DNA from: Oscillospiraceae bacterium
GTDB taxonomy: Bacteria > Bacillota > Clostridia > Oscillospirales > Acutalibacteraceae
Direction of reading: 5' to 3'
DNA: 64,000 bases
Assembly (NCBI GenBank): GCA_902762875.1
Contig: CACWPS010000003.1
Coordinates: 1 to 64,000 of the forward strand
Both the position numbers and the translations under genes were made by a program. The notes beneath the pieces are model-generated. The model searched no databases. It saw nothing but the letters and a program-made list of their open reading frames with translations, and was not told the DNA's origin. Below are positions 1 to 64,000 of the stretch, piece after piece; position 1 is the first letter of the stretch, and every line of letters begins with the position of its first letter.

Positions 1-127
1 CGTCGCCTTCGGCTCCTCCAATCATCCAAAGTTTTATTCAATGTAGTTTTCATCATATTTTTTTGAGAAAAGTGTAACCTATCATTGACGACTGTACACG
101 CATACATATTAATTTACAATAGTTGCG
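1..127. other. Left edge, no gene recognised
   Basis: This stretch upstream of the pel promoter holds no convincing coding region. A possible minus-strand ATG near position 56 opens a reading frame running off the window edge, but it has no Shine-Dalgarno site and cannot be judged from about 17 codons. Confidence 0.4.
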
Positions 128-156
128 TTGACAAATATTAGGTTTTGAATTATAAT
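128..156 (+). promoter_or_regulatory. Sigma-A promoter of the pel/c-di-GMP locus
   Basis: TTGACA at 128-133 and TATAAT at 151-156 are separated by 17 bases, a perfect housekeeping promoter. Transcription would start near 163, leaving a leader of about 43 nt. That is too short for a c-di-GMP riboswitch, so control by this messenger probably acts on the protein, through PelD. Confidence 0.85.
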
Positions 157-205
157 GTTATATTAGGGAAGATATAACTTTTTTAATTGCAAAGGAGTGG
201 ATTTT

Positions 206-2989
206 GTGCAACGTGAAAATAATATTTTGGTGCTTAACTCAAAAGATAACGTTAACACCTTGGCACTTGTAAGTGTTAGTGAAAATTCCATTCCTGAAGA
301 GTTAAATGGGGAGAGCGGTTTCCACATTTACCATGTGAGAATGCTAACCGAATTAATCTTAACTCAGCTTTGTGAAACAGGTTGTTGTTCTCTTTCAAAA
401 GAGCAAATAAATGCGATTTCTATTGCTTCTTCTTTGCATGATATAGGAAAGTCAAAAATTCCGAAGAGCATACTTGATTTTCCGGGTAAACTTTCACCCC
501 TGGAATATGATATTGTAAAAAAACACTCGATTTTTGGCGAAGAGATAATAAAAAACAGCGATTTCAGTTTAATAGGTACCGAAATACAGAAGTACGCTTC
601 AGAAATTGCACGCTATCACCACGAAAGATATGACGGCACAGGTTACCCTGATGGACTTAAAGGAGATGACATACCTTTATCGGCTCAGGTGGTATCTCTT
701 GCCGACTCTTACGATGCTTTAACTAGTAACCGTAGTTATAAGGACGCTTTTTCGCAGGATGTTGCAATCCAGATGATTTCAAGCGGTATGTGCGGTATTT
801 TTAATGAAAAATTAATTGATGCTCTTCTGCAGGTTGTCAACCACAGCTCTCTTGTTTCTTTACGCGAAAAACTTTATAAAACAGGTTCTGTAGTTGCAGA
901 AAATGTCGGATTTACACCAGGTCGTGTTTTGTGTATAGGTAACACTGAATATTTAACAAAACAGTTCATTGATGATACTTTTCCTCACAGTAAGGTTACA
1001 GTTGTTGGCAACACGGTGCTCGGCTCAGCGGATAAGCTTAAACTTTTCCGCATTAAAAAGCCATCTATTAAGTCGATTTTTGAGACCTATGATTTTGATG
1101 TTGTTGTTTATTTTTCTGGCGACCTTACATATCGCACCACCGAGAAGAACGATGCAGAAGAATTAAGAGAGGTTTTAGAATTTTCAAAGGAAACGAATAA
1201 AGACATAAGAATTCTTTATCTTTCCTCTTTAGACTCATCATTTGAAAATGCTACCGATAGGTCAATTCTTTGTTCGGCTAAAGAAAAACTTTGCGAGTTC
1301 TATGCAAAATCTTATTCGCTTGATATAAAGACCGTTCAAATACCATATCTTTATTCAGGCGTATATAATAAAGATTACCTTTGCAAGATTTTTGAAAAAG
1401 TTAACAATAAAAAGACGGTTGTTCTTGATGAAAAGCCATCATCGAAAATGCATTTCATATCACTTTTGGACCTTTCGAAGCTCATTTCTCGAATTATTGA
1501 TAACTGGAAATGTCAGAACGGAATATTGTCTGTAGGTGACGATTTTAATATTACTTTCTCAGATTTCAGTAGGAAGGTAACAGAGATAAATACTGATGCT
1601 AAATTTGATTTTACAGGAACTACTGAGAGCGGAATAATCAAACTTAATAATAGGGGACTAAGAAACGAATATGGTTGGTTTGCAAGAATTTCTATTCTCG
1701 AAGATTTAGAGGAAGAGTATGAGAAATACTTAATATCCAAACATGAGAAAACCCTTACTCTTTGGCAAAAAATCAAAAAGTGGATAGAAGAGCACAGTTT
1801 ACTTGTAAAGATAGCTGAACTTATACTCCTATTTTTCGTTACCGAACTTTTGCTTTATTTTACCGACTCGGCTGTTATTTTTTCTATTGTAGATTTCAGA
1901 ATGGCTTATATTGTTATAATGGCTACCGTTCACGGACTTAGCTTCGGTATGTCGGCAGCGGCACTCAGTAGTATATCGTGGCTTGTGGCAAAGGTATCTT
2001 CTGGTACCAATCTGCTTACAATTTTTTACGAGCCTACAAATTGGCTTGCGTTTGTATTCTTCTTCCTTGTAGGAGCTTTATGCGGATATATAAAGCTTCG
2101 TAAGGATGATACAATTCGTTTTGTAGGAGAACAAAATAAACTTCTTGAGGATAAACTGATTTTTACAAGGGAAATTTACGAGGATACATACAAGGAAAAA
2201 CGCGATCTTAAAAAGCAGATTATCGGTTCAAAAGATAGTTTTGGTAAAATTTTTGACATAACAAGAAAACTTGACACTGTAGAGCCACAACGTCTATATC
2301 TGCGGATAATGGAAACCTTTGAAGAAATTCTTGAAAATAAGAATATAACTGTTTATTCTGTCAACAAACAGAGCACTTTTGGACGACTTGAAGTTGCTTC
2401 ACGTGATATTATTGATACAGTTCCTCGTTCAATATCCACCGAAACATACAAAGAGGTTATAGAAAAAATCAGTACCGGTGAAATTTTTAGAAACACAGAC
2501 CTTTCGGGCGAATATCCAATGTATGCGGCAGGCGTTTACAGGGGAGATGAGTTGGTATTGCTTATATTCCTTTGGCGTGCCGATATAGAACAGCGTTCTC
2601 TTTACTATGTTAATCTTTTCAAAATTTTAAGAGACCTTGTGCAGATGTCCTTACTCCGTGCTTTTGACTATAGTCAGGCGGTTTATGAGAAACAGTATAT
2701 CGCTAATACCCACATTATGAATGTTGATGCCTTTAACGAGGTACTTAATAACTATGCAGCACTTGCTGAAAAAAAGGTTTCAAATTTTGTAATGTTGGAA
2801 ATTAATTCAAACGGGCATTCTTACGAAGAAATTGATAAAATGCTTGCTGGTAAAGTCCGCACTAATGATATTATTGGTATATCAGATGACGGAAATATAA
2901 GACTGTTGTTATCGGGTGCAACCGAAAAAGATTTACCCTTTATATTACCTCGATTTGAGGGTATGAATGTAGAGGTTAAGACACAATAA
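206..2989 (+). CDS. pelD: HD-GYP / degenerate SDR / PelD-like fusion, putative c-di-GMP receptor of Pel synthesis
   Basis: This 927-residue protein appears to combine three modules. An N-terminal HD-GYP phosphodiesterase domain has HDIGK at about residue 78 and HHERYDGTGYP at about 138-148, with all signature residues present. An epimerase-like SDR domain (about 240-500) lacks a GxxGxxG loop and has Leu where the catalytic Tyr of YxxxK should be. A PelD-like half follows: about four membrane segments (535-630), a coiled coil, a GAF-like domain, and a degenerate GGDEF domain (DDGNI in place of GGDEF) that keeps an RTND I-site at 885-888. In known Pel systems PelD binds c-di-GMP there and activates polymerisation. 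I chose GTG at 206 over GTG at 197 because AAGGAG (192-197) overlaps the latter and lies 8 bases before 206. It is the first gene of the pel locus. Confidence 0.8.
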   Translation: MQRENNILVLNSKDNVNTLALVSVSENSIPEELNGESGFHIYHVRMLTELILTQLCETGCCSLSKEQINAISIASSLHDIGKSKIPKSILDFPGKLSPLEYDIVKKHSIFGEEIIKNSDFSLIGTEIQKYASEIARYHHERYDGTGYPDGLKGDDIPLSAQVVSLADSYDALTSNRSYKDAFSQDVAIQMISSGMCGIFNEKLIDALLQVVNHSSLVSLREKLYKTGSVVAENVGFTPGRVLCIGNTEYLTKQFIDDTFPHSKVTVVGNTVLGSADKLKLFRIKKPSIKSIFETYDFDVVVYFSGDLTYRTTEKNDAEELREVLEFSKETNKDIRILYLSSLDSSFENATDRSILCSAKEKLCEFYAKSYSLDIKTVQIPYLYSGVYNKDYLCKIFEKVNNKKTVVLDEKPSSKMHFISLLDLSKLISRIIDNWKCQNGILSVGDDFNITFSDFSRKVTEINTDAKFDFTGTTESGIIKLNNRGLRNEYGWFARISILEDLEEEYEKYLISKHEKTLTLWQKIKKWIEEHSLLVKIAELILLFFVTELLLYFTDSAVIFSIVDFRMAYIVIMATVHGLSFGMSAAALSSISWLVAKVSSGTNLLTIFYEPTNWLAFVFFFLVGALCGYIKLRKDDTIRFVGEQNKLLEDKLIFTREIYEDTYKEKRDLKKQIIGSKDSFGKIFDITRKLDTVEPQRLYLRIMETFEEILENKNITVYSVNKQSTFGRLEVASRDIIDTVPRSISTETYKEVIEKISTGEIFRNTDLSGEYPMYAAGVYRGDELVLLIFLWRADIEQRSLYYVNLFKILRDLVQMSLLRAFDYSQAVYEKQYIANTHIMNVDAFNEVLNNYAALAEKKVSNFVMLEINSNGHSYEEIDKMLAGKVRTNDIIGISDDGNIRLLLSGATEKDLPFILPRFEGMNVEVKTQ

Positions 2990-3005
2990 AGGGAGGGAAA
3001 GCTGA

Positions 3006-3890
3006 ATGTTATTTTTAATTCTTTTTGCAGTGCATATAATACTAAGCGTTCTGGTGTTTTTAGGAATTAAATTTAATATTTTAAGAGTTCATAAATATAT
3101 GTTCTTTATTGCGCTTTTACTTCCTTTTTGGGGTGTTTTACTTGTTTTGATTTTACATTTTCAAATACTCTTTGAAGCCGATAACGGAATAGATGTCGGC
3201 GTGGAGAAGCTTAAACTCGAGTCTGAGCTATATAGAAGTGTAACGGTTGATGAAAAAAAGATTTCGGCGAGTACGGTGCCCATAGAAGAGGCACTTGTAG
3301 TGAATTCCGCTAAAGAACGACGCACTATTATTATGGATGTTCTAAACGATAATCCTAAAGAATATATTGAGTTTTTGCAAAAAGCGGGAAACAATGAAGA
3401 TACCGAGGTTGTCCACTATGCTGTGACGGCAATGGTGGAAATTTCAAAGGAAAACGATTACAAACTTCAGGAATTTGAAAGACAATTTTCACTTAATCCC
3501 GATGATATAACCGTTCTTAATCAATATACCGATTTCTTGTGGAACTGCCTGTCGCAAAATCTTATGCAGGGACAGGTTGAGGTGCTTAACCGTGAATTAT
3601 TTTCATCCCTTATACAAAAGAAAATTACTCTTGTAAATCCCAGTATAGACGATTTTAAAAGAGCAATCGAAAACGAGTTGAAACGGAAAAACTTTACTCA
3701 AGCATCAATAACATTAAGAGAAATGAAAAAGCTCTATCCCGATAGCGAGGAATATTATCTTTCAAGACTCGATTATTTAGCATCCCTCGGCAGAGGAAAC
3801 GATATAAAATCCCTCATTAACGAAATTTATAAAAAAAACATATTTCTTTCTTCTAAAACAAAGGAGGTAATTGCGTTTTGGGAAGCCTGA
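3006..3890 (+). CDS. pelE: PelE-like membrane protein with helical repeats
   Basis: This 294-residue protein has two membrane segments at the N-terminus (about 1-21 and 31-55). An acidic, helix-rich cytoplasmic part follows that resembles TPR repeats (about 130-290). PelE in known Pel systems is a small two-span protein with TPR repeats that joins PelD, PelF and PelG in the inner-membrane synthase complex. Identity rests on position between pelD and pelA, topology and length rather than on a sequence motif. GGGAGGG lies upstream of the ATG. The 3' end overlaps the next gene by 13 bases, which suggests translational coupling. Confidence 0.65.
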   Translation: MLFLILFAVHIILSVLVFLGIKFNILRVHKYMFFIALLLPFWGVLLVLILHFQILFEADNGIDVGVEKLKLESELYRSVTVDEKKISASTVPIEEALVVNSAKERRTIIMDVLNDNPKEYIEFLQKAGNNEDTEVVHYAVTAMVEISKENDYKLQEFERQFSLNPDDITVLNQYTDFLWNCLSQNLMQGQVEVLNRELFSSLIQKKITLVNPSIDDFKRAIENELKRKNFTQASITLREMKKLYPDSEEYYLSRLDYLASLGRGNDIKSLINEIYKKNIFLSSKTKEVIAFWEA

Positions 3891-5725
3891 AAGCAAAAAT
3901 ACAAAATTTCAGATTTAAAGGCACTCTTATGATTGTGCTTGTTTTTGCTTTGATTGCCACTATTCTGTTTATAGAATTAAGTGGTGTAAGATATCGCTAT
4001 GCCCAAAAAGAACTTACTTTATTGCCTAAAGAAAAAATAGTTACAAAAACGGAAGCTTTGAGCGCTGTCAAAAAAGAAATCTTAGTTATTTACAGTACTG
4101 CAGATAAGGCTTCCTCAGAAGCATATCCCCAATTTGAAGTAATGCTTACCGATATGAAAAAAGGCAATGTTGCTATTGACCTTGCTAAAAACCCTATTCC
4201 CGAATTTAAAGATTATTCGATTATCATCATTCTTTTTACCGACCTTTCCTTTGTGGGGGCCCCAATTATAGATATTTGCAATTGGGTGCACGATGATGGC
4301 GGAAATGTATATTTCCCGCTAACCATCGATAAAAACGCCTATTCTGCCGCTATCGAAAACCGAATCGGCATTGAAGCGTCGAACGACAACACTTTTTTAG
4401 ACAGTATTTATATAAACGATGATTTTATGTTAGGCGGAGGAAAATCATACGCGGTAACAGATGGCTATGAATCGGCAAGAACGGTTGAGCTTAATCCCAA
4501 AACCACCAAGGTATATGCCCGTGAGGGAGATAAAAACGGCGTTCCGCTTATTTGGGAAACCTCTTACGGCAAGGGTAAATTTGTTGTCAACAACTTTGGC
4601 ATGTGCGATAAAGCCTACCGCGGTTTCTTTGCGGCATCTTTAAGCCTTTTCGGCGACGTTTCCATTTACCCCGTAATAAACGGGTCAACATTCTATCTCG
4701 ATGACTTCCCGTCACAGATACCCGAAGGCACAAACGAATATATCGCGCGCGATTTCGGCACAACTGTCAGAGATTTTTATATAAATATCTGGTGGCCCGA
4801 TATGATGAATTTGTCAGATAAATATGGTGTTAAATATACGGGTCTTGCCATTGAATGTTATGACGATGCTATTGACGGTACAACCGATGCCATACCCGAT
4901 ACCGGCACCTTCCTTAATTTTGGTAATATGCTTCTTCGCAAGGGCGGAGAACTTGGTTACCACGGGTATAATCATCAACCTCTGTGTCTTAACCGCGATT
5001 ACAAGGGTATTTATGACTATAAAGCATGGAAAGATTACGGCTCAATGAAAAAGGCCTTCAGTCATTTGGTGGATTTTTGTGATGAGCTATTTCCGGATGT
5101 AAATATGTCAGTTTATGTACCACCCTCAAACCTTTTGGCAGAAGAGGGTAGGGGAATGCTCATTAGGGAATTTCCTCAAATTAAAACCCTTTCAGGAATA
5201 TATCTGCCCGACGATATACTTGACTTTGCGCTTTTACAGGAATATGAGGTAGATAAAAACGGAATTGTCGATCAACCGCGTATAGTTTCGGGTTGCCAAC
5301 TCGATGACTTTATGACGATGGGTGCAATGTCTGAACTTAATATGCACTATATAAACAACCATTTTACCCACCCCGATGATGCGCTGGACCCTGAACGTGG
5401 TGCAGAAATTGGTTGGAAAGAGCTTAGAAACAGCTTTGATAATTATATGAAATGGTTGAGCACTTCGGCGCCAAGGCTCCGCAACTTTACAGGAACAGAG
5501 TTTTCGGCAGCAGTTCAGCGTTTTGCCGCAGTTGCGCCTAAAACCCAATTTTTTGAAGATAAAATGGTCATCGAAATAGAAAACTTTTATGATGATGCAC
5601 AGTTTTTAATTAGATTTAATGAGAAAAAAGCAGATACGGTAACGGGCGGAAGACTAACACATCTTACCGGCAATTTATATTTGTTAGAGGCGGATAGAAA
5701 AACCATTACAATATCTTTTAAGTAG
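3878..5725 (+). CDS. pelA: PelA-like polysaccharide deacetylase, membrane anchored
   Basis: This 615-residue protein starts at TTG with AAGGAGG 10 bases upstream. One membrane segment (about 15-37) is followed by an extracellular region with a Rossmann-like or glutamine-amidotransferase-like part (65-265). The deacetylase core has LDDFP at 274-278 and the metal-ligand pair in YHGYNHQP (His362 and His366). Asp plus HxxxH matches the metal triad of the PelA deacetylase (CE18-type). Gram-positive pel clusters encode this deacetylase without the glycoside hydrolase domain of Pseudomonas PelA, and no hydrolase domain is visible here. The predicted role is partial de-N-acetylation of the exported GalNAc-rich polymer. 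Confidence 0.75.
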   Translation: MGSLKAKIQNFRFKGTLMIVLVFALIATILFIELSGVRYRYAQKELTLLPKEKIVTKTEALSAVKKEILVIYSTADKASSEAYPQFEVMLTDMKKGNVAIDLAKNPIPEFKDYSIIIILFTDLSFVGAPIIDICNWVHDDGGNVYFPLTIDKNAYSAAIENRIGIEASNDNTFLDSIYINDDFMLGGGKSYAVTDGYESARTVELNPKTTKVYAREGDKNGVPLIWETSYGKGKFVVNNFGMCDKAYRGFFAASLSLFGDVSIYPVINGSTFYLDDFPSQIPEGTNEYIARDFGTTVRDFYINIWWPDMMNLSDKYGVKYTGLAIECYDDAIDGTTDAIPDTGTFLNFGNMLLRKGGELGYHGYNHQPLCLNRDYKGIYDYKAWKDYGSMKKAFSHLVDFCDELFPDVNMSVYVPPSNLLAEEGRGMLIREFPQIKTLSGIYLPDDILDFALLQEYEVDKNGIVDQPRIVSGCQLDDFMTMGAMSELNMHYINNHFTHPDDALDPERGAEIGWKELRNSFDNYMKWLSTSAPRLRNFTGTEFSAAVQRFAAVAPKTQFFEDKMVIEIENFYDDAQFLIRFNEKKADTVTGGRLTHLTGNLYLLEADRKTITISFK

Positions 5726-5734
5726 GAGTAAAAA

Positions 5735-7153
5735 GTGAGAATTTGTTTAATCCTTGAGGGTTGTTACCCCTTTGTTAACGGCGGTGTTTCAACCTGGATG
5801 CATCAATACATAACCGAAATGCCGGAGCACGAGTTTGTGCTTTGGGTTATCGGTGCTAAAGCGGAAGATAAAGACAAATTTGTTTATACCTTGCCCGACA
5901 ATGTGGTCGAGGTTAAGCAGGTTTTTCTTGATGATGCCTTAAGGGTTAAGGATAGCGGAATTTTTACTTATAATTTTAGCGAAGAAGAAGAACTTGCTCA
6001 TAAAAAACTGGTATCTTCCAATAAACCTGATTGGGATTTACTTTTTGAACTTTATCAGGTAAAAAAGATAAACCCAATGTCTTATCTTAAGAGTCAAAGC
6101 TTTCTCGAAACACTTACCGAAACATGTAAAACAGAATTTCCTTTTATTGCTTTTTCAGATGCTTTTCATTCGGTACGTTCACGTCTTTTACCTGTGCTTT
6201 ATCTTATGGGTACTGAAATTCCTGATGCCGATTGTTATCACGCAATATGTACAGGCTATGGCGGACTCTTGGCATCAATGGGTGCTTATATAAATCATAA
6301 GCCATTACTTTTAACCGAACACGGTATTTATACCCGTGAACGTGAGGAAGAAATTATACGTGCAAAATGGGTAGCAAGAGCCTTTAAACCTCATTGGATA
6401 GACTTTTTCTATATGCTTTCAAATTTAATATATTCAAGAGCCTTCAGAGTAACGGCTCTTTTTACAAGAGCAATGTATACCCAAATTGATATGGGATGTG
6501 AGCCCTCAAAATGCAGAGTAATTGAAAACGGAATAAGTTACGAAAGACTTTGCGATATTCCGCTAAAGCATGAAGACGGCATTGTGGATATCGGCGCAGT
6601 TGTGCGACTCGCCCCTATCAAGGATATAAAAACAATGATTTACGCATTTTTTGAACTTTCTTGTCGTATGGACAACGTTCGTCTTCATATAATGGGCGGC
6701 GTAGATGACAAAGAATATGCAGATGAATGCTACGCCCTTGTAAAACAGTTGAACTTAGAAGATAAAATCATTTTCACAGGGCGAGTAAATATAATTGAGT
6801 ATTTTGAAAAATTAGATTTTACGCTGCTTACAAGTATTTCGGAGGGACAACCGCTGTCAGTTTTAGAATCCTTTGCGGCAAGACGTCCTTGTGTTACTAC
6901 CGACGTTGGATGTTGTAATGAACTTTTAGACGGCGGTCCTAATGATACTTTTGGAAAAGCGGGATATTTTGTGCCGCCTATGCAACGTGAAAAGTTGGCA
7001 GATGCTATGGAAATGCTTTGCGATTCAAGAGAATTACGGCTTAAAATGGGCGAAATAGGGCAGAGAAGAGCTTATGAATATTTTAGGTATAATATAATGC
7101 TCACCAAATACAGAGATTTATACAAAGAGGTGGAAACCGAGTGGCAGGCATAG
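5735..7153 (+). CDS. pelF: PelF glycosyltransferase (GT4 family)
   Basis: This 472-residue cytosolic glycosyltransferase begins with the characteristic PelF N-terminus (RICLILEGCYPFVNGGVSTW). It contains the GT4 EX7E motif, with Glu370 and Glu378 in SEGQPLSVLE. PelF is the UDP-sugar polymerase of the Pel complex and docks on PelG, PelE and PelD. The start is GTG at 5735 with TAGGAG upstream. The last 13 bases overlap pelG, a very tight junction typical of partners made in fixed ratio. Length matches the family. Confidence 0.93.
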   Translation: MRICLILEGCYPFVNGGVSTWMHQYITEMPEHEFVLWVIGAKAEDKDKFVYTLPDNVVEVKQVFLDDALRVKDSGIFTYNFSEEEELAHKKLVSSNKPDWDLLFELYQVKKINPMSYLKSQSFLETLTETCKTEFPFIAFSDAFHSVRSRLLPVLYLMGTEIPDADCYHAICTGYGGLLASMGAYINHKPLLLTEHGIYTREREEEIIRAKWVARAFKPHWIDFFYMLSNLIYSRAFRVTALFTRAMYTQIDMGCEPSKCRVIENGISYERLCDIPLKHEDGIVDIGAVVRLAPIKDIKTMIYAFFELSCRMDNVRLHIMGGVDDKEYADECYALVKQLNLEDKIIFTGRVNIIEYFEKLDFTLLTSISEGQPLSVLESFAARRPCVTTDVGCCNELLDGGPNDTFGKAGYFVPPMQREKLADAMEMLCDSRELRLKMGEIGQRRAYEYFRYNIMLTKYRDLYKEVETEWQA

Positions 7154-8592
7154 GCTTTGAACTGAAAAGACTTTTTCATAAAAAGGGTGTATTAAATACC
7201 ACAAAAGCATATGGCTATGCTACCGTTATATGCGCAGGCCCTATGCTACTAGGGGTGATTTTACTCCTTGGTATAATGACACTCTGTACTATATTTAATA
7301 CTGCAACAGCCGACCGTGAACTCCTTATCTGTATGATAACATATACACTTTTGGCTTCTGTAACGGTAACATCCTTTTTTTCTATGGTAGTTACCAGATA
7401 TGTAGCAGATATGCTATTTGAAGAAGAAAATCAGGCTGTTTTGCCTTGCTTTTGGGGCTCTACGGTTATTATGATGGCTGTAGGTAGTATTTTATATGGA
7501 ATATTCCTTTTGTTTTCTGGTGCTTCTTTAGTTCAGGGATTATTATGTTTTGTTCTGTTTGGAGAACTAATAATTGTATGGAATGCAATGAGTTTTCTTT
7601 CGGCAATTAAGGATTACAAAGGAATTTTTATGTCCTTTTTAACGTCGGTTGCGGTGTCTATACTGCTCGGTGCATTACTTTTATGGCTTAAGTTTCCTGT
7701 TGTGGAAGCTCTTTTATTTGCAGTATCTGTCGGTTACGGTATAATGCTTGTTTGGGATGTTATTTTACTACACAGATATTTTCCGCACACCTCTCTTGGC
7801 GCATTTACTTTTTTAAAGTGGATAGATGCCTTTCTGCCCCTTGCACTTTCAGGATTGTTTATGAACATCGGTATGTTTTCGCACCTTGTAATTATGTGGT
7901 TTTCCGATATAAAGGTTCACGTTCACGGACTTTTTTATGGTGCTCCGTGGCACGATGTTCCAGCTTTACTTGCATTTATGACCGCTTTAATGACAACTGT
8001 GAATTTCGTTGTTTCGGTTGAGGTTAATTTCTATCCTAAATACCGAAATCATTATAGCCTTTATAACGATAAAGGCACTATAAAGGATATTTTGCAGTCT
8101 GAAAAAGAAATGCTGGATACTCTAAAAACCGAAATATTTTACACCGCATTAAAACAACTTTTATTTACAGCCACTTGTATAGCACTCGGCGGATATTTAC
8201 TTGATTTGTTGCCACTTGGTTTCAACGAGATAATGAGAGGATATTTCAGAACGCTTTGCGTAGCGTATGGACTTTATGCTATCGGTAATATGCTGATGCT
8301 GATTTTACTTTATTTTACCGATTATAAAGGTGCTTGCGTCACAACTGCCATATTTGCAATATCCACCATATTATTAACACTTGTGTCATTGCTATTTTCA
8401 AATGTTTATTACGGCTTTGGTTTTTTAATAGCCGCAATGATTTTTGTAATTGCAACGGCACTCAGACTCGACTATTTTACAAGGAAATTACCGTACTATA
8501 TATTATCTGTTCAACCTCTTGTTGCAGAAGACCGCTCAGGACTTTTTGCGAGACTTGGGGTATTTCTTGAAGATAAGTTCGAAAGGGGATAA
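7141..8592 (+). CDS. pelG: PelG polysaccharide transporter
   Basis: This 483-residue polytopic protein has about twelve hydrophobic helices. Its N-terminus, MAGIGFELKRLF, is typical of PelG. PelG is an MOP/Wzx-like membrane protein that moves the Pel polymer across the cytoplasmic membrane together with PelF. A large loop (about 255-320) carries conserved-looking HGLFYGAPWHD and EVNFYPKYR segments. The start is GTG at 7141 inside the pelF 3' end. The gene ends 5 bases before cotH, so all are probably cotranscribed. Confidence 0.92.
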   Translation: MAGIGFELKRLFHKKGVLNTTKAYGYATVICAGPMLLGVILLLGIMTLCTIFNTATADRELLICMITYTLLASVTVTSFFSMVVTRYVADMLFEEENQAVLPCFWGSTVIMMAVGSILYGIFLLFSGASLVQGLLCFVLFGELIIVWNAMSFLSAIKDYKGIFMSFLTSVAVSILLGALLLWLKFPVVEALLFAVSVGYGIMLVWDVILLHRYFPHTSLGAFTFLKWIDAFLPLALSGLFMNIGMFSHLVIMWFSDIKVHVHGLFYGAPWHDVPALLAFMTALMTTVNFVVSVEVNFYPKYRNHYSLYNDKGTIKDILQSEKEMLDTLKTEIFYTALKQLLFTATCIALGGYLLDLLPLGFNEIMRGYFRTLCVAYGLYAIGNMLMLILLYFTDYKGACVTTAIFAISTILLTLVSLLFSNVYYGFGFLIAAMIFVIATALRLDYFTRKLPYYILSVQPLVAEDRSGLFARLGVFLEDKFERG

Positions 8593-8597
8593 AGAGA

Positions 8598-10352
8598 ATG
8601 AAACGTATTTTGTCACTTGTTTTAACATTAGTCTTTATTATTTCTCTGTGCGGATGCAACGGCTTTGACCAAGCGGTTGATACTAATCTCGGCACAAAGG
8701 TAGATGCTCAGGATATTGAAACAACTACCGATATTCATCTTCGTGATAAAAACCTTTTATATACCCAGTATGACAACACTGAGATTGTAACTATGTATCT
8801 TACGGTATCAACAGGTAATGAGGGCGAGGGTACTAATCATACTTGGGAAGAAATCAATACTTATTCGGCATACGATTATGATGAAATGGGTGTTGAACGA
8901 TACAAGGTTGCAGGACTTTTGCAGGTAGGAAATGAAGACGGTCTTATACCCGGAGAGTTAGGGTATGGACAGATAGCCCCAAATTGCACTGTGCAGATAA
9001 GAGGTCAATCCTCAAGCCGAAATCCGCAAAAGAACTATAAAATTGCCATTAAGGATAATAAGGGAGATTGGCGCGGTCAAACCACAATTGCGCTTAATAA
9101 GCATCAGGGCGACGGACTTCGTTTCAGAAACAAATTAGCATTTGACCTTTTATCACATATTGATGAACTAATGGGATTGCGTACAACATTTGTGCGTCTT
9201 TATGTTAAAGATACAACAAAGGGAAGTAGCGCAAAATTTGAAGATTACGGTATTTATACACAGGTTGAACAACTTAATAAAACCGCTCTCAAAGCCCACG
9301 GACTTGATAACAGAGGTCATCTTTATAAGGTGAATCTTTGTGAGTTTTACCGTTACGAAGATATTATCGTACTAAAAGACGACCCAAGATATGACCTTAA
9401 AAAGTTTGAGGAAATTCTTGAGGTTAAGGGCGATGATGACCATACAAAGCTTATAAATATGCTGGAAGCTGTTAATGATTTTTCAATACCGATAGAAAAA
9501 ATTATAGAAGAAAAGTTCGATATGGAAAATATCGCTTATTGGATGGCGTTTAATCTTATGGTGGGTAATATCGATACCCAGAACCGAAATTTCTATATTT
9601 ACAGTCCTCAGAATCTCGACCGTTGGTATATTCTTCCCTGGGATAACGATGGTATGCTTACTCGGACAGAATACAAGATTGTAGGACGTGTTGACTATGA
9701 GGAATGGGAAAGCGGAATCAGTAACTATTGGGGAAATGTGCTTTTCCAAAGATGTCTGAAATCTGAAGAATTTAGAAAAGCCCTTGATAACGCTATAAAT
9801 GATTTGAAAGGCATTTTCACCGAAGAACTTGTAAATTCATATGTTGATAAATATGCAAAACTTTTAAAGCCTTATATTTATTCCGGCAGAGATGCTATTT
9901 ATGCCAAACTTACTAAAACCGAGTACGATAAGGTTGTTAAAGGCATAAATGATGAAATTAACGACAACTATAACAGATATTTAGAATCGCTTGAAAAGCC
10001 AATGCCGTTCTATATTGGCGTTCCTGAAAAGAAAGATAACGGTTATACCGTGGTATGGGACGCGTCGTTTGATTTTAAGGGAGAAGATATTACATATACC
10101 TTTGAACTTGCGAAGGATTACAACTTCAAAAACGTTATAGTAAAGCAAACCGACCTTGAAATTCCCACAACCAGCTTTGACAAGCTTCCAAAGGGACAGT
10201 ATTTCATGCGGGTTAAGGCTCAGAACGAAAGCGGAAAAACTCAGTATGCGTTTGACTATTATATTTTGGAAAAAGGTAAAATTTACGGAACAAAAAGTTT
10301 CCATGTCGATAAAAACGGAGATATAGCGGAGGATGTTTATGCCGAAGACTGA
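8598..10352 (+). CDS. cotH: CotH-family lipoprotein, putative secreted protein kinase
   Basis: This 584-residue protein has a lipoprotein signal peptide with a lipobox LCGC at about residue 20, so it should sit on the outer face of the membrane. CotH signatures follow: IRGQSSSRNPQKNYKI, GIYTQVEQLN, NIDTQNRNFYI and LPWDNDG. The last two correspond to the catalytic loop and metal-binding Asp of the atypical CotH kinase fold. The C-terminus (about 465-560) looks like a fibronectin-type beta domain. It is placed directly after pelG and overlaps the VTC gene by 14 bases. CotH is best known from spore coats, so its substrate here is unknown; a cell-surface role linked to the polysaccharide is inferred. 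Confidence 0.8.
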   Translation: MKRILSLVLTLVFIISLCGCNGFDQAVDTNLGTKVDAQDIETTTDIHLRDKNLLYTQYDNTEIVTMYLTVSTGNEGEGTNHTWEEINTYSAYDYDEMGVERYKVAGLLQVGNEDGLIPGELGYGQIAPNCTVQIRGQSSSRNPQKNYKIAIKDNKGDWRGQTTIALNKHQGDGLRFRNKLAFDLLSHIDELMGLRTTFVRLYVKDTTKGSSAKFEDYGIYTQVEQLNKTALKAHGLDNRGHLYKVNLCEFYRYEDIIVLKDDPRYDLKKFEEILEVKGDDDHTKLINMLEAVNDFSIPIEKIIEEKFDMENIAYWMAFNLMVGNIDTQNRNFYIYSPQNLDRWYILPWDNDGMLTRTEYKIVGRVDYEEWESGISNYWGNVLFQRCLKSEEFRKALDNAINDLKGIFTEELVNSYVDKYAKLLKPYIYSGRDAIYAKLTKTEYDKVVKGINDEINDNYNRYLESLEKPMPFYIGVPEKKDNGYTVVWDASFDFKGEDITYTFELAKDYNFKNVIVKQTDLEIPTTSFDKLPKGQYFMRVKAQNESGKTQYAFDYYILEKGKIYGTKSFHVDKNGDIAEDVYAED

Positions 10353-11061
10353 ACGATATAGAAACGAATGGAAGTATCTTATAGATACTGCTCAAAAAGA
10401 ATTAATCTGCAAGCGTTTAGACCCTATGCTAAAACTTGATAAACACGCAAAAAATGGCGGATATATGATACGCAGTCTTTATTTTGAGGATATGTATAAA
10501 TCTGCTTACGAAGAAAAAGATGCGGGTGTCCTAAAAAGAAAAAAGTACCGTATCCGTATTTACGACTGTGGCGACAGCAGCATAAAGCTTGAAAGAAAAA
10601 AGAAGTTTGGGGCATATATCTTTAAAGAATCGGCTTCACTGACAAAGGATGAAGTCTATAAGATAATTGATGGAGACTACGAGTTCCTATTACATAGTGA
10701 TAAACCTCTTTGTAGAGAGTTTTATATTGAATGTGTCAGTAATATGATGCGTCCACGAACAATAGTAGATTATGACCGAGAACCGTGGATACTTGATGAA
10801 GGAACTGTCAGAATTACCTTTGATATGGATGTCAGAGCGGCTATAGGTAGTTACGATATTTTTGACAGTACTTTGCCCACATTGTCTGTTTTGGAACCGG
10901 GTAAATGTGTTATGGAGGTTAAATTCACTGAATTTTTACCACAGTTTGTACGTGAAATTCTTCCCGATAGAGCATCGGAATTTACTGCAGTTTCAAAATA
11001 TGTGCTATGTTATGAAAAAACCGAATATATGAACAGTTTCAAATACTGGTATGAGAATTAA
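10339..11061 (+). CDS. VTC-domain protein (polyphosphate polymerase-like)
   Basis: This protein of about 240 residues matches the VTC catalytic-tunnel fold. It has an N-terminal YRNEWKYLI strand, a basic cluster KRKKYRIRIYD at about 70, LERKKK, and the acidic strand MEVKFTEF near 195. In yeast Vtc4 such basic residues form the tunnel that makes polyphosphate from nucleotide, and bacterial homologues are common beside CotH and DUF4956 genes. I chose ATG at 10339 because GGAGG (10328-10332) directly abuts the earlier ATG at 10333 but is 6 bases from this one. Activity in this locus is unproven. Confidence 0.75.
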   Translation: MPKTERYRNEWKYLIDTAQKELICKRLDPMLKLDKHAKNGGYMIRSLYFEDMYKSAYEEKDAGVLKRKKYRIRIYDCGDSSIKLERKKKFGAYIFKESASLTKDEVYKIIDGDYEFLLHSDKPLCREFYIECVSNMMRPRTIVDYDREPWILDEGTVRITFDMDVRAAIGSYDIFDSTLPTLSVLEPGKCVMEVKFTEFLPQFVREILPDRASEFTAVSKYVLCYEKTEYMNSFKYWYEN

Positions 11062-11075
11062 ATGGAGGGGATTTT

Positions 11076-11747
11076 ATGAGCGTTCAAGATTTTATCAAAA
11101 AGTCAATACTTGAATCGGGTGCATTTGATGGAGTAAGTCTTACTAATATTGCACTTGGCCTTGTAACAGCCGTACTAATGGGTGCTGTAATTTATTTCAT
11201 TTACAGTAAATTTTATGTAGGTGTTATTTATTCGAGAAGTTTTGCAATTACACTTGTTGGTATGACAGTACTTACTGCAATGGTTACCCTTGCTATTAGT
11301 ACCAATATCGTTATTTCACTTGGTATGGTCGGTGCGTTATCAATCGTTCGTTTCCGTACTGCAGTGAAAGACCCACTTGACCTTTTGTATCTTTTCTGGG
11401 CAATTACGACGGGAATTACCGCAGGTGCTGGTATGTATCTGTTGGTGGTAATAACTGCGGCTGTCATGATAGGAATGATTGTGTTGTTTTATAACAAACA
11501 ACAGAAAGGCAGAATTTACATTGCCGTTATTCATTACATAGGTGACGAAGCAGGTGATAATGTTGTTCGCGCTTTCGGCAAGATGAAATATTTTGTTAAA
11601 TCCAAAACCGTTCGCAAGGGCAAAACCGAAATGGCAGTTGAGGTTTATTGCAAAGATAATGACACCTTCTTCCTTGATAAAATACGTGATTTAGATGATG
11701 TTGAAGATGCCACATTAATCCAATATAACGGTGAGTATCATGGATAA
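11076..11747 (+). CDS. DUF4956 family membrane protein
   Basis: This 223-residue protein has about four membrane helices (residues 25-50, 55-85, 95-115 and 118-140) and a cytosolic alpha/beta tail (145-223). The motif SLGMVGALSIVRFRTAVKD is typical of DUF4956, a family repeatedly found beside VTC and CotH genes. Function is unknown; export or delivery of a polymer made by the VTC protein is one possibility. GGAGGGG lies 5 bases before the ATG, and the 3' end overlaps the EAL gene. Confidence 0.75.
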   Translation: MSVQDFIKKSILESGAFDGVSLTNIALGLVTAVLMGAVIYFIYSKFYVGVIYSRSFAITLVGMTVLTAMVTLAISTNIVISLGMVGALSIVRFRTAVKDPLDLLYLFWAITTGITAGAGMYLLVVITAAVMIGMIVLFYNKQQKGRIYIAVIHYIGDEAGDNVVRAFGKMKYFVKSKTVRKGKTEMAVEVYCKDNDTFFLDKIRDLDDVEDATLIQYNGEYHG

Positions 11748-13830
11748 TTTCTTAAAAACAACCGATGGTTTTGAAACAACACTCAAGTTGATTGAAACCA
11801 TCAACCGTTCAACAGATGATTATCTCTTTATTTGGGATATTAAGGCGGATACTCGTTGGTTTTTTGGCGATATTGATAAGCATTACAATATTCGTAAAAA
11901 CGGTAGTGAAACAAATAGTACGCCTGATATGCTTAAGATTATTTATCCTGCTGATAGCGAAGCGGTGCTTAACAGTCTGGAAGAGATTGCCAAGGGTGAG
12001 AAAGATACTCATAATATGGATTACCGCTGGATTAACCGTGATGGTCAAAAAGTTTGGATAAATTGTCACGGCACGGTTATTCGCGATAATGAAAACAAAC
12101 CTCATATTATGATTGGTCGTGTTTCGGAAGAAAATTTGAGGCATCTTTATAATCCGCTAACTGCTTTGTGGAATAAAAATAAACTTCGTGTAGATCTTAA
12201 AGACTACCTTGAACAAAGCAGCAGATATTTAATGCTTCTTGATATCGATAATTTGTCAACAATTAATCTGACACATGGAAGAAGCTATGGCGACTCTTTG
12301 CTAAAGGAAGTTGCAGACCTTTGTGATAATCTGAAAGAAGCGCATGCCGCCTACCATGTGGACCACAATAACTTTGCTGTTATTTTGAATGTGGACTCTG
12401 AAAAGCAAGTTCGCAAAGTATATGAGCGAATAAAAAATGCAATGTCAGACAAATGTACATTTACAGTCAGTGCTGTGCCGATTGATAAAACTTTATTTTA
12501 TGATGAAACACAATTGATGGATTCTGTAAATATGACGCTCAAAAAGGCAAAAGATATTTCGGGTGACCGTATTGAATTCTTTTCAGCAGAAGATTTAAAC
12601 CGCAAAATTTCTTCTCTTGAATTATTGGAAGAATTAAAGAAAAGTGTTGAAAATGACTTCGAAGGTTTTGAAGTATATTATCAACCTCAAATTCGTGCAG
12701 GCAACTATGATATTTATGGAGTAGAAGCACTGTTGAGATATCATTCGAAAACCCGTGGAAGCGTTTTCCCTGATGAGTTTATACCAATTCTCGAAGAATC
12801 ACGACTTATTAAGGTTGTGGGTTTATGGGTGTTAAGACAAGCCTTAATTCAGTGTAAAAAATGGCGTGAATCATTACCAGAACTGCATGTCAGCGTTAAT
12901 TTTTCTGCTTTGCAATTCGAAGACCCTCAACTTGCAGAAAATGTTATAGCGACAGTTGATGAAATTGGATTGCCGGGAGATGCGTTAACAGTAGAAATAA
13001 CTGAATCTGTCGAGCTTCATAATAATCATCAGTTTAATAATAATATCAAGTGTCTGAAGCACCATAATATTGGCTTTGCTATTGACGACTTTGGGACAGG
13101 CTATTCAAATCTTGGCTATCTTAAGCAGATGAACGTTGACGAAATTAAGATAGACCGTGTTTTTGTAAACGGAATAGAAAAAGACACCTATAACCATAAG
13201 CTTATAAGCAACGTTGTAGAGTTTGCGAGGGCTAACTCTATAAGAACTTGTTGCGAGGGTGTTGAAAGTACAAGGGAGCTTGTGACCTTGGAAACCCTGC
13301 TTCCTGACGTTATACAGGGTTACCTATTTGACAAGCCCAATACGGCAGAAATTATAGAAAATACTTATATTGTTAATTCTACTGCCGAGTTTAAAGAAAG
13401 AATAGAATTTATAGAAAAAATCCGTGAATTTAAAGAAAAAATGGGGGTTATACATTTCGACCCTAAAGATGTTCTGCGTGAAAATGAGGTGGGCCTTTGG
13501 ATGATAAGAATAAATCAAAGGGACAACCGTTACGAACTGCACACTGATGCAACAATGGAACGTATTTTATCGGTTGACAAAAAATACACGCCCATGGAAA
13601 GTTACGAGTTCTGGTGCACCAAAATACACCCGGATTATTACGAATATGTTCACGAAAATATAAAGGAAATGATCGTCAGTGATAATGCTGTGCAGATGGA
13701 ATTTCCGTGGTTACACGCCAATTTGGGCGATATTTTGATTCGTTTCAGCGGAAAACGGGTTAAGAACATAGACGGTATGATTGTACTTCAGGGATATTGT
13801 CGTGTTATTACCGATGTTATAGGCGCATAA
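11731..13830 (+). CDS. PAS - degenerate GGDEF - EAL - PAS c-di-GMP phosphodiesterase
   Basis: This 699-residue soluble protein has an N-terminal PAS-like domain (about 15-130) and a GGDEF-fold domain whose motif is replaced by DHNNF, so it should not make c-di-GMP. The EAL domain (295-545) has the catalytic residues visible: EALLR at 332-336, DDFGTGYS from 452, KIDR and CEGVE. A second PAS-like domain lies at the C-terminus (585-695). It should hydrolyse c-di-GMP, perhaps sensing a ligand through its PAS domains. The start is GTG at 11731 or ATG at 11740; the latter has GGTGAG just upstream. It lies between the pel structural genes and the cyclase. Confidence 0.88.
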   Translation: MSIMDNFLKTTDGFETTLKLIETINRSTDDYLFIWDIKADTRWFFGDIDKHYNIRKNGSETNSTPDMLKIIYPADSEAVLNSLEEIAKGEKDTHNMDYRWINRDGQKVWINCHGTVIRDNENKPHIMIGRVSEENLRHLYNPLTALWNKNKLRVDLKDYLEQSSRYLMLLDIDNLSTINLTHGRSYGDSLLKEVADLCDNLKEAHAAYHVDHNNFAVILNVDSEKQVRKVYERIKNAMSDKCTFTVSAVPIDKTLFYDETQLMDSVNMTLKKAKDISGDRIEFFSAEDLNRKISSLELLEELKKSVENDFEGFEVYYQPQIRAGNYDIYGVEALLRYHSKTRGSVFPDEFIPILEESRLIKVVGLWVLRQALIQCKKWRESLPELHVSVNFSALQFEDPQLAENVIATVDEIGLPGDALTVEITESVELHNNHQFNNNIKCLKHHNIGFAIDDFGTGYSNLGYLKQMNVDEIKIDRVFVNGIEKDTYNHKLISNVVEFARANSIRTCCEGVESTRELVTLETLLPDVIQGYLFDKPNTAEIIENTYIVNSTAEFKERIEFIEKIREFKEKMGVIHFDPKDVLRENEVGLWMIRINQRDNRYELHTDATMERILSVDKKYTPMESYEFWCTKIHPDYYEYVHENIKEMIVSDNAVQMEFPWLHANLGDILIRFSGKRVKNIDGMIVLQGYCRVITDVIGA

Positions 13831-13846
13831 GAGGAGATACTAAATA

Positions 13847-15412
13847 ATGAAATCAATACAAAGTAAAATTTTATTAGTTGTAATTTCAGGGTTACTTATA
13901 ATAACTGCTGTGGTTTCTGCAATAGCCGTTAATATGACACATGAAATTATGCATAAGGATGCGGATAGAAATCTGAATAATGTTACCCAAAAGGAAGCGG
14001 CATATATAAACGATGTTTTGGGTGACATAAAAAAATCAGCTACAATAATGCAACATTATGCGAAAGCTGAAATTAACGATATTAATGATTTGAAAAACGC
14101 TGAGTTTCTAAGAACATATCTTGAAAAAAACAAGAAAATGTTTTCCGAAATAGCTATTAATACAAGCGGTGTTGAGGGATATTTTATGCGCATCAACCCC
14201 GAGTATACAGATGGTAAAACCGGGTTCTATAACATTGTAAATGAGGATTCTACAGTAAGGGAAATGCAGATAACGGACCTTTCGAAATACGACCCAAACG
14301 ATACTAAAAACGCTGGATGGTATTATACTGCTGTAAAAGAAGGAAAGGCAGTTTGGTTAGAGCCATATTATTTTCCCGGATATGAAGAACTGTTGATTTC
14401 ATATACTATCCCCGTATATATAAATTCGAAACTTTTGGGTGTTATTGGATTTGATATGAATTTCGGATATCTTATTGATAGAATAGACGAAATATCAGTA
14501 TACGAAAACGGTTATGCTGTCTTGTTGGCGAGTGACGGCAAAACTAATTATAACGAAATAAATGCTGAGGATAGCAAAAATCCTCACACAAAAGCAACTG
14601 CTACTTTACAGAATGGTATGTATCTTGAACTTCGTGCCGATTATAAGGATATCCAAAAAGATATTCATCCAATGCTTTTCAAAATTGTTTTGGCTTTTGT
14701 TATGGTTTTGATTTTCTCAATTATATATACTATCTTTGTTACTTATAGAATAGTTCGTCCCTTAAAACAGCTTACTTCTGCTGCAAAGGACTTCTCTGAT
14801 GGGCTCGATGAATCAAAACTTTCTGAAATTTCAGTTAATTCAAAAGATGAGGTTGGCACTCTTTCTGTAGTTTTTAAGGACACATACAAAAAAATTCTCG
14901 AATATACTACATACATAAACGCGCTGGCTTACAGAGATTCCCTTACAGGTATTAAAAACAGTACTGCATATACAGAGGCAATAACTGCTATCAACAAAGA
15001 GATTAATTGTGATAATCCGCGTTTTGGAGTTCTTGTTGCAGACATAAATAATCTCAAACAAACTAATGATAAATACGGACACGATGTAGGAAATGAGCTT
15101 ATAATTCATACATCGAGAATACTTACAGATATATTTAAAGAAAGCTCGGTATTTCGTATCGGCGGCGATGAATTTGCCGTAATACTTAAGAACAATGACT
15201 ATAAAGATTATCGTAACTTGCTAGTTGAGTTTGATAAAGCCTGCTCTGAGGATATTATAACTGTTTATGAAAACAGAATCCCCGTATCAATAGCGCGTGG
15301 CGTTGCTTCATATAATCCTGATGTTGACAGAATATACGAAGATGTTTTCGCAAATGCTGACCACGCAATGTACCTTAATAAAGAAGAATCCAAAAAACTT
15401 GCTTCAGTTTGA
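13847..15412 (+). CDS. Cache - HAMP - GGDEF diguanylate cyclase
   Basis: This 521-residue membrane protein has a helix at about 7-29, an extracellular dCache-like sensor (40-270), a second helix (275-300), a HAMP linker and a C-terminal GGDEF domain. The motif GGDEF is intact at 439-443. There is no RxxD inhibitory site in the nine residues before it (FKESSVFRI), so product feedback inhibition at a primary I-site is not expected. It is the last gene of the locus and the likely source of c-di-GMP for the PelD-like receptor. AGGAG precedes the ATG, 16 bases after the EAL gene. Confidence 0.9.
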   Translation: MKSIQSKILLVVISGLLIITAVVSAIAVNMTHEIMHKDADRNLNNVTQKEAAYINDVLGDIKKSATIMQHYAKAEINDINDLKNAEFLRTYLEKNKKMFSEIAINTSGVEGYFMRINPEYTDGKTGFYNIVNEDSTVREMQITDLSKYDPNDTKNAGWYYTAVKEGKAVWLEPYYFPGYEELLISYTIPVYINSKLLGVIGFDMNFGYLIDRIDEISVYENGYAVLLASDGKTNYNEINAEDSKNPHTKATATLQNGMYLELRADYKDIQKDIHPMLFKIVLAFVMVLIFSIIYTIFVTYRIVRPLKQLTSAAKDFSDGLDESKLSEISVNSKDEVGTLSVVFKDTYKKILEYTTYINALAYRDSLTGIKNSTAYTEAITAINKEINCDNPRFGVLVADINNLKQTNDKYGHDVGNELIIHTSRILTDIFKESSVFRIGGDEFAVILKNNDYKDYRNLLVEFDKACSEDIITVYENRIPVSIARGVASYNPDVDRIYEDVFANADHAMYLNKEESKKLASV

Positions 15413-15431
15413 TATTTGTAATTTCTATGAT

Positions 15432-15470
15432 GCCGCAAAACGCAAAAATTAAAGTGTTTTGCGGCTTTAT
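15432..15470 (+). terminator. Rho-independent terminator of the pel locus
   Basis: GCCGCAAAAC at 15432-15441 pairs with GTTTTGCGGC at 15455-15464 and is followed by a T-rich run. It lies 20 bases after the cyclase stop codon. Confidence 0.85.
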
Positions 15471-15619
15471 ATTTAATTGTTTTTGTTTATTATTAACAAC
15501 AAATTATGAATATGGTCTATCTTTAACATTAACCCACCCATAGCCGCGCCCATAAAAAATCTCCCAAAACCCGCGAAATCAAAGGAAATTTTTGGAAGAC
15601 AAAAATTTATGGTGTTCTC
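15471..15619. other. Gap between pel locus and spoVAD remnant
   Basis: No gene, RNA or clear promoter is visible here. The N-terminal two-thirds of spoVAD, expected upstream of the remnant, is absent. Confidence 0.5.
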
Positions 15620-16018
15620 TTGACATTTACCCCTGCCGCAGCAGGCACCATAAAAAAGTTTTTCAGCGATACGGGGACGAGCCCTGAAGACTATGATGTT
15701 ATTTATACAGGAGATTTAGGGCATGTAGGTACAAACCTGCTTTATGAACTGCTTGAAAGAGAGGGCGTAGATATAAGATGCCGACACAGCGATTGCGGTC
15801 TTATAATATTCGACCGTGAAAAGCAGGATGTGCATGCAGGAGGCTCGGGCTGCGGGTGTAGTGCATCGGTGCTTTGCTCATTTATTATGCACCGCTTTGA
15901 AGAGGGGCAATTTAAAAACATCCTCTTTATGTCAACAGGTGCCCTTATGTCGCCGACCTCGTCCTTTCAAGGGGAAAGCATACCGGGAATAGCACATCTG
16001 CTTAATATTAAAAATTAA
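15620..16018 (+). pseudogene. spoVAD: spoVAD C-terminal remnant
   Basis: The readable protein of about 130 residues corresponds to the C-terminal third of SpoVAD, the thiolase-fold protein that helps load dipicolinic acid into the forespore. Recognisable parts are the PAAAGTI start, EDYDVIYTGDLGHVG, the Cys-rich HAGGSGCGCSAS loop and the end LMSPTSSFQGESIPGIAHL. Full-length SpoVAD has about 340 residues. The first two-thirds are missing upstream, there is no start codon with a ribosome-binding site (only TTG at 15620), and spoVAC and spoVAE are not adjacent. I read it as a deletion remnant. Whether the host still sporulates cannot be told from this window. Confidence 0.75.
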
Positions 16019-16030
16019 ATAAGACAGAAA

Positions 16031-16068
16031 AACACCGTAACCTATTGATGTGTTGGTTACGGTGTTTA
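16031..16068 (+). terminator. Hairpin after the spoVAD remnant
   Basis: AACACCGTAACC at 16031-16042 pairs with GGTTACGGTGTT at 16055-16066, a perfect 12-bp stem. The tract after it is T-rich but interrupted. It is a likely terminator inherited from the original spoVA operon. Confidence 0.65.
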
Positions 16069-16077
16069 ATTGTTTCA

Positions 16078-16155
16078 ATGTAGGGGAGGGGCTTAAGTGC
16101 CCTCCCGAATTGTTTTTGCAGATAAACGGGAGGGCGCAGAGACCCTCCCCTACAT
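16078..16155. repeat. 78-bp palindromic repeat, copy 1
   Basis: Outer arms ATGTAGGGGAGGG and CCCTCCCCTACAT and inner arms GCCCTCCCG/CGGGAGGGC form a long stem-loop. The same unit occurs at 26040-26115 with its loop sequence in the opposite orientation. It resembles a REP/REPIN-type element. Confidence 0.8.
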
Positions 16156-16194
16156 TAGTTTTTTGCTTATGTTTTCGCTGTAAAATTTATAATA

Positions 16195-16425
16195 TCAGTC
16201 TTCCTCCAAGAGCTTTGACGGGGGAATGTTTAATACTTGGGCGATTTTAAATAAGGTTTCCAATGAAACACCTCTAACTGTACCGGTACCTTCAATTTGG
16301 CTCAAAAAATTAACGCTTTTATCAATCTTCTCGGCGAAGACTTCTTGAGTATATCCTGCTTTCTTTCTGTAATAGGCTATCTTTAAGCCTAATGTAATAT
16401 ATTTTTCGGGGAATTCAGTTTTCAT
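16195..16425 (-). CDS. XRE-family HTH transcriptional regulator
   Basis: This 76-residue protein is almost entirely one Cro/C1-type helix-turn-helix domain: YRKKAGYTQEVFAEKIDKS, NFLSQIEG and VSLETLFKIAQVLNI. AAGGAGG precedes the ATG with good spacing. It is transcribed divergently from the SLOG-like gene at 16567 and is the obvious candidate to repress it and itself through the inverted repeat between them. Confidence 0.88.
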   Translation of the reverse strand: MKTEFPEKYITLGLKIAYYRKKAGYTQEVFAEKIDKSVNFLSQIEGTGTVRGVSLETLFKIAQVLNIPPSKLLEED

Positions 16426-16479
16426 ATCAACGCCTCCTTGCCTGAAAATATTTTAACAATTAAAGAGGTTCTTTATAAC

Positions 16480-16528
16480 TTACTCAATATAAGATAATAT
16501 TTACTTTAAGTAAGTGATTGTGTATAAT
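16480..16528 (+). promoter_or_regulatory. Divergent control region with inverted repeat
   Basis: CTTACT near 16479 and AGTAAG near 16509 form an inverted repeat. The second half includes the near-palindrome TTACTTTAAGTAA and overlaps a weak -35 (TTTACT, 16500-16505). TATAAT lies at 16523-16528 after a 17-base spacer. It is a candidate operator for the adjacent XRE protein. Confidence 0.5.
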
Positions 16529-16566
16529 GAATTTATAATTATTGACTTAAAGGTGGTAAAATCACA

Positions 16567-17043
16567 ATGAAAGAAAGAACCTGTTGCTTTATCGGTCACC
16601 GAAAAATTGAGGACACTTTGGAGCTGAGAACGGAATTATATGACAGCATAGAAAGGCTTATTACAGACGAAAAGGTTGATAATTTCCTTTTTGGTAGCAA
16701 AAGCCGATTCAATGACCTTTGTCACGGGCTCGTGACCGAAATAAAAGAAAAATACCCTCACATAAAGCGAATTTATGTGAGAGCGGAGTATCCGGATATT
16801 GATGATAGCTATAAGGAATACCTTTTGAAATACTATGAGGATACCTACTACCCTGAAAAGATAATCGGAGCAGGGAAAGCCGCCTATGTAGAACGCAACT
16901 GCGAAATGATAAATAACAGCCGATTTTGCATAATCTACTATGATGAGCAAAACGCTCCCACCACCCGCAAAAGCGGCACTAAAATCGCTCTTGAATACGC
17001 CGTCAAACACAAAAAGGACATTATAAAATTTCCGAGAGCTTAA
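16567..17043 (+). CDS. DUF1273/SLOG-family protein
   Basis: This 158-residue protein begins CCFIGHRKI, the start typical of DUF1273 (YpsA-like) members of the SLOG superfamily. Residues GSKSRFNDLCHGLV fit the family nucleotide-binding region. The end (NNSRFCIIYYDE, TRKSGTKIALEYA) is typical of a Rossmannoid fold that binds nucleotides or ADP-ribose derivatives. Function is unknown; SLOG proteins are proposed to sense or process nucleotide-derived signals, often in conflict systems. AAAGGTGG precedes the ATG. The divergent XRE gene suggests a two-gene regulated unit. Confidence 0.75.
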   Translation: MKERTCCFIGHRKIEDTLELRTELYDSIERLITDEKVDNFLFGSKSRFNDLCHGLVTEIKEKYPHIKRIYVRAEYPDIDDSYKEYLLKYYEDTYYPEKIIGAGKAAYVERNCEMINNSRFCIIYYDEQNAPTTRKSGTKIALEYAVKHKKDIIKFPRA

Positions 17044-17077
17044 GATATGCATATAATCGGCTGAACATCAAAAAATA

Positions 17078-17106
17078 TTGACAAAGACGCTTTTTCGTCA
17101 TATAAT
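17078..17106 (+). promoter_or_regulatory. mgtE promoter
   Basis: TTGACA (17078-17083), 17 bases, then TATAAT (17101-17106). Predicted start near 17112, giving a leader of about 150 nt before mgtE. Confidence 0.8.
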
Positions 17107-17111
17107 TAATA

Positions 17112-17216
17112 TATAAATCCCGTTATACATGAGAGCAAAGGGCAGCGTACTGTGACGCACACCGTTCCTTCGCAATTTACCCTTTGCGTTTCGGTTTGGC
17201 GGGGATTTTTTAGTTT
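17112..17216 (+). ncRNA. Structured mgtE leader, possible metal riboswitch or attenuator
   Basis: The leader can form nested helices: AAATCCC (17115-17121) with GGGATTT (17202-17208), GCAAAGGG (17135-17142) with CCCTTTGC (17180-17187), and a hairpin GCGT/ACGC at 17145-17158. The outer stem is followed directly by T6, as in an intrinsic terminator. I do not see the conserved core of the M-box (ykoK) magnesium riboswitch or of the yybP-ykoY manganese riboswitch. The class is therefore unassigned; regulation of Mg2+ uptake is inferred from position only. Confidence 0.5.
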
Positions 17217-17265
17217 GATTAGACCGGTATCAAGCTTAATACTATTATAAAAAGGGGGAAATTAT

Positions 17266-18627
17266 ATGCCGGAAGAAATTCTCGAGCTTATTGAGGGGAA
17301 GAAGTATGCCCGATTGCGAGAAGTGCTTTCGGATATGAACCCCGCAGATATAGCGCAAATTTTGGAAGAAGTTCCCGAAAAGGAGCTGCCTGTTATCTTC
17401 CGCATACTTCCTAAGGAGCTTGCCGCCGAGGTTTTTGTTGAAATGGATTCCGAAATGCAGCAGCTGCTTATCGAAGCCTTCAGCGATACCGAGCTTCGAG
17501 AGGTTATGGACGAGCTTTTTATGGACGATACGGTTGATATTATCGACGAAATGCCCGCTACCGTGGCAAAGCGAATTTTGCGCCAGACCGACGCTAAAAC
17601 CCGTAAAATGATTAATCAGCTTTTGGCATACCCTGACGACAGTGCGGGCAGCATTATGACCACCGAGTATGTTGATTTAAAGAAAAATATGACGGTTGAC
17701 GAGGCCTTTGACCATATCCGTGAGGTGGGGCTTGACACTGAGACGATTTATACCTGCTATGTTATAGACCGAAGCAGGCGGTTGCTTGGTATTGTCACCG
17801 TAAAGGATTTATTGCTCAATCCTAAAACCAGTGTTTTGAGCGATATAATGGACGAGAACATTATATTTGCAAACACCCTTGACGATAAGGAAGAGGTTGC
17901 GGGTCAGTTTGAAAAGTACGACCTTATGGCTTTGCCTGTCGTGGATAAGGAAAACCGACTTGTGGGAATAATCACGGTTGACGACGCTATCGATGTAATC
18001 CAGGAAGAGGCAACCGAGGATATTGAGAAGATGGCGGCTATTTTGCCGTCGGATAAGACCTATTTCAGAACGGGAGTTTTCGCCACCTTCAAATCCCGTA
18101 TTCCGTGGCTTATGCTCCTTATGATTTCGGCTACCTTTACGGGCGCTATTATTTCAAGCTTTGAGGAAAAGCTGACCATTTTCCCCGCACTTATCGCATT
18201 TATTCCTATGCTTATGGATACGGGGGGAAACTCGGGAAGTCAGGCTTCGGTTACCATTATCCGCGGTATCTCGCTTGGTGACATTGAATTTAAGGATATT
18301 TTCAGGGTTATTTGGAAAGAGGTTCGGGTTGCGCTCTGCTGCAGCACTGCGCTTGCGGCGGTAAACTTTGCTAAGCTGTGGCTTGTGGATTATCTCCTTT
18401 TGCATACCTTTGACCCTGGCAAACAAATTCCCGAAATAATGGTTGTTTGCACAACCCTTTTCTTTACGGTTGTTGTTGCGAAGTTTATAGGCTGTGTTTT
18501 GCCTATACTTGCGAAGAAAATCGGCTTTGACCCCGCTGTTATGGCGAGTCCGTTCATTACAACACTTGTAGACGCAATCTCGCTGTTTATTTATTTCAGA
18601 TTTGCTATTTTAGTTTTGGGGATTTAA
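17266..18627 (+). CDS. mgtE: Magnesium transporter MgtE
   Basis: This 453-residue protein has the MgtE layout: an acidic helical N domain (1-125), two CBS domains (about 130-255) that act as a Mg2+ sensor, a connecting helix, and a C-terminal pore domain of about five membrane helices. The pore motif is MDTGGNSGSQASVTIIRG. MgtE is a homodimeric Mg2+ channel gated by intracellular Mg2+. GGGGG precedes the ATG. Its long structured leader suggests control by early termination. Full length and intact. Confidence 0.95.
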   Translation: MPEEILELIEGKKYARLREVLSDMNPADIAQILEEVPEKELPVIFRILPKELAAEVFVEMDSEMQQLLIEAFSDTELREVMDELFMDDTVDIIDEMPATVAKRILRQTDAKTRKMINQLLAYPDDSAGSIMTTEYVDLKKNMTVDEAFDHIREVGLDTETIYTCYVIDRSRRLLGIVTVKDLLLNPKTSVLSDIMDENIIFANTLDDKEEVAGQFEKYDLMALPVVDKENRLVGIITVDDAIDVIQEEATEDIEKMAAILPSDKTYFRTGVFATFKSRIPWLMLLMISATFTGAIISSFEEKLTIFPALIAFIPMLMDTGGNSGSQASVTIIRGISLGDIEFKDIFRVIWKEVRVALCCSTALAAVNFAKLWLVDYLLLHTFDPGKQIPEIMVVCTTLFFTVVVAKFIGCVLPILAKKIGFDPAVMASPFITTLVDAISLFIYFRFAILVLGI

Positions 18628-18665
18628 GGTTTTTGAAAAAATATTTAAAAATATAAAATTAGTAC

Positions 18666-18694
18666 TTGATTTTGTTTTTAAAATGTGATATTAT
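18666..18694 (+). promoter_or_regulatory. tRNA-Arg promoter
   Basis: TTGATT (18666-18671), 17 bases, TATTAT (18689-18694), about 28 bases before the tRNA. Confidence 0.6.
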
Positions 18695-18722
18695 ACTATG
18701 GCGGTCGAAAAAAGACCGCAAT

Positions 18723-18799
18723 GCGCTGATAGCTCAGCTGGATAGAGCGTCTGGCTACGGACCAGAAGGTCGGGAGTTCGAATCTTCTTCAGCGCGCCA
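18723..18799 (+). tRNA. tRNA-Arg (ACG)
   Basis: A full cloverleaf with acceptor GCGCTGA/TCAGCGC, anticodon stem TCTGG/CCAGA, anticodon ACG at 18757-18759 and an encoded CCA. The A34 should be deaminated to inosine to read CGU, CGC and CGA. Confidence 0.95.
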
Positions 18800-18803
18800 A
18801 CCT

Positions 18804-18844
18804 AGTGCCTCGACACGCAGATGCGTAGTTGGGGCACTTTTTTT
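18804..18844 (+). terminator. Terminator after tRNA-Arg
   Basis: AGTGCC pairs with GGCACT, enclosing a smaller ACGCA/TGCGT hairpin, and is followed by a run of seven T. Confidence 0.8.
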
Positions 18845-18917
18845 GCAGTTTTTACTCTTGCGTTGAAGCGGCACAAAATCCTGTTAAAAAATATATACAA
18901 GTGAAGAGGTAAAAAGT

Positions 18918-18948
18918 AAAATCCCATCCACTTTCGTGAACGGGATTT
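18918..18948 (-). terminator. Terminator of the AAA ATPase gene
   Basis: AAATCCC/GGGATTT stem. On the minus strand it is followed by TTTTACTTTTTACC, so it most likely ends the minus-strand ATPase transcript about 60 bases after its stop codon. Confidence 0.55.
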
Positions 18949-19004
18949 CGGATTATTCTTGTCACCCTAATGACACGAATTATATTGCCTGAAAAGCGAG
19001 ATTT

Positions 19005-19736
19005 TCAATTATTAGAATCAATTAAATAATGAATGGTTTTTTCCGGCTCTTCAATAAAAAGCTTTGTTGTTTTATAATGCTCAGTTTCATAAAATTTCAC
19101 CTTTTCAATTCCCGATTCGGAAAACTGCAATATTTCAGCATTGGGAAATGCCATTAAAATAGGGGAATGCGTTGCAATTATAAATTGAGAATTGTTTTTC
19201 AACAGATTATCTATTTCTACAATTAAAGTCATTAAACGCATAGGCGAAAGTGCGGCTTCGGGTTCATCTAAAAGGTATAATCCCTGTCCGCTGAAACGAT
19301 TCTGCACGATAGATAGAAAACTTTCCCCGTGGGACTGATTGTGCAAAGAAACATCACCATAGTTATGAGTCGCTTTTACCTCGTCAATATATGTGGCGGC
19401 ATTATACAAGCTTTCCGCCCTTAAAAAGAAACCGTCTTTTGCATAATCCCTTTTGCTCAAAGTTAAATGCTCAGAAAGCCTCGAATGTGTATCCTTAGTC
19501 GAAAAAGAAAAGTTGATTGTGCCGCCTTCGGCATTAAAACCGTAAGCAACTGCCATTGCTTCCAATAATGTAGATTTGCCTGTGCCGTTCTCGCCTACGA
19601 AAAATGTGATGTTTGATGAAAAATCAAGTTCTTTATTCTCTGCAAGATATTTAATAACGGGAATATTGTTTAGATAAGAGCTTTCGCTTAAAGAATTGTC
19701 AAATAGAATACTGCTTATATATTTCGCCTTGTTCAT
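19005..19736 (-). CDS. AAA family ATPase (RecF/OLD-like, single gene)
   Basis: This 243-residue protein has Walker A VGENGTGKST near residue 48, Walker B GLYLLDEPEAALSP near 155, and IATHSPILMAFP near 190. That matches small ABC-type AAA_21 ATPases related to RecF and OLD proteins. The linker between Walker A and B carries SHGESFLSIVQNRF, in the place of the ABC signature. There is no partner nuclease or toxin next to it, so it seems to stand alone. The cellular role is unknown; defence and DNA-repair roles are both known in the family. Confidence 0.8.
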   Translation of the reverse strand: MNKAKYISSILFDNSLSESSYLNNIPVIKYLAENKELDFSSNITFFVGENGTGKSTLLEAMAVAYGFNAEGGTINFSFSTKDTHSRLSEHLTLSKRDYAKDGFFLRAESLYNAATYIDEVKATHNYGDVSLHNQSHGESFLSIVQNRFSGQGLYLLDEPEAALSPMRLMTLIVEIDNLLKNNSQFIIATHSPILMAFPNAEILQFSESGIEKVKFYETEHYKTTKLFIEEPEKTIHYLIDSNN

Positions 19737-20002
19737 TTTGCATTCTCCTCGGCGGTTTAATGTAGGGCAGGGGACGGTTAGCGCACTTATTTATGTGGCA
19801 TCATTTTTAGTTTATTATAGCATATAGGCGGCGTGGGTGCAAGGGCGAAGCCGATTATTCATTATTCATCAGCGTGAGCGACTTCATTATTCAATATTCA
19901 TTTGAAAATCCGTTCTCGTTTAATGAATATTGAAGAAATGAATATTTAATAATGAATAATACAAACGAAAAATCCGCCCTCATCAGAGAACGGATTTTCG
20001 TT
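19737..20002. repeat. Intergenic repeats: ATTATTCAT-type inverted repeat and tRNA-cluster terminator
   Basis: Copies of ATTATTCATTATTCAT (19855-19905) face inverted copies of AATGAATAT/ATGAATAAT (19920-19963), giving a long imperfect palindrome. It is followed by CGAAAAATCCG/CGGATTTTCG (about 19974-20001), which on the minus strand ends in T-rich sequence and should terminate the tRNA-Cys transcript. No gene is present. Confidence 0.6.
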
Positions 20003-20077
<75 letters not shown>

Positions 20078-20100
20078 GTATTCAGTTTTTTAAAAAATTA

Positions 20101-20126
20101 GGACGCTTAAGGTTTTTTAAGCGTCC
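20101..20126 (-). terminator. Hairpin between tRNA-Gly and tRNA-Cys
   Basis: GGACGCTTAA and TTAAGCGTCC form a 10-bp stem. On the minus strand it is followed by AATTTTTTAAAAAA. It probably terminates or attenuates the Val-Asp-Phe-Gly transcript before tRNA-Cys. Confidence 0.6.
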
Positions 20127-20128
20127 TA

Positions 20129-20204
20129 TGGAGCGGATTACGAGGCTCGAACTCGCTACCTCCACCTTGGCAAGGTGGCGCTCTACCAGATGAGCTAAAT
20201 CCGC
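20129..20204 (-). tRNA. tRNA-Gly (GCC)
   Basis: Complete cloverleaf, acceptor GCGGATT, anticodon GCC in loop TTGCCAA, encoded CCA. Confidence 0.95.
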
Positions 20205-20213
20205 ATAACCATT

Positions 20214-20289
<76 letters not shown>

Positions 20290-20300
20290 AAATGGGCAAA

Positions 20301-20377
20301 TGGCGACCTGGATGGGGCTCGAACCCACGACCTCTAGCGTGACAGGCTAGCGTTCTAACCAACTGAACTACCAGGCC
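20301..20377 (-). tRNA. tRNA-Asp (GTC)
   Basis: Complete cloverleaf, acceptor GGCCTGG/CCAGGTC, anticodon GTC in loop CTGTCAC, encoded CCA. Its 5' end directly abuts the incomplete tRNA-Val. Confidence 0.95.
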
Positions 20378-20448
20378 ACAACAACAGGGCTCGAACCTGT
20401 GACCCTCTGCTTGTAAGGCAGATGCTCTCCCAGCTGAGCTATGCTCCC
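20378..20448 (-). pseudogene. tRNA-Val (TAC) with defective 3' acceptor
   Basis: The D arm, anticodon arm (loop CTTACAA, anticodon TAC) and T arm (ACAGG/CCTGT) of tRNA-Val are intact and the 5' acceptor strand is GGGAGCA. The 3' strand should be TGCTCCC plus CCA, but the sequence after the T arm is TGTTGT, running straight into the first base of tRNA-Asp. Only part of the acceptor stem could pair and there is no CCA. It looks like a tRNA whose 3' end was lost in a deletion between neighbours, or an assembly error. Confidence 0.7.
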
Positions 20449-20513
20449 ATCTGTGTACCGCCCGGCGCTTGTATCACTCACCGGCGACAAGCAATATATT
20501 ACCATAAGACGGT

Positions 20514-21413
20514 TTATTTGTCAAGTACTTTTTTTAATTTTTTTTGATTAATTATTTTTTGTATTTCTTCACGGGAAAAGACATAGGATTTCCCGCAAAA
20601 GCTGCACTTAATTTCAACCGTTTCTTCCTCTTTGGCAATACCTTCAAGCTCGGAAGTATTAAGGGAAGCTATGGTTTTTTCGGTGCGCTCCCTCGAACAG
20701 CGGCATTTATAGCCGACCTCGTTTTCGTCCAGCACCTCAACCCTAAAGCCCTCTAAGACAGATCTAACAATATCAAGAATATCTTTGCCTTCGTCTAATT
20801 GCTCGGTTACAGGGCGGGCGGTTTTTAAATTTTCCTCAAGCCTTGAAATCGTGCCTTCGTCTGCGGCGGGGAGTAATTGGATAATATATCCGCCTGCATT
20901 TTTTACCGTAAGGTCGGGGTTTACAAGCACACCTAAGGCGCAAACAGTCGGTATCTGCTCGCTTGTGGCATAATAAGAGGTAATGTCCTCCGCAATTTCG
21001 CCCGATACAATCGGCACAAAGCCGTTGTAGGGCTCTTTGAGACCTAAATCCTTAATTACAAAAACATTTCCGTGGGTTCCCACAGCCCCCGAAACATCAA
21101 GCTTGCCGTTCTCTTTAAGGGGAATTTCCACAACGGGGTTTACTGCGTAGCCTCGCACGAATCCCTTGGAATCCGCCACGGCGGTTATAGCCCCTGCAGG
21201 GCCTTTACCGTCGATTTTAACCGTAATGGTATCATTCTTGCCCTTTAGCATATTTCCCATCATAGAAGCCGCAGTAAGCAGTCTGCCTAAAGCCGCAGTT
21301 ACTACCGCAGAGGTTTTGTGAAGTCTTTCCGCCTCGGCAACGATTTCGGTACTGTCTATAGCCGTAGCCATAACCGCCCCGTCGCTTGTAATACATCTTA
21401 TGAGTTTACTCAT
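20514..21413 (-). CDS. hslO: Hsp33 redox-regulated chaperone
   Basis: This 299-residue protein has the Hsp33 N-terminal substrate-binding domain and the C-terminal redox switch. The four zinc ligands are CRC (about 237-239) and CSFC (about 270-273). Oxidation releases zinc and turns on holdase activity for unfolding proteins in the cytosol. Its start overlaps the preceding methyltransferase by 8 bases, and both follow yerC in one minus-strand operon. Full length for the family. Confidence 0.95.
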   Translation of the reverse strand: MSKLIRCITSDGAVMATAIDSTEIVAEAERLHKTSAVVTAALGRLLTAASMMGNMLKGKNDTITVKIDGKGPAGAITAVADSKGFVRGYAVNPVVEIPLKENGKLDVSGAVGTHGNVFVIKDLGLKEPYNGFVPIVSGEIAEDITSYYATSEQIPTVCALGVLVNPDLTVKNAGGYIIQLLPAADEGTISRLEENLKTARPVTEQLDEGKDILDIVRSVLEGFRVEVLDENEVGYKCRCSRERTEKTIASLNTSELEGIAKEEETVEIKCSFCGKSYVFSREEIQKIINQKKLKKVLDK

Positions 21414-22167
21414 TGGTTGTTTCCTCTTTTTTTCTTGTTACATATACCGCCCGCTCGGTGTACTCAAAGGCGGGATTATCGGTCATATCGTCATATATTT
21501 TTAAAATTTCGAGCCCCGCCGCATCAAGAGCCGCCTTTAGCTCCTCCTCGGTATAGGGGCGCTCCGAAAAGTCCTCGGAGCTTCTTTTGTAATATTCGCC
21601 GTCTTCTACAAAGAAGTCAAGCGAAATATCTGTAATACCCGTTTCTTCATCTGTGGAATTTTGCCATGTGCAGAAAACGCCGTCCTCCTCCATAACAAAG
21701 GTATTATCGCCAAGTATGAATTTATGCTTAAAAACCGTGTTTACATCAAAGATAAAGAGCCTGCCTGCCTCAAGGAATAGGGAAACCCGCTCTATTGCCC
21801 TGCAGAGCTTTTTATAGTCGGTAATGTGATTTAAGCTATCAAGACAGCAAATAGCGCCGTCAACCGTGCCGTAGAGGTCAAGATCCTCGGCTTTTTGGCA
21901 CAAATAAAGCACATCCGTGCCGAGCCTTGCCGAGTTTTCTCTTGCAACGGCGAGCATTTCTTCGGAAATATCCACACCGATTACCTCAATGCCGTTTTGG
22001 GCCAACTCATTTGAGAAGCCGCCGGTACCGCAGGCGAGGTCTAACAAAAGCTCGGGCACACGGTCATATTCCTTGAAAAGCTGTAAAAGCTTTTTCGTGC
22101 GTGCTTTGTAATCTACATCGCCCATAAGTCGGTCATATACAGCGGCAAAATTATCATACTCACTCAT
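21406..22167 (-). CDS. SAM-dependent methyltransferase (class I)
   Basis: This 253-residue class I methyltransferase has motif I LLDLACGTGGFS (about 40-51), an acidic residue at the end of beta-2 (VIGVDISEEML) and a motif IV-like region CCLDSLNHI. It starts MSEYDNFAAVYDRLM, typical of YqeM/YrrT-type small methyltransferases of Firmicutes. The substrate is unknown. It is 4 bases from the yerC stop and overlaps hslO. Confidence 0.85.
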   Translation of the reverse strand: MSEYDNFAAVYDRLMGDVDYKARTKKLLQLFKEYDRVPELLLDLACGTGGFSNELAQNGIEVIGVDISEEMLAVARENSARLGTDVLYLCQKAEDLDLYGTVDGAICCLDSLNHITDYKKLCRAIERVSLFLEAGRLFIFDVNTVFKHKFILGDNTFVMEEDGVFCTWQNSTDEETGITDISLDFFVEDGEYYKRSSEDFSERPYTEEELKAALDAAGLEILKIYDDMTDNPAFEYTERAVYVTRKKEETTNE

Positions 22168-22171
22168 TTGA

Positions 22172-22438
22172 TTATTTTAACCTCTCAAACACCATTTTGT
22201 AGCCGTTGTTTATCGAACGGCTGACCCTGCTTATTGTGGCGGTGCTGGCGCCCGTTTGCTCAATAATATCGCTGTAAACCCGCTTTTCGTAAAGCATTTC
22301 CGCCACGGTAAAGCGCTGGGCTATCGCCTGAAGCTCCTTAGGGGTGCAGGCATCGGCGAAAAACTCCCTGCACTCATCCTTGGTTTTTAGGGTAAGTATC
22401 GCTTCAAAAAGTCGGTCTAAGGGAAAATTTTTATCCAT
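22172..22438 (-). CDS. yerC: YerC/TrpR-like DNA-binding protein
   Basis: This 88-residue protein matches the YerC/YecD family with a TrpR-like fold. It has CTPKELQAIAQRFTVAEML and a helix-turn-helix IIEQTGASTATISRVSRSI. Firmicutes family members are small transcriptional regulators, often near DNA-repair or amino-acid genes. It is first in the yerC-methyltransferase-hslO operon. Confidence 0.88.
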   Translation of the reverse strand: MDKNFPLDRLFEAILTLKTKDECREFFADACTPKELQAIAQRFTVAEMLYEKRVYSDIIEQTGASTATISRVSRSINNGYKMVFERLK

Positions 22439-22475
22439 TTTAAAACCTCGTCAAATAATTTTTTCTCACCTTAAG

Positions 22476-22542
22476 ATTTTAACACATTAAACCAATAAAG
22501 TCAAACAATAGACTTGAATAATTGATAAAATAATGATAAAAT
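22476..22542. promoter_or_regulatory. Back-to-back promoters for yerC (-) and yhaO-like gene (+)
   Basis: On the minus strand TTGACT (complement of 22499-22504), 17 bases, TAAAAT (complement of 22476-22481) serves yerC. On the plus strand TTGAAT (22514-22519), 17 bases, TAAAAT (22537-22542) serves the nuclease gene and leaves a leader of only about 10 bases. Confidence 0.55.
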
Positions 22543-22559
22543 TTGTTGGGAGTGTTGTT

Positions 22560-23693
22560 ATGAATACTGTAAAAATATTACATTGTGCGGATATACATAT
22601 AGGTGCGGCGCTAAGCTTTTTGGGGGACACTGCGGCACAGAGAAGGTATGAAACCTTACTGACCTTTGAGAGGATAATCGATACCGCAGTCACCAAGGGG
22701 GTTAAAATCATTGCCGCCGCAGGGGATATTTTCGATTCAAACGGTGTGGAAGACGGTTTTGTAAGCGCTGTCTTTAAAAAAATCTCTTCTGTACCCGAAA
22801 TCAAGGTGGTTTTAGCATTAGGCAACCACGACCCGCTTTCGGCGCAGTCGCCTTTTAAAACCGGAGAATTGCCGAAAAATCTTTTTGTTTTGGGCACAAA
22901 GGACGAGTGCATAACCTTTGATGATTTAAAAACAAGGGTGTACGGCAGGTCCTTTGACGATGTTTATTTAAAGGGTGAAGAAGGCTTTTCTATCACACCC
23001 GAAAAGGACGGCTATGTTAATCTAATGGTGCTTCACGGGGAAGTTAGAAGCGACCTTAATTCCAATTATAATTCGGTAACGGCGAATTTTATTAAAGAAA
23101 GCGGTATGGACTATATTGCCCTCGGTCATATTCATAAACGCACCGAGCCGCAGAAAATAGGGGACACATATTATGCCTACTGCGGCTGTCCCGAGGGTCA
23201 GGGCTTTGACGAAACCGACGAAAAGGGTGTGTATATAGGCGAAATCGGTAAGGGACTTTGCGATTTAAGCTTTGTACCTATGTCAAAACGCCGCCACATA
23301 TGCGAAAAAATTGATATTACAGGCATTAATTCCTCTGCCGAAATAAGCGGGTCGGTTTTAACCTTGCTTCGGGAAAAATACGGCGAACAGTACGGTGAAA
23401 ATCTTTATAAAATCGAGCTTACGGGCAGCATCAGCGAAGATTTCAACCTAAATCTTACCGAAATTCTAAGCAGGGTATCCGAGAAGGTTTATTTTGCTAA
23501 AATTAAGGACAGGACGGAGCTTTTAGTAGATACAGAGAAGCTTGCAAATGAAGTTTCGCTTAAGGGTTTATTCGTCAAAAATATGCTTGAAAGGATTAAC
23601 AACGCATTTGACGGGGAGCGTGAAGCTCTGCAAAGTGCGCTTAAATTAGGGCTTAGAGCCTTTGGCTCGGAGGTGGCGTACAATGAGGATTAA
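22560..23693 (+). CDS. yhaO: YhaO/SbcD-like DNA exonuclease
   Basis: This calcineurin-like metallophosphoesterase has about 377 residues. The motifs are visible: HCADIHIG (D-H), AAGDIFDSNG (GD), ALGNHDPLS (GNHD), VLHGEV and ALGHIHKR (GHxH). They coordinate two metals as in SbcD and Mre11. I chose ATG at 22560 (MNTVKILH) because GGGAG lies 7 bases before it; an upstream ATG at 22533 adds nine residues with no ribosome site. The 3' end overlaps the YhaN-like ATPase by 11 bases, as in yhaO-yhaN of Bacillus, so the two likely form an SbcCD-type complex. Confidence 0.85.
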   Translation: MNTVKILHCADIHIGAALSFLGDTAAQRRYETLLTFERIIDTAVTKGVKIIAAAGDIFDSNGVEDGFVSAVFKKISSVPEIKVVLALGNHDPLSAQSPFKTGELPKNLFVLGTKDECITFDDLKTRVYGRSFDDVYLKGEEGFSITPEKDGYVNLMVLHGEVRSDLNSNYNSVTANFIKESGMDYIALGHIHKRTEPQKIGDTYYAYCGCPEGQGFDETDEKGVYIGEIGKGLCDLSFVPMSKRRHICEKIDITGINSSAEISGSVLTLLREKYGEQYGENLYKIELTGSISEDFNLNLTEILSRVSEKVYFAKIKDRTELLVDTEKLANEVSLKGLFVKNMLERINNAFDGEREALQSALKLGLRAFGSEVAYNED

Positions 23694-26034
23694 AAGCGTT
23701 AATATCGCCGCTTTCGGCGGGCTTAAAAATAAAGTTATCGATTTTTCGGACGGCTTTAATGTGGTTTACGGTGATAACGAAAACGGCAAAACCACCGTTA
23801 TGAGCTTTATTAAAATGATGTTTTACGGCAGCGGACGAGCCTCGGCACAAATCACAAAAAATGCCCGCAAAAAATATATGCCGTGGGACGGCTCGGCTAT
23901 GGCGGGTAGTATTGACTTTGAGCTAAAGGGCAAAAACTACCGCCTTGAAAGGGAGTTCAGGAGCTCCGATTCTACCGATAAGGTTGCCCTTTGCGACCTT
24001 GATTTAGGCACAAGAGAGGCAGTCTCGCCCGATATAGGCGTAAAGCTGTTGGGGCTTACCTCTGCCGCCTTTGAGCGGAGCGTGTTTATAGGGCAGATGG
24101 GCTTTCCCGAAAAGGATGCGGCGGCGGAGGGTGAGATTAACTCCAAGCTTTCCAATATCGTCACAACGGGGGACGAGTCGGTCTCCTTTAATACGGTAAG
24201 CGCACGCCTTGAAAAGGCGAAAAATTTGCTTATGTCCAAAAGCGGCAGGGCGGGCGAGTACGATAAAAATATAAAGCGCATTGAGGAGCTTTTAAAAAGG
24301 TCGGAGGAGTCCGAAAAAATACGGGCTGAGTATGCCGATTTTACTGAGCGTGCCAAAGGCTACAAGGCGGATATGGAAAATGATATAAAAAAAGCCGCCG
24401 AGCTTAAAACTAAAATTGACAGCGAGCAGGATGTAAAAAATGCTGAAAAGCTCCGTGAAATGCTTAAAACAAAAGAGGAGCTTGACACGCTAAATGAAAG
24501 CTTAAAGCTTGAGGGCGGCGGCTTTGCCGATGATGCCTATGTAAAAATGGTGGAGCTAAGTCTTAATATGACTAAGACCGCCGAGAAAAGCTTTAATGAC
24601 AAAACCGCCGAGGCTTTAAGACTTCGTGAAAGCCTTAGTACAGCGGTAAGGCCTGACAGCAGCTCGGCACAGCAGGAGGCTTTAAAGGAAAGGGAAGAGC
24701 TTAACGAAAAAAGTGAGCAAATTAAAGCTGAAATATTTAAAAAGGAAGAGGAAATCGGTAAGCTTTCCGATAAGGAAGGTGAGGTATTAAAAAGCCGCAA
24801 GGGTGTGAAAATACCTCTTATTGCAGTCGGAGCGGTGTTTTTGGCGACTGCGGCGGTGGTATTTGCAGTATTCAGTTCTGCTGTATTTTCCGTTGCAAGT
24901 GCGGCGGTGGGTCTTATACTTTTAGTATTGGGTTTTCTTCTGCGTCCTCTTGACAAGGAGAAAATAGATAAGTTCTATTCCGATTTAAACCGGCTTAAGG
25001 CTGAAAACGAAAACCTCAAGCGAGAGCGGGAAGAGATATTTCAAAAAACAACCTTGCTGTCCGCAAGGCTTGAAGCAATAAACACGGCAATAAATGCGGG
25101 GGTATCGGTTACCGAAAGACAAAGGGCACTTTTAAGTGAATGCGAGGAGCAGGCGAGAGGGTTTAAAACCGAATTTGATACAAAGCGTGACGCTCTGATT
25201 AAGCTTTTCGGGCGGTATAAAAGGGCTGAAAACATTGAGCAGATACAAGCAGAACTTGAAACTCTTAACGCAAACGCCGCAAAGCAAAAGGAAATTAAGC
25301 AAAGGATTAATTATATTGTCCGTGATTTAGGTAATATTACCTATGAAGAGGCGGAGAGAAGGCTTGAAACTTTGCCCGATTACAAGCCCGATAATACCGA
25401 TTTTGAAGCCTTAAAGCAGGAGTATGACGCTCTATTGGCTTTGATTACTCAAAAGCGGGAAAGGCTTGCCGCTGCTAACGCTTCGGCACTTTCCAAATTT
25501 GAGGCGGCGGAAAATCCCGACGAATTAAGGAGTGAAATTGAGGAACTAAAGAAAAAAACCGCCCTACAGGCTCAATTTGTCAAAGCGGCGGATATTGCCT
25601 TAGAGGTTTTAAAAGACAGCTTTGCCGAGCTTCGCCGAGGCTACGGCTCCGCCTTAGAGCAAAAGGCGGGGGAGATTTTCATCGGTATTACGGGCGGCAA
25701 ATATGAATCTATGCAGATTTCAAAGTCCTTTGATATAACTGTTGAAAAATCGGGAGTTTTCGGCGGTAAGGAATCTGCCTTTTTAAGTGCGGGTACTTTC
25801 GACCAGGCGTATTTAAGCCTTAGGCTTGCACTTTCCGATCTTATATTTGAAAATACCGAGAGCCTGCCGATATTACTTGACGATGCCCTTACTCAGTATG
25901 ACGATAAACGGGCGGAAACAGCGCTTAAATACCTAAAGGAATATTCTAAGGACGGGCAGATAATAATGTTTACCTGCCACCGTGCGATTTATTCTTCTGC
26001 CGAAAAATCGGGAGCGAAATGCAAGGAACTTTAA
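23683..26034 (+). CDS. yhaN: YhaN-like SMC/SbcC-type ATPase with membrane hairpin
   Basis: This protein of about 783 residues has an N-terminal ATPase half with Walker A GDNENGKTTV (about 32-41) and long coiled coils. Two adjacent membrane helices lie in the middle (about 368-412), followed by more coiled coil and a C-terminal half with signature LSAGTFDQAYLSLRLAL and Walker B LPILLDDALTQYDD. Typical SbcC has a zinc hook in the middle, whereas the YhaN subfamily carries a transmembrane hairpin, as here. It would tether a nuclease-ATPase complex to the membrane. The start at ATG 23683 has GGAGG upstream; the overlap with yhaO indicates coupling. Confidence 0.85.
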   Translation: MRIKSVNIAAFGGLKNKVIDFSDGFNVVYGDNENGKTTVMSFIKMMFYGSGRASAQITKNARKKYMPWDGSAMAGSIDFELKGKNYRLEREFRSSDSTDKVALCDLDLGTREAVSPDIGVKLLGLTSAAFERSVFIGQMGFPEKDAAAEGEINSKLSNIVTTGDESVSFNTVSARLEKAKNLLMSKSGRAGEYDKNIKRIEELLKRSEESEKIRAEYADFTERAKGYKADMENDIKKAAELKTKIDSEQDVKNAEKLREMLKTKEELDTLNESLKLEGGGFADDAYVKMVELSLNMTKTAEKSFNDKTAEALRLRESLSTAVRPDSSSAQQEALKEREELNEKSEQIKAEIFKKEEEIGKLSDKEGEVLKSRKGVKIPLIAVGAVFLATAAVVFAVFSSAVFSVASAAVGLILLVLGFLLRPLDKEKIDKFYSDLNRLKAENENLKREREEIFQKTTLLSARLEAINTAINAGVSVTERQRALLSECEEQARGFKTEFDTKRDALIKLFGRYKRAENIEQIQAELETLNANAAKQKEIKQRINYIVRDLGNITYEEAERRLETLPDYKPDNTDFEALKQEYDALLALITQKRERLAAANASALSKFEAAENPDELRSEIEELKKKTALQAQFVKAADIALEVLKDSFAELRRGYGSALEQKAGEIFIGITGGKYESMQISKSFDITVEKSGVFGGKESAFLSAGTFDQAYLSLRLALSDLIFENTESLPILLDDALTQYDDKRAETALKYLKEYSKDGQIIMFTCHRAIYSSAEKSGAKCKEL

Positions 26035-26039
26035 ATATT

Positions 26040-26115
26040 TGTAGGGGAGGGGCTTAAGTGCCCTCCCGTTAATCTGCAAAAAAATTCGGGAGGGCACAGA
26101 GGCCCTCCCCTACAT
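26040..26115. repeat. Palindromic repeat, copy 2 (loop inverted)
   Basis: It has the same outer arms as 16078-16155 (GTAGGGGAGGG / CCCTCCCCTAC), but the central part reads as the reverse complement of copy 1: AATCTGCAAAAA here, TTTTTGCAGAT there. It fills the 83-base gap between two convergent genes and may also work as a bidirectional terminator. Confidence 0.8.
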
Positions 26116-26117
26116 TG

Positions 26118-26768
26118 TTAAAGCAATATTTTATAAAGCGCATTTATATCCTCTGCGATATAATCAGCGCCTGCGGCTTCTAATTCCTCTCGGTTGCCGA
26201 AGCCGTAAAGCACCCCGACACAGGATATGCCGTTTACCTTTGCTCCGTCAATATCGTGATGACGGTCACCTACCATAACAGCAAAGGATTTATCATTAAT
26301 ATAACATTCTTTAAGGGCGTAGGCTATGACTGCGTCCTTATTATTTCGTGTCTCGTCCATAGATGCCCCTGCGGCAAGGTGGAAATACTGCATAAGACCG
26401 AAATGCTCTAAAATCCGTTTTGCAAACTTCTCGGGCTTAGAGGTGGCGAGAATAACCCTCTTTCCGCTTTCTTTAAGTGCCTTTAAAAGCTCGGGGATAC
26501 CGTCATAAACTGCATTTTCAAAAATTCCCGTCGTCTTATAATACTCCCTGTATAAATTTACCGCCGTATGGGCTTTTTCATTATCAAACCCGCAAAAGTC
26601 TCTAAAACCGTCCAAAAGGGGAGGACCTATAAATTTGCAAAGGGTTTCGTAGGGCGGAATAGGAGCATTTAGTTTATTCAGAGCATATTTTACCGAATTT
26701 GTAATGCCTAATGCGGAATCGGTTATCGTTCCGTCTAAATCAAATAAAATGTATTTGTAATTTTTCAT
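26118..26768 (-). CDS. HAD-superfamily phosphatase (phosphoglycolate phosphatase-like)
   Basis: This 216-residue protein has HAD motif I ILFDLDGTITDS with the nucleophile Asp, motif II ILATSKPEKF, the motif III lysine region, and motif IV VGDRHHDIDGA. The helical cap of about 65 residues after motif I is like Gph/PpaX. The likely reaction is hydrolysis of a small phosphorylated metabolite. AAGGAG precedes the ATG, and the 24-bp palindrome at 26786 lies just upstream. Confidence 0.88.
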   Translation of the reverse strand: MKNYKYILFDLDGTITDSALGITNSVKYALNKLNAPIPPYETLCKFIGPPLLDGFRDFCGFDNEKAHTAVNLYREYYKTTGIFENAVYDGIPELLKALKESGKRVILATSKPEKFAKRILEHFGLMQYFHLAAGASMDETRNNKDAVIAYALKECYINDKSFAVMVGDRHHDIDGAKVNGISCVGVLYGFGNREELEAAGADYIAEDINALYKILL

Positions 26769-26785
26769 TTTTACTCCTTGTATAA

Positions 26786-26809
26786 AAGCCTCCCTTGCAA
26801 GGGAGGCTT
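26786..26809. repeat. 24-bp perfect palindrome (solo REP hairpin)
   Basis: AAGCCTCCCTTG followed by its exact reverse complement. It is the same sequence type as the outermost arm of the DUF559 elements near 50.7 and 53.3 kb. It lies between the symporter stop and the HAD gene and could terminate the symporter mRNA. Confidence 0.75.
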
Positions 26810-26819
26810 ACTTAAAATA

Positions 26820-28367
26820 TTACTCCGAAACCGATACCGTTTCCTTTTCTTCTGCGGGAGTATTGTCGAGCTGTTCGTGTGAAAGGAGCGGCTCAACATC
26901 CTTGCCCTTAATATTTCTGTCAACATAATTCTTAGTAATTTTAACAACAAGCGGAATTAAAACAACAACACCTATAAGGTTAGGCAGCATCATAAGTCCG
27001 TTGAATGTGTCGGAAATATCCCAAGCAAGGCTTGAAGTAAGTACAGCGCCGAATATAACGGTGCAAACATGAATTATCTTGAATATAATGGTAGTCTTAG
27101 CGCCGAAGAGGTATTCCCAAGCTTTTGAGCCGTAATGCGACCAGCCGAGAACTGTGGTGAAGGCAAAAAGGAACATAGCAATCGCAATGAACTTTTGACC
27201 GATGTTACCCCAACTGAAAACTGTATTAAACGCACCGCCTACGAGTGTTGCATCATTAAGTCCCTCGGCAACAGCGCCTGTTTTAGCATTGAATACGCCC
27301 GAGGTTAAAACAACAAGAGCAGTCATTGTGCAAACTATCATAGTATCGGCAAAAACTTCGAATATGCCCCACATACCCTGCTTAACGGGTTCCTTAACAT
27401 TTGAGTTGGAGTGTACCATAACCGAAGAACCGAGACCTGCCTCGTTAGAGAATACGCCTCGCTTAAAGCCCTGCTGAGCCGCAAGCATAATAGCGCTACC
27501 GATTGTTCCGCCGACAAAGGCTTCGGGCTTAAAGGCGTTTACAAATATCGCTTTAAAAGCAGGGAGAATGTGTGCGTAATTTACACCTATAACCACAAGG
27601 CTTCCCGCTACAAAAAGCACAACCATAAAGGGTACGATTTTTTCGGCAACACCGGCAATTCTCTTGAGTCCGCCCAGGGTTATAAGGGCGACTAAAGCCA
27701 TAACTACTGCGCCTAAAATAATATTATAAAGTGAAACACCCGAGAAAACCTCAATAGAAGAAAGAGAGGATACATCGAAGGCTGCGGCAACATTGGCAAC
27801 AATCTTATTAACCTGACCCATACTGCCGATACCGAAGGATGCCAGCATTGTAAAGATACAGAAAAGAACTGCCAAAACCTTGCCTATGTATTTGCAGTGC
27901 TTTTTCTTGCCGAGGCCGTCCTGCAGGTAATACATAGCGCCGCCCGACCATTCGCCGTTTGCATTTCTGCGGCGGAAGAATATACCCAAAACATTTTCGG
28001 AATAGTTTGTCATCATTCCCAAAAATGCGGCTACCCACATCCAGAAAACCGCACCTGCACCGCCAACACAAATTGCGGCGGCAACACCTGATATATTACC
28101 TGTACCAACCGTTGCCGCAAGAGCGGTACACAACGCCTGGAAGGGGGAAATAGCACCCTTTTCCTTGGTGTGGCCTATTACTTCCTTTTTGAAAAGACTT
28201 CCTATGGTGTTAACCCACCAATGCTTTATATGGGATACCTGAAACACCTTTGTAGAGAGTGTGGCAATTAATCCCGTGCCAAGCAGAAGAATAAGTCCTA
28301 CCCAGCCCCAAACGAAACCGTTGACGGCACCGTTCAGCTCTTCAATTTTTGATAAAAAAGCCTCCAT
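26820..28367 (-). CDS. Alanine/glycine:cation symporter (AGCS family)
   Basis: This 515-residue polytopic protein has about ten to eleven membrane helices. AGCS signatures include ALAATVGTGNISGVA near 85 and FSNEAGLGSSVMVHS near 305. Family members import alanine or glycine with Na+. The tandem glycine riboswitch in its leader makes glycine the more likely substrate. Neighbours on the minus strand are separated by a palindrome, so it may be monocistronic. Confidence 0.93.
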   Translation of the reverse strand: MEAFLSKIEELNGAVNGFVWGWVGLILLLGTGLIATLSTKVFQVSHIKHWWVNTIGSLFKKEVIGHTKEKGAISPFQALCTALAATVGTGNISGVAAAICVGGAGAVFWMWVAAFLGMMTNYSENVLGIFFRRRNANGEWSGGAMYYLQDGLGKKKHCKYIGKVLAVLFCIFTMLASFGIGSMGQVNKIVANVAAAFDVSSLSSIEVFSGVSLYNIILGAVVMALVALITLGGLKRIAGVAEKIVPFMVVLFVAGSLVVIGVNYAHILPAFKAIFVNAFKPEAFVGGTIGSAIMLAAQQGFKRGVFSNEAGLGSSVMVHSNSNVKEPVKQGMWGIFEVFADTMIVCTMTALVVLTSGVFNAKTGAVAEGLNDATLVGGAFNTVFSWGNIGQKFIAIAMFLFAFTTVLGWSHYGSKAWEYLFGAKTTIIFKIIHVCTVIFGAVLTSSLAWDISDTFNGLMMLPNLIGVVVLIPLVVKITKNYVDRNIKGKDVEPLLSHEQLDNTPAEEKETVSVSE

Positions 28368-28390
28368 AATAAAAACTCCTTAAAAATATT

Positions 28391-28420
28391 AAAGCCGAGC
28401 TTTATTTTAAGCTCGGCAAA
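28391..28420 (-). terminator. Riboswitch expression-platform terminator
   Basis: On the minus strand GCCGAGCTT / AAGCTCGGC forms a stem followed by TTTAATATTTTT, between the glycine aptamers and the symporter start. It is the likely on/off element of the riboswitch. Confidence 0.75.
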
Positions 28421-28449
28421 AGAAACGGTGAAAAAATCTTCCCAAAAAG

Positions 28450-28625
28450 AAGAGTAGTTGCACTTTGTCCTTTTGCCTGAGAGATTAGCGAAACCGCCTT
28501 GCCCCTTCGGCACCCGATTTAATACGGGATTCTCCAAAGTTCTATCAGCTTACAGTCTTTGCCCGAAAAGGGACGCCTGAGAGTGTTACTCCTTCGGCAG
28601 TACAAGTACTTTTCCTGTAAACATC
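28450..28625 (-). ncRNA. Tandem glycine riboswitch
   Basis: On the minus strand the two glycine-aptamer cores are recognisable: GCCGAAGGAGTAA with ACTCTCAGGC, then GCCGAAGGGGCAA with CTCTCAGGCAAAAGGAC. A short linker joins them in the usual tandem order. It precedes an AGCS symporter gene, a known target of this riboswitch. Confidence 0.93.
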
Positions 28626-28650
28626 ATATAGATTTATTAAATTAATACTT

Positions 28651-28678
28651 ATTATAACACATTTCTATGGGATTGCAA
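28651..28678 (-). promoter_or_regulatory. Promoter of the glycine riboswitch-symporter unit
   Basis: On the minus strand TTGCAA, 16 bases, TATAAT, about 25 bases before the first aptamer. Confidence 0.7.
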
Positions 28679-28716
28679 GAAAAAATTTTTAAAGAAAAAA
28701 CGCTTTATCGCTTTAA

Positions 28717-30165
<1,449 letters not shown>

Positions 30166-30195
30166 TTGTATGCCTTAGTTTATGCACAAATATGA

Positions 30196-30330
30196 GCCTC
30201 CCAAGCCTTACGGGAGGGGGACCGCCGAACGGCGTTGGAGGGATTCGGGTTGCCTTTATATAAACCCAATCCCCCAGTCACGGCTTTGCCGTGCCAGCCC
30301 CCTTTAGGCAAGGGGGCCTTTATTTTTTTT
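30196..30330. repeat. ORF-less inverted-repeat element (DUF559-element relative)
   Basis: The left arm (from GCCTCCCAAGCC to GGAGGGATTCGGGTT) and the right arm (AACCCAATCCCCC to AGGGGGCC) are inverted copies around a spacer of about 12 bases. The arms have the same order as those flanking the DUF559 ORFs: a GCCTCCC-type outer hairpin, an inner hairpin, then a GGAGGGATT inner end. A T-rich run follows, so it also serves as the gdhA terminator. Confidence 0.75.
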
Positions 30331-30378
30331 ACTCAATGCGGCGAAAATTTAAGGGGATTTTCTGTGTGAAAGGAAAAA

Positions 30379-30756
30379 TCAAAAGCCCAACTTGCGCAGC
30401 AGCTTTTCAATATCGGCGGCTTTCAGCACCTTGCCCTGTGACACAACCTTTTCATTGACCACAAGAGCGGGCATACTCATAACGCCGTATTCCATAACCC
30501 TTTGCATATCGGTGATATATTCCACTTCCACAGACAAGCCCATTGCTTTAACGGCTTTTTTAGCGTTCTCATATTGCTCGTGACAGGATTTGCACCCGGC
30601 TCCTAAGACCTTTATACAGCAAATACCGCCCCTTGCTTCAGGACAGCAAGCGTTAGTAATTTCTTCTGCTTCGCCTGTCGGACAGCCGCAGCTGCAAGCG
30701 CAAGCGGGAGCCTTCTTTTCTTCTTCCTTTTTCTTTTTGAAATTAAATAATGACAT
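30379..30756 (-). CDS. Small thioredoxin-like protein with Cys-rich N-terminus
   Basis: This 125-residue protein starts at the ATG at 30756 behind GGAGGT. A lysine-rich start and a cysteine-dense segment (ACACSCGCPTGEA, then CC and CC) precede a compact thioredoxin fold with the redox pair GCKSCH and a cis-Pro SMPALVV. It matches the redox-active-disulfide (DUF/TM0996-like) family, usually encoded beside ArsP/UPF0718 permeases, exactly as here. It is the third gene of an arsR-permease-thioredoxin operon. The Cys-rich segment could bind metal or metalloid; this is inference. Confidence 0.8.
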   Translation of the reverse strand: MSLFNFKKKKEEEKKAPACACSCGCPTGEAEEITNACCPEARGGICCIKVLGAGCKSCHEQYENAKKAVKAMGLSVEVEYITDMQRVMEYGVMSMPALVVNEKVVSQGKVLKAADIEKLLRKLGF

Positions 30757-30773
30757 AATGTTACCTCCGAAAT

Positions 30774-31778
30774 TTATATAATAATATTTTGTATAGCGTT
30801 GAAGAAATAACCTACAACGATAATACCAACAGTGCATATAGAAATAAATATACCGAGCAGCTTTGGTTTTACCGCCTTGCGCAGCATTATCATTGACGGC
30901 AGAGAAAGGGTAGTAACCGCCATCATAAAGGAAAGCACAACGCCCAGCAATGCGCCTTTTGCAAGCAGAGCCTCGGCAATCGGGATTGTGCCGAATATAT
31001 CGGCATACATAGGAACACCTGCGATTGTGGCAAGAACCACACCTAAGGAATTATTGTCGCCGAGAATTTTTACGATAAATTCTTCGGGTATCCAGTTATG
31101 AATAATTGCTCCGATTCCAACCCCTATAAGCACATAAGGGAAGACCTTTTTTGCGGTGGCGACAACCTGTTCCCACGCATATTTCAATCGGTCTTTGAAA
31201 TGCAGTTCATCTTGCGGAACATCAAGCGACCGCCCGTTACGAATAAACTCCTCGACCTGATTTTGAAGGTGCAGTTTCTCAATCAGCGTACCGCCCGCAA
31301 CCGCAATTACAAGTCCGAGAAGGACATAAACAACCGCCACCTTCCACCCGAAAATACTCATTAACAGCACAAGACTTCCAAGGTCAACCATAGGTGAAGA
31401 AATAAGGAAAGAGAAGGTTACTCCTAGGGGCAGACCTGCGCTTGTAAAACCGATAAATAACGGAATCGACGAACAGGAGCAAAAGGGTGTAACCGTACCG
31501 AGCAATGCGGCGATGATATTTGCCCATATCCCGTGGAAACGCCCGAGTATCTTTTTTGTCCTCTCGGGCGGGAAAAAGCTTTGAATATATGAAATAATCA
31601 AAATCAAAACGCCGAGTAAGATCATAATTTTTATAGTATCATATATAAAGAAGCGAATACTGCCGCCTATCCTGCTTGAAGTATCTAAGCCACAGTAATT
31701 AAGAGCTGTGCTTATAAGTCGGTTAAGCCACTGCATACCGAGGATTTCATTTTGAAAAAAATCCCATACTGCTTTCAT
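30774..31778 (-). CDS. UPF0718/ArsP-type permease
   Basis: This 334-residue protein has about eight membrane helices in two repeats. The signature TPFCSCSSIPLFIGF near residue 100 carries the Cys pair of ArsP permeases, which export trivalent organoarsenicals. It sits between an ArsR-type repressor and a thioredoxin-like gene. Substrate assignment to arsenicals is likely but not proven, because other UPF0718 members have unknown substrates. Confidence 0.82.
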   Translation of the reverse strand: MKAVWDFFQNEILGMQWLNRLISTALNYCGLDTSSRIGGSIRFFIYDTIKIMILLGVLILIISYIQSFFPPERTKKILGRFHGIWANIIAALLGTVTPFCSCSSIPLFIGFTSAGLPLGVTFSFLISSPMVDLGSLVLLMSIFGWKVAVVYVLLGLVIAVAGGTLIEKLHLQNQVEEFIRNGRSLDVPQDELHFKDRLKYAWEQVVATAKKVFPYVLIGVGIGAIIHNWIPEEFIVKILGDNNSLGVVLATIAGVPMYADIFGTIPIAEALLAKGALLGVVLSFMMAVTTLSLPSMIMLRKAVKPKLLGIFISICTVGIIVVGYFFNAIQNIII

Positions 31779-31795
31779 AAGAAGCTCCTTTCGTA

Positions 31796-32074
31796 TTATG
31801 AATCAATAGTTGTCAGCTCTTTAAGACATTTACAGGCATATTCTGCTCCCTCGGGAGAAATTGAGTAGTGAGTCCACTTTCCCTCTTTTCTGCCTGTCAC
31901 AATTCCCGAATCACACAAAATTTTCATATGATGGGATAGGGTTGGCTGTGTTACATTGAGCTCCTCAAGCAGCTTGCAGGCGCATTTTTCGCCGCTTCGG
32001 AGCATTTCTATAATTCGGATACGGTTTTCATCACAAAAGGCTTTAAATATTAATGCCGTTTTTCTTTCGTCCAT
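31796..32074 (-). CDS. arsR: ArsR-family metalloid-responsive repressor
   Basis: This 92-residue winged helix protein has a DNA-reading helix in TQPTLSHHMKIL. The ArsR-type metal site is CAC in GEKCACKLLEEL, matching the CxC trivalent-arsenic site, and a further Cys pair (ACKC) lies near the C-terminus. It is first gene of the permease operon. A perfect promoter covered by an inverted repeat lies upstream, fitting autorepression. Confidence 0.9.
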   Translation of the reverse strand: MDERKTALIFKAFCDENRIRIIEMLRSGEKCACKLLEELNVTQPTLSHHMKILCDSGIVTGRKEGKWTHYSISPEGAEYACKCLKELTTIDS

Positions 32075-32100
32075 CTGCCTTTCACCTCATATATACATTT

Positions 32101-32140
32101 ATCTATGTATGATTATACATAACATATAGATAATTGTCAA
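32101..32140 (-). promoter_or_regulatory. arsR promoter overlapped by palindromic operator
   Basis: On the minus strand TTGACA (complement of 32135-32140), 17 bases, TATAAT (complement of 32112-32117). A nested palindrome covers the -10: ATCTAT at 32101 pairs with ATAGAT at 32126, and inside it ATGTAT pairs with ATACAT. ArsR binding there would block RNA polymerase. Confidence 0.8.
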
Positions 32141-32178
32141 TAGATAAAATTCTTATGTTCAAAAGCGGTTTTTAGAGT

Positions 32179-32207
32179 TTGACATTTAGGCCTATTATAT
32201 GTATACT
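32179..32207 (+). promoter_or_regulatory. Promoter of the glycosyltransferase-oxidoreductase-dnaD run
   Basis: TTGACA (32179-32184), 17 bases, TATACT (32202-32207). The genes from 32237 to 38343 follow with small gaps or overlaps and may be one transcript. Confidence 0.75.
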
Positions 32208-32236
32208 AAATAGTAGCTTACTGTCGGAGGGAATAA

Positions 32237-33376
32237 ATGAAAGCAATTATATTTTCCTGCGGAACGGGCGGAGGTCACAATGCCGCAGGATTAGCTGTAA
32301 AGGAAGAGCTTGAGCTAAGGGGTCATACCGTACTGATGCTTAACCCTTACAGCTTAAAAAGCAAAAGAACAGAAAGAATAATCAATCAGGTATATATTAA
32401 AATGGTGCAAAAGGTGCCAAAAGTTTTCGGGGCGGTTTACGCTTTGGGCAACGCTTACAGAAAGCTGCCCTTCCGTTCGCCTGTTTATTTTGTAAACGGG
32501 GGTATGGCAAAGCGGCTCGATGAATTTTTCAAAACCGAAAAACCCGATATAGTGATAATGCCCCATGTTTTTCCTGCGGAGATTATTACCAATATGAAAA
32601 ACCGAGGTATGGCTGTACCGAAAACAGTATTTGTTTCCACCGATTACACCTGCGTACCCTTTACCGAGGAGACCGACTGCGACATTTATATAACCCCGCA
32701 GGAAAGCCTTGATTTTGAATATGAAAGTCACGGAATAGCAAAGGAAAGGCTAAAGCCCTTGGGCATTCCCGTAAGCCGTAGATTTTCCGAACCTCTTTCA
32801 AGGGAAGAGGCGGCGGAAAAACTGGGACTTGACAGTGATAAAAGATATATACTGGTCTCGGGCGGAAGTATGGGCGCAGGCAGGCTTATTTATGCTATTA
32901 AAATACTGTACGATAAATTTAAAAGCGAAGAAAATACCCGCATAATTGTGATTTGCGGCAGTAATGAATGGCTTTATAATCAGCTCTCAAAGCGCTACAG
33001 CCAAAAAATAATCGCTGTAGGCTATACCGATAAAATGGCGGAATATATGCGTATTTCGGATATTTATGTAACAAAGCCCGGCGGGCTTTCTACCACCGAG
33101 GGGGCGGCAATGGGTATTCCGATGGTTCATACAATGTCAATTCCCGGATGCGAGACTGCAAATATGCAATATTTTGGGGAGTACGGTATGAGTATCCCTG
33201 TGAAAAAGCTTACAAAAAATCTTTCCGCGGCGGTGGACAGGCTTTCTGAGAGCTCGGCAATTAATGAAATGACGGAAAACCAGAAAAATATGATTAACGG
33301 AAATGCCGCGCAGGATATTTGTATCCTTGCGGAAAATATTATAAATAACAGCTTAGAGGTAGAAAAATATGATTAA
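32237..33376 (+). CDS. MGDG synthase/UgtP-type glycolipid glycosyltransferase (GT28)
   Basis: This 379-residue protein starts FSCGTGGGHNAAG, the lipid-acceptor motif of MGDG synthases and diacylglycerol glucosyltransferases. In the C-terminal half it has VSGGSMGAGRL and the nucleotide-sugar site KPGGLSTTEGAAMGIP. It should transfer a sugar from a UDP-sugar to diacylglycerol at the inner membrane leaflet, making glycolipid or a lipoteichoic acid anchor. GGAGG precedes the ATG. It overlaps the following FAD gene by 8 bases. Confidence 0.85.
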   Translation: MKAIIFSCGTGGGHNAAGLAVKEELELRGHTVLMLNPYSLKSKRTERIINQVYIKMVQKVPKVFGAVYALGNAYRKLPFRSPVYFVNGGMAKRLDEFFKTEKPDIVIMPHVFPAEIITNMKNRGMAVPKTVFVSTDYTCVPFTEETDCDIYITPQESLDFEYESHGIAKERLKPLGIPVSRRFSEPLSREEAAEKLGLDSDKRYILVSGGSMGAGRLIYAIKILYDKFKSEENTRIIVICGSNEWLYNQLSKRYSQKIIAVGYTDKMAEYMRISDIYVTKPGGLSTTEGAAMGIPMVHTMSIPGCETANMQYFGEYGMSIPVKKLTKNLSAAVDRLSESSAINEMTENQKNMINGNAAQDICILAENIINNSLEVEKYD

Positions 33377-34568
33377 CGAGGTTTTAAATACAAAGGTTTC
33401 TGAAAACTGTGATGTCTTGGTTTGCGGCGGCGGTTTTGCGGGAATTTCTGCGGCACTTGCGGCGGCAAGGCAGGGTAAAAAGACAATTCTTTTAGAAAAG
33501 GAATTTATTTTGGGCGGACTCGGTACAGCAGGTCTTGTTACAATGTATCTGCCTCTTTGCGACGGAATGGGCCGTCAGGTCTCCTTTGGTATAGCCGAGG
33601 AGCTTTTAAAACTTTCAATTTCTATGGGAGCTGAGGCTCAATATCCCGAAAACTGGCTTGACAGCGAGGATAAAGCCTTTAGAACAGAAAAGAATAAACG
33701 CTTTGAGGTGCGTTATAATCCAAGCCTATTTGCGATACTTGCAGAACAGCTTTTGCTTAAAGAAAATGTAAAGATTTTATACGGTACATACGCTGTGGCG
33801 GTGGATAAAACCGCTGATAAAATAAACGCGGTCATAACCGAAAGCAAATCGGGCAGACAGGCGATAAAAGCGGCTTCGGTGGTTGACGCAACGGGCGACT
33901 GCGATATTGCTTTTTTTACAGGTGCACCTACCGATACCTTTAAGCAGGGCAACATTCTTGCGGCATGGTACTATTTTTTGGAGAGCTCCGGTTATGACCT
34001 TGCTGCGCTTGGTTGTGCGGATATTCCCGATGACCAAAAGAATGGGGAAAACGGGGTTGAAACACTTATAAACCGCCGTTTCACGGGACTTGACGCAGAG
34101 GAAATTTCGCAAATGGTACAGCTTTCGCACAATGCTGTTATAGAGGATATTAAAAAAAGAAGAGATCGAGGAAGCGACCTTGTGCCGACATGCATAGCCA
34201 CAATTCCGCAAATACGAATGACAAGAAAGCTTGTCGGAGAGTATGTTTTGCACGATACCGAGGAGCATAAATATTTTGAGGATTCTGTCGGAATGGTATC
34301 GGACTGGCGAAAGCGCGGACCTGTATACGAAGTGCCTTTTAGAACTCTTTATTCAGGCAAAATTAAGAATTTGATTACAGCGGGCAGATGCACTTCTGTG
34401 ACCGACAGTATGTGGGATATAATGCGTGTTATACCTTGCTGTGCGGTGACCGGTCAGGCGGCGGGAACAGCCGCGGCTATGACAGACGATTTCACAAAGC
34501 TTGATGTTAAAAAGCTTCAATGCGAGCTTGAGGAAAACGGAGTTGTTCTACACGAAAATCAGCTTTAA
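33369..34568 (+). CDS. FAD-dependent oxidoreductase
   Basis: This 399-residue protein has an N-terminal FAD-binding Rossmann motif VCGGGFAGISAALAAARQG, an acidic end LLEKE, and the second FAD contact VVDATGDCDIAF. The C-terminal AGRCTSVTDSMWDIMRV is typical of the FAD_oxidored (Pfam PF12831) family. Substrate is unknown. Operonic overlap with the glycolipid glycosyltransferase is probably positional only. Confidence 0.8.
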   Translation: MINEVLNTKVSENCDVLVCGGGFAGISAALAAARQGKKTILLEKEFILGGLGTAGLVTMYLPLCDGMGRQVSFGIAEELLKLSISMGAEAQYPENWLDSEDKAFRTEKNKRFEVRYNPSLFAILAEQLLLKENVKILYGTYAVAVDKTADKINAVITESKSGRQAIKAASVVDATGDCDIAFFTGAPTDTFKQGNILAAWYYFLESSGYDLAALGCADIPDDQKNGENGVETLINRRFTGLDAEEISQMVQLSHNAVIEDIKKRRDRGSDLVPTCIATIPQIRMTRKLVGEYVLHDTEEHKYFEDSVGMVSDWRKRGPVYEVPFRTLYSGKIKNLITAGRCTSVTDSMWDIMRVIPCCAVTGQAAGTAAAMTDDFTKLDVKKLQCELEENGVVLHENQL

Positions 34569-34584
34569 TATAAGAGGTTGAATA

Positions 34585-35493
34585 ATGAATTACCGAATTA
34601 ATACAACAGCACTTTCCGCTGTTTTTACCGTCCCTGCCGCCGTCGCAGATAATCACTTAAAGCTGGCACGGGGCGAGCATATAAAGGTTTTGCTTTACAT
34701 AATGCGTAATATGACAGCTCCGATTGAGCCTTCTGTTATTGCCGAGGCGGTCGGGATTTCCGCCTATGATGTGAAAGAGGCGCTGGTTTACTGGGAAGAC
34801 GCGGGGATTTTAAGCTGTGACAGTAGTCCTAAAGAAAATACAGAAATCAAACCAAAAACGGCAAGCCGTGCCGAAAAACCCAGCCGAAACGATGTGGCAA
34901 GGCGCGGTGCGGAGGATGAAAAGGTAAGCTACCTTTTAAGGGAAACCCAAATGCGCCTCGGCAGAAATCTAAAGAGCAACGAGGCGAGCACCCTTGTTTG
35001 GCTTTATGACGACGAGGGACTTGATGTTTCCCTTATACTTATGATAGTGCAGTATGCGGCGGCGCATAATAAGGCTAATATCCGTTTTATCGAGTCAACG
35101 GCGGTTGATTGGATAAACAAGGGGATAGATACTGTTGCAGCGGCGGATAATGAGCTTAACCTATTGGCGATGGGGGAGCAGGCGTGGAAAATTGTAAGCT
35201 CTGCCTTCGGAATTGAGCGCAGAAAGCCCAGCAAAAAGGAAACCGAGCTTTCCTTGCTTTGGGTGAACGACTGGAAAATGTCAAAGCAGATGCTTGAAAG
35301 AGCGTACGAGGAATGCGTCAACACAAAATCGAAGTTTTCCTTTGCTTATACTGCGAAAATTATCGAAAGCTGGCACGAAAAGGGCTATAAAACCCCCGAA
35401 GACATACAGAAAAGAGAGAAAGGCGATGAAAAGGAGGGCTTTGCCGCCTATGACATCGACCTGTTTGAAAAAATGCTTAACACAAAGGATTAG
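34585..35493 (+). CDS. dnaD: DnaD-domain replication initiation protein
   Basis: This 302-residue protein has a winged-helix-like N-terminal part (about 25-75, including IAEAVGISAYDVKEALVYWEDAGI) and two DnaD C-terminal-type helical domains (about 120-190 and 200-275). In Firmicutes DnaD remodels DNA at the origin and at restart sites and recruits the DnaB-DnaI loader. The next gene is a DnaI/DnaC-like ATPase, which supports the assignment. Confidence 0.85.
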   Translation: MNYRINTTALSAVFTVPAAVADNHLKLARGEHIKVLLYIMRNMTAPIEPSVIAEAVGISAYDVKEALVYWEDAGILSCDSSPKENTEIKPKTASRAEKPSRNDVARRGAEDEKVSYLLRETQMRLGRNLKSNEASTLVWLYDDEGLDVSLILMIVQYAAAHNKANIRFIESTAVDWINKGIDTVAAADNELNLLAMGEQAWKIVSSAFGIERRKPSKKETELSLLWVNDWKMSKQMLERAYEECVNTKSKFSFAYTAKIIESWHEKGYKTPEDIQKREKGDEKEGFAAYDIDLFEKMLNTKD

Positions 35494-35499
35494 AGTGAT

Positions 35500-36468
35500 A
35501 TGATTACAAGGGAAGAAGCTTACAAAAAGGCTATTGAACAAAAGAAACATGCGCAAAAGGACAAGCAAAGGCAGTATAATATGCTGCTTAATTCCGCTTA
35601 TGCTTCTAACCCCCGTCTTAAGGAAATCGACAGGGAACACGCCGCTGTGGGAGCAAACCTTGTGAATGCGGCGCTTTCGGGCGGAAAGGCGCTTGACGGT
35701 TTAAAAAAACACTCTGCCGCACTTACTCTTGAAAAAAAGCTCATCCTTGAAAAGGCAGAGGTTAAAGAGCCTACCCCCGATTGCCCGATTTGCGGGGACA
35801 CGGGTTATGTAAGCGGTAAAATCTGCGACTGTGTCAAAAGAAAAGCCTCCGATATTATGCTTACAGAGCTGTCGGCTGAAATGCCCCTTGAAAGCTCACG
35901 GTTTGATAATTTCAGTCTCAGCTATTATAAGGACGAGGACGGCAAAGAGGGCAATCCCCGCCGCAGAATGACGGCAATATTAAAGGTTTGCAAGGAGTAT
36001 GTAATAGGCTTTGACCCTAAAAAAAGCAAAAACCTTTTGTTTATGGGAAGCGCAGGGCTCGGTAAAACCCACTTGACCTTAGCTATTGTTTCGGGGCTTA
36101 TAGAAAAGGGCTTTTTGCCTGTATACGGCTCGGCGGAAAATCTTTTTTGCAAAATAGAAAAGGAAAAATTTGCAGGGGAAAACCGAGGCACATACGAATC
36201 AATGACTAACTGCGACCTTTTGGTTATAGACGATTTGGGTGCGGAAATGGCGACCTCGTTTACAAAATCGGCGCTTTATAACCTTGTAAACACACGCCTT
36301 TTGTCGGGCAGACCCACCATAATAAACACAAATCTTTCTATGAAGGAAATTGAAACCCGCTACACTGCGAGAATTTCCTCACGGCTTATAGGAAGCTACG
36401 ACGCATATAAATTTATCGGCGGAGATATAAGACAGCAAAAGGCTGTCGAACGGATGAATAAGGAGTAA
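35500..36468 (+). CDS. DnaI/DnaC-like helicase-loader ATPase
   Basis: This 322-residue AAA+ protein has a helical N-terminal region, a putative zinc site CPICGDTGY with CDC (about 96-113), Walker A GSAGLGKTHL (about 182-191), Walker B LLVIDDLGAE (about 243-252), and a sensor-2 region with TARISSRL. It should load the replicative helicase together with the DnaD-like protein encoded 7 bases upstream. Confidence 0.88.
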   Translation: MITREEAYKKAIEQKKHAQKDKQRQYNMLLNSAYASNPRLKEIDREHAAVGANLVNAALSGGKALDGLKKHSAALTLEKKLILEKAEVKEPTPDCPICGDTGYVSGKICDCVKRKASDIMLTELSAEMPLESSRFDNFSLSYYKDEDGKEGNPRRRMTAILKVCKEYVIGFDPKKSKNLLFMGSAGLGKTHLTLAIVSGLIEKGFLPVYGSAENLFCKIEKEKFAGENRGTYESMTNCDLLVIDDLGAEMATSFTKSALYNLVNTRLLSGRPTIINTNLSMKEIETRYTARISSRLIGSYDAYKFIGGDIRQQKAVERMNKE

Positions 36469-36474
36469 TTCTTT

Positions 36475-38343
36475 TTGGATATAAAGAAATATAACGCAGG
36501 AGAATATGAGGTTGCCGTTATAGGCGGCGGTCACGCAGGGGTCGAGGCGGCCTTGGCTTCAGCAAGGCTCGGCTGTAAGACAATAATGTTTACAATAAGC
36601 GTTGACTGGGTGGGCAATATGCCCTGCAACCCGTCAATAGGCGGTACTGCAAAGGGTCACCTTGTAAGAGAGCTTGACGCTTTAGGCGGAGAAATGGGCA
36701 AGGCGGCGGATAAAAACACCCTGCAAAGCCGTATGCTTAATCTCGGCAAGGGCCCCGCAGTTCATTCCCTGCGTGCACAGATTGACCGCAGAGCCTACAG
36801 CGAATATATGAAGCATGCAGTAGAACTTCAGGAAAATCTTGATGTTAAGCAGTGCGAGATTACCGATATTTACTGCGAAAATGAAGTGTGGCATTGCGTA
36901 TCAAAGCTGGGGGCAGACTTTTCCTGCCGCTCGGTGGTTATCGCCACGGGTACTTTTTTAGGCGGCAGAGTATATGTAGGTGAGGTGAACTATGCCTCGG
37001 GGCCTGACGGTAATTTCCCCGCAACCGAATTGGCAGAGTCTTTAAAACGGCTCGGTCTGCCGCTCAGACGCTTTAAAACCGGAACTCCCGCCCGTGTTTC
37101 AAGGGACAGTATTGATTTTTCCGAGCTTGAAGTACAGGAGGGGGATAGCCGTGTAGTACCCTTCAGCTATTCCACCGAAGCTCCCCCCGAAAATAAGGTG
37201 GTTTGCCACATTTCCTATACAAACGACGAGACAAAGCGGGTGATTTTAGAAAATATCAACCGCTCGCCCCTTTATGCGGGGGATATTGAGGGTGTGGGCC
37301 CCCGATATTGCCCCAGTATTGAGGATAAAATCGTCCGTTTTGCCGATAAAAAGCGGCATCAGTTCTTTATTGAGCCCTGCGGAATTAATACAGAGGAAAT
37401 GTATTTGCAGGGGCTTTCTTCTTCACTTCCCGAAGAGGTGCAGATTGAGCTTTATAAGACCGTCCCCTGCCTTAAAGATGTTAAAATAATGCGCAACGCA
37501 TATGCTATAGAATACGATTGCGTTGACCCTACAGCTATGCGTGCAACCCTTGAAATGAAAGATTTTCCCTACCTTTACGGTGCTGGGCAGTTCAACGGCT
37601 CATCAGGGTATGAGGAGGCGGCGGTACAGGGCTTTATTGCGGGAGCAAACGCCGCTTTAAAGGTGCAGGGTAAAGAGCCTCTTGTACTTTCCCGTGCCTC
37701 GTCCTATATCGGCACGCTTATAGACGACCTGGTGACAAAGGGTTGTTCTGACCCCTATAGAATGATGACCTCAAGGAGCGAGTACAGATTACTTTTAAGG
37801 CAGGATAATGCCGACGAACGCCTTATGCCCATAGGCAGAAAATTAGGTCTTATAGACGATAAAACCTATTCTGATTTTTTACTTCGTAAGGAGTTAAAGG
37901 AAAAGGAAATTAAGCGTTTTAAAACCACCTTTTTAGCCCCGAATGAGGAGTTGAACCGACTGTTAGAGGAGAACGGCACCGCACCTATAAGCACGGGTAC
38001 ACGCCTTTCCGACCTTGTTAAAAGACCGCAGATAGGCTACGATATGTTGGCTCCCTTTGATAAAGAAAGACCCGATTTGCCTTTTAGCGTGCGGGAAAAG
38101 GTTGAGACCGAGATTAAGTACGAGGGCTATATTGCAAGACAGCAGGCGCAGGTAAACGAAATGCTCCGCCTTGAGGGCAAAGCTATCCCTGATGATATTG
38201 ATTATTCTTCCGTTTACGGTCTTCGGCTTGAGGCGGTGGAAAAGCTTAATAAAATAAGACCCGCTAATATCGGTCAGGCTTCCCGCATTTCGGGAGTAAG
38301 CCCCGCAGATATTTCGGTGTTGCTGATTTATCTTACAAAATAG
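36475..38343 (+). CDS. mnmG: tRNA uridine-34 modification enzyme MnmG (GidA)
   Basis: This 622-residue FAD protein has VIGGGHAGVEAALASARLG at the N-terminus, the signature PCNPSIGGTAKGHLVREL, and the C-terminal helical domain ending ISGVSPADISVLLIYL. With MnmE it installs the (carboxymethyl)aminomethyl group on wobble U34 of tRNAs. The start is TTG at 36475 with AAGGAG about 9 bases upstream; no ATG or GTG fits better. Full length. Confidence 0.95.
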   Translation: MDIKKYNAGEYEVAVIGGGHAGVEAALASARLGCKTIMFTISVDWVGNMPCNPSIGGTAKGHLVRELDALGGEMGKAADKNTLQSRMLNLGKGPAVHSLRAQIDRRAYSEYMKHAVELQENLDVKQCEITDIYCENEVWHCVSKLGADFSCRSVVIATGTFLGGRVYVGEVNYASGPDGNFPATELAESLKRLGLPLRRFKTGTPARVSRDSIDFSELEVQEGDSRVVPFSYSTEAPPENKVVCHISYTNDETKRVILENINRSPLYAGDIEGVGPRYCPSIEDKIVRFADKKRHQFFIEPCGINTEEMYLQGLSSSLPEEVQIELYKTVPCLKDVKIMRNAYAIEYDCVDPTAMRATLEMKDFPYLYGAGQFNGSSGYEEAAVQGFIAGANAALKVQGKEPLVLSRASSYIGTLIDDLVTKGCSDPYRMMTSRSEYRLLLRQDNADERLMPIGRKLGLIDDKTYSDFLLRKELKEKEIKRFKTTFLAPNEELNRLLEENGTAPISTGTRLSDLVKRPQIGYDMLAPFDKERPDLPFSVREKVETEIKYEGYIARQQAQVNEMLRLEGKAIPDDIDYSSVYGLRLEAVEKLNKIRPANIGQASRISGVSPADISVLLIYLTK

Positions 38344-38598
38344 ATTTTTGATGTAGGGACAGGCGTCCTCGACTGTCCGTTAATTTGTTCGCGCTCATGC
38401 CGCGCGGCACCCTATTTCTGTGCGGACAGAAATAGGGGAAAGAGCCGTCGGGAACCCTTTCGATCGGGTTCCCGAACCCTCCTAAACGACAAAAGGGGAA
38501 TATCCCCTTTTGAAACCCCATTATGGTTTTTAAACCAACATCAAAATATATTAATGAGGGATATAATCTCTTGATTGACTGTAGGAGAGAGGATAATT
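38344..38598. repeat. Intergenic region with stacked hairpins
   Basis: No gene is seen. It holds a GTAGGGACAGG-type repeat start (38352), a hairpin TATTTCTGT/ACAGAAATA (38414-38435), a hairpin TCGGGAACCC/GGGTTCCCGA (38448-38475), and the palindrome AAAAGGGGAATATCCCCTTTT (38490-38510). These look like an intergenic repeat cluster that may also terminate mnmG. Confidence 0.6.
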
Positions 38599-38808
38599 AT
38601 GGATTTAAAAGACATTCTTTATCTTTTGGGTAAAAAGGTTAAAATTATTGATACAGACGATATTCAGTATATTGGCTATTTTTTGGATTATACACCGGCT
38701 TTTAATAATCCCGAAGACGAGTGGAGCATTTCGATTTATCCTTATAAATCTTCTAATAGCGGTATGGGCTTTTTTGAATCTGATATTAAGTCGATTGAAG
38801 AAATTTAA
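38599..38808 (+). CDS. Small conserved-looking protein, unknown function
   Basis: This protein of about 69 residues starts at ATG 38599 with AGGAGAGAGG upstream; the longer frame from 38575 starts before the ribosome site. It reads as a beta-rich domain: KKVKIIDTDDIQYIGYFLDY, then WSISIYPY and a C-terminal FFESDIKSIEEI, reminiscent of small Sm/SH3-like barrels. I do not recognise a named family. It is followed 47 bases later by a TraX-family gene. Confidence 0.65.
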   Translation: MDLKDILYLLGKKVKIIDTDDIQYIGYFLDYTPAFNNPEDEWSISIYPYKSSNSGMGFFESDIKSIEEI

Positions 38809-38855
38809 TCGTAGCCACGATGTAGTTATGGTGGCGGAATGGGAAATAAATAATT

Positions 38856-39587
38856 ATGATTAATATAATAAACAACTGTTGCAAAAAAATTCAGTTTCTT
38901 TCGGGGGCGTGGCTTAAAACTATTGCGATTATATCAATGATAGCCGACCATACCAACAAGGCGCTGATTTATCCCTATTTAACCTCGACGAACGGGTTTC
39001 TTGCGGCAATAAGCAATCTGTTTGATATAATCGGCAGAATCGCCTTTCCGCTCTTTTGCTTTTTCTTGGTTGAGGGCTTCTTCAAAACGAGGAGCCGAAA
39101 AAAATATCTGCTTAATTTGCTTTTGTTCGGCGTAATATCGGAAGTGCCCTTTGATATGTTTACAACGGCAAGCTTTTTTAATACTAATTGGCAGAATATT
39201 ATGTTTACGCTGGCGCTTGTGCTTGTAACTATATGGATTATAGATATTTTGAAAGCGAAAATGCAAAGCAAGCCAAAGGTGCTTTGGTATGTGGCATCCC
39301 TTTTGATTGTGGGGGTAATGTGTATTGTTTCAATGATTCTGAGCCTTGACTATGAGCATCATGCGATTTTGATAGGTTATTTCTTTTATCTGTTCCACGA
39401 TATGCCGATTTTTGCGATTCCTTTCGGGTACGCCTCTATGTATGAATCGCCTTGGGCGCTTTTGGGCTTTGGCCTTACGCTTACATATAACGGCGAGCGG
39501 GGCAGACAGAATAAAATGCTCAACTACCTGTTCTATCCCGTACATATGCTTATTCTCGGAATACTGCGGCTTTGCCTTGGTATATAA
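38856..39587 (+). CDS. TraX-family membrane protein
   Basis: This 243-residue protein has about seven membrane helices. SGAWLKTIAIISMIADHTNK is the typical start of the TraX family, followed by GRIAFPLFCFFLVEGFFKT and LFGVISEVPFDMF. TraX was named for pilin acetylation by F plasmids. Chromosomal homologues in Firmicutes are putative acyltransferases of unknown substrate. No other conjugation genes are adjacent. Confidence 0.85.
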   Translation: MINIINNCCKKIQFLSGAWLKTIAIISMIADHTNKALIYPYLTSTNGFLAAISNLFDIIGRIAFPLFCFFLVEGFFKTRSRKKYLLNLLLFGVISEVPFDMFTTASFFNTNWQNIMFTLALVLVTIWIIDILKAKMQSKPKVLWYVASLLIVGVMCIVSMILSLDYEHHAILIGYFFYLFHDMPIFAIPFGYASMYESPWALLGFGLTLTYNGERGRQNKMLNYLFYPVHMLILGILRLCLGI

Positions 39588-39602
39588 ATTCAAACTAAAA
39601 CC

Positions 39603-39631
39603 TTGTAACTTTTTTAAAAATGTGATATTAT
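39603..39631 (+). promoter_or_regulatory. trpS promoter
   Basis: TTGTAA (39603-39608), 17 bases, TATTAT (39626-39631). The leader is about 25 bases, so there is no room for a T-box. Confidence 0.6.
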
Positions 39632-39661
39632 AACTATATTAATTCTAAAGGCGGAATGGTT

Positions 39662-40672
39662 ATGTGTAATGTGAACGAAGAAACGGCAAAAAAAAGAGTG
39701 CTTAGCTGTATTCAGCCCAGCGGACTTTTAACCCTTGGTAATTACTTGGGTGCCCTTAAAAACTGGGCGGCAATGCAGGAGGAGTTTGACTGCACCTTTG
39801 CAGTTGCTGATCTTCACGCCATAACCGTAAGGCAGGAGCCCGCAAAGCTCCGCAGTCAGATTTACTCCACCTTTGCCATTCTTTTGGCGCTGGGTATTGA
39901 CCCCGAAAAGAATACCGTTTTTATCCAGTCACAGGTACCTGAACATACGGCGCTTTCCTGGCTGTTGTCCTGCTATACACAATTCGGCGAAATGTCCCGT
40001 ATGACACAGTTTAAGGATAAAAGCCAAAAGCACCCCGATAATATTAATGTGGGTCTTTTCTCATACCCTGTGCTTATGGCGGCGGATATTCTTTTATATC
40101 AGTCCGATTTAGTCCCCGTAGGGGCAGACCAAAAACAGCACCTTGAAATAGCAAGGGATATTGCAATTCGCTTTAACAATATTTACGGCGATGTTTTCAC
40201 CGTGCCTGATGCTTATATACCCAAAGCAGGGGCGAGGGTTAAGTCACTTCAAGACCCGACCAAGAAAATGTCAAAGTCGGACGATAATGTAAATGCTTGG
40301 GTTGCTATACTTGATAATAAGGACGATATTATAAGGAAATTTAAGCGTGCGGTCACCGATTCGGATAATGAGATTAGAATGTCCGATGAAAAGCCCGGAA
40401 TTTCAAACCTTATAACGATTTATTCCGCCGTTACGGGGAAAACTTGCGAAGAGGTTGAAAGAGAGTTTATAGGTCGTGGCTACGGCGAGTTTAAGCTTGC
40501 GGTGGGCGAGGCCGTTGCGGATACATTAGCACCCATAAAGCAAAAGCACGACGAGATTATTAAGGATAAAAAAATGCTCGAACAGCTTTACAGGCAGGGC
40601 GCCGAAAAGGCGGAGCATGTCGCACGCAAGACCTACTTTAAGGCTATGAAAAAGGTCGGCTTTGTGCTATGA
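39662..40672 (+). CDS. trpS: Tryptophanyl-tRNA synthetase
   Basis: This class I synthetase of about 336 residues has the HIGH-equivalent TLGNYLGAL (preceded by IQPSG) and the KMSKS loop KKMSKSDDN near 203. It charges tRNA-Trp. ATG at 39662 is preferred because AAGGCGG is 7 bases upstream; the ATG at 39656 nearly abuts that site. Its stop overlaps holB in an ATGA arrangement. Confidence 0.95.
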   Translation: MCNVNEETAKKRVLSCIQPSGLLTLGNYLGALKNWAAMQEEFDCTFAVADLHAITVRQEPAKLRSQIYSTFAILLALGIDPEKNTVFIQSQVPEHTALSWLLSCYTQFGEMSRMTQFKDKSQKHPDNINVGLFSYPVLMAADILLYQSDLVPVGADQKQHLEIARDIAIRFNNIYGDVFTVPDAYIPKAGARVKSLQDPTKKMSKSDDNVNAWVAILDNKDDIIRKFKRAVTDSDNEIRMSDEKPGISNLITIYSAVTGKTCEEVEREFIGRGYGEFKLAVGEAVADTLAPIKQKHDEIIKDKKMLEQLYRQGAEKAEHVARKTYFKAMKKVGFVL

Positions 40673-41598
40673 GCTTTCCCCTTGTAGGTAATGAAAGAAT
40701 AAGGGACGCTGTAACCTCGGCGGTTGCCGAAAAAAGAATACCCCACGCAATTTTGCTTGAGGGGGATAGAGGCACCGGTAGACACACACTTATGCAGTTT
40801 TTAAGCAGAGCGGCGGTGTGTGACGGTGAGAACGCTCCTTGCGGGGAATGTCGAGGCTGTCATTTGGCGGAAATCGGCACCCACCCCGATATAACGGTTA
40901 TAACACCCGAGGACGGCAAGAAAAATATTGCCGTTTCGCAGATAAGAGACCTGCGAACCGAAGCCTATGTTAAGCCCCATATGGCGGCAAGGCGTGTTTT
41001 CGTGATTGACAGGGCGGACAGTATGAACGAGCAGGCGCAAAATGCGCTTTTAAAGGTGCTGGAGGAGCCGCCTGCCGATATAATTTTTATCCTTATTGCC
41101 GAATCTGCGGCGGCGCTTTTGGACACTATAATTTCACGGTGTACTCTGCTGTCCCTTGTGCCGCCCGAAACGAATAAGGCTTTAGAGTATCTAAGGAAAA
41201 ACACCGACTTTTCCGAGGAGCAAATAAAAGAGGCACTCAGTATTACGGGCAATAATATAGGTGCGGCTTTAGATGGGCTTTCGGGCGCAGGAACTGCGAC
41301 ACAGACTGCGGCCAAGCGCTTTACAGAGCTTTTAATTTCGGGCGATGAAGCGGGTATGCTTAAAGTGACGGCACAGCTTGAAAAAAGCCGAGTTTTAGCC
41401 GACGAGTTTTTAAAGGAGCTAAAGCTTTCGATTGCAACCGAGATAAAGAAAAATCTTTCTAATCATCACTCTGCAAAGGCACTTGTAAGCTTTTATGATG
41501 CGCTCCCCCAATTTGAGGAGGCACTTAAAACAAATATTAATTTAAGTCTGCTGTTTTGCACGCTTGTCTGCAAAGCGGCTGAAATAAGTCATAAATGA
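40669..41598 (+). CDS. holB: DNA polymerase III delta-prime subunit
   Basis: This 309-residue clamp-loader subunit has a P-loop-like EGDRGTGRHTL in which the Walker lysine is Arg, so it likely does not hydrolyse ATP, as known for delta-prime. A zinc module CGECRGCH and the sensor region LLKVLEEPPADIIF follow. The 4-base overlap with trpS and the neighbouring YaaT/RicT-like gene match the holB-yaaT order of Bacillus. Confidence 0.92.
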   Translation: MSFPLVGNERIRDAVTSAVAEKRIPHAILLEGDRGTGRHTLMQFLSRAAVCDGENAPCGECRGCHLAEIGTHPDITVITPEDGKKNIAVSQIRDLRTEAYVKPHMAARRVFVIDRADSMNEQAQNALLKVLEEPPADIIFILIAESAAALLDTIISRCTLLSLVPPETNKALEYLRKNTDFSEEQIKEALSITGNNIGAALDGLSGAGTATQTAAKRFTELLISGDEAGMLKVTAQLEKSRVLADEFLKELKLSIATEIKKNLSNHHSAKALVSFYDALPQFEEALKTNINLSLLFCTLVCKAAEISHK

Positions 41599-41615
41599 TA
41601 ATTTCGGAGGAATAT

Positions 41616-42464
41616 ATGACAGAGGTTATATCCGTAAAATTTAAGGACGGCGGCAGGGCGTATTATTTTGACCCCTGTGGCATTAAGGTGAATGCGGGAG
41701 ACAGCGTTATTGTCGAGACCCAGAACGGAACCGAGTTCGGAACTGTAAGCGTCCCTAACCATGAGGTTGAGGACGACTCAATCGTAAAGCCATTAAGAAA
41801 AACCCTTAGAATCGCAAACGAGCGGGATTTTAATAAGCTTAGTGAAAACCGCAAAAAAGAGGGAGAGGCATTCGGCGTTTGCGAGAAAAAGATTGCAGAG
41901 CTCGGTCTTGATATGAAGCTTGTAAGCGTTGAATACTCCTTTGATTCAAATAAAATAGTGTTTTTCTTCACCTCGGACGGCAGGGTGGATTTCCGTGAGC
42001 TTGTTAAGAATTTAGCCTCCCACTTCCATACAAGAATTGAGCTTAGGCAGATAGGCGTAAGGGACGAGGCTAAGATGCTGGGCGGCATAGGTATCTGCGG
42101 TCAGCCATATTGCTGTAAGCGGTTTTTAAGCGATTTTCAGCCCGTATCAATTAAAATGGCTAAGGAGCAGGGCCTGTCCCTTAATCCCACCAAGATTTCG
42201 GGCAGCTGCGGAAGACTTATGTGCTGTCTTAATTACGAGCAGGACGCATATGAGTATTTAAACTCCTTTACCCCTAATGTGGGTGCCACAGTTAAAACAG
42301 CCGAGGGGCTTGCTACCGTTACCGATGTCAACCTGATAACGGGCAATCTTTTCGTAAAGCTTATTGACAGCGAGACTATTCCTTTTAAGGTTCACAGGGA
42401 CGAGGTTAAGCTTATTTCCCGCTCGAAAAAGCGCCCAAGGGACGACAAAAAGGACGAAGAATAG
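41616..42464 (+). CDS. ricT: YaaT/RicT-like PSP1-domain protein
   Basis: This PSP1-domain protein of about 282 residues has the cysteine set GICGQPYCCKRFL and GSCGRLMCCLNYE, which binds an Fe-S cluster in the Y-complex (RicAFT). In Bacillus this complex promotes RNase Y-dependent mRNA maturation and Spo0A phosphorylation. The start at ATG 41616 has CGGAGG upstream. It lies directly after holB, as in Bacillus. Confidence 0.9.
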   Translation: MTEVISVKFKDGGRAYYFDPCGIKVNAGDSVIVETQNGTEFGTVSVPNHEVEDDSIVKPLRKTLRIANERDFNKLSENRKKEGEAFGVCEKKIAELGLDMKLVSVEYSFDSNKIVFFFTSDGRVDFRELVKNLASHFHTRIELRQIGVRDEAKMLGGIGICGQPYCCKRFLSDFQPVSIKMAKEQGLSLNPTKISGSCGRLMCCLNYEQDAYEYLNSFTPNVGATVKTAEGLATVTDVNLITGNLFVKLIDSETIPFKVHRDEVKLISRSKKRPRDDKKDEE

Positions 42465-42503
42465 ATTTTTTTGTAAAAATAATCGATTGGAATAATATTT
42501 TAC

Positions 42504-42532
42504 TTGCTTTTTTGAAAAAAACTTGCTACAAT
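42504..42532 (+). promoter_or_regulatory. Ferredoxin gene promoter
   Basis: TTGCTT (42504-42509), 17 bases, TACAAT (42527-42532). Confidence 0.6.
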
Positions 42533-42570
42533 ATATTAAGCAAAGCATTTGAGCTATGGAGGTGTTTTTG

Positions 42571-42741
42571 ATGGCTTACAAAATTTCCGATGCCTGCATT
42601 AGCTGCGGAGCATGTGCTGCGGGATGTCCTTGCGATGCAATCGCCGAAGGCGCTGAGCATTACGAGATTGACGCAGATAAGTGCTGCAGCTGCGGTGCTT
42701 GCGCTGCCGGTTGTCCGGTAGAGGCAATCTCCGAGGATTAA
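42571..42741 (+). CDS. 2[4Fe-4S] ferredoxin
   Basis: This 56-residue protein has two CxxCxxCxxxC(P) motifs, CISCGACAAGCP and CCSCGACAAGCP, in the internal two-fold repeat of clostridial ferredoxins. It binds two [4Fe-4S] clusters and carries electrons in fermentation. The ATG at 42571 has GGAGGTG upstream. It is monocistronic, with its own promoter and a terminator after it. Confidence 0.95.
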   Translation: MAYKISDACISCGACAAGCPCDAIAEGAEHYEIDADKCCSCGACAAGCPVEAISED

Positions 42742-42790
42742 TTTCAAAATAAAGCATTATCCTGTTTTGGGTACATAACGCTTTAAAAGA

Positions 42791-42834
42791 AATGAACGCC
42801 TGTGCAGTTTTTACTGTTCGGGCGTTCATTTTTC
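42791..42834 (+). terminator. Terminator between ferredoxin and smpB
   Basis: AATGAACGCC pairs with GGCGTTCATT and is followed by TTT. Confidence 0.75.
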
Positions 42835-42846
42835 GACATTATTTAC

Positions 42847-42875
42847 TTGCAAGCACCAAAAAGCTGTGTTATACT
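42847..42875 (+). promoter_or_regulatory. smpB promoter
   Basis: TTGCAA (42847-42852), 17 bases, TATACT (42870-42875). Confidence 0.65.
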
Positions 42876-42901
42876 TTAATTCCCGAGGGGAGGTATGCCG
42901 T

Positions 42902-43360
42902 ATGGAAAATACAAAAACAATTACTACAAATAAAAAAGCCTTTCACGAGTATTTTGTGCTGGAAAGCTTTGAATGCGGCATTGAGCTTTCGGGGACCGAG
43001 ATTAAGTCCATAAGGCAGGGGGGCGTTAATTTAAAGGATGCGTGGTGTTCGGTCGATAACGGGGAAATGATAATTAAGCAGATGCACATCAGCCCCTACG
43101 ACCACGGGAATATCTTTAACAAGAACCCAACCCGCAACAGGCGGCTGCTTATGCACAAGCGGGAAATTATGCGCCTTTTCGGTGCAGTAAAGCAAGAGGG
43201 TTTGGCATTAATCCCCTTGTCGCTCTACTTTAAGGGCTCTCTTGTTAAGGTGCAGTTAGGGCTGTGCAAGGGCAAAAAGCTTCACGATAAGCGGGAAACT
43301 GCCGCCAAGCGTGATGCCGCCCGCACTATTGACAGGGCGTTAAAGGAACAAAACAGATAA
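42902..43360 (+). CDS. smpB: SsrA-binding protein SmpB
   Basis: This 152-residue beta-barrel protein has NKKAFHEYFVLESFECGIEL, the conserved GTEIKSIRQGGVNLKD, and a basic C-terminal tail that enters the ribosome mRNA channel. It carries tmRNA to stalled ribosomes for trans-translation. GGGGAGG lies upstream of the ATG at 42902. The tmRNA gene follows directly. Confidence 0.96.
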   Translation: MENTKTITTNKKAFHEYFVLESFECGIELSGTEIKSIRQGGVNLKDAWCSVDNGEMIIKQMHISPYDHGNIFNKNPTRNRRLLMHKREIMRLFGAVKQEGLALIPLSLYFKGSLVKVQLGLCKGKKLHDKRETAAKRDAARTIDRALKEQNR

Positions 43361-43433
43361 CTTATTAACTTTTACTTCTTCACTCTTCACTATTACTTCT
43401 TCACTATTCACTATTACTTCTTACTTTAAATAT
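43361..43433. repeat. TTCACTATTACTTC short repeats
   Basis: Tandem degenerate copies of TTCACTATTACTTC fill the gap between smpB and tmRNA. Related copies, direct and inverted, lie at 45893-45980 just beyond the integrated element. Confidence 0.65.
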
Positions 43434-43724
43434 GGGGATGTAAAGGTTTCGACAGGGATTTTGAAGTATCGGAAGCGAGCAGCGGTGCGGAACCGCTATA
43501 AAATCCGTAAACAAAATTAACTAACAACGGTTCGGCAAGGGTGTCATTTTAGCGGTGAACATGAACGAGAGCCTGCTCCCGCTTTCGTCACGACTTAGGA
43601 GCTACCAAGCGCACAAGCCTGACATTTGGCGTGTGCGTAAGGGAATGTAAACAAGTGTCTGCGCTCGGAGACGCCGATATGAATAAATTTTTGGACAGGA
43701 GTTCGACTCTCCTCATCTCCACCA
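43434..43724 (+). ncRNA. ssrA: tmRNA (ssrA)
   Basis: The 291-nt RNA has a tRNA-like domain: acceptor GGGGATG/CATCTCC, T arm AGGAG-TTCGACT-CTCCT, encoded CCA. The conserved 5' segment TAAAGGTTTCGACAGG is present. Between the pseudoknot regions, the only short open frame that ends in a stop is 43511-43552, reading TKLTNNGSARVSF. This does not end in the usual ALAA. smpB is adjacent, and an integrated element starts right after the CCA. Confidence 0.93.
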
Positions 43725-43764
43725 AAAATCCCGAATGCGTTAGCCAGAGGTGGCTAAGGACAGT
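43724..43764. repeat. Left inverted repeat of integrated element
   Basis: The sequence starting AAAAATCCCGAATGCG and ending GGCTAAGGACAGT is matched, inverted and imperfect, at 45852-45892. It begins at the last base of the tmRNA CCA, so it may include the original tmRNA terminator arm. Confidence 0.75.
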
Positions 43765-43815
43765 CGGGTATGTAGGATACGGTGTAGCCGATAAAGGCTA
43801 CGCCGTATTTCTCTT

Positions 43816-45198
43816 TTACGCCACTCTTGGCGGATTCTTGCGGATTTCTTCATAGGTTTCAAGAATTGTCTTCCCATCGGGGATTACAATAACACCCACA
43901 CCAATAAAGTGAACCTTAATAGGAACGTGCTTTTTGCCATTTTCGTCTTTGGTACTATCAAAGACTTCAATTTTTGTTATTAGCCGATTAACGAGTTCAG
44001 GTGCCAGTTCCTTTAGATCGGTGCATTTGCGGATAATGGAAAGAAATGCTCGCAAGTCTATGTTATCCTGCTCGGCATTGGCAAGTCGCTGTTCCGCTTC
44101 GGCAACAGCTTGTATCAATTCTCTTTGCTCTTTTTCGTAATTGGCGGTCATGCGCTCAAACAGATCGTCCCTTAGTGTACCAAGCACGTTCTTTTCAAAG
44201 GCGGCTTCAATCAACTTATCAAGTGCCACAATACGCTTTTTGTTTTTCTCAAGTTCCTGCTTTGCTGCTTTGAAATTGTTTGCCTTGTGCAGTTTGTGTT
44301 GCTTACCGTACAGATATAGAAAAACAGGCTCATATTCCGTAATATATTCAGCCGCTTCCCGTATGAGCTTTAATACCATCTTTTCAAGTACCACGTTACG
44401 GATAAAATGGATCGTGCAACTACCTCTGTTTTCCTTATAGGCGGAGCAACGGTAAAATTCCTGATGCTCCTTTACGCTCTTGGCGGCACAGAAATATAGC
44501 TTTGAACCGCAATCGCCGCAATACATAAGTCCCGAAAAGATGCTTTGTCTGCCCGTCGCAGTGTTTCTGCGGCGGTGCTTTTTTATCTCCTGCACACGCT
44601 CCCAAGTATCCATATCAATAATGGCTTCTTGTGTGTTCGGGATGATTACCCAATCTTCAGGGGAATTATAGACTGTTTTGTGAACCTTAAAGCTGACGGT
44701 GCTCGACTTGAAATTCACGGTACAACCGGTGTACTGCATATTGGCGAGAATGTGGTCTACGCTGTTTTCAGACCAACGGTAAGGATCAATAACCTTGTTC
44801 CGTGTCTTTCTGCCGATGCTGTTGTAATAGGCGGTTGGTGTTAAAATCTTTTCTGCTTCTAAACGGCGTGCGATTTTGGTAACACCCAACCCCTCAATAC
44901 AAAGCTGAAAGATATACCGCACCACCTTTGCGGCAGGCTCATCAATAACCCATTGCTTAGAATCATCATCGGCTTTCTTGTAACCGAAGGCTAAATGAGC
45001 CACATTGGGATAGCGCTTCGTCCACGTCTTTTCGTAGCATATCTCGATGTGTGAGCTTACCGGATTTTTCAACCCAATACGCTTTTTTGTTGCTGTAAAA
45101 CTTGTTGCCTTGAATAACCGATTTATTTCGTTCGGCGCAAATAGCATCAGAAATCTTGCGAAGCTCAAGACGATCCCCGATACCGTTAACTGTTCCAT
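43816..45198 (-). pseudogene. Chimeric remnant: serine recombinase C-terminal part joined to relaxase fragment
   Basis: From about 44999 down to 43816 the minus strand encodes the middle and C-terminal parts of a large serine recombinase: FGYKKADDD, QWVIDEPAAKVVRYIF, the zinc ribbon MYCGDCGSKLYF with CS, and a long coiled coil. The catalytic resolvase domain with its Ser is absent. Upstream (45000-45195) a different frame reads like a MobA-type relaxase: RLELRKISDAICAERN, KLTHRDMLRKDVDEALSQ. The single long frame that starts at 45198 crosses this junction and its first 65 residues are probably meaningless. The locus looks like a deletion fusion and should not be active as an integrase. Confidence 0.75.
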
Positions 45199-45201
45199 AA
45201 T

Positions 45202-45387
45202 TTATGCCTCCTTATATATAACCTTGAGTTTCTTTTGTTTTGGTTGAATAACCTTTATCAAAACTTCATCCAAAGCATCGGTATACTTTCCTTCAGCGAT
45301 GAGCTTATTTCGCATTTCATTCATACAGTTCACAACCACCCGACGTTCGAAGTCATCAAGTGCTATATAATATTTCTTTTCTTTCAT
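45202..45387 (-). CDS. Small element-borne protein, unknown function
   Basis: This protein of about 61 residues starts at ATG 45387 with AAGGAG 10 bases upstream. It is largely helical (ALDDFERRVVVNCMNEMRNK) with a basic end (PKQKKLKVIYKEA). Proteins of this shape commonly sit beside relaxase genes in Firmicutes mobile elements, but I do not assign a named family. It likely belongs to the degenerate element. Confidence 0.6.
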   Translation of the reverse strand: MKEKKYYIALDDFERRVVVNCMNEMRNKLIAEGKYTDALDEVLIKVIQPKQKKLKVIYKEA

Positions 45388-45392
45388 ATCAC

Positions 45393-45692
45393 TCACTCCT
45401 TCAGCAAGTCCTTAAACGGCGCTTCATCATTTACGAAAGTGTCATATGTAAAATTAGCACCAAGCCGAAACCCCATAATAAAACTATCAAGATTTGACTC
45501 GCCGTTTACAACACTCCAAGCATTAGAAAATTCAAGGAATTTCTTTTTGCTTTCGCCCGAAAGGTTCTCAGTTAAGAACTCCTCATTTATCATCAAGACT
45601 TCCATTTGCTTTTGCACGGCTTTGTTTTCCTTTGTGCTCCTTGCTTGTGGATCAAGTTTGCCGTAATAAAACTCTTCAATGAATTTTCCCAT
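45393..45692 (-). CDS. Hypothetical element-borne protein
   Basis: This protein of about 99 residues starts at ATG 45692 with AAAGGAGG upstream; the longer frame lacks a ribosome site. FIEEFYYGKLDPQARS and a helical centre ending in a hydrophobic FIMGFRLGANFTYD resemble small DUF6809-like proteins found on integrative elements of gut Clostridia. Function is unknown. Confidence 0.65.
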   Translation of the reverse strand: MGKFIEEFYYGKLDPQARSTKENKAVQKQMEVLMINEEFLTENLSGESKKKFLEFSNAWSVVNGESNLDSFIMGFRLGANFTYDTFVNDEAPFKDLLKE

Positions 45693-46076
45693 AAAAATAA
45701 CCTCCTTTAAGTTTCTACAATAATTGTACTTAAAGAAGGAGCTGTAGTCGAATGTACGGATATAAAAGGAAAAGGGCAAGAAAAAAGAGAGAAGCTAAAC
45801 TTCTCTCGATTCTCTTGCCCTTCGCAATGCTCAGCGTTCCTATAAAACACAACTGTCCTTAGCAACCCTGCTCATTAGCGTTCGGGATTTTTACTTCTTA
45901 CCTCTTCACTATTCACTCTTCACTCGTCCCTGCGTTCGGGATTTTTGGCAAGTAATAAGTAATAGTGAATAGTGAAAAAGTGTTTTTAAGGCTTCGCCCT
46001 GCGCTTAAACAAGCGGGTATTTGTATAAAAGTGGATTTTCTTTTTATGTACGAAAAATGTACGAATTATTGCCTTT
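45693..46076. repeat. Right end of integrated element and flanking repeats
   Basis: The stretch includes the right inverted repeat (45852-45892), a second copy of GCGTTCGGGATTTTT (45932-45946), and TTCACTATTCAC-type repeats facing inverted copies (45896-45925 and 45952-45976). No gene is visible. Confidence 0.65.
45852..45892. repeat. Right inverted repeat of integrated element
   Basis: The sequence starting ACTGTCCTTAGC and ending GCGTTCGGGATTTTT is the inverted, imperfect counterpart of 43724-43764. Together they bound a module of about 2.17 kb. Confidence 0.75.
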
Positions 46077-46697
46077 TCAGAAAAGCTGACCGGGCAGAAC
46101 GAGCTTTTCTTTGTAGGGAAAGGTTTTGTCAAATTCCTCTGCGGCTGTTTCGTCTACGAAATAACCTTGCGGTGTTGCGTACTCGCCTGTAATACCGTTA
46201 AGATACCCCTTTTCTAACTCTTTACAAAGAAAGAAGGAGGCATCTTCGCCCTCCGGCAACCCGTGATAACGGATACCGTAATCAGAGGCAAATGTAAAGC
46301 CGCTTTTTCCGTAAAAGTCGATATTGCCTTCAAAACAAAGCGCTTTACAGCCGTACTCCTTTGCCTTTTCCAAGGAGTAGTCCAAAAGAATTTTGCCGTA
46401 ACCCTTTCTTTTAAGCACGGGTGCAATGCAAATCGGTCCCATGGTCATAACAGGTATATCTCTGCCGTCATCAGCTTTGATATTAGCACTCATAAACATA
46501 TTCTGACCGATAATTTCACTGTCAAGCTCCATAACGAAACTAAGCTCCGGTATAAAGGCCTCATCATCACGAAGCGCATGAATAACATAATGCTCAAGGC
46601 AACCGGGGCGGTAAACATTCCAGAAGGACTCACGGATTAGGTTCTCTACTGTGCGGTAGTCTTCTTTTTTCTCGTTGCGAATTATTAAATTTTCCAT
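46077..46697 (-). CDS. GNAT N-acetyltransferase
   Basis: This 206-residue protein has an N-terminal GNAT fold of about 150 residues. The acetyl-CoA motif A is visible as PICIAPVLKRKGYGKIL (with R/KxxGxG). The region FEGNIDFYGKSGFTFAS is typical of YhbS-like acetyltransferases. Substrate is unknown. AAAGGA precedes the ATG. It lies just outside the degenerate element. Confidence 0.87.
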   Translation of the reverse strand: MENLIIRNEKKEDYRTVENLIRESFWNVYRPGCLEHYVIHALRDDEAFIPELSFVMELDSEIIGQNMFMSANIKADDGRDIPVMTMGPICIAPVLKRKGYGKILLDYSLEKAKEYGCKALCFEGNIDFYGKSGFTFASDYGIRYHGLPEGEDASFFLCKELEKGYLNGITGEYATPQGYFVDETAAEEFDKTFPYKEKLVLPGQLF

Positions 46698-47022
46698 TGT
46701 AAAAATCCTTTCGTTATTAAAATATTAAAATCGGATTTTCACAATCTCCAAGGTGTTGTTTTTCAAACAGCAATCTCCTAAAAATAAGATATAATTAAGT
46801 ATTGTTACCTGACATTTTCAGTATATCACAAGAGTCTAAAAAAATCTACTTTTTTATTAAAAACTCTGCTTTTCAGTTCGTTTTCCATATGAAATCGGGC
46901 TTCTTTTGTGGGAAATTAAAATAATATTACAATTATTCATATTTTCGTAATAAAAATATTATATTATTGTACTTAAATAAAGAAGGGTTAATAAGGAAAT
47001 AAAAAAACGGAGGTTGTTTATT
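46698..47022. other. AT-rich divergent intergenic region
   Basis: This 325-base AT-rich region lies between the divergent acetyltransferase and response-regulator genes. Several weak -10-like TATAAT/TATATT strings are present but none has a clear -35. No RNA structure or gene is recognised. Confidence 0.4.
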
Positions 47023-47709
47023 TTGCAGTATAAGATACTTATTGTTGATGATGACGAAAATATATGCGAGCTTTTAAGACTTTATCTTGAGAAGGACGGG
47101 TTTGATACCATAGTCGCAAACGACGGCGAGCAGGCGGTGGACTTTGCCGCTAAGTATTCTCCCGACCTTATTCTGCTTGATATTATGCTTCCGAAGCTTG
47201 ACGGCTGGCAGGTTTGCCGTGAAATACGCAAGACAAGCGAAACTCCGATAATTATGCTTACCGCAAAGGGTGAGACCTTTGATAAGATTTTAGGACTGGA
47301 GCTGGGCGCCGACGATTATGTTTCAAAGCCCTTTGATACGAAAGAGGTTATCGCCAGAATCAAGGCGGTACTGCGCCGCAGTCACGAAAAGGACAAGGCT
47401 TCGCAAATTAATGAAGTAAGGTATGATAAGCTTAGAATAAATCTTACCAACTACGAGCTTGAGGTAAACGGAGTTAAAATAGATACTCCGCCTAAGGAGC
47501 TTGAGCTTGTCTACCATCTTGCAAGCAACCCAAACCGTGTTTACACAAGGGACCAGCTGCTCGATGAGGTTTGGGGCTTCGATTATTACGGAGACTCCCG
47601 AACGGTGGATGTTCATGTAAAAAGATTGCGTGAAAAGCTCGAAAATGTTTCGGACGAATGGAGCCTTAAAACGGTTTGGGGCGTGGGCTACAAATTCGAG
47701 GTAAAATAG
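47023..47709 (+). CDS. OmpR/PhoB-family response regulator
   Basis: This protein of about 228 residues has a receiver domain with acidic DDD near residue 10, phosphoacceptor Asp53 (LLDIM), a Lys in VSKPFD, and a winged-helix domain ending TVWGVGYKFEV. I prefer TTG at 47023 because GGAGG lies 8 bases upstream, while the upstream TTG at 47014 overlaps it. It forms an operon with the histidine kinase and HtrA, suggesting an envelope-stress circuit like CssRS. Confidence 0.93.
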   Translation: MQYKILIVDDDENICELLRLYLEKDGFDTIVANDGEQAVDFAAKYSPDLILLDIMLPKLDGWQVCREIRKTSETPIIMLTAKGETFDKILGLELGADDYVSKPFDTKEVIARIKAVLRRSHEKDKASQINEVRYDKLRINLTNYELEVNGVKIDTPPKELELVYHLASNPNRVYTRDQLLDEVWGFDYYGDSRTVDVHVKRLREKLENVSDEWSLKTVWGVGYKFEVK

Positions 47710-47713
47710 GCTT

Positions 47714-49132
47714 ATGAAGCTTAAGCTTTTTAAAAAATACTTCTTTACAACCTCACTTATAATAGTATTCAGCCTCTCGGTTATGATGATGATTTTGTCC
47801 TTTGCACTTAATAATCACCTTGCAAAGGAAAAATATAAATCCTTAAGCAAAAGCTGTACGGAGGTTACCGAGTATATTGCGGAGCTGTCCGACGGGGAAA
47901 TCGGAGAAGAGGATTTTGTTAAGACTTTAAATGCGATTGCCTCGGTTTCGGATGTAGATATTCTTATTTCCGACAGTACAGGCACGGTTATAGTTTGCGG
48001 CTGTGACGATTGGATAAATGACGGTAAGTGCTTTCATTCCGAAAAAATAATTTCTAATGAGGTACTCGCAGGTAAGGGCGGGCAGGCCTCTTTCAGGCTC
48101 GGCACCCTTGATATTTATAAAAACCCGCATTATATAGCATCCGAGCCGATTAAAGATAGCGAGAACAACCGCATCGGAACGGTCTTCAGCACTGCACCGC
48201 TTTCCTCTATACGGGATCTGATGCTCACAATAATTCGGCTTTACCTGCTTTCGGCGATTATCCCGATAATTTTAATGTTCTTTGCAATTTACACCATGAC
48301 CTACCGTATGACAAAGCCATTAAAGCTTATGTCGGAGGCATCAAAGGCTATGGCAAAGGGAGATTTTTCAAAGCGGATACCCGTAACCAGCGATGATGAA
48401 ATAGGCGAGCTTGCGGTTTCCTTTAACCAGATGACAAACTCCCTTGTACAGCTTGAGGGAATGAGAAAGAGCTTCGTTGCGAATGTTTCCCACGAGCTTA
48501 AAACCCCGATGACCACCATAGGCGGCTTTATTGACGGCATACTTGACGGCACCATTGAGCCTGAAAAACAGCACTATTACCTAACAGTTGTATCGGATGA
48601 GGTTAAAAGACTTTCACGCCTTGTGCAGTCAATGCTTAGTATGGCAAAGCTTGAATCGGGCGAGTTTGTGCTAAAGCCGGAGCTTTTTGACTTCAGGGAA
48701 CTGCTTTGTACTATTGTTATAAGTCAGGAGCAGAGGATTGAGTCACAAAAGCTTAATATTTCAGGCCTTGACGAGATACAAAGTATTTCGGTAAATGCCG
48801 ACCGTGACCTTATTCATCAGGTTATATACAATCTTGTTGACAATGCGATTAAATTTACCGACGAATCGGGGACAATAGACTTTAAGCTTAAAAAAGACAG
48901 TAAAAAGCTTGTTTTCATCATAACCAATACAGGCAAGGGAATACCCGAAAACGAGCTGCCCTATGTTTTTGACAGATTTTATAAAGGCGATAAGTCCCGT
49001 TCGGCGGTTAAAAACAGCACGGGCCTCGGTCTTTATATCGTTAAAACCATTCTTAAGGCGCACGGCGGCTCAATTACCGTTACCAGCCGTGAAAACGACT
49101 TTACATCATTTAGTGTGACGCTACCACTTTGA
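47714..49132 (+). CDS. Membrane histidine kinase
   Basis: This 472-residue protein has two membrane helices (about 12-32 and 172-195) around an extracellular sensor. A HAMP domain, a HisKA domain with phospho-His260 in NVSHELKTP, and an ATPase domain with NLVDNAIKFT, DRFYKGDKSRS and GLGLYIVK follow. It is the cognate partner of the response regulator 4 bases upstream. Confidence 0.95.
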   Translation: MKLKLFKKYFFTTSLIIVFSLSVMMMILSFALNNHLAKEKYKSLSKSCTEVTEYIAELSDGEIGEEDFVKTLNAIASVSDVDILISDSTGTVIVCGCDDWINDGKCFHSEKIISNEVLAGKGGQASFRLGTLDIYKNPHYIASEPIKDSENNRIGTVFSTAPLSSIRDLMLTIIRLYLLSAIIPIILMFFAIYTMTYRMTKPLKLMSEASKAMAKGDFSKRIPVTSDDEIGELAVSFNQMTNSLVQLEGMRKSFVANVSHELKTPMTTIGGFIDGILDGTIEPEKQHYYLTVVSDEVKRLSRLVQSMLSMAKLESGEFVLKPELFDFRELLCTIVISQEQRIESQKLNISGLDEIQSISVNADRDLIHQVIYNLVDNAIKFTDESGTIDFKLKKDSKKLVFIITNTGKGIPENELPYVFDRFYKGDKSRSAVKNSTGLGLYIVKTILKAHGGSITVTSRENDFTSFSVTLPL

Positions 49133-49151
49133 TACAGAACGGAGAATAAAA

Positions 49152-50603
49152 ATGGAAGAATTCTTTGATAAAGAAGACTGCGTGGATGAGGGAACAGAAG
49201 TCTCGGAAAACACCGAAGCTACTGCCTTTGAGGATAATTCAGAAAATCAGAATGAGAACCCCGAAGAACAGGGCACGCAAAACAGCGAGGAAAATAATAA
49301 TTCTCCTGAGGAACAGGAGCAAAACCCACCTTACTCCTCGCAAAATTTCGGCTATCCCGATTTTGGCGGGGATAATACCGCTGTACAGAACAGGATAAAC
49401 TACTCCGATGTACTGCCCGTTAACGATTATAAGCCTATGAGCAGGGGACTTAAGGTTTTTGCTTTGATTATGGCGGCGGTTATAATGCTTACGGGTGCGT
49501 CGGTTGCAGGCTACTTCTTAGGCAGAAGCAGCGTAGGCTCAGGGGCACGCAAAAATGTTGCGGTTAATTTGGCGGCAAAGCCTGCTGATACGGACGAGCT
49601 GACAGCCGCCCAAGTTTACGAAAAGGTAAACAGCTCCGTTGTTGGTATTACGGTGTATAATTCCGCCGGAGACGGCTCTCAGGCGAGCGGTGTTTTCTAC
49701 TCCGAGGACGGGTATATTGTAACCAACGACCATATTTATTCAGAGGTGGGGGCTCCTAAGTTTAAGGTTTATACATCGGACGGTAAGGAATATGACGCAA
49801 AGTATATTGCCGGTGATCAGGTAAGCGACCTTGCGGTGCTTAAAATTGACTCAAGCGGCTTTGCTCCTGCCCAGTTTGGAAATTCGGACGAAATTGTATT
49901 CGGTGAAAATGTTGTCGCCATAGGCAGACCAAGCGACGCTACACAGGCTTCCAGCATTACAAAGGGTATTATTTCTTCTACGGGAAGACGGGTAAGAACC
50001 ACATCTAACTACTCCGCAAAGCTTATCCAGACCGACAGCGCCATTAACCCCGGCAGCTCGGGCGGTGCGCTTGTAAATATGTACGGTCAGGTAATAGGTA
50101 TTACCTCTTCAAAGCTGGCGGGAGTAAGCTATGATGCGGTGGGATACGCTATACCTACAAAGACGATGAAACGCATTTGCGAGGAGCTTATAAAGGAAGG
50201 AAAGGTTGTCAGCCGTGCAAAGCTGGGTATAACCTATACTGCAATTAATTCGGTAACTGCCGAGATTAACGGTTATGACTGTGTGGGTCTGTATGTTGCC
50301 TCGGTTTCGGAGGATAGCGACCTTTTCGGCAAGATTTCCGAGGGCGATGTAATTACCCATATAAACGGCATAGAGGTTACAAGCGATGATATCGTGCTTG
50401 ATATTATAGAGGAAAGCTCCGCAGGGGATAAAATTTCGGTCACCGTGTTAAACACAAAGGGAAATGAAGTCACCCTCGAAGCACAGCTCAAAGCGAATAC
50501 AGGTGAGTCAAGCTATTCTACTGTAATTGATTCGTATGAAAACAAGGATGACAACAGCTCAGACGGCTCGGGCGGAACGTTTAATTTCCCGTTCGGGGAG
50601 TAA
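49152..50603 (+). CDS. htrA: HtrA/DegP-like serine protease with PDZ domain
   Basis: This 483-residue protein has an acidic Glu/Asn-rich cytosolic N-terminus (1-90), one membrane helix (about 98-122), a trypsin-like domain with triad His194 (TNDHI), Asp226 (SDLAVLK) and Ser303 (NPGSSGGA), and a C-terminal PDZ domain (about 360-455). It degrades or refolds damaged exported proteins outside the membrane. Genetic linkage to the RR-HK pair suggests it is their target. Confidence 0.95.
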   Translation: MEEFFDKEDCVDEGTEVSENTEATAFEDNSENQNENPEEQGTQNSEENNNSPEEQEQNPPYSSQNFGYPDFGGDNTAVQNRINYSDVLPVNDYKPMSRGLKVFALIMAAVIMLTGASVAGYFLGRSSVGSGARKNVAVNLAAKPADTDELTAAQVYEKVNSSVVGITVYNSAGDGSQASGVFYSEDGYIVTNDHIYSEVGAPKFKVYTSDGKEYDAKYIAGDQVSDLAVLKIDSSGFAPAQFGNSDEIVFGENVVAIGRPSDATQASSITKGIISSTGRRVRTTSNYSAKLIQTDSAINPGSSGGALVNMYGQVIGITSSKLAGVSYDAVGYAIPTKTMKRICEELIKEGKVVSRAKLGITYTAINSVTAEINGYDCVGLYVASVSEDSDLFGKISEGDVITHINGIEVTSDDIVLDIIEESSAGDKISVTVLNTKGNEVTLEAQLKANTGESSYSTVIDSYENKDDNSSDGSGGTFNFPFGE

Positions 50604-50631
50604 GTGCAGAGGCGGAGTCAATAAAACAGTT

Positions 50632-50667
50632 AAATGCCGTGTATCCATTGCGATACACGGCATTTTT
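50632..50667 (+). terminator. Terminator of the RR-HK-htrA operon
   Basis: AAATGCCGTGTATC and GATACACGGCATTT form a strong 14-bp stem followed by T residues. Confidence 0.92.
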
Positions 50668-50683
50668 ATAAGCGCTTTTTTGG

Positions 50684-51194
50684 GGCTCCCTTGTGTAAAG
50701 GGTAACTCCTCGCAGTGCGAGGAGATGTCACGGAGTGACAGAGGTGACCGCCGCCGTCAGCGGCTGTCAGCCGTCAGGCTGACTGAGGGATTGTTTGCAG
50801 ATATTATCAATGTACTCACACACACCACGAAAATTGCGGGTAACTTCGTTGTTTGGTATGCGTAGAATCTTTAATCCATAGCCTTCAAGAAAAGTGTCAC
50901 GCTCAATATCTTTTTCTTTGTTTTCATCCTCATAGTGTTGAGAACCATCTAACTCAATCACAAGTTTTGCTTGAGCGCTGTAAAAATCAGCAATGTATTT
51001 TCCCAATACTTTCTGGCGGGAAAACCGAACCGGATAGGTACGGAGGAAATCGTACCATAGATGCCGTTCCTCCTTAGTCATTTCTTTTCGTAGCTGTTTT
51101 GCAAAAGGAACTAACTGCTTATTATGCTTTGACTGCATTGCAATCCCTCCGTCACGGCCTATGCCGTGCCACCTCCCTTTACACAAGGGAGGCT
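50684..51194. mobile_element. DUF559 inverted-repeat element A
   Basis: The left arm (about 50684-50793) and the right arm (51142-51194) share, inverted, an outer GCTCCCTTGTGTAAAGGG hairpin and an inner GAGGGATTG end. The left arm carries extra hairpins (CTCCTCGC/GCGAGGAG, GTCAC/GTGAC, CCGTCAGCGGCTG). Between them is one DUF559 ORF. The unit lies between the htrA terminator and the cytidine deaminase stop codon. Confidence 0.7.
50767..51138 (-). CDS. DUF559 endonuclease-like protein A
   Basis: This 123-residue protein is a DUF559 (Vsr/PD-(D/E)XK-like) domain. It has MTKEERHLWYDFLR, a conserved RFSRQKVLGKYIADF with Asp, the acidic strand LVIELDGSQHY, then LKILRIPNNEV and GVCEYID. DUF559 resembles very-short-patch repair nucleases. 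The ATG at 51138 is preceded by GGAGGG six bases away, and this site belongs to the right repeat arm. The last residues (SLSQPDG) are encoded by the left arm. An upstream extension through the arm is unlikely to be translated. Confidence 0.85.
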   Translation of the reverse strand: MQSKHNKQLVPFAKQLRKEMTKEERHLWYDFLRTYPVRFSRQKVLGKYIADFYSAQAKLVIELDGSQHYEDENKEKDIERDTFLEGYGLKILRIPNNEVTRNFRGVCEYIDNICKQSLSQPDG

Positions 51195-51209
51195 TTGTTG
51201 CTTTTAGAT

Positions 51210-51620
51210 TTAACATTCTACAGGCTGCCATGCAAACGGCAACAAATCTCTTGCTTTAACCTTAATTAAGCTACCGTTTTCGTCATTTACAATCACCTTG
51301 ATATCGGGACAATATTCAAAAAGCATCTGTCGGCAATTACCGCAAGGCGGAATCACACAATTAATATGTTTCTCGTGAACGGCAACGATTGTATCAAATT
51401 CACGCTCACCGTTTGAAATTGCGGTGCCAATGGTAATGTATTCCGCACAGGAGCCGTGAATACCGTCACAGTTTACACCTGTGTATATATTTCCGTTCTT
51501 GCACAAAACGGTACAGCCGACAGTATGATTGTATATACCGTCGTCAAAATTCTTTTCTAAAACTTCTAATCCTAAAGCTATGAGCTCTTTATCTTTTTCG
51601 GTTATTGAATATAGCTCCAT
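51210..51620 (-). CDS. cdd: Cytidine deaminase-like protein
   Basis: This 136-residue protein has the zinc motif GSCAEYITIG (Cys-Ala-Glu with the catalytic Glu) and PPCGNCRQ with two Cys ligands. That fits tetrameric cytidine deaminases or the related blasticidin-S deaminases. It deaminates cytidine or deoxycytidine to uridine. Element A is inserted about 15 bases downstream of its stop codon. A DUF4364 gene lies just upstream in the same direction. Confidence 0.88.
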   Translation of the reverse strand: MELYSITEKDKELIALGLEVLEKNFDDGIYNHTVGCTVLCKNGNIYTGVNCDGIHGSCAEYITIGTAISNGEREFDTIVAVHEKHINCVIPPCGNCRQMLFEYCPDIKVIVNDENGSLIKVKARDLLPFAWQPVEC

Positions 51621-51630
51621 ATTAACCTCA

Positions 51631-52182
51631 TTATCGCTTTGTCAGTATTTCAATGATTTGCGAATAAATGGTGTTGTCGTTCAAAAAGCGCTCTTTGATA
51701 TAATTTGCCTGTTCCTCGTCCGAGACCAAAAGCTTTACGCTCATAAAGGGCTGTCCGCCGTCCATAGCCGAGCAGGTGATAAACATTTTTCCGTTTTCTT
51801 TTGTGATTTTTATATCGCTTTCCTTGGCGTTTCTGAAATGTGCGACCATTTTAACTGCGGCGTTATACGCTCTGTCCTTTACCGAGTAGGCAAGAGAGGT
51901 TTTAAGGGTTTCGGCAATACTTCTGCCGCTTTGGGTAATAATATATGTGTCGTCCTTACTGTCTACAAGCTCCAAATGCCCGCTTTTGCACAGCGAGTCA
52001 ATAGAGTCGTTCACTTCAAAGCAGTTAGCTATTCCCTCATAATGCAGGGTATTAGCGAGCATTCGCCCCGGTACGGGTGCGTTAATTGATGAAATGACAT
52101 AACAAATTAATATTTTTATTTCTGCTGTGCTGAACAAACCGCCTACCGGGGATACTCCGGCGGAAACTGCATCCCTTTCCAA
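51631..52182 (-). CDS. DUF4364 family protein
   Basis: This 183-residue protein has an N-terminal winged-helix-like region (FSTAEIKILICYVISSINAP; CKSGHLELVDSKDDTYIIT) and an alpha/beta C-terminal part (FITCSAMDGGQPFMSVKLLV). It is typical of DUF4364, a widespread Clostridia family thought to be DNA-binding but uncharacterised. It is 10 bases upstream of the deaminase. Confidence 0.8.
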   Translation of the reverse strand: MERDAVSAGVSPVGGLFSTAEIKILICYVISSINAPVPGRMLANTLHYEGIANCFEVNDSIDSLCKSGHLELVDSKDDTYIITQSGRSIAETLKTSLAYSVKDRAYNAAVKMVAHFRNAKESDIKITKENGKMFITCSAMDGGQPFMSVKLLVSDEEQANYIKERFLNDNTIYSQIIEILTKR

Positions 52183-52346
52183 AAGGCTTACTCCTTTACT
52201 GTTGATTTATTATATTATAACTTTAATTGGTGCTTTTTTCAAGTGTAAAAGAGTAAAAAACAACAATTCAATAAAAGTGGGCGAAAATGCTATTTTTTTC
52301 TTGACAATGGGACAAAGTGTTGATATAATAATAAAGCTGTTTATTT

Positions 52347-52422
52347 GATTCATTAGCTCAGTTGGCAGAGCACTTGACTTTTAATCAAGGTGTCCGGGGT
52401 TCGAATCCCCGATGGATCACCA
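52347..52422 (+). tRNA. tRNA-Lys (TTT)
   Basis: Complete cloverleaf, acceptor GATTCAT/ATGGATC, anticodon TTT in loop CTTTTAA, encoded CCA. Its 3' end and terminator are duplicated downstream. Confidence 0.95.
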
Positions 52423-52471
52423 ACAAAGCATCGGCTTTTGTCGGTGCTTTTTTATTTCATATCAAATCGGG
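52406..52471 (+). repeat. 66-bp direct repeat, copy 1 (tRNA-Lys 3' end plus terminator)
   Basis: It comprises the last 17 bases of tRNA-Lys, the hairpin GCATCGGC/GTCGGTGC with T6, and a short tail. It is identical to 52587-52652. Confidence 0.92.
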
Positions 52472-52586
52472 GATTCGAACCCTGAGAGGGTGAGTGGCGT
52501 TAAGAAAACAGTCCGGTGGACTGTTTTTAGTCACGAAGTCCGCAGCGGTCATACCGCAAGGACGAAATACGCCTACGGCGGATTTA
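52472..52586. other. 115-bp insert between tRNA-Lys repeats
   Basis: The insert begins with an inverted tRNA T-arm-like string (GGATTCGAACCC) and contains a hairpin CAGTCC-GGT-GGACTG followed by TTTTT. No coding region is visible. It may be the scar of an excised element or a repeat that moved together with tRNA 3' sequence. Confidence 0.6.
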
Positions 52587-52652
52587 TCCCCGATGGATCA
52601 CCAACAAAGCATCGGCTTTTGTCGGTGCTTTTTTATTTCATATCAAATCGGG
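52587..52652 (+). repeat. 66-bp direct repeat, copy 2
   Basis: A perfect copy of 52406-52471. It has the acceptor 3' strand and CCA of tRNA-Lys without the rest of a tRNA, as expected of an attachment-site duplication. It ends 19 bases before the PAP2 stop codon. Confidence 0.92.
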
Positions 52653-52670
52653 ATTTCGTAATGAATCTTT

Positions 52671-53201
52671 TTACGATTCAAACCGTTTATACAGTAAATC
52701 TACGGCTTTACAGGCAAAAAAGCCGATAAATACGCCGAGAATAATGCCCGCTAAGACATCGGTGGGATAGTGCACATAAAGGTAAAGCCTTGAAAAGGCG
52801 ATAATTACCGCAAGAATAAGGGCGGGAATGCCTATGCGTTTATCCCGTATCATCAGCACGGTCGCCGCCTCAAAGGAGGCGAGGGTGTGGCCCGACGGAA
52901 AAGAATAGTCCGAAAGGCGGGCAATCAGAATTTCAATACCCTCGTTTAAATCATAAGGCCGTATGCGCCCCACAAGATTTTTTAAAAGCAGATTTCCGAT
53001 AATAAGCCCGCCTATAAGGGCTAGCGCAACCGAAAAGCCCGTCTTGCGGGTTTTTTTGAATATTAAAAGCAGTACCGCCGCTATAATCCAGATAATACCG
53101 CCGTTTGCAAGACTTGTTATCACGGGCATTACCGCATCAAGAAACGGGCAGGCGAGATGCTCCCTTATAAAATCAAGTATTCTAAGCTCAAATTCGTTCA
53201 A
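52671..53201 (-). CDS. PAP2-family membrane phosphatase
   Basis: This 176-residue protein has about five membrane helices. The PAP2 triple motif is present: KNLVGRIRP, FPSGHTLA and SRLYLYVHYPTDVLAG. It probably dephosphorylates a lipid phosphate such as undecaprenyl pyrophosphate or phosphatidic acid at the outer face of the membrane. Confidence 0.92.
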   Translation of the reverse strand: MNEFELRILDFIREHLACPFLDAVMPVITSLANGGIIWIIAAVLLLIFKKTRKTGFSVALALIGGLIIGNLLLKNLVGRIRPYDLNEGIEILIARLSDYSFPSGHTLASFEAATVLMIRDKRIGIPALILAVIIAFSRLYLYVHYPTDVLAGIILGVFIGFFACKAVDLLYKRFES

Positions 53202-53244
53202 GTTTTTCAGCTCCTTTTAATTTACTATATATTTGTGATACAAA

Positions 53245-53643
53245 TCAGTCGGCTCCCTCTGACGAGGGAGCTGTCAGCGAAGCTGACTGAGGGAGAGATT
53301 TTTTAACCGCTAAATCTATGTATTCGCATACACCGGAGAAATTACGGTCAATATCCAAATTACAAATTCTTAAAACCGTTAGATTCATATTTTCCAAATC
53401 TTTTGTACGAATTTTGTCTTTTTCCGCTTGCTCTGAGGTATAGTGTCCGCCGCCGTCAAGTTCAATAACGAGCCTTGCTTTTGCACAATAGAAATCCGTT
53501 ATATAATTTCCAATAGCTTTCTGCCTTTGGAATCGTATAGGGTAATTTCTTAAAAACTCATACCAAAGTTTTCGCTCCCACGGTGTCATATTATTTCTCA
53601 AGATTTTAGCAAGAGGGATATTGGCTTTATTGTATTCCTTCAT
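53245..53643 (-). CDS. DUF559 endonuclease-like protein B
   Basis: This 132-residue DUF559 protein is related to protein A but clearly diverged: MTPWERKLWYEFLRNYPIRF, RQKAIGNYITDF, LVIELDGGGHYTSEQ, GVCEYID. The ATG at 53643 has GGAGGG 7 bases upstream, supplied by the right repeat arm. The C-terminal 15 or so residues (SLPQSASLTAPSSEGAD) are encoded by the left arm. The Asp, ExD and His positions expected for a PD-(D/E)XK-like nuclease are retained. Confidence 0.85.
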   Translation of the reverse strand: MKEYNKANIPLAKILRNNMTPWERKLWYEFLRNYPIRFQRQKAIGNYITDFYCAKARLVIELDGGGHYTSEQAEKDKIRTKDLENMNLTVLRICNLDIDRNFSGVCEYIDLAVKKSLPQSASLTAPSSEGAD

Positions 53644-53702
53644 TTTCTCTCCCTCCGTCAAAACTTCGTTTTGCCACCTCCCTCGTCAGAGGGAGGCTTG
53701 AT
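53249..53702. mobile_element. DUF559 inverted-repeat element B
   Basis: Left arm (53252-53296) GGCTCCCTCTGACGAGGGAG to GAGGGAGAG; right arm (53646-53698) is its inverted counterpart, with inner hairpins CTGTCAGC/GCTGACTG on the left and CAAAACG/CGTTTTG on the right. The DUF559 ORF B fills the interior. The outermost AATCA is also shared by both ends in inverted orientation. Confidence 0.72.
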
Positions 53703-53878
53703 TCGGTTAATTCTAATATACCATTTATCGCCATTATTTTCAAGTTATATTCCTGCCGTGTCTTGAACTGAACATTTTTTGTGAGTCTGCACACAAAATA
53801 AGATGTGGACTTTATTAAAATATCAGATATAATTTAATTAGAAGCTTCTAATAAAACCTGATTAAAGGAGCACCGAAT
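53703..53878. other. Spacer before the XRE-TPR gene
   Basis: AT-rich. TATAAT at 53828-53833 may be the -10 of the XRE-TPR gene, with no clear -35. AAAGGAG at 53864-53870 is the ribosome-binding site for it. Confidence 0.4.
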
Positions 53879-54811
53879 ATGAATAATGCTGTATTTAAAA
53901 ATAACTTAAAAAAATTGAGATTGCAAAAAAATCTTACACAAGAGCAGGTTGCCGATATTTTATGTGTCAGTTCACACACAATTTCAAGGTGGGAATGCGG
54001 CACTACCTTCCCTGATGTTATGATGCTGCCGCAAATCGCACAATTATACTGTGTAACGATTGATGATTTATATAAGGATAATTCAGTAGCATATGACAAC
54101 TATGCTCAACGCTTAGCCGCCATTTATGAATCTACCCGTAATCCTTATGATTTTATTCAAGCAGAAACAGAATTTTCAAAACTGATAAAAAGCGGTACTC
54201 ATACCATTGAGGATATAAGGCAATACGGTATAATGCACCAATATATGATGCAATACTGTACGAATAAGGCGATTTCTTTGTTTGATGAAATTTTGGAGCA
54301 AGATGCTGAATTGAACGAAGAGGTTTATTGGGCTACCAAGCGTCAAAAACTGCTTTTATATTCGCAAATCGGAAAAGGCAGTCAAAGCATTTCCGAGCAG
54401 TTAGAAAGAATAAACAGCGGCTTGGCAGGAGTACAAGATTGGATATGCTTGATAGCCGCATACCGTTATAACGGTAATGAAAAGGAGGCATATACTTACT
54501 TTAAAAAGGCAGTGATGCAATTTCCTGACAATGCAATTCTTTATGTGTACGGCGGTGATGCTTGCAAAAATTTAAAGCTTTATGATGAAGCGTTTGTGTA
54601 TTGGGATACGGCGATTAAATTGGACGGTTCCGTTTTGGCGGCGAAGTATTCAAAGGCAGACTGCTATGAAGAATTATCGGAATTTGAAAAAGCAGGTGCT
54701 GTCTGGGAAGAAATTGCACAAGACTTGAAAAATAACGGTTATGATATTGAATCCGAATTTCCTTCTAAGCAAGCAAAACTATGCGCCGACAGAGTTAAAA
54801 AGCACATTTAA
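53879..54811 (+). CDS. XRE HTH regulator with TPR-like C-terminus
   Basis: This 310-residue protein has an N-terminal helix-turn-helix (LRLQKNLTQEQVADILCVSSH, TISRWECGTTFPD) and a C-terminal series of helical hairpins (about 85-305) resembling TPRs, such as DNAILYVYGGDACKNLKLYD. The layout is like peptide-sensing RRNPP regulators or other HTH-TPR proteins. No signal-peptide gene is visible in the following 140 bases. Target is unknown. Confidence 0.82.
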   Translation: MNNAVFKNNLKKLRLQKNLTQEQVADILCVSSHTISRWECGTTFPDVMMLPQIAQLYCVTIDDLYKDNSVAYDNYAQRLAAIYESTRNPYDFIQAETEFSKLIKSGTHTIEDIRQYGIMHQYMMQYCTNKAISLFDEILEQDAELNEEVYWATKRQKLLLYSQIGKGSQSISEQLERINSGLAGVQDWICLIAAYRYNGNEKEAYTYFKKAVMQFPDNAILYVYGGDACKNLKLYDEAFVYWDTAIKLDGSVLAAKYSKADCYEELSEFEKAGAVWEEIAQDLKNNGYDIESEFPSKQAKLCADRVKKHI

Positions 54812-54821
54812 CTATTATAAG

Positions 54822-54853
54822 ACGGGTGGGAGAGACAGCTCACCCGTATTTTG
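54822..54853 (+). terminator. Terminator of the XRE-TPR gene
   Basis: ACGGGTG pairs with CACCCGT, followed by ATTTTG. Confidence 0.6.
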
Positions 54854-54952
54854 TATCCGTTGTATCTCGGCTATAAAACTTTTTCTTGTGCTTTGCAACA
54901 CATATTGCTTGAATAAAACCTATTTATGTGATAATATAATAGGCGGTGAGAA

Positions 54953-55546
54953 ATGATGATATTCGGAAAAAATAAAAGTGATATGTGGCTTATAGCGGGG
55001 CTTGGTAATCCGGGGCTTCAGTATGAGAAAACACGGCATAACGCAGGCTTTATGGCGGCGGATATACTGGCGGAAAAACAGGGTGCGCAGTTTAATAAGC
55101 ATAAATTCGAGGCGGTTTACGCCGATTTTAAAATGGGGGACAACCGCATTTTGCTTGCAAAGCCCCAAACCTATATGAACAATTCAGGCAGTGCGGTGAC
55201 GGCGCTTTTGAATTTTTATAAAATACCGACAGACCGCCTTATTGTTATGTTTGATGATATTACCCTTGATGTGGGCAAGCTGAGGCTTAGAAGGAAGGGC
55301 AGTCACGGCGGGCATAACGGAATAAAGGACATAATCGAGCTTGCGGGCACAGACGAGATTATGCGTGTTAAAATAGGCGTGGGAGAGCGGGAAAACCCCA
55401 ACTATGATTTAAAGGATTGGGTTTTAGGCAAAATTCCCGCAGAACAGATGACGGAGCTTGACAAGGCGCTTGACCGAGCGGCTTTAGCCGTAGAGGAGAT
55501 AATAAACTGCGGAATAGACTCTGCAATGAATAAATACAACGGTTGA
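54953..55546 (+). CDS. pth: Peptidyl-tRNA hydrolase
   Basis: This 197-residue protein has AGLGNPGLQYEKTRHNAGF with the catalytic His, KPQTYMNNSG with the substrate Asn, and FDDITLDVGKLRLRRKGSHGG, split here as the family signature. It recycles peptidyl-tRNAs dropped by ribosomes. Two adjacent ATGs (54953 and 54956) are possible starts, with GGCGGTGAG upstream. mfd begins one base after its stop, as in many Firmicutes. Confidence 0.95.
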   Translation: MMIFGKNKSDMWLIAGLGNPGLQYEKTRHNAGFMAADILAEKQGAQFNKHKFEAVYADFKMGDNRILLAKPQTYMNNSGSAVTALLNFYKIPTDRLIVMFDDITLDVGKLRLRRKGSHGGHNGIKDIIELAGTDEIMRVKIGVGERENPNYDLKDWVLGKIPAEQMTELDKALDRAALAVEEIINCGIDSAMNKYNG

Positions 55547-55547
55547 T

Positions 55548-58500
55548 ATGAAATTTATAAACGAAATTCTTAAAAAAGACCCCGATTACAGCAGTCTTTT
55601 ACAGTCGGTGAGGAAGGAACGCCTGCCTGTAGTATGCACGGGACTTTCAATGATTCACAAGGCGGCGGTTACGGCGGCGCTTTATAGAGCGACGGGAAAG
55701 AAAATTGCGGTTATTACTCACGATGAAGCCTCGGCAAACGAGCTGAAGGACGATTTGAGGTCGCAAGGTCTTAACTGTCTTAACTTCCCCTCGAGAGACT
55801 ACTGTATAGGCCCGCTTTCGGGCTACTCAAAGGAATATGAGCATAGGAGAACGGACACCCTGTCTAAGCTTTTAGACGGGGATTTTGACATGCTTACAAT
55901 TTCCCTTGATGCGGCGGTGCAGTATACCGTTCCGCCCGAAAATTTAAGCCGTGCACGCTTTACCTTGAATTCAGGAGACAGCACTGATATATCCGAGCTG
56001 TCGGGACGGCTTATTTCGGCAGGCTATGTAAGAAGCGAGCTTTGCGAGGGAGCAGGGCAGTTTTCGGTACGGGGCGGAATTTTTGATGTTTTCCCAGTTA
56101 ATTCCGAACAGCCCTGCCGTATCGAGTTTTGGGGCGATGAGATTGACAATATTTCGTATTTTGATACCGAAACCCAGAGAAGAACAGAAAATACCGAAAA
56201 AATAGAAATCACACCCGCCTGCGAGGTAGTTTTTGACCCGCAGGAGCTGATAGCTAAGCTTAACAATTATCTTAAAACCGCAAAGGGGCTTACCGAAAAG
56301 CAAAGGTCGGTTATCCTAAAGGATATTGATGCTCTGGAAAACGGCATAGAGTTTTCCTATGACCGCTATATTCCCCTTATATTTGAGGGCGGCGAGACGG
56401 TCTTTGACTATATTTCGGACGCACTTGTTATTGTCAGCGAAAGCGGCGGTATTAACGATAGGTTTAAATCTATGGCGGTTCAGCAGTCGGCGGATATAGA
56501 GGCTTATCTTGAAGAGGGGTATCTTACGGAAAAGACTGCGGGGCTGTGGCTTGATAAAACCGATTTTTTCAGCTGTGTGCCGGGTGCTGTAATAATGGAA
56601 AACTTCCCACGCAATTCCTATGAGCTAAGACCCAGAGACATTATTAATTTTAATTACAAGCGCTCTACGGCTTGGAGCGGGGATATAAAGGTTTTGCTTG
56701 AGGACATTTCCTTTATTCGGGAAACGGGCGGCTCGGTTGTAATTTTAGCGGGAGAGCGGCGTGCGGCACAGGTTCTTAATAACGAGCTTAACGAGAAAGG
56801 TATAAACAGTACCTTCAGCGAGTCCCACGATTTCACCCCCTCGGGTGTAACCGTCACCGTCGGCGGACTGACCGGTGGGTTTGAAATCCCGTCCTGTAGG
56901 TTTATGCTTATAACCCACCGATATATCGCCTCTGAGGGCAAGCGGAAAAAGCCGAGACCTAAAAACGGGCAGGAAATAGGCTCCCTTGATGAGCTTAGAA
57001 CGGGAGACTATGTTGTTCACGAATCCCACGGAATAGGGGTTTTTGACGGGATTAAGCGCATCACAAACGGCGGGGTTACAAAGGATTATATTAAGATTAA
57101 TTACGCCAAGGGCGATGTGCTTTATGTGCCCGTAACCCAGCTTGATTTGGTTTCAAAATACATCGGTGCGGCGACAGAGGGCGGTATAAAGCTTAACCGA
57201 TTGGGCGGTACGGAATGGCAGAAAACAAGAAGGCGTGTAAAAGCCGCAGTACGGGATATGGCAAAGCAGTTAACCGCCTTGTACGCTAAGCGAATGTCGG
57301 TAAAGGGCTACGCATTCAGCCCCGATACAGACCTGCAAAACGATTTTGAACGCCGTTTTGAGTATGACGAGACCGATGACCAACTTCGCTGTATAAACGA
57401 GATAAAGCGGGATATGGAGCGGGAAGTGCCTATGGACAGACTGCTCTGCGGAGATGTGGGCTTCGGTAAGACCGAGGTGGCCTTGCGTGCGGCGTTCAAG
57501 TGCATAAGCGAGGGCAAGCAATGCGCTATGTTAGTTCCCACAACCATTCTTGCAATGCAGCATTACAACACTATTGTTAGGCGTTTCGGCGATATGCCCG
57601 TAAATGTGGGACTGCTTAACCGCTTTGTTCCGCTAAAGGAGCAGACAAGGATAATAAATGACCTTAAATGCGGCAGACTCGATATGGTGGTGGGCACTCA
57701 CAGGCTTATTTCAAAGGATATTTCCTTTAAAAATATCGGGCTTGTGATAATCGACGAGGAACAGCGTTTCGGTGTTGCTCAAAAGGAACGGCTTAAGGAG
57801 CTTTACCCATTTGTGGATATTTTAACCCTTAGCGCAACCCCCATTCCCCGCACCCTTAATATGGCACTTTCGGGGCTTAGGGATATGTCCAGCCTTGACG
57901 AAGCCCCCGGTGACCGCCACCCTGTGCAGACCTATGTGCTTGAATATAATATGGGTGTTATTACCGATGCTATAAACAAAGAGGTGCGCAGAGGCGGTCA
58001 GGTTTATTACCTGCATAACAGGGTTGAGAGTATAGAGCGCTGTGCGGCTTCCCTTAAAGCGAGACTGCCTGATATTAATGTGGGAATAGCCCACGGGCAG
58101 ATGAGTGAAGACGAGCTTACCGAGGTTTGGCGCAAGCTTATTGAACACGAAATTGATTTGCTTGTATGCACAACCATAATTGAGACGGGGGTTGATGTAC
58201 CTAATGCCAATACCCTTATAATCGAGGATGCGGACAAAATGGGACTTGCTCAGCTCCACCAGCTAAGGGGCAGAGTAGGGCGCTCGCCCCGCCGTGCTTA
58301 TGCTTATTTCTGCTTTAGAACAGGCAAACAGCTTTCCGATGTGGCTTCAAAGCGGCTTGAGGCTATAAGAGAGTTTACCGAGTTCGGCTCGGGCTATAAA
58401 ATAGCGCTCCGTGACCTTGAAATAAGGGGAGCGGGCAGTATTTTAGGCGGCGACCAGCACGGAAATATGGAGTCGGTAGGCTACGATATGTACCTGAAGC

Positions 58501-58973
58501 TCTTAAACGAGGCGGTGAACGAGGAGAACGGCGCACCCGTAGAAGACGATATTCCCTGTACGGTTGACCTTAACATTTCGGCGCATATCCCTGAAAGATA
58601 TATTGAGTCCTTACCCGCAAGGCTTGGTATTTACAAGCGGATTGCGGCAATAAGGAATGACGATGACGCAAGCGATGTTATAGACGAGCTGTGCGACCGC
58701 TTCGGCGAGCCGCCTGTAGCAGTTATGGGACTTATAGATGTAGCCTTACTTAGAAGCAAAGCGGCGGCGGCCAAAATCACCGAGATTACGGGCACATCAA
58801 ACACCGCAATATTGCATATAACCTCAATCGAGCCGGAGGTTATGCACAAGCTTTCGGACTATTTCGGCAACAGATTTTCCCTTAACGCTACGGATAAGCC
58901 CGTCTATACTGTAAGGCTTAATAAGGGACAGAAAATGTCCGACCTTGCGGCAGAGCTTACGGCGGCACTTTGA
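55548..58973 (+). CDS. mfd: Transcription-repair coupling factor Mfd
   Basis: This 1141-residue protein has the complete domain order: UvrB-like N-terminal modules (1-340), the RNA-polymerase-interacting CarD-like domain (about 480-545, GDYVVHESHGIGVFDG), a RecG-like SF2 motor (Walker A GDVGFGKTEV, box II DEEQRFGV, and ETGVDVPNANT), and the TRCF C-terminal domain. It removes stalled RNA polymerase from lesions and recruits UvrA. Full length. Confidence 0.97.
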   Translation: MKFINEILKKDPDYSSLLQSVRKERLPVVCTGLSMIHKAAVTAALYRATGKKIAVITHDEASANELKDDLRSQGLNCLNFPSRDYCIGPLSGYSKEYEHRRTDTLSKLLDGDFDMLTISLDAAVQYTVPPENLSRARFTLNSGDSTDISELSGRLISAGYVRSELCEGAGQFSVRGGIFDVFPVNSEQPCRIEFWGDEIDNISYFDTETQRRTENTEKIEITPACEVVFDPQELIAKLNNYLKTAKGLTEKQRSVILKDIDALENGIEFSYDRYIPLIFEGGETVFDYISDALVIVSESGGINDRFKSMAVQQSADIEAYLEEGYLTEKTAGLWLDKTDFFSCVPGAVIMENFPRNSYELRPRDIINFNYKRSTAWSGDIKVLLEDISFIRETGGSVVILAGERRAAQVLNNELNEKGINSTFSESHDFTPSGVTVTVGGLTGGFEIPSCRFMLITHRYIASEGKRKKPRPKNGQEIGSLDELRTGDYVVHESHGIGVFDGIKRITNGGVTKDYIKINYAKGDVLYVPVTQLDLVSKYIGAATEGGIKLNRLGGTEWQKTRRRVKAAVRDMAKQLTALYAKRMSVKGYAFSPDTDLQNDFERRFEYDETDDQLRCINEIKRDMEREVPMDRLLCGDVGFGKTEVALRAAFKCISEGKQCAMLVPTTILAMQHYNTIVRRFGDMPVNVGLLNRFVPLKEQTRIINDLKCGRLDMVVGTHRLISKDISFKNIGLVIIDEEQRFGVAQKERLKELYPFVDILTLSATPIPRTLNMALSGLRDMSSLDEAPGDRHPVQTYVLEYNMGVITDAINKEVRRGGQVYYLHNRVESIERCAASLKARLPDINVGIAHGQMSEDELTEVWRKLIEHEIDLLVCTTIIETGVDVPNANTLIIEDADKMGLAQLHQLRGRVGRSPRRAYAYFCFRTGKQLSDVASKRLEAIREFTEFGSGYKIALRDLEIRGAGSILGGDQHGNMESVGYDMYLKLLNEAVNEENGAPVEDDIPCTVDLNISAHIPERYIESLPARLGIYKRIAAIRNDDDASDVIDELCDRFGEPPVAVMGLIDVALLRSKAAAAKITEITGTSNTAILHITSIEPEVMHKLSDYFGNRFSLNATDKPVYTVRLNKGQKMSDLAAELTAAL

Positions 58974-58991
58974 TAAACGGAGGTCAAGAAA

Positions 58992-59603
58992 ATGACAGAT
59001 AAGGAAAAAATGCACTCGGGAAATTTGTATTTACCGGGAAACGAAGAAATAATGGCTGAACAGCTCCAATGTCTTGAAAAGCTTTACGATTTTAACCAAA
59101 CTCGCCCTCACGAGCAAATGAAGCGTGAGGAAATGCTTAAAAAAATGTTTGCCGAGATAGGAGACGGCTGTTATATTGAGCCGCCCTTTCACGCAAACTG
59201 GGGCGGAAAGCATTGTCACTTCGGAAAATGTGTATACGCTAATTTTAATTTGACCCTTGTTGACGATACTCATATATATGTGGGCGATTATACTATGATA
59301 GGACCTAATGTTACTGTTGCAACGGCGGGACATCCTATTTTACCGAGTCTTCGCGAGAAGCAGTATCAGTATAACGCTCCTGTTCGTATAGGTAAAAACT
59401 GTTGGATAGGCGCGGGGGTCATAATTGTTCCCGGCGTTACTGTGGGAGACAATTCGGTTATCGGCGCAGGTTCGGTTGTAACTAAAGATATTCCGCCTAA
59501 TGTTGTGGCTGTCGGAAATCCCTGCAGAGTATTGCGTGAAATTGGAGACCGTGATAAGGAATACTATTTTAAAAACAGAAAAATTGATTACGGCAATTTA
59601 TAA
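58992..59603 (+). CDS. Maltose/galactoside O-acetyltransferase-like (LbH hexapeptide)
   Basis: This 203-residue protein has an N-terminal Mac domain (about 5-60) and a left-handed beta-helix with hexapeptide repeats. The catalytic-His region is TVATAGHPILPSLR, and WIGAGVIIVPGVTVGDNSVIGAGSVV is the acetyl-CoA part, split between coils. It transfers acetyl groups from acetyl-CoA to sugars. GGAGG lies 8 bases before the ATG, just after mfd. Confidence 0.9.
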   Translation: MTDKEKMHSGNLYLPGNEEIMAEQLQCLEKLYDFNQTRPHEQMKREEMLKKMFAEIGDGCYIEPPFHANWGGKHCHFGKCVYANFNLTLVDDTHIYVGDYTMIGPNVTVATAGHPILPSLREKQYQYNAPVRIGKNCWIGAGVIIVPGVTVGDNSVIGAGSVVTKDIPPNVVAVGNPCRVLREIGDRDKEYYFKNRKIDYGNL

Positions 59604-59618
59604 TTTACAATATTTTTG

Positions 59619-59647
59619 TAGACATTTATTAAAATTTGATATATAAT
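59619..59647 (+). promoter_or_regulatory. Promoter of the PrsA-like lipoprotein gene
   Basis: TAGACA (59619-59624), 17 bases, TATAAT (59642-59647). Confidence 0.55.
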
Positions 59648-59678
59648 TAATATATTAAGCTCTTATGGAGGAATAAAG

Positions 59679-60755
59679 ATGAAGAATATTAAAAGAGTTT
59701 TCGCTTTGGCGTTAGTTCTTGTTATGGCACTTACGGTTACTGCCTGCCATAAAAAGGACGAGATTGCAGTTAAAATAGGCGATGTTGAGTTTACTTCAGC
59801 GTATTATATGTGTGCTCTTATAAACGCCGATTCCGAGGCAAAGGCGAAGGTTCAAGAGGAGCTTTCCGAGGATGAGTCTACGGGCGATGTTGATTATTAT
59901 TCAAAGAAAATTGACGATAAGGACTTTGTTAGCTGGGTTGAGGATACCGCTATAGATTATCTTAAGGAAATCGCTGCGTATAAAACCCTTTGCAAGGAAA
60001 ATGACCTTGAAATTTCGGATGAGGAGGCTGAAAATGCCGAGTCTTATGCTTCCTTTTATTGGTCAAGCTATGGCTATTCGGCATACTTTGAGCCCAACGG
60101 AGTAGGCGAGAGTACATACACCCAATATATGAAGGATTCCTATTATTCAAACCTTTATTTTGAACACCTTTACGGCAAGGGCGGGGAAAAGGAAATTGCG
60201 GCCGATACCGTAAAGACAAAAATGCTTGAAAATTTTGTTGTGGCAGATATTTTAGAGGTAAGCTTTTCGGACAAGGAAGATGACGAAATAACTGCAATTA
60301 AGGAACAGATTAACGGCTATGCTACCGATTTAAAGAACGGTAAGAAGACCTTTGAAGAGGTTTATAAGGATTATAACGCAATTACAGAGGAGACAGAAGA
60401 GGAAGAAACCGAGACCGATGAGCCACAGCCCAAAGATGAATATGCGAGCATTTTGGGATCCTCAAGCACGGCTTACTCTTCCGACTACTACTCTAAGGTT
60501 AAGGAAATGGCTACAGGCGAGGTTAAGGTTATCGAACTTGACGATGACGAAGGCCTTGTGCTTGCCGTAAAGCAGGATATTGAGGCTGATTCCTACTATC
60601 TTGATACCCTTGATATGACAGTACGCCACCTTATCTCCGACGAGGAGTACGAAGAGGATATTAAGGAATATGCCGAAAAAATGGATTGCAAGGTAATTGA
60701 AAGTGCCGTTAAGCAGTTTAAGGTAAAGAAAATAGTAGAACCGTCCGCTTCTTAA
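59679..60755 (+). CDS. PrsA/SurA-like lipoprotein, putative extracytoplasmic foldase
   Basis: This 358-residue protein has a lipoprotein signal with lipobox TVTAC at Cys23, so it should be anchored outside the membrane. A KIGDVEFTSAYYMCAL start and long helices resemble the N-terminal chaperone part of SurA/PrsA. A Glu/Thr-rich linker (about 238-250) precedes a C-terminal domain ending in VRHLISDEEYEEDIKEYAE, which is like a degenerate parvulin end. A complete parvulin domain is not obvious, so it may be a chaperone without isomerase activity. Confidence 0.7.
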   Translation: MKNIKRVFALALVLVMALTVTACHKKDEIAVKIGDVEFTSAYYMCALINADSEAKAKVQEELSEDESTGDVDYYSKKIDDKDFVSWVEDTAIDYLKEIAAYKTLCKENDLEISDEEAENAESYASFYWSSYGYSAYFEPNGVGESTYTQYMKDSYYSNLYFEHLYGKGGEKEIAADTVKTKMLENFVVADILEVSFSDKEDDEITAIKEQINGYATDLKNGKKTFEEVYKDYNAITEETEEEETETDEPQPKDEYASILGSSSTAYSSDYYSKVKEMATGEVKVIELDDDEGLVLAVKQDIEADSYYLDTLDMTVRHLISDEEYEEDIKEYAEKMDCKVIESAVKQFKVKKIVEPSAS

Positions 60756-60775
60756 TAATATCGGTTTAAATAAAC

Positions 60776-60811
60776 ACCTTTTGTTAATACTTTTAACAAG
60801 AGGTGTTTTTT
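60776..60811 (+). terminator. Hairpin/T-run overlapping the ribosome site of the PBP gene
   Basis: AACACCTTTTGTTA pairs with TAACAAGAGGTGTT, followed by T6 and immediately by the ATG at 60812. The 3' arm contains AGAGGTG, the only plausible Shine-Dalgarno site of the next gene. Confidence 0.7.
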
Positions 60812-62425
60812 ATGTCTAAAGAAGGCTTTTGGGGTATATTTTCAAAACGCTCGGCAATCTGCTTTTTCCTTATAATTGTGCTGTTTTTCAGCTGTATAAT
60901 GCGGGTTGCGGTTATAGCTACTTCGGATTATTCCGAGGTCCAAGCTAAGCAGTCCGCTATGAGACTTACGGTGTCAAGTCTCAGGGGAACAGTTTATGAC
61001 TGCAATATGGTGCCGATTACAAACAGCAGTACAAAAATTATTGCGGCAGTTTCGCCTATCCCCCGTGCAGTTACTGCGATAAGCTCGGTTTTGTCGGGCG
61101 AGGAGCTGGAAAGCGTGCTTGAAAGGCTTAAATCAGGCAGGCCTGTCTTATGCGAGGTGCCAAAAATGATAGACTGTGACGGAATAACCTGTATTACCGT
61201 TTACGAGCATAATTCGGCGGATACAAAGGCTTTACACCTTATAGGGTATACCGATAGCGAGTCCCACGGTGTTTCGGGACTTGAAAAGGCGTATGATAAG
61301 TACCTGTATTCCGATAAAAAGGCGGCGTTTTGCTTTACTATGGACGGCGGCGGGGATATTCTTGTAGGCTTAAAGCCCGAAATTGAAAACGACACCTCTG
61401 TTATTGCGTCGGGTGTGGTTTCAACGATTGATATTAATATACAGACTATTGCCGAGGAAGCGGCAAAGCAAATCGAATGCGGCGCAGTTGTGGTTGCAGA
61501 TGCTAAAAACTCAAAAATCAGGGCTATGGTAAGCGTTCCAAGCTTTGATGTTGCAGACATCAGCACTTATCTTAATGAAAAAAACTCCCCGTTATTAAAC
61601 CGAGCGCTTGCGGCGTATAGCGTAGGCTCGGTATTTAAGCCCTGCGTTGCGGCGGCGGGTATTGAGCGGGGAAAGGGTGATTTTTCTTATACCTGTACCG
61701 GCAGTACAAAAATAATAGACCGCTATTTTAAATGCCATAAGCTCTCGGGTCACGGGGATATGAATTTAAAAAGCGGACTTGCAAATTCCTGCAATACCTT
61801 TTTTTACAATTTTTCCTTTACCGTTGGCGGGGAGCGGATATATAACACCGCCTCTGCTTTAGGGTTCGGGAAAAGTATAGATATATGTGACGGGCTTTCG
61901 ACTGCAAAGGGAAATCTGCCTAATCCCGACAGACTTTCAAATATAGCCTATCTTGCAAATTTCAGTATAGGTCAGGGGGAGCTTTTGCTGTCTCCCGTGG
62001 CTATGCTCAATCTCTACTGCGCCATAGCCTCGGACGGGGCGTATAATATCCCGTCAGCGGTAGAGGGGACGCTTTCGGGAGGGGCATTTACTCCCTATAG
62101 CATTGGGGAACGCACAAGGGTTATGGAAAAGGAAACCACTTTAATACTGCGGGAATATTTAACCGCAGTTATCGACGAGGGAACGGGTAAGTCTGCAAAG
62201 CCTGAAACCGTCTCGGCGGCGGGAAAAACCGCTACTGCCCAAACCGGAAAATACGAAAACGGAACCGAAATCTGTGCGGGCTGGTTCTGCGGCTTTTTTC
62301 CTGTGGAGGACCCGCAATATACCGTTATAGTGTTTTCCGAAAACACAAAAAAACAATCCGCTGCCTGCGGTGAAATCTTTGCTGAAATCGCCGACAGAAT
62401 AGCAGAAATGAAAAATTTGATTTAA
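60812..62425 (+). CDS. Penicillin-binding protein (class B-like transpeptidase)
   Basis: This protein of about 537 residues has one N-terminal membrane helix (about 14-36), a small dimerisation region, and a transpeptidase domain with Ser273 in SVFK, SCN in LANSCNTFF, and KTA in GKTATAQTG. It cross-links peptidoglycan outside the cell. It resembles FtsI/PBP2 types, but which process it serves (division, elongation or sporulation) is not clear. The stop codon overlaps that of the convergent azlD. Confidence 0.88.
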   Translation: MSKEGFWGIFSKRSAICFFLIIVLFFSCIMRVAVIATSDYSEVQAKQSAMRLTVSSLRGTVYDCNMVPITNSSTKIIAAVSPIPRAVTAISSVLSGEELESVLERLKSGRPVLCEVPKMIDCDGITCITVYEHNSADTKALHLIGYTDSESHGVSGLEKAYDKYLYSDKKAAFCFTMDGGGDILVGLKPEIENDTSVIASGVVSTIDINIQTIAEEAAKQIECGAVVVADAKNSKIRAMVSVPSFDVADISTYLNEKNSPLLNRALAAYSVGSVFKPCVAAAGIERGKGDFSYTCTGSTKIIDRYFKCHKLSGHGDMNLKSGLANSCNTFFYNFSFTVGGERIYNTASALGFGKSIDICDGLSTAKGNLPNPDRLSNIAYLANFSIGQGELLLSPVAMLNLYCAIASDGAYNIPSAVEGTLSGGAFTPYSIGERTRVMEKETTLILREYLTAVIDEGTGKSAKPETVSAAGKTATAQTGKYENGTEICAGWFCGFFPVEDPQYTVIVFSENTKKQSAACGEIFAEIADRIAEMKNLI

Positions 62426-62730
62426 AGTATAATTAGCTCTATTATAAATACAACCACGCAGGAGCAGACCGCCACACCGAAAAGGCTTACGCCGAAATAG
62501 GCGAGAAGCACCCCGACGATAAGTGCGGCAAGACCTGACCAGATGCTGTTAGTAGCCTCAATTATGGCGGGGAAGGTCATAACCGCAAGGGTGACATAGG
62601 GCACATAGTAAAGAAATGAGCGCAGGGTCACATTGGTGATTTTTTTGCGTATTAGGGTAAGGGGTAATACGCGGATTAAAAAGGTTACCGCCGCCATTAT
62701 AAATATGTAAATATAAATATTATGCTGCAT
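62422..62730 (-). CDS. azlD: AzlD branched-chain amino acid transport subunit
   Basis: This 102-residue protein has about four membrane helices. TFLIRVLPLTLIRKKI and YVPYVTLAVMTFPAI are typical of AzlD. With AzlC it exports branched-chain amino acids or analogues. It overlaps azlC by 11 bases. Confidence 0.9.
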   Translation of the reverse strand: MQHNIYIYIFIMAAVTFLIRVLPLTLIRKKITNVTLRSFLYYVPYVTLAVMTFPAIIEATNSIWSGLAALIVGVLLAYFGVSLFGVAVCSCVVVFIIELIIL

Positions 62731-63436
62731 CGTCTTCCTCCTTTACAGGGAAGAGTAAAGCCGCCGCAATAGAAATTACAACGGTAAGTATAATAACCCG
62801 CATACCTGACGATACCGATGAAATAACGGGAAGCTTAGAAAATGCAAGGCTTGCTAACATTGAAATAATTACAAGTGCCGCTATAACCCCGTTTTTCTTT
62901 GCGGGCGGGATTATTATCGCAATAAACATTCCGTAAAGCCCTACTCCCAAGGCGCTTACAAGGCTTGCGGGCAGAATGTTACCTGTTATTACCCCGAAGA
63001 CTGTTCCGAGTGTCCAACCCGGTATCGCCACGGTCATAGCGCCGTAGTTGTAATAGGGGTTAAGTGTGCCTGTCACCGAAACCGAAATACCGAAAATTTC
63101 GTCGGTCACATCAAAGGCTACAAGTATTCTGTGAAGAATTGAAGTGTCCGGCGAAAGCTTTTGGCTTAACGCACAGGACATTAAAAGATACCTTGCGTTT
63201 ACAATAAGCTCGGTAAGTGCTACTTCAAGGTATCCCGCTCCTGCCGCAATAAGGGTAAAGCCTGCATAACCGCCCGCCGAGGCGTTGGTAAGCCCGGTGG
63301 CAAGTCCCGCCTGAAAGGCGGTAAGCCCAGCCTTTTTTGCAACTATTCCAAGGGTGAAGGCAACAGCAAAGTAACCGAGTGCTATCGGTATGCCGTCACG
63401 CAGCCCCTTTTTATACCATTCCTTATTAATTGACAT
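62720..63436 (-). CDS. azlC: AzlC branched-chain amino acid exporter subunit
   Basis: This protein of about 238 residues has several membrane helices. RDGIPIALGYFAVAFTLGI is the typical AzlC start, followed by AELNAR-like TELIVNARYLLMSCAL. It forms an LIV-E-type exporter with AzlD. ATG at 63436 is preferred over TTG at 63439; the ribosome site is weak. Confidence 0.92.
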   Translation of the reverse strand: MSINKEWYKKGLRDGIPIALGYFAVAFTLGIVAKKAGLTAFQAGLATGLTNASAGGYAGFTLIAAGAGYLEVALTELIVNARYLLMSCALSQKLSPDTSILHRILVAFDVTDEIFGISVSVTGTLNPYYNYGAMTVAIPGWTLGTVFGVITGNILPASLVSALGVGLYGMFIAIIIPPAKKNGVIAALVIISMLASLAFSKLPVISSVSSGMRVIILTVVISIAAALLFPVKEEDDAA

Positions 63437-63542
63437 CAAAATCGCCGTTCCTGTAAACTTGCTTTTACTGCCGGCTTAAATTTGCCGACCTTTCTATTTT
63501 ACATACTTTTTTAAAATTAGTCAATAATGAGTTTCTTGTGTA

Positions 63543-63571
63543 TTGACAAACAACCGAAAAAGCAATAAAAT
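63543..63571 (+). promoter_or_regulatory. degV promoter
   Basis: TTGACA (63543-63548), 17 bases, TAAAAT (63566-63571). Confidence 0.65.
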
Positions 63572-63619
63572 AAATATATATTTTAACTAATCAGCCGATG
63601 CGGCGGAACGGAGCCTTAA

Positions 63620-64000
63620 ATGAATAAAACAGCCATTATGACCGATACCAACAGCGGCATTACACCTGAGGTTGCAAAGGAAAACGGAATATTTCTTTTA
63701 GAAATGCCCTTTGTGGTTGACGGAAAGGAATATATCGAATACGGCGAAATGTCTTATAGCGAGTTTTTTGAGGTCTTAGAGTCGGGAGCGGAGGTTTCAA
63801 CATCACAGCCGTCCCCCGCCGCACTTATCGAAATGTGGGACGACATTTTAAATGATTATGAAGCTGTTGTATATTTCCCGATGTCAAGCGGCTTAAGCGG
63901 CACCTGCGACACCGCAAAAGCACTTGCTGCCGATTATGACGGCAGGGTTTTTGTTGTGGATAATAAGCGCATTTCCGTAACCCTTTACACCTCGGTTTTC
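63620..64000 (+). CDS. DegV-family fatty-acid-binding protein, 5' part
   Basis: This gene is open to the window end, so only 127 codons are seen. NKTAIMTDTNSGITPEVA and the central VSTSQPSPAALIEMWDD with PMSSGLSGTCDTAKALA are the DegV signatures. DegV (FakB-like) proteins bind a fatty acid and present it to the kinase FakA. GGAG lies before the ATG at 63620. The remainder lies outside the window. Confidence 0.9.
   Translation, partial: MNKTAIMTDTNSGITPEVAKENGIFLLEMPFVVDGKEYIEYGEMSYSEFFEVLESGAEVSTSQPSPAALIEMWDDILNDYEAVVYFPMSSGLSGTCDTAKALAADYDGRVFVVDNKRISVTLYTSVF

Follow-up and report, generated by a model that had tools for sequence, protein, structure and literature searches.

DUF559 nuclease genes packaged between inverted hairpin arms as a probable, previously overlooked form of selfish DNA

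The stretch of Oscillospiraceae DNA analysed here (64,000 nt; hereafter the window) carries two DUF559 nuclease genes, diverged from each other and both on the minus strand, each lying between inverted arms. Copy 1 (element 50684-51194) encodes a protein of 123 aa (CDS 50767-51138; Pfam PF04480, E = 1.4e-29) and copy 2 (element 53251-53698, 448 bp), spaced from it by ~2.06 kb, a protein of 132 aa (CDS 53245-53643; E = 6.5e-26); with bit scores of 102.5 and 90.8 against a Pfam gathering cut-off of 20.6, both belong to the family. On both flanks the arms follow the same plan in inverted orientation, comprising an outer C-rich/G-rich hairpin, an inner hairpin and a GAGGG-type tag proximal to the gene. 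When folded as single-stranded DNA, each of the four window arms outperformed its entire set of 200 dinucleotide shuffles, with z ranging from -4.3 to -6.1.

In copy 1, the gene-3' arm (50684-50794, plus strand; z -6.07; inverted repeats I2 and I8) consists of a CTCCCTT..AAGGG outer hairpin, an inner hairpin and the tag CTGAGGGATTG, with a 59-nt hairpin cassette (50703-50761, plus strand) nested between the two hairpins. A similar cassette was seen by eye at the equivalent place in a C-type element, L058. The corresponding gene-5' arm (51141-51194, minus strand; z -5.12), identified from the sequence and its inverted repeats, contains a GCCTCCCTTGTGTAAAGGGAGG hairpin, an inner hairpin with a G.A mismatch and a GGAGGG at 51145-51150. 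For copy 2, the gene-3' arm (53251-53298, plus strand; z -4.34) is made up of a GGCTCCCTCTGACGAGGGAGC hairpin, a GTCAGC hairpin and the tag TGAGGGAGAG, and forms the left end of the element; the gene-5' arm (53644-53698, minus strand; z -4.57) carries GGAGGG at 53651-53656, with the start codon 7 nt on, and forms the right end (GGGAGGCT). Beyond the latter, a putative remnant of a promoter-like stretch (TTGAAAA..TATATT; 53707-53750, minus strand) was assigned through its resemblance, judged by eye, to an alignment of six genus elements, in which that stretch lies outside the 5' arm of longer related units.

In both copies the GGAGGG ribosome site, 6-7 nt upstream of the ATG, is supplied by the gene-5' arm, as the initial annotation had proposed. 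Its further statement that the left arm encodes the stop codon holds for copy 1 (50767-50769) but not for copy 2, whose reading frame crosses the entire gene-3' arm and stops in the flank immediately beyond it (53245-53247). The genome contains one further DUF559 gene (C11), with arms of matching layout, so that all 3 of its DUF559 genes are armed. The packaging of diverged DUF559 genes inside inverted arms of shared layout is thus confirmed as a real observation.

We examined the encoded protein through a structure model of copy 2 (pLDDT 89.5), whose gene has a dN/dS of ~0.1. Foldseek placed 3hrl (NGO0050) and 3r3p, the homing endonuclease I-Bth0305I, nearest to the model; the latter is the closest solved fold beyond the DUF559 family (Foldseek E 1.2e-4, hmmsearch E 0.0017), with Vsr (1cw0) lower in the list (rank 15, E 0.086). 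Residues E29, D56, E67 and D69 are invariant in A3, and H73 is nearly so. By its modelled fold and acidic active-site pattern, the DUF559 protein is an EDxHD/Vsr-type nuclease, for which DNA cleavage is predicted. The domain is present in 42 of 120 family genomes, with at least 544 confirmed matches in one scan. A Pfam scan of the window proteins returned DUF559 and MTES_1575 only, with no Y1/HUH or other transposase domain. These features bear on whether DUF559 might be a true transposase that excises and rejoins arm-bounded DNA, literally replacing RAYT. Constant element ends, short gene-less arm pairs and the likeness of the hairpin ends to those handled by IS200/IS605 enzymes would fit such an activity, but the fold is hydrolytic and its relatives (TnsA, Vsr and homing enzymes) cut DNA and leave joining to other factors, making a transposase of this kind improbable.

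Arms were found to accompany DUF559 genes generally. Scoring C-rich-first GC hairpins as arm-kind, we identified one within 200 nt at 55/60 DUF559 loci of the family versus 4/53 at 600 nt out, at 64/79 named loci, mostly from Proteobacteria, versus 3/73 at 600 nt out, and at 7/10 plasmid loci versus 1/10 in the control. Composition-matched purine-first hairpins, a control for arm kind, occurred on 7 sides in each large set. No arm hairpin was found within 500 nt of Vsr genes of the same class (0/20, these being the loci with complete flanks among 24), and the single hairpin detected among 20 Y1 genes was an ordinary terminator. The hairpin detector found no arm at 5/60 family and 16/80 named loci. 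Cross-locus pairs were rejected as a control for arm similarity because different loci share arm types. Arms of similar design were also observed beside DUF559 genes in several phyla and, by eye, near DUF559 genes on two gut phage contigs; a scan of viral contigs found nothing. DUF559 genes are therefore mostly armed, as expected from the initial annotation, although the association reaches much wider than the Clostridia in which its scope had been set.

Gene-less arm pairs were also identified in this genome. Among the places read, 26 distinct short elements (30 candidates minus 1 spurious and 3 overlapping) were identified, each ~125 bp long and built from the same two unlike arms as the gene-bearing units. 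They comprise 13 C+G elements, 12 C+GG elements (GGGGGACC-type arms, classed by eye) and 1 with a nested insert. Genome-wide, one arm motif was counted 29 times versus 3 for the reversed-pattern control, and another 54 times versus 0. With two inverted REPs, a short spacer and many copies, these pairs have the architecture of REPINs. By eye, GTAG was seen inside C-type elements only, and no target duplication, such as would mark a MITE of a DDE transposon, was noticed around arm elements.

One reading of the arms is that they are cis-regulatory or structural only (a leader attenuator, ribosome-site switch or terminator), DUF559 being a resident repair nuclease like Caulobacter VsrA. The ribosome site lies in the 5' arm, whose C-rich strand has either G-rich strand as a potential pairing partner; the DUF559 genes of Azospirillum and E. 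coli (ycjD) look vertically inherited and stably placed; and VsrA has a cellular role according to PMC12907096. Regulation alone is nevertheless a poor candidate given that arms stand on both sides rather than at the leader alone, matched pairs recur in multiple copies away from the gene, and elements like copy 2 occupy different sites in sister species.

Phylogenetic mapping revealed that arm type follows DUF559 clade and not host: on the DUF559 tree, arm type changed 5 times (minimum 4) compared to a shuffled mean of 29.2, with 0/200 shuffles as low. Single arm types span 2-9 genera, and more than one type occurs in 7 genera. Sequence identity was 97.6-100% for arms, 92.9% for codon positions 1+2 and 70.5% for third codon positions, showing the arms to be the most conserved portion of the gene-plus-arm unit; pairing of the inner hairpin was kept at 82-98%, versus 28-33% when shuffled, despite varying letters. 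The copy 2 element (GGCTCCC...GGGAGGC) was matched end to end in 13/15 loci read from other species. A longer unit is common to 7/15 of these loci, and part of the promoter side is common to others; the moving unit is therefore possibly not the arm-bounded one. Together, these data show that a DUF559 gene and an arm pair of matched type co-occur in many genera, at different sites. Might palindromes and small selfish genes simply collect in tolerant intergenic spots, their match reflecting physical linkage? Palindromes are indeed nested within palindromes in this genome, and linkage alone is expected to yield congruence between arms and protein, but the lack of hairpins at Vsr and Y1 genes and a degree of arm conservation not expected of neutral neighbours render such passive co-occurrence very improbable.

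The initial annotation further proposed checking whether arm copy number tracks the presence of an intact DUF559 gene. Across the family, arm number does track DUF559: genomes with DUF559 hold a median of 11 arms versus 1 in those without (p 5e-9), and 5 versus 1 after subtraction of two arms per gene (p 1.2e-5). Within the genus, with the gene's own arms subtracted, the relationship was not significant (p 0.28). At least 5 arms above control were counted in 8/87 genomes of the family lacking a strong DUF559 match. Since the CTCCC pattern used for counting detects some arm kinds only, genomes with other arm kinds scored low.

Arms in genomes without a strong DUF559 match would also be expected if the arms were moved by a different enzyme (a Y1 transposase of RAYT/IS200 type or a DDE transposase) and DUF559 were cargo or a parasite settled inside them. 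Consistent with such a mover, this genome has three Y1_Tnp matches (one, translated, has an HLH motif), TGTCGAwAAA terminal repeats enclose some C-type elements, and D-type short elements are present yet the assembly contains no D-type DUF559 gene. Arm number, on the other hand, did not track Y1 transposases across the family (p 0.28), Y1 genes are armless bar the one terminator, and the match of arm type to protein clade, along with the like design in several phyla, would require repeated capture. We consider a separate mover unlikely, though not negligibly so.

Evidence for insertion/absence polymorphism, a further expectation of the initial annotation, was obtained for short elements: two are absent beside the orthologous gene in 7/7 relatives read, and in one rhizobial REPIN a hairpin tip is the site of a precise gain or loss. 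For the DUF559 gene itself, no clean empty site was found among the loci compared (sister species, Sinorhizobium and E. coli). Gene order around the window copies differs in sister species, and at the copy 1 locus three relatives lack both the nuclease and a cytidine deaminase gene. A search of 61 genomes using the outer TTATGCTTGTG repeat gave one match, which holds a solo arm, and no arm elements were seen in a comparison of G151 and G142 (100 kb versus 54 kb). Two candidates were rejected: that of Sinorhizobium K101/Ak57 proved to be an internal deletion, and at E. coli ycjD efflux genes alternate with the nuclease gene instead, a replacement also described in PMC12817139.

Comparison with known systems highlights what is distinctive here. 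REPIN/RAYT systems comprise several repeat types per genome and a small DNA-enzyme gene flanked by its own repeats (PMC6006769). The DUF559 system likewise has multi-copy hairpin repeats in inverted pairs, of several types, and an enzyme gene flanked by them, but its enzyme is an EDxHD/Vsr nuclease instead of HUH/Y1, its arm tag is GAGGG-like with no general GTAG tag, and the clostridial arm combines two hairpins with a repeated G-rich tag, the arms of a pair being of unlike kinds. I-Bth0305I is likewise a selfish nuclease; DUF559, by contrast, is a near-bare catalytic domain (123-132 aa here) with genes between repeats and multi-copy gene-less arm pairs. Vsr and VsrA mismatch nucleases share the fold group, and Vsr genes differ in lacking arms. 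The palindromes adjoining rhizobial DUF559 genes (L092, L094) are, we presume from resemblance, RIME1-type mosaic elements, with the arm order reversed and the tag outermost. Many clostridial DUF559 5' arms read CGTC-A...T-GCCA on the opposite strand, recalling the CGTC-tagged REPs, palindromes apparently without a dedicated transposase (Di Nocera 2013; PMC3733652). The fit to that class (a CGTC tag, a stem of 8-9 bp beginning with A-T, a loop of 4-5 nt and a CCA tail) is partial. Near DUF559 genes the classical CGTCAT core shows no enrichment (9 in 48,344 nt near versus 22 in 92,516 nt far), so DUF559 is not established as the CGTC-REP partner.

Taken together, the DUF559 gene and the pair of arms around it probably constitute one selfish unit, REP/REPIN-like, with a small EDxHD (Vsr-type) nuclease as its enzyme. 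The initial annotation had envisaged a REPIN-type mobile family in which DUF559 replaces the tyrosine transposase; the REPIN-like arm pairs are borne out and the replacement is unproven, a homing-like, repair-dependent route being likelier than literal transposition because the fold is that of a hydrolytic nuclease. We infer that the nuclease acts on the arms. It may recognise its own arm type folded into hairpins, in single-stranded or cruciform DNA, and nick or cut there, after which host repair or replication would fill the break using another arm-bearing copy as template. Arm pairs would thereby spread in trans, and the complete unit would do so in cis, in the fashion of a homing endonuclease and with no strand-joining needed from the DUF559 enzyme itself; the 5' arm would serve a second role as gene leader and ribosome site. 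It is conceivable, though we would put it just short of evens, that a large unnamed REP class, built of a C-strand, a loop, a G-strand, a linker or second hairpin and a repeated G-tag, has DUF559 nucleases as its dedicated partners. Such a class would extend through Bacillota, Pseudomonadota, Deinococcota, Cyanobacteriota and further groups, spreading transposase-free via cutting and host repair.

Bacterial genomes commonly contain short palindromes of the CCCTCTCCC..GGGAGAGGG type, for which we know of no established mover. Among the papers listed by searches of the open-access literature, none linked DUF559 with REPs. A matching nuclease gene beside such palindromes in several phyla makes the question of their mover testable, and offers a role for a domain named only for its unknown function. 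If the nuclease drives this spread, selfish amplification of small repeats would have come about through no fewer than two unrelated enzymes, an HUH transposase and a Vsr-type nuclease, and repair-dependent homing would extend beyond introns, inteins and phage genes. The occurrence of gene-plus-hairpin pairs in distant phyla points to a form of selfish DNA that has so far escaped notice.

Both DUF559 nuclease genes of the window lie on the minus strand inside inverted arms (copy 1, 50684-51194; copy 2, 53251-53698), as proposed in the initial annotation. From outside to inside, the gene-3' arm comprises a GGCTCCC..GGGAGC hairpin, an inner hairpin and a CTGAGGG tag, and the gene-5' arm a GCCTCCC..GGGAGG hairpin, an inner hairpin with a G.A mismatch and a CGGAGGG tag. 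The 5' tag serves as the ribosome site in both copies, also as proposed, but the placement of the stop codon within the 3' arm applies to copy 1 alone, copy 2 reading through the arm to a stop outside it. When folded as single-stranded DNA, all four window arms surpassed every one of 200 shuffles, and an arm design identical in kind was found at the sole further DUF559 match (contig C11) of this 1.69-Mb genome (22 contigs). Also observed were hairpin cassettes nested at recurring spots in arms of this genome (50703-50761, 59 nt; locus L058). At 52405-52658, a 73-bp stretch with the 3' end and terminator of tRNA-Lys recurs 181 bp downstream at 97% identity, and the DNA around it has matches in many genomes of the genus.

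Allowing up to one mismatch, GCYGACTGAGGG occurs 29 times in this genome, against 3 occurrences of the reversed pattern. Reading of 27 of these sites (the remaining two being the window copies) and of 20 further stretches identified 26 distinct short elements, i.e. arm pairs without a gene, with a median length of 127 bp. Every short element combines one GCTG-type arm with an inverted partner of the GGTG or GGGGACC type, matching the pairing of dissimilar arms seen around the nuclease genes. Four arm types, distinct in loop and tag, were recognized: A CTCTGACGAG, B TTGTGTAAA, C CTTGTCAG and D TTGCCTAAA. By eye, D-type short elements seem the commonest among the matches listed of the 144 in this genome, and no DUF559 gene with D-type arms was found in the assembly, which is 97.6% complete. 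Comparison by eye also placed a 59-nt hairpin cassette at one spot of the C-type 5' arm in four elements (L043, L047, L053, L056), four C-type elements being otherwise alike without it (L045, L049, L057, L059). Many C-type elements (L038, L043, L045, L047, L049, L057, L059) are enclosed by a further inverted repeat, TGTCGAwAAA / TTTATCGACA, which may mark a different mobile element.

A DNA search of 61 genomes of the genus for copy 2-like elements provided 15 loci that were read in other species, 13 of which match the copy 2 element end to end, from GGCTCCC to GGGAGGC, at 79.5-88.2% identity. The autonomous unit may exceed the arms and gene, since a common unit of some 770 bp that includes promoter-like sequence beyond the 5' arm recurs at seven of these 15 loci, and further loci have part of this promoter side in common. 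Flanks past this unit are dissimilar, save in one orthologous pair (L122/L123). At L108, L109 and L120-L124 the ~770-bp unit has ATGCTTGTTGTTA as its outer repeat and its promoter-like region is conserved; one solo-arm scar was seen in genome G166. Across seven elements, mean identity reached 97.6% in the 3' arm and 100% in the 5' arm's outer hairpin, exceeding that of codon positions (third, 70.5%; first and second, 92.9%). Median dN/dS for DUF559 is 0.097 (53 of 153 pairs, dS under 1.2); the domain occurs in 30 of the 61 genomes of the genus and in 42 of 120 from the family. Inner hairpins at clostridial loci change in letters while pairing persists: for 45, 55 and 10 variants, 82, 85 and 98% of outer cells were paired, compared with 28-33% when shuffled, a pattern that could also reflect self-correction of palindromes. 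When mapped on a phylogeny of 74 clostridial DUF559 proteins (strong support at only 9 of 71 inner branches), the five arm types, assignable for 55 proteins, required 5 changes, against a minimum of 4 and a shuffled mean of 29.2 (0 of 200 as low). Individual arm types span two to nine genera, and seven genera possess more than one type. Arm type thus follows the DUF559 protein, although such congruence would be expected from physical linkage alone; it is the strong conservation of the arms, not tree congruence, that argues for arm function.

The association of gene and hairpin is wider than the local clade. We searched within 200 nt of the DUF559 domain for GC-rich hairpins with a pyrimidine-only 5' strand (stem at least 6, loop 2-12, at least four C), taking positions 600 nt out as a distance control. 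Such hairpins were found at 55 of 60 family loci (covering 63 of 76 DUF559 places; 56 loci with both search intervals full), compared with 4 of 53 at 600 nt, and at 64 of 79 named loci, the best 80 of at least 544 confirmed matches in a genome-contig scan for DUF559, compared with 3 of 73; both sides were occupied in 37. Plasmid loci behaved similarly (7/10 versus 1/10; 10 of 36 records read). Because the 600-nt intervals are mostly coding, where hairpins are rarer, purine-first and other-gene controls carry more weight: hairpins of equal composition and reversed polarity occurred on 7 sides per large set, none lay within 500 nt of Vsr genes from the same class (0/20, out of 24 retrieved, four truncated at contig ends being excluded), and Y1 transposase genes had 1/20, an ordinary terminator. 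No arm was detected by this test at 5 of 60 family loci and 16 of the best 80 named loci, the latter including some Neisseria and Legionella. The general arm order is C-strand, loop, G-strand, a short linker or second hairpin, and the G-strand motif repeated; numerous beta- and gammaproteobacteria, for instance, have CCCCTCTCCC..GGGAGAGGGG-ttg-GGGAGAGGGG. In Sphingomonas parapaucimobilis (L098), a DUF559 gene with an upstream arm lies between two pnt transhydrogenase operon subunit genes. At sapF-fabI of Escherichia coli (L095, L134-L137), a region that spans 80% or more of sapF-ycjD-fabI is present in 3363 of 5426 genomes, and three other genomes read have efflux genes after sapF. DUF559 genes with arms close by also occur on two unverified gut phage contigs (L321, MT835749; L322, MT835756), through which the genes may spread.

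Arm number tracked DUF559 across the family, but within the genus the relation was lost on correction. Among 119 family genomes (own excluded; pattern CTCCCN6-11GGGAGSTG; relatedness ignored), the median was 11 arms in the 32 that match DUF559 strongly (E below 1e-10) and 1 in the 87 that do not (p 5e-9), and 21/32 versus 8/87 exceeded the reversed control by at least 5. Subtracting two arms per match left medians of 5 and 1 (p 1.2e-5, relatedness likewise ignored), and Y1 presence showed no relation to arm number in these genomes (p 0.28). In the genus, raw medians of 3 (n=29) and 1 (n=31; p 3e-4) lost their difference after the same correction (p 0.28), which is harsh here because the arms of some genus genes fall outside the pattern; even so, the outcome counts against the model in the form examined here. 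Presence/absence polymorphism, expected of mobile units, was found for short elements and for a Sinorhizobium meliloti REPIN (paired inverted REPs), though the junctions of the own-genome short elements could not be fixed. Judged by arm pattern, all seven of the closest relatives that were read (identity from 91% down to 81%; one contig ending 108 nt past the gene) lack two short elements that adjoin a conserved gene of this genome. S. meliloti strains Rm41 and Ak57 differ by 133 bp gained or lost precisely at the tip of the REPIN's second hairpin, a site with a similar short palindrome in Sinorhizobium K101 and none in S. medicae ml29. A 50-51-bp difference between near-direct repeats at a second S. 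meliloti locus looks like slippage.

PMC9403480 already places a DUF559 gene in the EDxHD family, and PMC1189080 links YcjD with Vsr. An AlphaFold2 model of the protein (23 rows; pLDDT 89.5, pTM 0.79) had as nearest solved folds NGO0050, a DUF559 protein, and the catalytic domain of the homing endonuclease I-Bth0305I, with Vsr lower (E 0.086); invariant residues include E29, D56, E67 and D69, H73 being nearly so. In the open-access literature we found no link between DUF559 and REPs, and no DUF559 paper whose title makes repeats its topic. CGTC REPs, said in PMC3733652 to lack a transposase, were considered as partners of DUF559; DUF559 genes show no enrichment for them, leaving the pairing unsupported. 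The initial annotation envisaged a REPIN-type family with a nuclease in place of the transposase. Lacking a Y1 domain and a general GTAG tag, the system falls outside the RAYTs (Y1 tyrosine transposases of REP/REPIN systems), but it would work much as REPIN/RAYT pairs, and homing endonucleases, do. Gene and arms demonstrably go together; we infer that the arms are also what the nuclease acts on. Because its enzyme class hydrolyses DNA and, to our knowledge, does not join it, the likeliest route is that the nuclease would cut or nick at folded arms, and that host repair or template switching would then use a different copy that bears arms as template. Such a route would account for why unlike paired arms are kept together, why arms insert within arms and junctions fall at hairpin tips, and why arms are conserved above the coding sequence they enclose.
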